Shown here piece by piece: positions 1 through 22,210 of a stretch of DNA of 22,210 nucleotides (positions within the stretch are counted from its first letter, which is position 1; each line of letters starts with the position of its first letter). The position numbers and the translations under genes were made by a program. The DNA is taken from IMG/VR virus record IMGVR_UViG_3300041409_000169, positions 1-22,210 of that record; one strand, 5' to 3'. This DNA comes from a virus. The notes below the pieces were generated by a model. It was not told the DNA's origin, made no database searches, and worked only from the letters and a program-made list of their open reading frames with translations.

Positions 1-111
1 ACCTGAGCCCTGACCTGAGCCCAGACCTGAGCCCCGACCTGAGCCCCGACCTGAGCCCCGACCTGATCCCTGACCTGATCCCTGACCTGATCCCTGACCT
101 GAGCCCCGACC
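1..111. repeat. 12-bp tandem repeat (nine units) inside coding sequence
   Basis: Nine head-to-tail units of acctgakcccNg fill 1-108, with a partial unit to 111. There are two main variants: acctgagccccg (four copies, one separated from the others) and acctgatccctg (three consecutive copies at 61-96), plus two single-base variants at 1-24. Because the unit is 12 bp, gain or loss keeps the minus-strand frame. Each unit encodes one tetrapeptide ([12 protein letters not shown] or VRAQ). The array may continue left of the window. Confidence 0.95.
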
Positions 112-338
112 TTTTTGTTCGTCAGCATGGCTGCACCGATGGCTCCCGCCATGGGGGAGGGAAGCCAGATGATCGTTGCCGGCGGCTCAAGCCCGCCGGC
201 ACGGTATGCGTCGGCCACTGCTGCTTCGCCCTCGGCGCGGTCGGCTGGCTCGGTGCTGAGCCCGCGACGCAGGAACTCGTCGCGATACTCGACAAGGAGC
301 GCCTCCTGATCCGGCGTTAGCTTTTCAATCTTGGTCAT
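1..338 (-). CDS. DUF6745-like protein, N-terminal part with tetrapeptide repeats (runs off left edge)
   Basis: The frame opens at ATG 338-336 and stays open to base 1, so the C-terminus lies outside the window. The first ~73 residues begin [15 protein letters not shown] and contain [37 protein letters not shown] and [12 protein letters not shown]. This matches my recollection of the N-terminus of DUF6745 proteins: a charged helix, a GLSTEPADR motif, then a W-L-x-S-P-x-x-G motif ahead of repeats. From about residue 77 it becomes V-[GRW]-[AD]-Q tetrapeptides encoded by the 12-bp minisatellite. Its ATG overlaps the upstream gene's TGA (ATGA), so it is the fifth coupled gene of the leftward early operon. 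Function is unknown. Family assignment is from memory of the motif pattern. Confidence 0.68.
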
Positions 339-610
339 TCTGCTACGATCCCATGTTGGGGTTGATTGGAAAGGGTGGAGGACATGGCGCCGTCGGCTGG
401 CGTCGGATCGTATTCCACGCCACAGAAAGGGCAGTAGTTGATGAACAACTTCGGCGCCTGCGGCTTGCCGCGCCCCGTCTCGATCTGAACCGTGTCGATT
501 ATCAGCCGAGGGTTGTTCTTCGTGGTGTCGTTCATGACCCAACCACGGTTCAGCGCCGCGTTTTCGGTCTTCAGAATTTCATCGATTTCGTCTGCGCAAT
601 TGCAAGCCAT
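335..610 (-). CDS. Small hypothetical protein with cysteine pairs (zinc-ribbon-like)
   Basis: A 91-residue protein. It starts MACNCADEIDE and later has FINYCPFCGVEYDP, so a CxC pair and a CxxC knuckle about 55 residues apart could bind one metal. Families of short phage proteins with a YCPFCG motif are common but uncharacterised, and I cannot name this one. The start at 610 overlaps the stop of the upstream gene (TAATG) and its own TGA overlaps the next ATG, so it is translationally coupled at both ends. The opposite-strand frames over this stretch look like shadows. Confidence 0.75.
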   Translation of the reverse strand: MACNCADEIDEILKTENAALNRGWVMNDTTKNNPRLIIDTVQIETGRGKPQAPKLFINYCPFCGVEYDPTPADGAMSSTLSNQPQHGIVAE

Positions 611-843
611 TATTCTGCCGCCACCTTCATTGCTTCGGCAGCTTCAAGCGCCTGATTGCACCAGTCGCGGATAAGCTCGATGTCCTCTACCTCAAGGCCT
701 CGGATGACCTGAACGCCGTGCGCCGAAAGTTCGAGCTGGTATTTGTCTCGACTGCCGAAACTGATGGATCGGTACATCACTTCGCGCAGCGTCAGATCGG
801 GCATGCGGTCGTGTGCGATGCTGAGTGAATTTTGCCGGGCCAT
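610..843 (-). CDS. Hypothetical early protein (77 aa)
   Basis: I chose the ATG at 843, which forms a TAATG overlap with the upstream stop, over the longer open frame to 900. The extra 19 residues are Arg/Pro-rich and overlap the upstream gene. The protein starts MARQNSLSIAHDRMPDL and ends in a helical segment (LIRDWCNQALEAAEAMKVAAE region). The middle (YQLELSAHGVQVIRGLE) looks like a small alpha/beta fold. No known motif was recognised. It sits third in a five-gene leftward string. Confidence 0.7.
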   Translation of the reverse strand: MARQNSLSIAHDRMPDLTLREVMYRSISFGSRDKYQLELSAHGVQVIRGLEVEDIELIRDWCNQALEAAEAMKVAAE

Positions 844-1127
844 TATGCTGCCGCCTGTTCTTGAGTGAGGGTTGCGCGGGCGGCTTTCGCCTTTGCCCAA
901 TTGGCTTTGGAATAGGGGCTGGCGGCATCCATCGCGTCCACGACGCGGGTGTCCTTGCCAATACGGATCATTTCCAGATGGATGGCGTCGCTCTCTGCAA
1001 TCCGGTGATTGAGCGCTGCGCAGTTCTTGAGCCCTTCGCAGAGGCCGAAGCCGTTGATGCGCTCGCTGAGCGTCGTCGCGTTTTCGTAGGCTGCGATTGC
1101 TGCTGCTATCTCGGGGGTGAAGGTCAT
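843..1127 (-). CDS. Hypothetical early protein (94 aa)
   Basis: The start at 1127 is preceded by a good Shine-Dalgarno (GAGGAGG, about 5-6 nt upstream on the minus strand). The open frame reaches 1145, but the extra six residues overlie that SD, so the shorter form is preferred. The protein is Ala-rich and mostly helical (MTFTPEIAAAIAAYENATT at the N-terminus, KAKAARATLTQEQAAA at the C-terminus). It has a central E-x-L-K-N-C-A-A-L stretch. No family was recognised. The stop overlaps the next start as TAATG. Confidence 0.72.
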   Translation of the reverse strand: MTFTPEIAAAIAAYENATTLSERINGFGLCEGLKNCAALNHRIAESDAIHLEMIRIGKDTRVVDAMDAASPYSKANWAKAKAARATLTQEQAAA

Positions 1128-1154
1128 GGCGCCCTCCTCGGGCAAGAGGGAGGG

Positions 1155-1406
1155 TTAGATGACGATGCCGTCCGTTTCGGACTGTGTGCCGTCAAAGAAG
1201 CTAATGTGGCCGCAAGGCCGAACGCGGCCGTACGTCGTACCTTTGTTCGTATAGGCGACGACGTAAGCGCCGGTGTCGTAAGTTTTGCTGGTCTTGCTGG
1301 CGAGCGCCTTTGCAGCGCTCAATGATTGGATCGGGGCGGCATTGGCAAACTGCACGTCGCCATTGGCGTCCGCGTAATCCACCATGTAGTGCGCAATCTT
1401 GGTCAT
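1155..1406 (-). CDS. First gene of leftward early operon, hypothetical (83 aa)
   Basis: The first gene downstream of the leftward promoter at 1443-1493. It starts MTKIAHYMVDYADANGDVQF and has a short basic/aromatic central part (YTNKGTTYGRVRPCGHISFFDG). It reads like a compact beta-rich protein with no TM segment. Its Shine-Dalgarno is weak (TTGAG about 6-8 nt upstream), which is unusual next to the strong SD of the following gene. Function is unknown. Anti-host or anti-repressor roles are common for such first early genes, but nothing in the sequence shows one. Confidence 0.72.
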   Translation of the reverse strand: MTKIAHYMVDYADANGDVQFANAAPIQSLSAAKALASKTSKTYDTGAYVVAYTNKGTTYGRVRPCGHISFFDGTQSETDGIVI

Positions 1407-1442
1407 CGTCTCAACTCGCTAGTGCGGTTCGTTGAGGATGAA

Positions 1443-1493
1443 CTTATACGCGTTAAACGTACGTTGCAACTAAAATCGTACGCTGAAAACGTA
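1443..1493 (-). promoter_or_regulatory. Leftward early promoter with two 15-bp repressor operators
   Basis: Two dyads fit TACGC-N5-ACGTA: 1447-1461 (spacer GTTAA) and 1479-1493 (spacer TGAAA), with centres 32 bp apart. On the minus strand the first dyad ends GCGTA and runs into TATAAG (1448-1443), a good -10 box. The -35 is poor: TTGCAA at 1469-1464 leaves only a 15-nt spacer. Transcription would begin near 1436 and feed the 1406-to-left operon. The dyads match those in the cI-cro intergenic region, so the same repressor probably controls both promoters. Confidence 0.72.
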
Positions 1494-1504
1494 AAACGTA
1501 CGCA

Positions 1505-1533
1505 AACAAAAAGCCCGCCGGTTAGGGCGGGCT
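1505..1533 (-). terminator. Intrinsic terminator of the cI operon
   Basis: On the minus strand an 8-bp GC-rich stem (arms 1533-1526 and 1519-1512, AGCCCGCC/GGCGGGCT) with a 6-nt loop is followed by a short U tract (1512-1508). It lies 28 bp after the stop of the last gene of the cI operon and just before the leftward early promoter. It would therefore separate lysogenic from early transcription. Confidence 0.85.
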
Positions 1534-1560
1534 AGGGGCTTGAAGAAAACGTTGGCCGCG

Positions 1561-1860
1561 CTAGGCTGGTGGTACTGGCAAGAAGCGAACAATCAGAGCG
1601 ACGAGCCCCACGAGAGTACCGCAGATCACAAAAAGACCAGGATAGCCTGGAAGGCGATGGATTTCGCCCTCCATGCGCGCCACTTTCTCGATGAGGGTGT
1701 CGATCTTCCCCTCCAGCCGGTCGGCTCTGCTTTCAAGTGACTTAACACGTGCTTCCATGTCGTCAAATGTGCCACCACCACCCCCGGATTTCAAGGGCTC
1801 CCCTTTATCGGAGTTGGTTATGAAGGTAGTGCCGTCAGAGATATTGAAAACATTGCTCAT
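1561..1860 (-). CDS. Coiled-coil protein with C-terminal membrane anchor (lysogenic operon)
   Basis: A 99-residue protein. ATG 1860 makes an ATGA overlap with the upstream stop and is preferred to the frame extension to 1878. Residues ~1-30 are polar and end in a GGGGG linker. Residues ~33-70 form heptads rich in E/R/K/L (MEARVKSLESRADRLEGKID and on). Residues ~78-94 are one hydrophobic span (FVICGTLVGLVALIV), followed by a Pro-rich tail. The plan resembles XhlA-type phage proteins (coiled coil plus one TM), which assist lysis. Its place as the last gene of the repressor operon argues instead for a function in the lysogen, such as superinfection exclusion. Both are inferences. Confidence 0.75.
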   Translation of the reverse strand: MSNVFNISDGTTFITNSDKGEPLKSGGGGGTFDDMEARVKSLESRADRLEGKIDTLIEKVARMEGEIHRLPGYPGLFVICGTLVGLVALIVRFLPVPPA

Positions 1861-2138
1861 GGATTTGCCCGTAACCACCGAGCGATATGGTCTCTTTTGA
1901 AGAGCCTCTCACTCCCACAATTGTCGCACTCTACTGACATGACTTCCAGTGCGTGTAGGTTTGCCAAGTCCACGCTTTTCATCTCAATGTCCAGCACCAC
2001 GAGGGATCTACCTGGCGTCGTAGTCACAAGTGTGAAATCGATCATGGAGCATATGGGGCATCGCATGTTTAGGTTCTTGCCGAGCGCAAAACGCATGAAC
2101 GCCTTTGCGTCGATGTGCAGAGATTGGTTTTCGTCCAT
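1857..2138 (-). CDS. Zinc-ribbon protein in the repressor operon
   Basis: A 93-residue protein with two CxxC knuckles: MRCPIC near residues 25-30 and VECDNC near 69-74, followed by a basic C-terminus (SERLFKRDHIARWLRANP). The 40-residue spacing fits a single zinc ribbon that could contact nucleic acid or protein. The start is 2 nt after the previous stop (TAA-CG-ATG), and the end overlaps the next gene by 4 nt. It is co-transcribed with the repressor and so should be made in the lysogen. No specific family was recognised. Confidence 0.75.
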   Translation of the reverse strand: MDENQSLHIDAKAFMRFALGKNLNMRCPICSMIDFTLVTTTPGRSLVVLDIEMKSVDLANLHALEVMSVECDNCGSERLFKRDHIARWLRANP

Positions 2139-2140
2139 CG

Positions 2141-2323
2141 TTATTTGATTGTCCCCTCGGGCGCTTCCGCGCCGGCTGCTTTCAGCACCACGTCAACTTC
2201 GTCAAGATAGCTCTGCCACATCGGCTTGCCTTCAAACTTGCTATCCTCGGGTACGCCGTGAAACCGGCACAGCGCGCGGGCGGCCAGCTCACGGGCGGGC
2301 TTGGGTTTGCGAGCGGGTGTCAT
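2141..2323 (-). CDS. Small basic hypothetical protein downstream of cI
   Basis: A 60-residue protein starting MTPARKPKPARELAARALC, basic at the N-terminus and acidic and helical at the C-terminus (WQSYLDEVDVVLKAAGAEA). The ATG overlaps the repressor stop (ATGA), so its translation depends on cI translation. The FHGVPEDSKFEGKPMWQ segment resembles uncharacterised short phage proteins found next to repressors. Function is unknown. Confidence 0.7.
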   Translation of the reverse strand: MTPARKPKPARELAARALCRFHGVPEDSKFEGKPMWQSYLDEVDVVLKAAGAEAPEGTIK

Positions 2324-3141
2324 CCGACCAAGCCAAATTTACGGACCACCCGCCCAACGATCCTAATCTCTTCGACCGAAACGAGCTTTTCTTTGTGCCT
2401 CGCATTGTCCGAGATGATCGCCACCAGGGCAGCGCCATCGTCCACCGGATCACGCACCTCAAGACGCTTGACGATGATGCCGCCAAACGCATCGTTCAGT
2501 GCGTAGACGCCATCCGGCGATGGCCATCGGTGGCGCGTATCGATCGCCACAACCTCTCCCTCGATGAGGGTCGGGGTCATCGAGTCTCCTTGCACTAGGA
2601 TAAAGGTCACGTCTCCGGATTTGACACCGCCCATGGCCGCCAGAACGGCGCGAGGGATGACCCAGTAGTCAGAAATATTTTCGGCTGCGAATGTCATACC
2701 GTGCCTGCCCGGCACGCCGTCCGAAACGATAGTCAGCCCTCCGCCGCCCATGCCGCCGGTCACATCAACCTGCGGGCTTCCCCCTTCTGGCACCCCGCGA
2801 AGGCCGGTCTCAGTTCCGTGCGTCATCTGATCGTCGGGGATATCGTCCGGCGCGTCAGGGTCAAATGTTGTGAATGCCGCAGGCTGAAATTCCGGGCCAG
2901 CGAGCGCCCAAACTTCTTGCAGCGTGATTGGAGGCGTTCCTTTGCCGACCAGCGCCCGCGCCAAATCCGAAACGAGATCGCGCTTCAAGTAGCCTCCGCC
3001 GTAGAGCGCGGCGTCTTCATATCGCTGGAAGCTTGATGCCCCAGCGAATCCGCTCGCCTTGGCCAGCTTTGCTATCGACAGGTCGGCCCTCTCGCGAAGG
3101 GCTTTGACAGTTCGGGTGATGGTTTCAGCGGAGTTGTCCAT
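2320..3141 (-). CDS. CI-like phage repressor, HTH plus S24 peptidase-like domain
   Basis: A 273-residue repressor. The N-terminal ~60 residues are a helix-turn-helix domain (SIAKLAKASGFAGASSFQRY). A ~90-residue Pro/Asp/Gly-rich linker follows, then a LexA/CI-type C-terminal domain. The catalytic serine is in GDSM (Ser187) and the general base is in IVKRL (Lys225). The 38-residue spacing is normal for LexA-like domains. The linker lacks the usual Ala-Gly scissile bond about 35 residues before the serine. The only AG nearby in the protein tail of the HTH part is at 81-82. The start at 3141 has an AGGTGGAG Shine-Dalgarno; a GTG at 3150 in frame is less likely. It heads a four-gene lysogenic operon and should bind the dyads at 3152-3205 and 1447-1493. 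Confidence 0.93.
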   Translation of the reverse strand: MDNSAETITRTVKALRERADLSIAKLAKASGFAGASSFQRYEDAALYGGGYLKRDLVSDLARALVGKGTPPITLQEVWALAGPEFQPAAFTTFDPDAPDDIPDDQMTHGTETGLRGVPEGGSPQVDVTGGMGGGGLTIVSDGVPGRHGMTFAAENISDYWVIPRAVLAAMGGVKSGDVTFILVQGDSMTPTLIEGEVVAIDTRHRWPSPDGVYALNDAFGGIIVKRLEVRDPVDDGAALVAIISDNARHKEKLVSVEEIRIVGRVVRKFGLVG

Positions 3142-3151
3142 ACGCTCCACC

Positions 3152-3209
3152 TACGCACTTGGCGTATACGCTTTCCACGTTGACATGACGTACGGGGAAA
3201 ACGTATAAG
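3152..3209. promoter_or_regulatory. Immunity control region: three operators, rightward promoter, weak repressor promoter
   Basis: Three 15-bp dyads occur: 3152-3166 (TACGC-ACTTG-GCGTA, perfect), 3167-3181 (TACGC-TTTCC-ACGTT) and 3191-3205 (TACGG-GGAAA-ACGTA). The rightward promoter has a consensus -35 TTGACA (3180-3185) and TATAAG (3204-3209), spacer 18 (or GTATAA with 17). The last dyad overlaps its -10. Leftward, TATACG (3168-3163) can serve as the repressor promoter's -10, without a clear -35. The two left dyads cover it and would allow autorepression, while the third lies upstream of it, where a bound repressor could activate. Confidence 0.85.
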
Positions 3210-3214
3210 AGCGT

Positions 3215-3460
3215 ATGGACACCACGCTCTCCCAAATTACCCCAGCCGAGTTTGTTATCGCCAAGTTTGGTGGGCTGACCGCCACGGCCAAAGCCATCGG
3301 CAAGCCGATCACCACCGTTCAAGGCTGGAAGGAGCGAGGGCAGGTTCCCCAAGCGCACTGGCTGGAACTCATCGCCGCCGCGAAAGATACTGGCGAGACA
3401 ATCGATCTTGCCGACTTTCTGACGAGCCACCCATCCCCACAGATGGAGAGGGCGTCATGA
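3215..3460 (+). CDS. Cro-like DNA-binding protein, apparently leaderless
   Basis: An 81-residue protein diverging from the repressor. Residues ~9-60 (FVIAKFGGLTATAKAIGKPI, TVQGWKERGQVPQAHWLELI) form a helix-turn-helix of the Cro/YdaS/carph-isopro type, in which TTVQGWKERG is the recognition-helix region. The ATG is only six bases after the -10 TATAAG, so the transcript should begin at or very near the A of the start codon with no Shine-Dalgarno. Its stop overlaps the next ATG (ATGA). It likely represses cI by binding the shared operators. Its exact subfamily is uncertain. Confidence 0.88.
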   Translation: MDTTLSQITPAEFVIAKFGGLTATAKAIGKPITTVQGWKERGQVPQAHWLELIAAAKDTGETIDLADFLTSHPSPQMERAS

Positions 3461-3837
3461 GCGTGCACAATCACCCCGGCTTCCACCGAGCGCTCGCAGA
3501 GAGTGGGCTGACGGCCTCTGAGGCCCTGCGGATTACCGCTGTTGTCGCAGAAGCCGAAGGATTTCCTGCTGGTCCCTCTCAATCGTTGAGAGCCGACTAT
3601 CAAGCTCCACGACCATTGCCTCAAGGCCAAGAGCAATATCCCATGTCTTCGGATCATTCTTCGCATTGCCAATGTGCATCGTGCGAATTTCCGAAAACGC
3701 CTCTCGCGCCTTCCGAAACGTCAGCATCCCAAGCCCCCCTGATGTTTTTAACAGCCAGCGAGATCATGCGGCTGGACGGCGTCGCTGTCGAGTCCGGCCC
3801 CTCCGATACACCCTCTCCGTTTGTGAGGGTGGCATGA
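3457..3837 (+). CDS. Hypothetical early protein, possibly chimeric, coupled at both ends
   Basis: A 126-residue frame whose ATG overlaps the cro-like stop and whose TGA overlaps the next ATG, a perfect operon fit. The first ~30 codons (FHRALAESGLTASEALRITA) and the last ~30 (TASEIMRLDGVAVESGPSD) look coding, with G/C-rich third positions. The middle third does not: third positions turn A/T-rich and the peptide is unnatural (HSSHCQCASCEF). In that part the opposite strand holds a better frame. Either a short gene has been invaded by an antisense gene, or the plus frame is only a bridge. Function is unknown. Confidence 0.5.
   Translation: MSVHNHPGFHRALAESGLTASEALRITAVVAEAEGFPAGPSQSLRADYQAPRPLPQGQEQYPMSSDHSSHCQCASCEFPKTPLAPSETSASQAPLMFLTASEIMRLDGVAVESGPSDTPSPFVRVA
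3533..3727 (-). CDS. Antisense small coiled-coil protein nested in the early operon
   Basis: A 64-residue frame on the opposite strand to the surrounding operon. It has an excellent Shine-Dalgarno (AGGGGGG, 6 nt before ATG 3727) and a natural composition: FRKAREAFSEIRTMHIGNAK, then WDIALGLEAMVVELDSRLS and a charged helical tail ending RLLRQQR. By my count its third-position G+C is clearly higher than that of the plus frame over the same bases. It could be a real small protein or an inserted gene. No promoter is evident on the minus strand. Confidence 0.55.
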   Translation of the reverse strand: MLTFRKAREAFSEIRTMHIGNAKNDPKTWDIALGLEAMVVELDSRLSTIERDQQEILRLLRQQR

Positions 3838-4130
3838 GCAAACCCAGCGATATCAGCCAAGAGACTTGGGACACAGCCATACGCGCCGTTCAGGATTTGG
3901 ACGGGACTACCAGCCGCGTTCTGGACGCTTGTGAATCCATCGCCCTCGCCATCATGGCTGCGACACTGGCAGAGCGGGAAGCCTGCGCGGTTGAAGCTGA
4001 ATCTTTCGCAGTCACAGGCGGCAAACTTTGGGAACGGGAGCGCGACCGCGATAGAGCGGCACTGCACCTCGCGCAGTCCTACGGCGCTAAGAGCGTTGCA
4101 GAAGCTATCCGCAAGCGTGGGGAGGCATAG
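3834..4130 (+). CDS. Hypothetical early phage protein (98 aa)
   Basis: The start at 3834 is within an ATGA overlap; the frame extends upstream to 3666, but that part is a shadow. The protein begins MSKPSDISQETWDTAIRAV and has the pattern AEREACAVEAESFA, then AAEAIRKRGEA-like ending (AEAIRKRGEA). Uncharacterised phage proteins with an EREACA...AIR signature are frequent in proteobacterial phages. It is predicted helical and cytoplasmic, with no catalytic motif. Confidence 0.75.
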   Translation: MSKPSDISQETWDTAIRAVQDLDGTTSRVLDACESIALAIMAATLAEREACAVEAESFAVTGGKLWERERDRDRAALHLAQSYGAKSVAEAIRKRGEA

Positions 4131-4316
4131 ATGGCCCATGCCCGCGACACCATCAGCTTCTTGATCGTGGTCGGCCTCGCCGCCTTGCTGGACCGCTTCG
4201 CTCGTATCGACGCGACCACGTTCATTGCAGCTTCGGCGCTTTGGTACGGCATCCGCGCATGGGGCAAGGCCGACCATGTAAGCACTGTTCACAAAAATAA
4301 AATCGTGGAGGAATAG
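4131..4316 (+). CDS. Small membrane protein (61 aa)
   Basis: Begins immediately after the upstream TAG, with GGGGAGG as Shine-Dalgarno. Residues ~8-22 (ISFLIVVGLAALLDRF) and ~28-42 (TTFIAASALWYGI) are hydrophobic, giving one or two membrane segments, and the C-terminus is charged (VHKNKIVEE). It sits between a helical early protein and the GapR homologue. No family was recognised. Confidence 0.65.
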   Translation: MAHARDTISFLIVVGLAALLDRFARIDATTFIAASALWYGIRAWGKADHVSTVHKNKIVEE

Positions 4317-4589
4317 ATGGCGTACCCGGCAAACACCGAGAGCGTTGCGGGCGACCAGTTGCGCGCGTTCATCGAGCGCATTGAGCGGATGGCCGAAGAA
4401 AAGGCCGCTATCGCCGCCGATATCAAGGAAATCTATGCCGAAGCCAAGGGCAATGGGTTTGATACCGCAGTCATCCGCCAGCTCGTGAAGCTCCGCAAAA
4501 TGGACGCTAACGAGCGCATGGAGCGCGAAGCCATCCTGGAAATGTACATGGCCGCCTTGGGCATGGTCGCAGCTCCGAGCGAGGACTGA
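4317..4589 (+). CDS. GapR-like DUF2312 DNA-binding protein
   Basis: A 90-residue protein matching the GapR/DUF2312 family: [19 protein letters not shown] (long helix 1), then [20 protein letters not shown] and KLRKMD, ending [15 protein letters not shown]. Cellular GapR of Caulobacter forms a clamp on overtwisted, AT-rich DNA ahead of replication and transcription machinery and supports topoisomerase action. The usual length is about 90 residues, so this copy is intact. The upstream AGGAATAG junction gives GGAGG before the ATG at 4317. A phage copy may assist phage replication or compete with the host protein. The role in this phage is inferred. Confidence 0.93.
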
Positions 4590-4591
4590 CC

Positions 4592-4720
4592 ATGACCATC
4601 CGCGCTCGCCTCTCCCCCGCCCGTTCCACTCGTGCCCTGACAGCATTAGCCCTGGCATGTGCATCGTGGGGGTTTGTCCTGCTGTTGGTTCGCATTGGGC
4701 AGTGGGCGGTGCAGTCATGA
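4592..4720 (+). CDS. Membrane microprotein (42 aa)
   Basis: ATG 4592 begins 2 nt after the GapR-like stop and the TGA overlaps the next ATG (ATGA). The N-terminus is basic (MTIRARLSPARSTR) and residues ~16-34 are hydrophobic (ALALACASWGFVLLLV), giving one TM span with a positive-inside N-terminus. Its fit between two coupled genes supports it. Function is unknown. Confidence 0.6.
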   Translation: MTIRARLSPARSTRALTALALACASWGFVLLLVRIGQWAVQS

Positions 4721-5037
4721 GCGCGTGGGCACGGCCTGGCGTGAAATGTGTATTCGTCGGTGGAGGCAGGCATCCAGCCCCGTCATCTGCGAGCGGGGTA
4801 CCCATTCATGGCCAGACTTACACCATCCGAGAAGTGGCCGACTTTGCCGAGGTAGCGGCAGGGCATCGGTCTAACGTTTACATCCGGCTGCAAGAAACGG
4901 TCGTCAAACCGAACTGTGCCGATTGGGAAGACAGTTGGTGTTGCCTCGCGGGGTTTCGTCCCCTCATCACCAAGACCCAAGAGCAAGATGTAGCTCTGTT
5001 CGCTCATCACTTCGATCGTGAAGGGGCAGAAGCATGA
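4717..5037 (+). CDS. Hypothetical early protein (106 aa)
   Basis: The start at 4717 is set by the ATGA overlap; in-frame upstream ATG 4657 would overlap the microprotein. It contains KCVFVGGG, then HGQTYTIREV, VYIRLQETV and a C-terminal LAGFRPL. This order (lysine-x-V start, GxxYTV, strand, FRPL end) is typical of a widespread uncharacterised small phage protein with a likely beta-barrel fold. Paired cysteines (CADWEDSWCC) are present. It overlaps the following microprotein by 4 nt. Confidence 0.72.
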   Translation: MSAWARPGVKCVFVGGGRHPAPSSASGVPIHGQTYTIREVADFAEVAAGHRSNVYIRLQETVVKPNCADWEDSWCCLAGFRPLITKTQEQDVALFAHHFDREGAEA

Positions 5038-5120
5038 TCCGCGTCATCGCCCTTTGCTTCGCCATTGAGGTGGCTGTCGGCGCTGTCCTGCTGCTTTGGG
5101 CGCAGGGGTATTTTCTGTGA
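5034..5120 (+). CDS. Membrane microprotein (28 aa)
   Basis: The ATG at 5034 overlaps the previous TGA (ATGA). All but the ends are hydrophobic (IALCFAIEVAVGAVLLLW), so the product would be little more than one TM helix. Its TGA overlaps a GTG at 5117. The coupling at both ends is the main support; composition alone would not prove a gene this short. Confidence 0.5.
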   Translation: MIRVIALCFAIEVAVGAVLLLWAQGYFL

Positions 5121-5533
5121 GCGCCAATCCACTCTCCGGGGCAATGCATTCCGCCACGGAAGCCTTGGCCCCATCAGCTCTGTCATTCCCGACCCACGAT
5201 TTTCAGGAAGTGGACAGCGCCTGCCGTCCTCTGCCTCAAGGCCGTGTTGTTGGCCACCAATCGGATGCGCGGCTCTCCTCCCCCGCTAGCGTCCGTAACT
5301 GCGGGGCTGGGTTTCCCCTGGCTCGGCCCCGCTCTTTCATTCGTCATTCGTCCGGTTCCCGCCGGCCGCTTGATATCGCCGCGCGTGACGAGAAATCCTT
5401 CCAAGACCTTCGTCACATCGCCATTCCACATCGTCCCGACCTTTCGTCTGCACTCGGTTTCCGTGAGGTAACTTGTGCAACCAAAGGATTAGGAAATGTC
5501 CGAAAAGCCTTCGGAGAACTCCGAAATGTCTGA
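5117..5533 (+). CDS. Doubtful frame filling a gene-poor stretch
   Basis: An open frame from GTG 5117 (GTGA overlap) to 5533. The peptide is Pro/Arg/Ser-rich with no recognisable domain and overlaps the convincing gene at 5496 by 38 bp. The codon pattern is undecided. Competing frames at 5183-5431 (minus) and 5244-5471 (plus) look no better. I therefore read 5121-5480 as either a fast-changing gene or untranslated DNA, and I see no repeat, hairpin with U tract or clear promoter in it. Confidence 0.28.
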   Translation: MSANPLSGAMHSATEALAPSALSFPTHDFQEVDSACRPLPQGRVVGHQSDARLSSPASVRNCGAGFPLARPRSFIRHSSGSRRPLDIAARDEKSFQDLRHIAIPHRPDLSSALGFREVTCATKGLGNVRKAFGELRNV

Positions 5534-5879
5534 ACTTGCGTTCGCGTCGACGCAGCTCAAGAGCATCGCCCCGCCGTCTGTGTCCAGTCACATGGGCGAG
5601 CGCGTTCGAACCGCGGCCATCAAACTCGGGTGGTCTCACTCGCGCACCAAAGACATTTGGTACGCCGACGAGCGTGTCAGCATCAAACCGCGCGAGCTGC
5701 GCAAGATCGAGGAAGTCACAGGTGTCAGGTATGGCCGAGAAGAACTCGCAGAAATCGACGCCTTCATTTCCCGAGCCGACACGATCCTGGCGGACGAGAG
5801 CCCGCGTAGCAATAGCCCGGTCCTTGCTGCGCTCCGCGCGCTCGTTAGCGCTTTTGATCGCCCCGGAGCTGGGCGCTGA
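5496..5879 (+). CDS. Hypothetical early protein, possibly DNA-binding (127 aa)
   Basis: A strong ribosome site (AAAGGA, about 8 nt before ATG 5496) sets the start. After a Ser/Glu-rich N-terminus, residues ~33-90 (MGERVRTAAIKLGWSHSRT, DIWYADERVSIKPRELRKIE, GVRYGREELAEIDAFI) form helices that look like a divergent helix-turn-helix. KLGWSHSRTKDIWYADERV-type motifs occur in uncharacterised alphaproteobacterial phage proteins. It lies directly before the first methyltransferase. No certain function. Confidence 0.72.
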   Translation: MSEKPSENSEMSELAFASTQLKSIAPPSVSSHMGERVRTAAIKLGWSHSRTKDIWYADERVSIKPRELRKIEEVTGVRYGREELAEIDAFISRADTILADESPRSNSPVLAALRALVSAFDRPGAGR

Positions 5880-5912
5880 AATCTCGACTGAAACCCCAAA
5901 GGAACCCGAGAA

Positions 5913-6716
5913 GTGACGGTTGAAATTCTGGTAGGCGACTGCCGCGAAGTCCTCAAAGGCCTGCCGGAAGATTCCGTGAACTGCGTCGTCACGTCGCCGC
6001 CCTATTACGAGCTGCGCGACTATGGCATGGACGATCAGATCGGGTTGGAAAAATCCCCCGAAGAGTTCGTCGCTGAGCTGGTCGGCGTGTTTTCCGAAAC
6101 CAAACGATTACTCCGCGATGATGGGACTGTCTGGGTAAACCTTGGCGACAGCTTCTATAGCGGCAATGGCCAACCGACCGGCCAAGACCCACGAAGCCCA
6201 TCGCGCAACTTCTCGCGTCGCCATAAGCGGTTCCTCGATACGCCCGGCATGGGTTACCCGAAAAAGAGCTTGCTGGGGATGCCCTGGCGCTTTGCCCACG
6301 CAATGCAGCGCGACGGCTGGACGCTGCGCGGTGAAATCATCTGGGTACGCGGCAGCGCGTTCCTTGAGGCGGGCGTGAGCGATCGGCCGCACCGCCAGCA
6401 CGAAACGATCTTCCTGTTCTCGAAGTCGCGCCGCTATTTTTTCGATCAGTCTAAACTTCCAGAGCAGAGCGTCTGGCATATCGAGCCGATGCGCGGCCTT
6501 CGCGGGCACAGTGCAGCTTTCCCCGAGGAAATCCCGAAACGCTGCATTGAGGCCGGCTGTCCTGACGCCGGCGTGGTGTTGGACCCCTTCGGCGGCGCTG
6601 GCACCACTGGCCTCGTAGCCAATCAACTCGGCCGCGATGCCATCCTGATCGAGATCAATCCTGAATACGCGGAACTGGCCCGGCAACGTCTCGGCCTATT
6701 CGCGTCTGCCGCCTAA
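5913..6716 (+). CDS. DNA methyltransferase, N4-cytosine/N6-adenine, beta-type motif order
   Basis: A 267-residue enzyme. The catalytic motif IV (TSPPYY, residues 27-32) comes first and the SAM-binding motif I (DPFGGAGTTG, 224-233) near the C-terminus, which is the beta circular permutation. Between them are RRHKRF, WVRGSAFLEAG and the HRQHETIFLFSKSRRYFFDQ landmark typical of this group, then GLRGHSAAFPEEI. TSPPY suits m4C as well as some m6A enzymes, so the target base is open. GTG 5913 start, with AAAGGA about 9 nt upstream. No partner restriction enzyme is next to it, so it is an orphan phage methyltransferase, plausibly for evading host restriction or marking phage DNA. Confidence 0.93.
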   Translation: MTVEILVGDCREVLKGLPEDSVNCVVTSPPYYELRDYGMDDQIGLEKSPEEFVAELVGVFSETKRLLRDDGTVWVNLGDSFYSGNGQPTGQDPRSPSRNFSRRHKRFLDTPGMGYPKKSLLGMPWRFAHAMQRDGWTLRGEIIWVRGSAFLEAGVSDRPHRQHETIFLFSKSRRYFFDQSKLPEQSVWHIEPMRGLRGHSAAFPEEIPKRCIEAGCPDAGVVLDPFGGAGTTGLVANQLGRDAILIEINPEYAELARQRLGLFASAA

Positions 6717-6738
6717 CCCCAACCAGGAGGAAATCACA

Positions 6739-7032
6739 ATGACCGCAGCATCGAAGCAGAAAACTCAATTGTCGATCGTCGGACCGGACATTGCGCAGCT
6801 CGAAGCCGTGGTTGTGGAAGCCGCGCAGCAGACCGCTCCCATGGTCCAGCGCTACCAGACCCACAAGGACCGCATTCAGGTCGCGACCAATGAGCTGCTG
6901 CGCGAGCGGGCCGATCTGGAAGACCGCCGCGCCTTGCTCCGCCGCCAGTTCGATGCCGTCGACGCCGGGCTCTGCGATCATATCAACGATATCGACGCAA
7001 CGCTCGGCCTGTATCCCCAGCCTGCCGCCTAA
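6739..7032 (+). CDS. Coiled-coil hypothetical protein (97 aa)
   Basis: Preceded by a near-perfect Shine-Dalgarno (AGGAGG, 10 nt before ATG 6739). Almost entirely helical and highly charged: IAQLEAVVVEAAQQTAPMVQ, then ATNELLRERADLEDRRALLR, RQFDAVDAGLCDHINDID. Heptad-like spacing suggests a coiled coil. It lies between two methyltransferases and is separated from them by C-rich linkers. Function is unknown. Confidence 0.75.
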   Translation: MTAASKQKTQLSIVGPDIAQLEAVVVEAAQQTAPMVQRYQTHKDRIQVATNELLRERADLEDRRALLRRQFDAVDAGLCDHINDIDATLGLYPQPAA

Positions 7033-7062
7033 CCACCTCATCCGAAATAGAAGGGTAGACCA

Positions 7063-7803
7063 ATGAAGATCAGCCAAGACGTAATGGAAGTTCTCGACCG
7101 CGCCGAAGTCGACGGCAACAAGCTGGTGCTGACCGGGCAGCTCGACCGCAAGCTCTATCAGGACGTGAACAAGGTTCTCGACGCGATCGGCGGCAAGTGG
7201 AGCCGGGGCGCTAAGGCGCACGTCTTCGATATGCCTGTTGTCGACGTGCTGGAACCGATCATGGAGACGGGCGAATACAGCCGCACGAAGCAGGACTTCG
7301 GCCAGTTCGATAGCCCTGAAGATGTCGTCGCCCGTGTTATCCAACTGGCTGATATCGACGCCGGAATGATGGTCTTGGAGCCCAGCGCGGGCATCGGCAA
7401 TATCGCAATCGCTGCCGAGCGCTGCGGCGCGCATGTGACCTGCTGGGAACTCGACCCGAAGCGTGCCGCGAACCTTGCCGGCCTGTTCAAGGCGGTCAAC
7501 GCCGCCGACTTCCTTGCGGCCGCTCCATCAACGTCATTCCAGTTCGACGTGGTGGTCATGAACCCACCATTCGCCAAGCAGGCTGACATCGACCATGTCC
7601 TGCACGCCGCCAAGTTCCTGAAGCCCGGCGGCCGCCTCGTCTCGGTCATGTCGGCAAGCGTGATGTTCCGCAGCAATGCCAAGACTGAAGCTTTCCGCGC
7701 CTTTGTCGATGCGCGCGGCGGCTCAATCGAGCGCCTGCCTGATGCCGCTTTCGCCGCGTCGGGCACTCAGGTCAACACGTGCATCGTGACGTTCACGGCC
7801 TAA
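7063..7803 (+). CDS. DNA adenine methyltransferase-like protein, gamma-type motif order
   Basis: A 246-residue protein. Residues 1-75 form a phage-specific N-terminal region (LTGQLDRKLYQDVNKVLDAI, GGKWSRGAKAHVF). A Rossmann SAM-binding domain follows, with motif I EPSAGIG (106-112), the acidic CWELD after strand 2, and catalytic motif IV MNPPF (166-170), then LKPGGRL (186-192). Motif I before NPPF and the NPPF sequence point to an N6-adenine enzyme. The N-terminal GGKWSRGAKAHVF resembles proteins labelled 'class I SAM-dependent methyltransferase' in many alphaproteobacterial phages. It is an orphan, the second methyltransferase of this operon. Confidence 0.9.
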   Translation: MKISQDVMEVLDRAEVDGNKLVLTGQLDRKLYQDVNKVLDAIGGKWSRGAKAHVFDMPVVDVLEPIMETGEYSRTKQDFGQFDSPEDVVARVIQLADIDAGMMVLEPSAGIGNIAIAAERCGAHVTCWELDPKRAANLAGLFKAVNAADFLAAAPSTSFQFDVVVMNPPFAKQADIDHVLHAAKFLKPGGRLVSVMSASVMFRSNAKTEAFRAFVDARGGSIERLPDAAFAASGTQVNTCIVTFTA

Positions 7804-7826
7804 TCCCACCCCGGAGACTAACCGCA

Positions 7827-8030
7827 ATGGGCAACCCTCGCAGCTTCACCACCACGTTCAACGCCAAAAATCGAGAGCTTGAGGGCTTTCGTAAGAGCCG
7901 CGGCTGCACGTCGACCAAGAAGATCAAGGCGGCTGTAGCGCGCGCTGCGTCTGGCCGTCCTGCTGACTTAGCATCGCAAGCCCGCATCTCCCTCGCCCTC
8001 CGTCGTATCGCTGGGAGTGCGCAGGTATGA
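7827..8030 (+). CDS. Small basic hypothetical protein (67 aa)
   Basis: ATG 7827 follows GGAG at about 10 nt. The frame extends to 7779 but that is inside the methyltransferase gene. The product is strongly basic with few acids (NRELEGFRKSRGCTSTKKIK, RPADLASQARISLALRRIAG). It may bind nucleic acid. Its TGA overlaps the next ATG (ATGA). Confidence 0.65.
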   Translation: MGNPRSFTTTFNAKNRELEGFRKSRGCTSTKKIKAAVARAASGRPADLASQARISLALRRIAGSAQV

Positions 8031-8497
8031 ATACCGAAACCTTCGACATGTTTGCTGGCGTCATCAACGAAATGGCCAACGGGCCGCGTGTCTCGTCTTT
8101 CCACGGTCTGACAAAAGACCTTTTGCGGCGGCTGTCCGAAAAGGGTCTGACGCTGGAGCAATGCGCCAGCCGCAAGATGCTGAACCGATCGGTCGGCACG
8201 CTGCAAAGCCGTTGCCGCGAGTTCGGCATTCGCTTCCCAGATTATACCCCGGCCAATATGCGCAAGCACATCAAGTTCGTGCCGAGCGGGGACTTCCTTG
8301 AGCTTGACGGGCCGGAAGTTGAGCCGGTCGCTGGAGTGCTTGGCATCGTCATCACCAAGGCTCGGGGCAGCGGCGAACCCCGTTGCGGCATCCCTTCATG
8401 GTCATTCGATGACGCTAAGGAAAAGCTGAAGGCGGCCGGCTATGTTGCCAAAAAAGCCAAGCCCGCGAAGAAGCCAAAGGTGGCCGCCCATGGCTAA
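8027..8497 (+). CDS. Hypothetical protein with helix-turn-helix-like segment and basic tail
   Basis: A 156-residue protein coupled by an ATGA overlap. Residues ~25-75 (LTKDLLRRLSEKGLTLEQCA, SRKMLNRSVGTLQSRCREFG, IRFPDY) match the layout of a homeodomain-like HTH with a GL-T-x-E-x-C-A-x turn. The C-terminus is Lys/Ala/Pro-rich (AKKAKPAKKPKVAAHG), like a nonspecific DNA-binding tail. It could be an early or middle regulator, but no family is certain. Confidence 0.7.
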   Translation: MNTETFDMFAGVINEMANGPRVSSFHGLTKDLLRRLSEKGLTLEQCASRKMLNRSVGTLQSRCREFGIRFPDYTPANMRKHIKFVPSGDFLELDGPEVEPVAGVLGIVITKARGSGEPRCGIPSWSFDDAKEKLKAAGYVAKKAKPAKKPKVAAHG

Positions 8498-8702
8498 AGA
8501 CATCACCACCAAGGACGTTCTCTACGCCCTCGAATACATGGCCGATGCGATGGAGCGCCAGCCCAACGGCAAATGGATCATGGCATCCAGCCGCGCGCCG
8601 GTGCGCGAGAGCATCGCCAATGAGGTTCGTGCCTCGGGCCTGGTATTTGCTGTAGCCGAACGCGACGGCCGCCAGCGCATCGTTTGGCTGGAGGCCGCAT
8701 AG
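8490..8702 (+). CDS. Small hypothetical phage protein (70 aa)
   Basis: ATG 8490 with AAAGGTGG upstream, overlapping the previous gene by 8 nt. It starts MAKDITTKDVLYALEYMADA and ends GRQRIVWLEAA. The PNGKWIMASSRAPVRESIAN segment followed by a strand-rich end suggests a small alpha/beta fold. The TAG is immediately followed by the next ATG. No function recognised. Confidence 0.7.
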   Translation: MAKDITTKDVLYALEYMADAMERQPNGKWIMASSRAPVRESIANEVRASGLVFAVAERDGRQRIVWLEAA

Positions 8703-8879
8703 ATGACCCTTCCAACACCATCCGATAGAGCGACAGGCGTGAAGACCAATGGAGAGGGTCGGCGCACGACTGCGCACCTGAACCTGACCGTGCCCCTTGA
8801 AAGCCCCGCGCTCCCGCCGATGAAACGCGATGTCTACCGCAATCAGTTCAGCACCAAACGGGCACAGGAGCGGAAATGA
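8703..8879 (+). CDS. Small hypothetical protein (58 aa)
   Basis: ATG 8703 abuts the preceding TAG and the TGA overlaps the next ATG (ATGA), so the frame fits the operon exactly. It is basic, Pro/Thr-rich, with TAHLNLTVPLESPALPP in the middle and KRDVYRNQFSTKRAQERK at the end. No domain was recognised. Confidence 0.62.
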   Translation: MTLPTPSDRATGVKTNGEGRRTTAHLNLTVPLESPALPPMKRDVYRNQFSTKRAQERK

Positions 8880-9187
8880 CCAAGCTCACCGGGATCGAAA
8901 AGCTGCACCCGCAAAACCACGACCTGTATCGCCGCGTGCAGCACCTCGTTGGCTTGAGGTGGTCTTGGGAAGCCATCGCCGACGATGCCGGGCTGGTAGG
9001 CGCGCGCCGCGTCCAAGACCTGTGCGAATGGGTGCTGGAGTACCGCGAGCCCAAGAAGCTACCGATGGTCTCCAGCCTCGTGTTGGAGGTGCCAACGTAC
9101 TCGCCAGCGCTTCGGGATAGAGGCGTTCGGCTGGCCATGTGGGAACGACAGCGGGCAGGGGCCATGAAGGCGAGGGCGCAGATATGA
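8876..9187 (+). CDS. Hypothetical HTH-like early protein (103 aa)
   Basis: ATG within an ATGA overlap. Residues ~16-50 (LYRRVQHLVGLRWSWEAIAD, DAGLVGARRVQDLCEWVLEY) look like a helix-turn-helix. The rest (LRDRGVRLAMWERQRAGAMK) is a basic helix. It lies directly upstream of the nuclease and replication genes. DNA binding is inferred only. Confidence 0.7.
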   Translation: MTKLTGIEKLHPQNHDLYRRVQHLVGLRWSWEAIADDAGLVGARRVQDLCEWVLEYREPKKLPMVSSLVLEVPTYSPALRDRGVRLAMWERQRAGAMKARAQI

Positions 9188-9693
9188 GCAATCTACCAAA
9201 GGATTTCCGCAACCAAGCATATTCGCTGATGGATATGGAGATTGCCCAGATAGAGGCGGATATGACCTCGCACTGTGAAAGCCCCATTGAAGTGGCATTT
9301 GCCGCGGCATTCCTTCTCCTGGGCAGGTATTCGTACGGTCATATCGGCTTCCTTCCTCCGGGGGATGATTACGAGCTCAATAAGATTGAATACGAGTTCG
9401 CTCTGGCCGCGCAGCGGCACATCCTCAACTACCGAGTGGATTTTGTAGCCTACTGGAATGCCGCTCCAGAGCGCCAGCGCATTGTCATTGAGTGCGATGG
9501 GCATAATTTCCACGAACGCACAAAGGAGCAGGCAGCGAAGGATCGCTCTCGAGATCGGGCGCTGCAGCAGGCGGGTTTCCGTGTTTTTCGTTTCACAGGC
9601 TCGGAAATCTATAGGGATGCTTTTAAGTGCGCGGCCGAAGTTCTCGAATCTTTGTGTTCGATGATGGACGATGACACCGGGGCGGGGAAATGA
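9184..9693 (+). CDS. DUF559/Vsr-like endonuclease
   Basis: A 169-residue protein coupled by ATGA to both neighbours (start 9184, stop overlapping 9690). The C-terminal two thirds have the Vsr/DUF559 PD-(D/E)xK pattern: CESPIE (31-36), YRVDF (83-87, catalytic Asp86), IECDGHNFH (102-110) and then KEQAAKDRSRDRALQQAGFR-VFRF, where a basic helix leads into the last strand. These families include a mismatch nicking enzyme and many uncharacterised nucleases. It sits immediately before the replication initiator and may act in replication, recombination or host DNA breakdown. Substrate unknown. Confidence 0.85.
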   Translation: MSNLPKDFRNQAYSLMDMEIAQIEADMTSHCESPIEVAFAAAFLLLGRYSYGHIGFLPPGDDYELNKIEYEFALAAQRHILNYRVDFVAYWNAAPERQRIVIECDGHNFHERTKEQAAKDRSRDRALQQAGFRVFRFTGSEIYRDAFKCAAEVLESLCSMMDDDTGAGK

Positions 9694-10568
9694 GCCGCAT
9701 CCGTTCCGTGCATCCTGGCCTATGGACAGATGAGGCCTTTATGGGTCTCAGCGCCTTCGCGCGCCTCCTCTACATTGGCCTTTGGAATGAAGCCTTTGAC
9801 GACGGCGTATTCGAGTGGAAGCCGCTAACAATCAAGGCGCGCATCTTCCCGGTCGACAACGTCGATATCGCTGCCCTGCTGGCTGAATTGATCTCTGGCG
9901 ATTGCATCCGCGAGCGCGGTAAGTATGGGCTCATCCGCAACTTCCGGCATTACCAGCGGCCGAAAAAGCCGAACAGTTCCGGAATGCTCGAGGCAGCAGA
10001 CCACCAATACGTCGGTATAGTTCCGAACCATTCCCCCACCAGTACGGAAGAAGCCGAGCAGATGGAGGAGGGAGGAGGGAAGGGGAAGGATGTAGAAGAA
10101 GCCCCCTTGACCCCCGAGGGGGGCGACGAGGCGATTTTCAATGAATGCTGGCAGACGTTCCCCCACCATCCGGAGAGCGTGAGGTCACAGGCTCGAAAGC
10201 AATTCGATACGCTAAAGGCCGATGAGAAGCTCGAGCTACTCCCCAGCACGAAGCACTACCGGGCGTTCTGGGTCGAGGAATGCGTTCGACGCAAGGAGAC
10301 GCAGGAGGCCCGGCTTCAATACGTTCCGCATCTCGCCACGTGGATCAAGAACGGCGCCTGGCGTGAGGCCATGGCGCTTCCCGTCAAGGCTGCTGCGAGC
10401 GCCGCTGTGGCCGATGCGCTGGAATACGTCGACCGGTATGCCCAAGAGGATCTGTTCGCCCGTTGTGAGCGGCTGCGGGGCAAGGCGGCGCCAACCAGCA
10501 TCCAGCGTTATGGCTTCCCTCGGGAAATCGTAGCCGCCGCTCGAGCCGGAGAGGGCGTGGCAGCATGA
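9690..10568 (+). CDS. Phage replication initiator (lambda O/DnaD-like organiser)
   Basis: A 292-residue protein. The N-terminal ~100 residues (IRSVHPGLWTDEAFMGLS, ARLLYIGLWNEAFDDGVFEW, KPLTIKARIFPVDNVDI, IRNFRHYQRPKKPN) are the winged-helix start common to phage replication proteins. A low-complexity acidic/Gly linker (~115-145) follows, then a C-terminal helical domain (FNECWQTFPHHPES, LQYVPHLATWIKNGAWRE). By analogy to lambda O the N-terminus binds the origin and the C-terminus recruits the helicase. No helicase or loader gene is next to it, so the host's is probably used. The linker is encoded by a purine run that may be the origin. Confidence 0.85.
   Translation: MSRIRSVHPGLWTDEAFMGLSAFARLLYIGLWNEAFDDGVFEWKPLTIKARIFPVDNVDIAALLAELISGDCIRERGKYGLIRNFRHYQRPKKPNSSGMLEAADHQYVGIVPNHSPTSTEEAEQMEEGGGKGKDVEEAPLTPEGGDEAIFNECWQTFPHHPESVRSQARKQFDTLKADEKLELLPSTKHYRAFWVEECVRRKETQEARLQYVPHLATWIKNGAWREAMALPVKAAASAAVADALEYVDRYAQEDLFARCERLRGKAAPTSIQRYGFPREIVAAARAGEGVAA
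10064..10123. other. Purine tract and C5/G6 hairpin inside the replication gene, possible origin
   Basis: Bases 10064-10090 are 27 uninterrupted purines with short G runs. They are followed by two C runs and a G run: CCCCC (10102-10106), then CCCCC-GA-GGGGGG (10111-10123). Lambdoid phages place their origin inside the O gene at the linker, and this sits at the same place. No clear iterons were found, so origin function is only inferred. Confidence 0.4.
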
Positions 10569-10759
10569 CCACCAAGGAACGCATCTCAGCTCTCGAATCC
10601 GCCGCGACCGATTGCGAACGCGGACTTCGCCACGCATACGGCCAGCAGCGGCTTGAGATGAACATCAAGCTCACCCGCATCCGCCGGCAGATCGCCATGC
10701 TCACCGAAGATCAGCGGAGCCCTGAACCTCGGCCAAAGCAGGCGAGGAAATTCGCATGA
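10565..10759 (+). CDS. Small helical hypothetical protein (64 aa)
   Basis: Coupled by ATGA to the replication gene. It is helical and charged: ERISALESAATDCERGLRHA, YGQQRLEMNIKLTRIRRQIA, then a basic end (PRPKQARKFA). It could associate with the initiator or its DNA. No family recognised. Confidence 0.7.
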   Translation: MTTKERISALESAATDCERGLRHAYGQQRLEMNIKLTRIRRQIAMLTEDQRSPEPRPKQARKFA

Positions 10760-10800
10760 TCCCCCGAGAGATTGAATCCAACCCCTACATGGGAGAATGA
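10756..10800 (+). CDS. Possible 14-residue bridging cistron
   Basis: ATG 10756 overlaps the upstream TGA and its own TGA (10798-10800) overlaps an ATG at 10797. It holds the Shine-Dalgarno (GGGAG) of the next gene. It may simply keep ribosomes moving to the ribbon-helix-helix gene. No evidence that the peptide itself matters. Confidence 0.3.
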   Translation: MIPREIESNPYMGE

Positions 10801-10802
10801 AA

Positions 10803-11048
10803 ATGGCCACGATGACACTGAATTTCTCGGACGCCGAAATGGCGGTCGTTGACGGGCTGGCCGATCAACACGAGATGAGCAAAACCGCCGTCATGCGTAC
10901 GGCACTGCGTCTCTATCAACTCGTCAACCAGCGTTTGGCTGAAGGCGAAACCTTTAATTTTAGCGGTGACCAAGGGCGGGCGATGGCTTTCGTGGGCGTC
11001 GGGTTTCCTCTCCCCACCCCTCCCCAGGATATGGAGGAGAAGCCGTGA
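10803..11048 (+). CDS. Ribbon-helix-helix regulator
   Basis: I chose ATG 10803, 7 nt after GGGAG, over the in-frame ATG 10797. Residues ~1-45 (MATMTLNFSDAEMAVVDGLA, DQHEMSKTAVMRTALRLYQL) fit the RHH fold: a short basic-facing strand, then helix, turn (SKTAVMR) and second helix. Family members bind operators as dimers. The C-terminal ~30 residues are Gly/Pro-rich with no clear partner-binding domain. A regulator at this point in the operon could control late or replication genes. No toxin partner is adjacent. Confidence 0.78.
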   Translation: MATMTLNFSDAEMAVVDGLADQHEMSKTAVMRTALRLYQLVNQRLAEGETFNFSGDQGRAMAFVGVGFPLPTPPQDMEEKP

Positions 11049-11176
11049 GCATCGAACTCAGGATAACCGGGCTCGTCGTCTGCGCCTCGATTGCTGGCGT
11101 TTTAGCATGGCGCAAAACCGATGGCTGGGGCTGGTTCCTGTTCATCGGCTTCGTTGCGCTCGTCGCAAATCCCTAA
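11045..11176 (+). CDS. Membrane microprotein (43 aa)
   Basis: GTG 11045 overlaps the upstream TGA (GTGA). Residues ~7-21 (TGLVVCASIAGVLAW) and ~29-42 (WGWFLFIGFVALVA) are hydrophobic with RKTDG between them, so it is a hairpin of two TM segments. It stops 28 bp before the NusG-like gene. Function unknown; holin-like size but no other evidence. Confidence 0.55.
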   Translation: MSIELRITGLVVCASIAGVLAWRKTDGWGWFLFIGFVALVANP

Positions 11177-11204
11177 CCCCCCCCATCCCACAAGGGCATT
11201 CACA

Positions 11205-11786
11205 ATGGCTTGGTACGTCATCCGAACGAATATCAAATGCGAGGACAAGGCGGAGCGGAACCTGCGTGATGCGGGATTTCGGACCTATGCGCCATGGCAG
11301 AAGTTCGAGCGGCTGAACCGTCGCAAGCGGGTGTTCATCCAGCACGAGATGCGCTTGGCGCCGCGCTACCTGTTCCTCGATACCGGTTTGCTGCCCCGCG
11401 ATCATACGCCATGGGGCGTCATCCGGGGCTGTGACGGTGTTGAACATGTTCTAGGCGTCAATGGCCTGCCGCTGGCTCTTGGGCCGCAGGACGTAGCCGC
11501 ACTGACCGCCATCATGGCGGCCGAACGCGACTTTGCCTTTGACGAAACGCGAGCAGGGAAGCTGCACCGCCGCGAGATCGGCAAGACCAAGAAGGAAACC
11601 ACCCGCATGCGGTTTCCGGTCGGCAGCAAGGTTAGGATCAATGATGGCCCGTTCGCCACCTTCGGCGGGGAAATCACCAACGTCAACGGTCGCGGCCACC
11701 TATTGGTCATGACCACGATATTCGGCCGGCTGACGCCTGTGGAATTGGAGGCAGGGCAGGTTGAGGCTATTGCATCCGCCGCGTGA
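11205..11786 (+). CDS. NusG/RfaH-like transcription antitermination protein
   Basis: A 193-residue protein. ATG 11205 follows AAGGG at 8 nt; the frame extends upstream only over non-coding linker. Residues ~1-110 are an NGN domain (MAWYVIRTNIKCEDKAERNL, RDAGFRTYAPWQKF, HEMRLAPRYLFLDT, VEHVLGVNG). After a charged linker (EIGKTKKETTR), a KOW domain begins near residue 137 (VGSKVRINDGPFATFGG, then LTPVELEAGQVEAI). NusG paralogues bind the RNA polymerase clamp and suppress pausing and termination. As the last gene before a hairpin-rich gap and the late genes, it is the best candidate for the late-gene activator, in the position of lambda Q. Confidence 0.92.
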   Translation: MAWYVIRTNIKCEDKAERNLRDAGFRTYAPWQKFERLNRRKRVFIQHEMRLAPRYLFLDTGLLPRDHTPWGVIRGCDGVEHVLGVNGLPLALGPQDVAALTAIMAAERDFAFDETRAGKLHRREIGKTKKETTRMRFPVGSKVRINDGPFATFGGEITNVNGRGHLLVMTTIFGRLTPVELEAGQVEAIASAA

Positions 11787-11911
11787 TTCAACTAAATTGC
11801 GGTTAAGTGATTTGGGTCGGCGTATAGGGGGCTCGCTAGTCGAGCGCTTCCTTCGGGCTCAGCCGCATTAGGCCGGCGCATTCTTTTTTGCGCCCTGAAT
11901 TCTGGCGAAGG

Positions 11912-12007
11912 ATGGAAAGCCCGGTGCCGAATATCAAGCTCACCCGTGTTCCCGATGTTGGCTACGGCAGTTCATGGAATTTTGCCTGGGGGTGGCTTCC
12001 AGCTTGA
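11912..12007 (+). CDS. Possible 31-residue ORF in the leader
   Basis: ATG 11912 with AAGG directly before it (spacing too short for a good site), ending TGA 12007. The peptide has NIKLTRVPDVGYGSSWNFAW and no known motif. Little supports it beyond the frame. Confidence 0.22.
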   Translation: MESPVPNIKLTRVPDVGYGSSWNFAWGWLPA

Positions 12008-12066
12008 CTGGACAAGGTTTTCTGACCATTGGCACTTTCAAGTCATGTGGTCGAAGCCGATAAAAT

Positions 12067-12108
12067 AGCGAGGCGGTTGAGGTCCTTAAATCTCGCGGCC
12101 GCCTCGCT
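12067..12108. other. Long 10-bp hairpin in the leader
   Basis: Arms AGCGAGGCGG (12067-12076) and CCGCCTCGCT (12099-12108) pair perfectly over 10 bp around a 22-nt loop that itself holds GAG/CTC. No U tract follows on either strand, so it is not a classical terminator. It could be a pause or antitermination signal, a DNA cruciform or a binding site. Confidence 0.7.
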
Positions 12109-12110
12109 TA

Positions 12111-12137
12111 GGCAGCAGAAACGACCGGCCTGCTGCC
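12111..12137. other. Second hairpin, two bases after the first
   Basis: Arms GGCAGCAG (12111-12118) and CTGCTGCC (12130-12137), perfect 8-bp stem, 11-nt loop. With the hairpin at 12067-12108 it forms a tandem pair with a 2-nt gap, which would stack in RNA. No U tract. Confidence 0.7.
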
Positions 12138-12175
12138 GAATTCCCGCCCCTCAGGGCATAAGAGATCGAAGCGGC

Positions 12176-12265
12176 GCCGACTTGCCGGAAAGGTAGACGG
12201 GGCTGGCGAGGCGAAAGCCGATCCGGCCGGAGAAATCCATCCGAGTTCGAATCTCGGTTTCGGCC
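12176..12265 (+). pseudogene. Degenerate tRNA-Leu-like element
   Basis: The 90-nt stretch follows the type II (Leu/Ser) tRNA plan. The T arm is perfect (CCGAG-TTCGAAT-CTCGG, 12241-12257). The D arm is Leu-like (CCG-GAAAGGTAGA-CGG, 12185-12200) with T8 and G9. The acceptor GCCGACT (12176-12182) pairs with TTTCGGC (12258-12264) at five of seven positions. The anticodon arm fails: 12201-12219 gives four pairs plus two G-A mismatches, and T33 is absent from the loop, so no anticodon can be read. Total length is right for tRNA-Leu. It is probably a decayed tRNA or a tRNA-like structure used otherwise. No CCA is encoded. Confidence 0.5.
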
Positions 12266-12319
12266 CGCTTCGATACCCATTCCAACTCGTGCAATAAATG
12301 CACAGGTTCAATCCTCCCC

Positions 12320-12345
12320 AGCCTCGCTCTAACCAGCGGGCTTTT
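12320..12345 (+). terminator. Intrinsic terminator-like hairpin ahead of the late genes
   Basis: AGCC-t-CGCT (12320-12328), a 6-nt loop, AGCGGGCT (12335-12342) and a short U run (12342-12345). The stem is 8 bp with one bulged T. It lies 16 bp before the late-operon start codon, so transcripts must pass it to reach the late genes. The U tract is short and the terminator may be weak or regulated. Confidence 0.6.
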
Positions 12346-12360
12346 CGTATGGAGCCGATC

Positions 12361-12759
12361 ATGAACGACGAGCAGATCAAGCACATGGTTGGCCGTTTTC
12401 TCGGTTGGAATTTACCCGATAGCTTCCGCCCCGACGGCGGCGTCAGCTTCGCGCGCTATGGCAACGAGGGCACAGATAATCAGTTCACGCGCCGCCCTTC
12501 AGGGACCAACCTGCTCGACGCAAGCCAGGCTGACGCTATGGTGCGCCATATGCTCGACGGGCTATCCTCCGAAGCTTCTGGCATGAGCGTTTGCCTGGTG
12601 ATCGCCCCATCCGATGAAGGCGACGAATACGGCGTGTTCAGCACACCTAACGCTGGAACGGAGTGGGCGAACGAGCGGCCTGAGAGCTGCGTTATCGCCT
12701 ATCCGATGGTGGTCGACGCGCCCGAGTATGGCAACACGCCTGACGGCTCCGCTAACTAA
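12361..12759 (+). CDS. Conserved hypothetical phage protein (133 aa)
   Basis: I chose ATG 12361, with GGAG 7 nt upstream, instead of the ATG at 12298, which lies before the terminator hairpin. The N-terminus (MNDEQIKHMVGRFLGWNLPD, SFRPDGGVSFARYG) and the middle (PSGTNLLDASQADAMVRHML, DGL) match a common uncharacterised phage protein family in which a short helical N-terminus is followed by GTNLLD...M-V-R-H-M. The extension after residue ~70 (GMSVCLVIAPSDEGDEYGVF) is less familiar. First gene of the late region. Confidence 0.82.
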   Translation: MNDEQIKHMVGRFLGWNLPDSFRPDGGVSFARYGNEGTDNQFTRRPSGTNLLDASQADAMVRHMLDGLSSEASGMSVCLVIAPSDEGDEYGVFSTPNAGTEWANERPESCVIAYPMVVDAPEYGNTPDGSAN

Positions 12760-12807
12760 CCGCTCCCCATCCCCAGCCCCTTCCACTCCATTCAGCGAGG
12801 CGACCAC

Positions 12808-14151
12808 ATGGGCTTGAGCCTTGCGCTTGGGACGTTTCTTGGTGCAGCTGGAGGCGGGGGGGCTCCTCCGCTATCAACATTTGATTTCGCTCCTGCGACG
12901 CCGACACTGATCAAGGACACGTTGCTGGGCGGCAATTGGTCTTCGGTGAATTCTGGCACTTATTCTGGCGGCACAACCTTGCCGGTCGCGGCTCCTGGCG
13001 GCCAAACGACCGGAGCCGGGCTGAATGTGCCCTCTGGCTCCAATGTCGTCGGCGCAATCCGCTCGGTAAATTTGGGAGCTGACGCCTTCGCGCTCAACGA
13101 CGCGCACATTTACGGCTTCTGGGTCTATCTCGATATTGACCCGGCCAGCGGCCAACGCTTCGACTTGCGGTTCATCACGGAAACTTCCCCAACGACGCCG
13201 GCAAATTACAAAACCTGTAGCTGGAGCCGGGCTACCAACGCGATCCGCAAAGGTTGGAACTACTTCGTCGTGAAGGGAGGCGAAGATGGCACGCTCAGTC
13301 CACATGGCGCCTGGACCACGACCGGCACGGTCGCTTCGACCGCCACCATCAACCGCATTGAACTTCGGGTGACATCGACATCCACGGCTTCGGCGTACAA
13401 TGTCTATTGGACGAAGGTTCAGCGCTTCGCTGGACCGATCGCCAAGCCGACTGTGTGCTTTACCACGGATGGCGCGCAGTACGCTGGGCAACAGACCTAT
13501 GCCGTGCCTTATGCCGCAGCACGCGGCATAAGGCCGACGCTTTCGGTCGGCTCAGACGCCTTGTCGCTCTATGTCGCGGAATACGCAGCGCTCAAGGCCG
13601 CTGGTTGGCGTTTCATGCCGCAAGACAAATCGCACCTCGACGCAACATTGAACCCGACACAGTACGGGCTTGATCTCGCAGGCTGTATTGCCGCCATGCA
13701 GTCTGGTGGCTTCGTTCGGAGCCCTGAAGATATCCGGGTTAGTTCGATGCCTTATAGCGCTGCCAACGATGCGACACGCGCCCAGGCCTATGCGCAGAAC
13801 GTCCGCTGGCAGCGAGAGGCAGTATTACCCGGAGTGTCGGTGACGCCCATCGGGCCGGGCATGGGCTATACCGTTCCGCAATTGTCCATGGACACCGCCC
13901 TTCAGACGTTGCCGGTCATGAAGGCGCGAATTGACTATGCTATCGCCTACGGGCTCTCCGTTTGCTTCCACTGGCATGATATCGTGGCGGGCGGCGACGG
14001 CACGACGATCACCGGCAATGTCAGTAACACCTATGCCAACGACCTGGCAGCGCTGATGGATTACGCCGTCGCAAAAAGCGTATCGGACGGCCTGATTATC
14101 ACCAGCCCGGCGCAATGGCTCAAATCGGCACTCGTTCTGTTGGCGGCCTAG
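12808..14151 (+). CDS. Divergent NodB-like polysaccharide deacetylase fold protein with beta-sandwich N-terminus
   Basis: A 447-residue protein with GAGG 8 nt before ATG 12808. Residues ~1-30 are a Gly/Pro-rich lead. Residues ~31-210 look like an all-beta carbohydrate-binding-type domain ([38 protein letters not shown]). From residue 213 the layout follows NodB enzymes: [10 protein letters not shown] (Asp221, where TFDDG is usual), a strand-helix region ending [11 protein letters not shown] (His276), VSSMPYS (313-318, in the RxPYG position) and CFHWHDI (His388, His390, Asp391), like the terminal LHD strand. The first Asp of TFDDG is replaced by Thr, so activity is uncertain. Probably a virion protein that contacts the cell-surface polysaccharide. 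Confidence 0.65.
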
Positions 14152-14182
14152 CCCCACACCCCACTCATATAGGAGGCCGAAT

Positions 14183-14701
14183 ATGGCCGCACCGGCCGGG
14201 AACGAGTTTTGGAAGCATCGCAGCTCTCATGGTCGCAAGCCCATATTTGCAAATGCCGACCAGCTCGAAGCCGCCTGTGATGAGTATTTCGAATGGGTAG
14301 AGGCCAACCCACTCTATGAGGCGCAGGCCTTTGCATACCAAGGCACCGTCACAGTGCATGAGCTTTCCAAGATGCGCGCCATGACCTTAGCGGGCCTCTG
14401 CATCTTCCTCGATATCGATCGGGCGACATGGGCCGACTATGCCGCACGGGAAGATTTCTTCCTAGTCACCACGCGGGTGGACGACATCATTCGCACCCAG
14501 AAGTTTGCAGGCGCCGCTGCTGGACTGCTCAACGCCAACATTATCGCTCGTGACCTGGGGCTTGCGGACAAGTCCGAATTGACCGGCAAGGATGGCGGCC
14601 CGGTCGAGATGGCAAATATCACCCACAGGGATCGGGCAAAGGCTGCAGCTGCAATCCTGGCGCGTGGCCTAGCCAAGGCAAAGACCGATGGAAGCCATTG
14701 A
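14183..14701 (+). CDS. Terminase small subunit
   Basis: A 172-residue protein with AGGAGG before ATG 14183. Residues ~1-110 are the small-terminase helical DNA-binding type ([93 protein letters not shown]). The C-terminus ([19 protein letters not shown]) may contact the large subunit. It recognises phage DNA for packaging. The stop overlaps the start of the large subunit by 14 nt. Confidence 0.9.
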
Positions 14702-16262
14702 CCTCCGGGGGCTGGAGAAGGCCATTGCGGCACTCTCCGAAGAAGATTTGGCGGAGCTGGACGCGACGCTGGCCGATGAGTTGGCGCAGCCGTTTATTCC
14801 AAACCCAGGCCCGCAGACGCAGGCGATGCTCAGCGAGGCAGATATCCTGCTGTATGGCGGGGCGGCCGGCGGCGGTAAGTCGGCTCTGGAAATCGGGGCG
14901 TTCTTTCGCGACCACTATTCGGGGCTGATCCTGCGCCGGGAGGCCATCCAGCTCGATGGGCTCATTGAGTTCTGCAAGCAGATTGGCGAGCCGGAGCAGG
15001 GCCACTACGTCGGTGGCAATGAGAACGTCTTCAAGCGCAATGACGGCGGCCGGCTCAAGTTCGCTGGTCTGAACCAAGCCGACGACTGGCGCAAGCATGC
15101 TGGTAACGCTCGGGACTTCATGGCCTTCGATGAGGCTGGCGAATTCCTGCGCGACCAGGTGTTCTCGCTGATTGGCTGGTTGCGCTCCACACGTCCGGGG
15201 CAACGATGCCGGGTTATCCTGGGCTCCAACCCGCCGCGTGGCGGCGACGGGGCTTGGCTGATCGAGGAATTTGCGCCCTGGCTGGACCCGATGTTCGTGG
15301 ACCCGGCACTGCCCGGTGAACTGCGCTGGGCAATCGTCGTGGGCTCTGTCACAGAGTGGGTCGGCGGGCCCGGCGAATATCTCAGAGGGAACGAATGGTA
15401 CGAGGCGATGTCTCGCACGTTCATCCCCGCAAAACTGGACGACAACCCCTATCTGAGGGACACAAAATATCGAGCCACGCTGCAGGGCCTGCCCGAACCA
15501 CTTCGGTCGCAACTGCTCTATGGTGATTTCCTTGCCGGCCGTGAGGACCATGAATGGCAGGTTATCCCCACCCAGTGGGTGAAGGCTGCACAGGCCCGAT
15601 GGGCCAAGGCCGCGGTCAAGCGCCGCCGCATGCTGGCGCTGTCCGCTGATATCGCGATCGGGGGCCGTGACAATCTGGTGATTGGCTCGCTGCACACCGA
15701 CAACTGGTTTGCTCCGCTTGAGGCGATCCCAGGCATCGACGTCAAGAATTCTATCGTGGTCTCCAACCACATGCTGCGCCTGCGCCGCGACAATGCCGAT
15801 ATGTCAGTGGACCTGACTGGCGGCTGGGGCGAGGGCGCCAAGACGCAGCTTGAGGAAAATCAGGGCACACCCTGCCACGGCATCGTCTATTCATCCAAGA
15901 GCGGCGCGCGGACCTATGACGGGAGCCTGGGCTTCTGCAATCTCCGCGCCGAAATGGTCTGGAAGATGCGTGAGGCCTTGGACCCAGAGGGCGGCACAGA
16001 CGAAAAGCTGCTGCTGCCGCCTGACCCCCGGCTTGAGGCTGAATTGACCTCCTACCGGTGGATCCCACGCGGCACGGATATCCTGATCGAGAGCAAGGAC
16101 GAGCAGAAGAAGCGGATCGGCTCATCGCCCGACCGCGGCGACACTGTCATCCAGCTCTGGCACCGCAAAGACGAAGCCGTGTACCGCGCTGCAACTGTCG
16201 GCCGTGGCGGCATTGACCAGCAATCCACAGTCGCGCCGGATACCGGCATTCTAGACTGGTGA
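14688..16262 (+). CDS. Terminase large subunit
   Basis: A 524-residue packaging motor. ATPase: Walker [10 protein letters not shown] (57-65, Lys64), Walker B FMAFDEA (144-150, Asp148/Glu149), coupling region [10 protein letters not shown] (177-186). Nuclease (RNase H-like) acids are probably in LSADIAIGG (Asp321), SVDLTGG (Asp375) and [12 protein letters not shown] (Asp485). The length fits the family. The 14-nt overlap with the small subunit supports joint synthesis. It cuts and drives DNA into the prohead through the portal encoded at 17466. The minus frame of 383 codons across it is a shadow. Confidence 0.96.
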
Positions 16263-16274
16263 AAGGACTACCCC

Positions 16275-16538
16275 ATGACATTGATCACTGACCCGGCCGG
16301 CCGCGCTGTTGACATCAGCTCGTCGCGCGATGTTGCGCCCCTGACCCAGCATGACACTAACCCGCTCGCTCGGGTTCCGCGTGGGATCATGGTGGACGCT
16401 GCGGGCACGGTGACATTCCGGTGCATCGACTCTGCAGCTGATGTCGCTATCCCGCTCAATGCTGGGGAAATCTATCTGTTCGCAGTTAAATGGCTGCGTG
16501 ACACCGGCACTACCCCCAACGTGTTCGGCGTCTATTGA
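16275..16538 (+). CDS. Spike-base-like virion protein (RCAP_Rcc01079-type)
   Basis: An 87-residue protein with AAAGGA before ATG 16275. It has the pattern DVAPLTQHDTNPLARVPRGI, then a beta-rich centre (VTFRCIDSAADVAIPLNAG) and the end VKWLRDTGTTPNVFGVY, where ...TGTT-x-x-x-G-x-Y is typical of the RCAP_Rcc01079 spike-base family of gene-transfer agents and phages. Those proteins attach the head spike. Here it lies between terminase and the gp13-like gene. Assignment rests on motif order. Confidence 0.68.
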   Translation: MTLITDPAGRAVDISSSRDVAPLTQHDTNPLARVPRGIMVDAAGTVTFRCIDSAADVAIPLNAGEIYLFAVKWLRDTGTTPNVFGVY

Positions 16539-17023
16539 AAGTCGAGATTATTCCCTCCAACCCGAGGGACATCAGCATCGTCGGCACGAATATGCGGGAA
16601 TGGGACCGCCAGGAATTCAGAGCGACGGCCGGCGACCGCTCGATGAGCGATGCGGCTCTGCTCTGCCACTACGCGTCTGGTGGCTTTGCCTGGGTCGCGT
16701 TGCTCGATGGCGAGCCAACAGGCGCTATTGGCGTCGTCAGCAGCCCGCTTATGCCCCATTTGGGCAGCGCCTGGGCCTTCGGTACCAAAGACTTTCGGCG
16801 GGTATTGCCAGCGCTCTCCCGGCTGGCGCTGGATTTCCCGGCCATGCTGATCGGTGACGGGTTTCTGCGCGTGGAAGCGCGGTGCCTCAAGGACCACGAT
16901 CTGGCCGCTCGATGGATGGCCTCTCTCGGGGCGACCAAGGAATGCGATTTGGACTGCTACGGGGCCGGGGGCGAGACCTTCGAACTCTGGGCATGGACGT
17001 ATAAGGAGCCGGCACATGATTGA
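16535..17023 (+). CDS. T7 gp13-like internal virion/acetyltransferase-fold protein (DUF2833)
   Basis: A 162-residue protein opening with TTG 16535 in a TTGA overlap with the upstream stop. Residues (REWDRQEFRA, AWVALLDGEPTGAIGVVSSP, GSAWAFGTKDFRRVLPALSR, FLRVEARCLKDHDLAARWMA, SLGATKE, ETFELWAWT) follow the GNAT-like fold of T7 gp13/DUF2833. T7 gp13 is needed for infective particles but its chemistry is unknown. No ATG start gives a comparable domain; the next in-frame ATG is at residue 20. Confidence 0.82.
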   Translation: MKVEIIPSNPRDISIVGTNMREWDRQEFRATAGDRSMSDAALLCHYASGGFAWVALLDGEPTGAIGVVSSPLMPHLGSAWAFGTKDFRRVLPALSRLALDFPAMLIGDGFLRVEARCLKDHDLAARWMASLGATKECDLDCYGAGGETFELWAWTYKEPAHD

Positions 17024-17264
17024 CGACTATCGCAAGCTGATGTTCGGCAGCGTCATTGCCTACGGCATTGTATTCTGTGCCCTGCTGTTTGGGGCAGGCG
17101 TAGCCCTACACGAGCCTTGGGCCGTGCAGATGGCGGTCGTGGTGGCGGGTGCTGGCTACGCCACCCAGGTCATCGCGAATCTATACCCTCTTGCCGCTTA
17201 TGGCGGCTGGGCGGCCGCCCTCATTGCCGGTCTATCCGGTCTCATTGCCCTGTTCGGAGGCTGA
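17016..17264 (+). CDS. Small multi-pass membrane protein, holin-like
   Basis: An 82-residue protein. ATG 17016, with AAGGAG 7 nt upstream, overlaps the previous gene by 8 nt. Three hydrophobic stretches occur: ~9-29 (FGSVIAYGIVFCALLFGAGV), ~35-57 (AVQMAVVVAGAGYATQVIAN) and ~64-80 (GWAAALIAGLSGLIALFG). Three TM spans and the size fit class I holins, but the same position before the portal often carries an uncharacterised structural membrane protein in podoviruses. No adjacent endolysin supports lysis. Confidence 0.7.
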   Translation: MIDDYRKLMFGSVIAYGIVFCALLFGAGVALHEPWAVQMAVVVAGAGYATQVIANLYPLAAYGGWAAALIAGLSGLIALFGG

Positions 17265-17265
17265 C

Positions 17266-17466
17266 ATGTGCTTTTTCCAGCAGCCAAAGCTTCCTGACCC
17301 GGTGGCACAGCCCTCCGCCAATAGCGATGATGCGCGCCGCCGGCGGGCTCAACAGTCCGCTCTCAACCAGCAGCAGCAGGGCAGGGCCTCCACGGTCCTG
17401 ACTTCTCCCTTGGGTGACCCCAATTTCGGGACGTCCGTCAACCGCACCGTGCTGGTGGGTGTCTAA
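17266..17466 (+). CDS. Small pre-portal protein (66 aa)
   Basis: ATG 17266, one base after the previous TGA, with GGAGG before it. It opens MCFFQQPKLPDPVAQPSANS, has an Arg/Gln-rich centre (DARRRRAQQSALNQQQQG) and ends LTSPLGDPNFGTSVNRTVLV. Short proteins of this plan (MCF..., TSPLGD, G-T-S-V-x-R) lie before portal genes in many T7-like and related alphaproteobacterial phages and are thought to be virion associated. It overlaps the portal by 1 nt. Confidence 0.8.
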   Translation: MCFFQQPKLPDPVAQPSANSDDARRRRAQQSALNQQQQGRASTVLTSPLGDPNFGTSVNRTVLVGV

Positions 17467-19202
17467 TGGGCGTCGTTGACGACCTATTCCGCATGCAGCA
17501 GTCCATGGCCTATGACCGTTCGTTCTGGGAGAACGCATGGCGGGAGCTGGCGCAGCTCTACATGCCATCGGCCTCGCACCTTTACGACTATGGTGGGGGC
17601 TCGCTGTCTCTGTCGTCGGCCTCGCGCGACCTGACTGGGCTAGCCAATAGCCCGACGTCGGTCAGCCGGGGCCGTGAGCTTTACGATGCAACCGGTGCAT
17701 GGGCCGCTGATCGCCTCACCGCCGGCATGGAAAGCCTCATCACGCCCCGCGCGCAGAAGTGGCACTCTTTCACCAATGACGATCCGTTCGGCCGTGACGC
17801 CACCGACCTTGAGGAAGAATGGCAGGATCGGCTTCGGGACTACCTGTTCTCGGCCCGCTATTCGCCCAAGGCCAATTTCTCCCTGGCCAACCAGAAGCGC
17901 CTTCGCAATACGACCGTGTTCGGGACGGGCGTGGTGCTGCTCGAGGAGAACGAAGGTCGCCGTGGTGTAGACCCGGTCAAGACCCCGTTCTTCTACAAGT
18001 CCCTGCCGCTGATCGAATGCTATCTAGGCATTGACGCCTTCGATGACGTGGACAAGAACATTCGTGTGGTGCAGTTCACCGCGCGCTCCGCGGCCAAGTA
18101 TTTCAAGGACACCGGGGGCACGGTCAGCGCCAAGCTGCAGGACAAGGCCAACGATCCAGCCCAATGCGAAAAGCCCGTTTCGCTGCTGCATGCCGTCATT
18201 CCCCGCGAGGAAGCCGGGGAATATTCCGACCAGAAGCGCCACATGCCATTCGCCTCGTTCTGGGTCGAGGTGGATACCAAGCATTTGGTGCGCTCCAGCG
18301 GTTACGGCTCATTCCCCTACTCGGTGACGTGGTGGGAGCAGACGGACGGTTCGGCCTATGGCCAGTCGCCCGCCATGATGATGCTGGCCGATGTCAAAAT
18401 GCTTCAGGTCATGAACAAGAGCGCGGCCCAGGCTGCGCAGCAGGCGGTCAAGCCGCCGATGGCCACCCGCAAGGGCATCTATCGCGAGCGGCTGAACCTC
18501 AATTCGGGGGCGATCAATGCCGGATACGTCGATGACCAGGGCCGCCCGATGGCCGTTCCGCTGCTGACTGGCGCCGATCCATCGTTTGCCGAGCGCATAA
18601 TCGAGCTTAAGCGCAACTCGGTGAAGGAAGGGCTCTACACCAACCTGTTCCAGATCCTTGTCGATAATCCCCAGATGACCGCCACCGAGGCGCTGATCCG
18701 GGCCAATGAAAAAGGCGAGTTGCTCGGGCCTTCGGGTGCCAAGATCGAAACCGGCATTGCCAATGGTGTTGACCGTGAGGTGGACATCATCACCCGCAAG
18801 GGAGCATTCGAGCAGGGAAGCCCGCTGGAGCCGCCTCAGTCGATGGTTGGCACCGATATCAGCGTCCAGTTCACCGGGCCGCTGGCACGCCTTCGCCGCA
18901 TGCAGGAATTGCAGGGCGTGGAGAGCGTCATCGGTCTAGCTGAGCGCATCGGGCAATATGATCCAACCATCATGGACCGCATGGACACTGACGAAACGCT
19001 GGAGATTGCCCGCGAGATCGGCGGAGCGCCGCGCAAGATGTTCAAGACCGACGATGAGGTTGCGACCATTCGCCAGAAGCGCGCCCAGCAGCAGGAACAG
19101 CAGTCCGCATTGATGGCGACCGAGCAGATGGCGGGCGCTGCAGGCAAGGCCACCCCAGCGATCAAGGCTGTGGCGGATATGCGCAGGGGTGTGGCGGCAT
19201 GA
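17466..19202 (+). CDS. Portal (head-to-tail connector), podovirus type
   Basis: A 578-residue protein of the T7 gp8-like connector family: early FWENAWRELAQLYMPSASHL, then TGAWAADRLTAGMESLITPR, VFGTGVVLLEENEGRR, SFPYSVTWWEQTDGSAYGQS, LQVMNKSAAQAAQQAVKPPM and the late MTATEALIRANEKGELLGPS. The length is close to other family members. The dodecameric ring sits at the capsid vertex and is the docking site for terminase. Starts at the TAATG overlap. This gene most firmly fixes the phage as podovirus-like. Confidence 0.95.
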   Translation: MGVVDDLFRMQQSMAYDRSFWENAWRELAQLYMPSASHLYDYGGGSLSLSSASRDLTGLANSPTSVSRGRELYDATGAWAADRLTAGMESLITPRAQKWHSFTNDDPFGRDATDLEEEWQDRLRDYLFSARYSPKANFSLANQKRLRNTTVFGTGVVLLEENEGRRGVDPVKTPFFYKSLPLIECYLGIDAFDDVDKNIRVVQFTARSAAKYFKDTGGTVSAKLQDKANDPAQCEKPVSLLHAVIPREEAGEYSDQKRHMPFASFWVEVDTKHLVRSSGYGSFPYSVTWWEQTDGSAYGQSPAMMMLADVKMLQVMNKSAAQAAQQAVKPPMATRKGIYRERLNLNSGAINAGYVDDQGRPMAVPLLTGADPSFAERIIELKRNSVKEGLYTNLFQILVDNPQMTATEALIRANEKGELLGPSGAKIETGIANGVDREVDIITRKGAFEQGSPLEPPQSMVGTDISVQFTGPLARLRRMQELQGVESVIGLAERIGQYDPTIMDRMDTDETLEIAREIGGAPRKMFKTDDEVATIRQKRAQQQEQQSALMATEQMAGAAGKATPAIKAVADMRRGVAA

Positions 19203-19516
19203 GCTGGCGCACCAAAGCGCTCGTGGCCGCTGCCAAGGGCCATCAAACCGCCGAAGTCGCGCTCATCGCAGCCTATCAAGCCAGTTTCGGCCGGGGCGAT
19301 CACAGCGAAATGGTTCTCGCTGACCTAGCCGTACACCTGGGGTTCTTCCAGGCCGAGGACCGGGGCCTATCGATCGAAGATGCCAATTACCAGAACGGCC
19401 GGCGCTCGGCCTTTCTCCACATTCTCCAGCACCTCACCCTGCCAGAAGCAGAGTTAGAGGCGCTGGTCGAAGCGGCGCGGCTTGAAGCTGCGTCATACGA
19501 GCCTCCGGGCTCCTAA
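19199..19516 (+). CDS. Bbp19-like virion protein (105 aa)
   Basis: Coupled to the portal by ATGA. It contains VALIAAYQASFGRGDHSEMV, LADLAVHLGFFQAEDRG and ANYQNGRRSAFLHILQHLTL, then a helical acidic end. The L-A-V-x-x-G-F, EGRR/NGRRSxxLxIL pattern matches Bbp19-type proteins that lie between portal and scaffold in Bordetella phage BPP-1 and relatives. Its exact role in the head or tail is not known. Confidence 0.75.
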   Translation: MSWRTKALVAAAKGHQTAEVALIAAYQASFGRGDHSEMVLADLAVHLGFFQAEDRGLSIEDANYQNGRRSAFLHILQHLTLPEAELEALVEAARLEAASYEPPGS

Positions 19517-19548
19517 CCGCCCTCCGGGGCACCCTCAAGGATACATCG

Positions 19549-20448
19549 ATGACTGAAGTCAACAGCGAGAATGGGCCGGGCACCGACACGTCTGTCACTA
19601 CGACAGACACGACGGCAACCGACAACCGCACGCTCTTGGACAATGGCGGGGCCGATGGGTCGCTCCCCGCCTTTACCGACTTGGTGGCTGGCCTGGCTCC
19701 AGAGAACCGCACCTTAGTCGAAGCTAAAAAGTGGGCGTCCCTCGATGATGCGCTGAAATCGCATCGCGAGTTGGAAACCCACATTGGCAAGGCCCTTGTT
19801 CCGCCGGGCAAAGACGCCACGGCGGAGGATTGGAGCAAGTTCTACGGCAAGTTGGGCCGCCCCGAAAAACCCGAAGGCTACGAGCTGAAGGTTGCGCGGG
19901 AATCGCTGCCCCAGGACTTCCCGTATGACGAGACGCTGAGCGTCGAATTCCGCAATTGGGCGCACGAGTCTGGGCTATCCCCGACGCAGGCGCAGAGTTT
20001 GCACGACAAGTTCGTGGGCAAGCAGGCCGGCAGCTTCGCAGAGATGCGCAGCAATAACGCCAAGAAGGCCGACAGCGCCCACAGCGAGATCGTTCAGGAG
20101 TTCGGCCAGCCCGACACCGATGGGTACAAGCGGAATGTTGAACTGATGAGCCGTGCGGCTCGCCAGCTCGGCATCACCGATGCGCTCAAGGAAGGTGGCA
20201 TGATCTCACCCGATGGGGCTCTCCTCAACGGCAAGCTGGCCAAGGCTCTCGCCAAGGTCGGCAAGGACATGTTCAGCGAGGATAGCTACGCATCCGGCGA
20301 CGGCGGCGTGCTTAACAATCCTTGGTCCAAGGACACCGAGAACCTGACCAAGCAAGGCCAACTGATTAGCTCCGACCCAAACAAAGCGCGCGCGCTCATG
20401 CGGGCGGCCGGCCGTGATCCGAATACGATCGCCAGCCTCCGTCAATAG
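19549..20448 (+). CDS. Capsid scaffolding protein
   Basis: A 299-residue acidic protein with AAGGA before ATG 19549, in the place of T7 gp9 (between portal and capsid). A Thr/Asp-rich N-terminus (TDTSVTTTDTTATDNRT) leads to DALKSHRELETHIGKALVPP, YGKLGRPEKPEGYELKV and GLSPTQAQSLHDKFVGKQA, features of phage scaffolding proteins. It ends NPNTIASLRQ-like (DPNTIASLRQ). It directs prohead assembly and is expected to leave before maturation. Confidence 0.9.
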   Translation: MTEVNSENGPGTDTSVTTTDTTATDNRTLLDNGGADGSLPAFTDLVAGLAPENRTLVEAKKWASLDDALKSHRELETHIGKALVPPGKDATAEDWSKFYGKLGRPEKPEGYELKVARESLPQDFPYDETLSVEFRNWAHESGLSPTQAQSLHDKFVGKQAGSFAEMRSNNAKKADSAHSEIVQEFGQPDTDGYKRNVELMSRAARQLGITDALKEGGMISPDGALLNGKLAKALAKVGKDMFSEDSYASGDGGVLNNPWSKDTENLTKQGQLISSDPNKARALMRAAGRDPNTIASLRQ

Positions 20449-20481
20449 CCGCGCTCCACCCCCACCAAGGAGCATAAAACC

Positions 20482-21495
20482 ATGACTCGACTGAGTGATG
20501 TCATTCAGCCTGAAGTGTTCATGAACTACATGGACACCTACACCAAGGAAAACTCCGCCCTCTTTGAGAGCGGCGTTCTTCGTGGTGACCCGAACCTCGC
20601 CAGCTTCCTGTCCGGCGGCGGCCGCACCGTCAATATCCCGTTCTGGAAGGACCTACCCGGTGACGATTCCGAGCCCGGCGATGACGATCCCAACTCGGTC
20701 CTGATCCCCAAGAAGATCACCACCGGCAAGGACGTTGGCGTTCGCCAGGTCCGCACCCAGTCCTGGCAGGCCTCGTCCCTCGTGGCCGACCTTGCCGGCG
20801 CCGACCCAATGCAGGCAATCGCCCGCCGCGTCGGCAAGTATTGGGTCCGTGAGTTCGACAAGATCGCCTGGGCCGAGTGCTATGGCATCTATCTGGACAA
20901 CGTGGCCAATGATGGCGGCGATATGAAGAACGATATCGGCGGCGACGACGGCACCGTGATTTCGTCCGAGCTGGTCTCGGCCGAAGCAATCCTCGATACC
21001 AAGCAGACGATGGGCGATGCCGCCGAAGACCTCAAGGTGCTGGTCATGCACTCGGTGGTCTATACCCGGCTGCAGAAGCAGAACCTGATCGACTTCATCC
21101 CCGACAGCGAGGGTCGCGTTCGCTTCCCGACCTATCTGGGCTATCGCGCGGTCATCACCGACCGTGCCAAGACCATCGTCGGCTCCAATGCTGGCGATGT
21201 GAAGTATCTGACCCTGCTGCTGGGCGAGAATGCTTTTGCGTTCACCGAAGCCCCTCTCGCGACCTCGCCCATGATCGAAATCGATCGCAAGCCGGAGCAG
21301 GGCAACGGCGTTGGTGTCGATATCCTCTACAGCCGCCGCCAGTTCATCATGCATCCCTATGGGATCAAGTGGACTGACGCATCGGTTGGCGGGGAGTTCC
21401 CGACCAATGCCGAACTCGGCCTGGCCGTGAACTGGGATCGTGTCTATCCCGAGCGCAAGCAGATCCCGATCGCCTTCCTCCTGACCAACGGCTGA
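20482..21495 (+). CDS. Major capsid protein
   Basis: A 337-residue protein with AAGGAG before ATG 20482. It begins LSDVIQPEVFMNYMDTYTKE and contains GRTVNIPFWKDLPGDD, QSWQASSLVADLAGADPMQA, VLVMHSVVYTRLQKQNLIDF and RRQFIMHPYGIKW, which fit HK97-fold capsid proteins of the 'major capsid protein 13-like' type (coat proteins that follow a scaffold). Good codon use. A stable hairpin follows 9 nt after the stop. It forms the icosahedral shell. Confidence 0.94.
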   Translation: MTRLSDVIQPEVFMNYMDTYTKENSALFESGVLRGDPNLASFLSGGGRTVNIPFWKDLPGDDSEPGDDDPNSVLIPKKITTGKDVGVRQVRTQSWQASSLVADLAGADPMQAIARRVGKYWVREFDKIAWAECYGIYLDNVANDGGDMKNDIGGDDGTVISSELVSAEAILDTKQTMGDAAEDLKVLVMHSVVYTRLQKQNLIDFIPDSEGRVRFPTYLGYRAVITDRAKTIVGSNAGDVKYLTLLLGENAFAFTEAPLATSPMIEIDRKPEQGNGVGVDILYSRRQFIMHPYGIKWTDASVGGEFPTNAELGLAVNWDRVYPERKQIPIAFLLTNG

Positions 21496-21503
21496 TGCCA
21501 TCG

Positions 21504-21523
21504 GGCGGCCCTCCGGGGCCGCC
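21504..21523. terminator. Stable hairpin after the capsid gene (partial terminator)
   Basis: GGCGGCC (21504-21510), 6-nt loop, GGCCGCC (21517-21523), perfect 7 bp. Only ttcaacct follows, so a U tract is nearly missing. It would protect the capsid mRNA 3' end or lower read-through into the next gene. Confidence 0.55.
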
Positions 21524-21550
21524 TTCAACCTCATTGAAAGGAAACGGATC

Positions 21551-22207
21551 ATGACGACCCGTCGCATTTTCCTCGATGGCCGCACCGCCAATCCCGAGGA
21601 CTACTACGAATTCTTCGCAGACTTCACCAACACCGCCGAATATGTGGCGGGTGACTGGACCACCACCAATGCCGGTTCCGGCACTGTTGCCATCAACACC
21701 GGCGCTGCTGGCGGACAGCTTATCCTCACTGGTGGCGCCGCTGACGACGCGCTCATTGCCATCCAGAACAAGCTCGAATGCTTTAAGTTCGTGGCCGGCA
21801 AGAAGCTCTATTTCTCGGCTCGCTTCAAGATCAGTGACGCGACCCAATCGGATCTCGTCATCGGCTTGCAGGTCACCGATACCACTCCCCTGGCAGTGGT
21901 CGACGGCCTGTTCTTCCGCAAGGATGATGGCGATGCATTCCTCGATTTCGTGGTCTGCAAGAACTCCACCGAGACGCAGAAAACCGCCGTCGCCACCCTG
22001 GTTGCGGATACGTACGTCAAAGTCGCGTTCTACTATGATGGCGCTGATTTCGCCGTCTACGTCGATGACGTCGCGGTTGGCCGCGTTACCCCCCAGACCA
22101 ACGTCGTGGATGACGAAGAGCTTGCCATCTCCTTTGCCGTTCAGAACGGCGAGGCTGTGTCGAAAATCATGACCATCGACTACGTCCGCGCGGTCGTGGA
22201 GCGCTAA
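21551..22207 (+). CDS. Beta-rich virion protein, possible decoration protein
   Basis: A 218-residue protein with AAAGGA before ATG 21551. Residues 1-25 (TRRIFLDGRTANPEDYYEFF) are followed by an all-beta region with the pattern LYFSARFKISDATQSDLVIG, DGLFFRKDDGDAFLDFVVC, TYVKVAFYYDGADFAVYVDD. This is a concanavalin/LamG-like jelly-roll. Such proteins directly after the capsid gene in alphaproteobacterial podoviruses may decorate the head. The sugar-binding potential is inferred from the fold. Confidence 0.75.
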   Translation: MTTRRIFLDGRTANPEDYYEFFADFTNTAEYVAGDWTTTNAGSGTVAINTGAAGGQLILTGGAADDALIAIQNKLECFKFVAGKKLYFSARFKISDATQSDLVIGLQVTDTTPLAVVDGLFFRKDDGDAFLDFVVCKNSTETQKTAVATLVADTYVKVAFYYDGADFAVYVDDVAVGRVTPQTNVVDDEELAISFAVQNGEAVSKIMTIDYVRAVVER

Positions 22208-22210
22208 GCA

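Follow-up and report, generated by a model that had tools for sequence, protein, structure and literature searches.

Do the five copies of a 15-bp palindrome found at two distant promoters of this viral DNA represent the operators of a lambda-type switch, and if so, how do they share bases with the promoters that they would control? We addressed this question in the whole viral record of 22,210 bases (hereafter the window), which, judging by its gene content, is part of a temperate tailed phage, with an early region at the left and the terminase, head-tail connector, and major capsid protein at the right. As in a lambda-type switch, the early region harbors divergent cI and cro genes (Table 1), the former encoding a helix-turn-helix (HTH) domain followed by an S24 peptidase domain. 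The cI product matches PF00717 (2.2e-10) and phrog_4 (1.1e-19), and the ATG that we assign as its start is backed by aligned relatives. The Cro protein matches the NCBI carph-isopro family NF046037 (1.5e-18) with 66.7 bits, which is above the curated cut-off of 38, and the profile of this family in turn matches solved structures, including the Cro proteins 3bd1 and 1rzs. The profile of the CI N terminus found no match among solved structures, and full-length CI used as a query retrieved no relatives among viral or genome contigs. A conserved Ser36/Ser37/Gln39/Arg40 region of the CI N terminus may read TACG. Likewise, a DNA similarity search against named phages and a search of plasmids produced no match to the window, and a family profile search produced none for the 83-aa ORF that is first downstream of PL. 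Upstream of PL, a hairpin with a T run resembles an intrinsic terminator and would stop the leftward cI transcript just ahead of this promoter. At the left end of the record (positions 1-110), a 12-base unit (ACCTGAGCCCCG / ACCTGATCCCTG) is repeated ~10 times head to tail, in frame within a minus-strand ORF.

Table 1. Features of the switch region, in window coordinates
Feature	Position	Strand	Description
ORF, 83 aa	1155..1406	-	First downstream of PL
PL -10	1443..1448	-	TATAAG; first TA common with OL1
OL1 operator	1447..1461		TACGCGTTAAACGTA; matrix rank 1, 20.56 bits
Candidate PL -35	1464..1469	-	TTGCAA; 15-bp spacer; CTTGC-like motif kept in unfused PLs of relatives
OL2 operator	1479..1493		TACGCTGAAAACGTA; matrix rank 2; 32 bp from OL1
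Terminator-like hairpin	1512..1533	-	Resembles intrinsic type, with T run
cI repressor	2320..3141	-	273 aa; ATG at 3141; N-terminal HTH and S24 peptidase domain
Proposed cI (PRM) -10	3148..3153	-	TAGGTG; begins with terminal TA of OR3; 6 nt to ATG
OR3 operator	3152..3166		TACGCACTTGGCGTA; abuts OR2, 15 bp centre to centre
OR2 operator	3167..3181		TACGCTTTCCACGTT; right half is start of PR -35, core is proposed PRM -35
Proposed cI (PRM) -35	3172..3177	-	TGGAAA; within OR2; 18-bp spacer; -36 to -31 from cI AUG
PR -35	3180..3185	+	TTGACA; overlaps OR2; kept in relatives
OR1 operator	3191..3205		TACGGGGAAAACGTA; matrix rank 5
PR -10	3204..3209	+	TATAAG; first TA common with OR1
cro	3215..3460	+	81-aa HTH protein, carph-isopro domain family

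A sequence-only reading of this DNA had listed five copies of the pattern TACGC-N5-(A/G)CGTA, and all five are present. When up to one mismatch is allowed, no match to TACGC-N5-RCGTA falls outside the five sites anywhere in the record of 22,210 bases. To score them without circularity, we built a symmetric weight matrix from 94 distinct sites of relatives, leaving the window out of the training set. Over the 22 kb, this relatives-only matrix ranks the five sites 1-5, with scores of 20.56, 18.32, 16.24, 15.03, and 11.62 bits, and the numbers of hits expected in simulated sequence at the scores of the third, fourth, and fifth sites are 0, 0.02, and 0.12, respectively. The sequence-only reading had named coding matches as good as or better than the sites as what would refute it; the same matrix found none, the best other position being a coding one with 7.25 bits. 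The matrix reverses one detail of the sequence-only reading, which took 3167-3181 as the weakest copy: it is 3191-3205 that scores lowest, although OR2-type sites in the training set favor 3167-3181. The view that the repeats arose by chance or from base composition can draw on the count at up to two mismatches, which shows no enrichment across the window (33 matches vs. 23.7 expected). However, the top-scoring sites are all confined to two short intergenic stretches, and their architecture is conserved. The matrix ranking and this conservation led us to rule out chance repeats, whose probability we regard as negligible.

The one palindromic operator lies at both PL and PR and overlaps promoter elements there, again as in a lambda-type switch. 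At PR and at PL, the final TA of an operator is the first TA of the -10 hexamer TATAAG, just as the sequence-only reading had it, and in most of the PLs of relatives that we call unfused (see below) a TATA occupies the equal position after OL1. The claim that the two promoters have identical geometry holds for this operator/-10 overlap but fails at the -35: OR2 overlaps the PR -35 and lies 24 bp from OR1, whereas OL2 is located upstream of the likely PL -35 and 32 bp from OL1. Since the PR -35 begins within OR2, the right half of this operator reads CGTT instead of CGTA. Operator and promoter are here written in the same bases, which consequently sets the PR spacer at 16-18 bp, and the OR1-OR2 distance is 22-24 bp across the non-redundant PR units that have CI. 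The cro ATG starts six bases past the last base of the PR -10, so that a cro transcript from PR would be leaderless or nearly so. PL comes in two versions in relatives, either fused units like PR or unfused pairs, in which the two sites are ~29-33 bp apart and flank a CTTGC-like -35, and the window has the unfused version. Its 15-bp -35 spacer is short, which counts against our model. A generic sigma-70 scan called no promoter in the region because it demands a T at position 6 of the -10, and we therefore gave its result no weight.

We looked for this architecture elsewhere by three routes. In the first, which is operator-blind, viral loci were chosen by Cro alone (n = 14), and 13 of them have at least two sites in the 200 bp that precede cro. 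The second, likewise operator-blind, used the DNA-binding domain of CI alone to search class- and order-wide samples of 385 and 397 genomes, in which 15 and 13 genomes matched, respectively. In the 24 usable loci, the 200-bp stretches ahead of cI contain 21 sites, against 1.4 expected; nine of these 24 relatives are without recognizable sites, which counts against our model. The third route relied on the DNA pattern alone, using the composite TACG-N6-RCGTTGAC-N2..8-TACG-N7-CGTA, which is found in 89 viral and 46 genome stretches, as opposed to two viral stretches for a reversed-pattern control. Of the 120 composites that are non-redundant, 49 are adjoined on the left by this CI domain and another 16 are adjoined on the right by Cro, while 26 lie beyond cI in mirror-image orientation and thus correspond to PL. 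Moreover, in more than 20 contigs the entire operator/-35/operator/-10 unit is present at PR and again, as its mirror image, at PL. The architecture is mostly seen in Alphaproteobacteria, with hosts in genome records that include Rhizobium, Ensifer, Phyllobacterium, Bartonella, and Methylobacterium, as well as Kaistia, Aureimonas, Martelella, Rhodothalassium, and Phenylobacterium. Kaistia granuli DSM 23481 is one strain that has the unit. Because its relatives are alphaproteobacterial, the host of the window is most likely so too. A group of Clostridia also matches the composite, with a different single-domain regulator adjoining the site. These clostridial MAG loci (L109, L123, L125, L130, and similar ones) exhibit tandem TACGCG..CGCGTA sites around a TTGACA promoter, next to a 66-73 aa single-domain XRE protein (..CYAGYEQGYREPD..), and apparently form a separate autoregulated family with a similar half-site.

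The comparative evidence backs the view, put forward by the sequence-only reading, that one operator family serves both early promoters of a CI/Cro phage, with CI and Cro as the presumed ligands. From the sequence evidence, we consider it very probable that the five sites are OL1, OL2, and OR1-3 of a lambda-type switch in a temperate phage, bound by CI and probably by Cro. An alternative that we find unlikely is that only Cro, or only CI, binds the common site and that the other regulator uses a different sequence, in which case there would be no competition for one set of operators. Each half of this alternative has loci that speak for it. CI-domain loci that lack a recognizable carph-isopro Cro still have the site (L172-L176), so CI alone may suffice, and in Methylobacterium-type contigs the site accompanies a Cro match, with no match to this CI profile. 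Taken together, however, the two one-sided cases suggest that the site is retained with either protein on its own, which would be expected of an operator bound by both. In the Methylobacterium-type loci L016, L031, and L095, mirror-image PL and PR units carry the same operator, the OR2 is without the TTCC core described below, and the N terminus of CI is of a different type (..VSTYLGYENGDREPS.. in L016, for example). Elsewhere, the CI-domain relative L177 has TGACATATAATATGTCA in its promoter in place of TACG..CGTA, a possible natural change of specificity, and Paracoccus phage Psul1 (L153) has a Cro homolog and a similar promoter layout with GCGCA-N3-TGCGC sites.

The core of OR2 points to a further promoter. 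TTC is found at this core in 46/49 PR units vs. 1/26 PL units (Fisher 1.5e-15), and TTCC in 34/49 vs. 0/26. The TTC contrast persists when the PLs are restricted to CI-bearing contigs (1/12, 9.9e-9), and in the eight contigs that retain both units after dereplication, TTCC is in the PR unit of all eight and in the PL unit of none. We rejected the idea that the core is part of PR itself, given PL units that have the same -35 without it. On the opposite strand the core reads TGGAA(A), which we propose to be the -35 of the cI promoter. The cI AUG, picked in relatives from the protein alignment and thus independently of its distance to the core, is 34-37 nt from this proposed -35 in 42/49 loci (mode 36). 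This spacing is what would be expected between a -35 and a transcript that starts at the AUG, i.e., a leaderless cI message, and a Shine-Dalgarno-like motif (AGGA/GGAG/GAGG) precedes the cI AUG in only one of 42 loci. OR3 lies at exactly 15 bp from OR2 in 18/49 non-redundant PR units, and there are almost no sites at other offsets. In the window, the terminal TA of OR3 forms the first two bases of the proposed cI -10, and hence the operator/-10 contact would recur at three promoters: PR with OR1, PL with OL1, and the putative cI promoter with OR3. This third relation, at 3152-3166, was not mentioned in the sequence-only reading. A stretch of 13 bases, GAGCGTATGGACA, is common to the starts of cI (3135-3147) and cro (3209-3221), in opposite orientation; it is not kept in relatives, and we dropped it as a functional element.

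The TTTCC core of OR2 might not be a cI -35 but reflect a base preference of CI or Cro that ranks operator affinities, or serve as a host-factor site. TGGAAA is a mediocre -35, and relatives without OR3 show a -10 signal at the predicted spacing that exceeds those at neighboring spacings only slightly, both of which would suit such a reading. TAGGTG, too, matches the consensus weakly, and all three points count against our model of the cI promoter. Nevertheless, the alternative remains doubtful in our estimation, since OL2 lacks the core at the corresponding position in the eight matched pairs and since the core stands at a fixed distance from the cI AUG, as the -35 of a leaderless transcript must.

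If the core is indeed a cI -35, the hexamers of PR (TTGACA) and of the proposed cI promoter (TGGAAA) stand back to back on opposite strands, and OR2 lies on both. As the two -35s are only 2 bp apart, polymerase probably serves only one of these promoters at a time. CI and probably Cro would bind the 15-bp site TACGY-N5-RCGTA, most likely in competition for one operator. When bound to OR1/OR2 and OL1, CI would cover the -10 and -35 elements of PR and PL and shut both promoters, while occupancy of OR2 and OR3 would throttle cI itself. Because the centre of OR2 falls at -33 relative to the cI start, and its bases on the proposed cI -35, CI bound there would block, not activate, cI. This geometry argues against lambda-style self-activation by CI. 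The 1.7 kb that separate OL from OR would allow looping.

How does this compare with known systems? Like the window, lambda (NC_001416) has divergent cI and small HTH cro genes, with one palindromic operator clustered at PL and PR, and the OR1-OR2 centres are 24 bp apart in both (annotated spacing for lambda). The centre of OR3 is 18 bp from the cI AUG in the window and 19 bp in lambda. Lambda cI is expressed from PRM as a leaderless message, and the same is predicted for the cI of the window. The differences are several. The operator sequences are unrelated, in line with the sequence-only reading, which had not recognized this operator as lambda type. The OR2-OR3 centres are 15 bp apart in the window instead of 23, which puts the OR2 centre near -33, not -42, relative to the start of cI. 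Two OL sites were found as opposed to three in lambda, and the Cro of the window belongs to another subfamily than lambda Cro.

Rhizobial phages allow further comparisons. Sinorhizobium phage phi2LM21 (MF614627) has annotated CI and Cro homologs with OR3-OR2-OR1 beside them at 15- and 23-bp steps, an OL pair 30 bp apart, and a TTCCACGTTGACA core; it exhibits no difference of kind from the window, with a CI identity of about 34%. No operators are among the features annotated in the switch stretch of this record. Rhizobium phage 16-3 (DQ500118) is also alphaproteobacterial, has annotated OL and OR and back-to-back Pc and Pr, and resembles the window in that an operator overlaps the Pr -10 and the c start is directly downstream of the Pc -10. 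Unlike in the window, the operators of 16-3 are of the ACAA...TTGT type, its OR1 is located between the two -35s and not on them, and its C repressor scores E 0.012 against the CI N-terminal profile, which is not meaningful. As both operator type and repressor differ, we discarded the possibility that the window has a 16-3 C repressor system. In Sinorhizobium phage phiLM21 (NC_029046), Cro (gp20) matches the Cro profile (7.8e-14), but the repressor (gp19) is non-homologous and Cro has other recognition-helix residues. No TACG operator cluster was found in phiLM21, differences that are consistent with sites following regulators. This phage (L190) has candidate TAGCG-N5-CGCTA sites in a PL-like region (9912-9961) and in the cI-cro intergenic region (11249-11263).

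We found no description of the 15-bp operator in the open-access literature, although an older subscription paper could have one; searches with the letters of the motif returned unrelated papers only, and carph-isopro returned none. A 2025 survey reported that phiLM21-like Sinorhizobium prophages have operators other than those of lambda and 16-3 and left their nature open (PMC12429752).

The temperate phages and prophages of Rhizobium, Ensifer, Bartonella, Methylobacterium, and their relatives form a large group that has received little study, for which these findings provide an operator code open to testing. The operator could be used to forecast immunity groups and to identify which prophages keep an intact switch. 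On the sequence evidence, we give even chances to the broader idea that alphaproteobacteria harbor a widespread variant of the lambda switch, in which OR2 sits on both -35s, cI is leaderless, and CI represses both promoters. Should this be so, stable lysogeny would be held by another logic, such as a low CI level set by autorepression, contacts between OL and OR, or competition of the promoters. The geometry suggests a lambda-like switch that operates without lambda-style positive autoregulation, which bears on the question of which features of lambda are needed for bistability.
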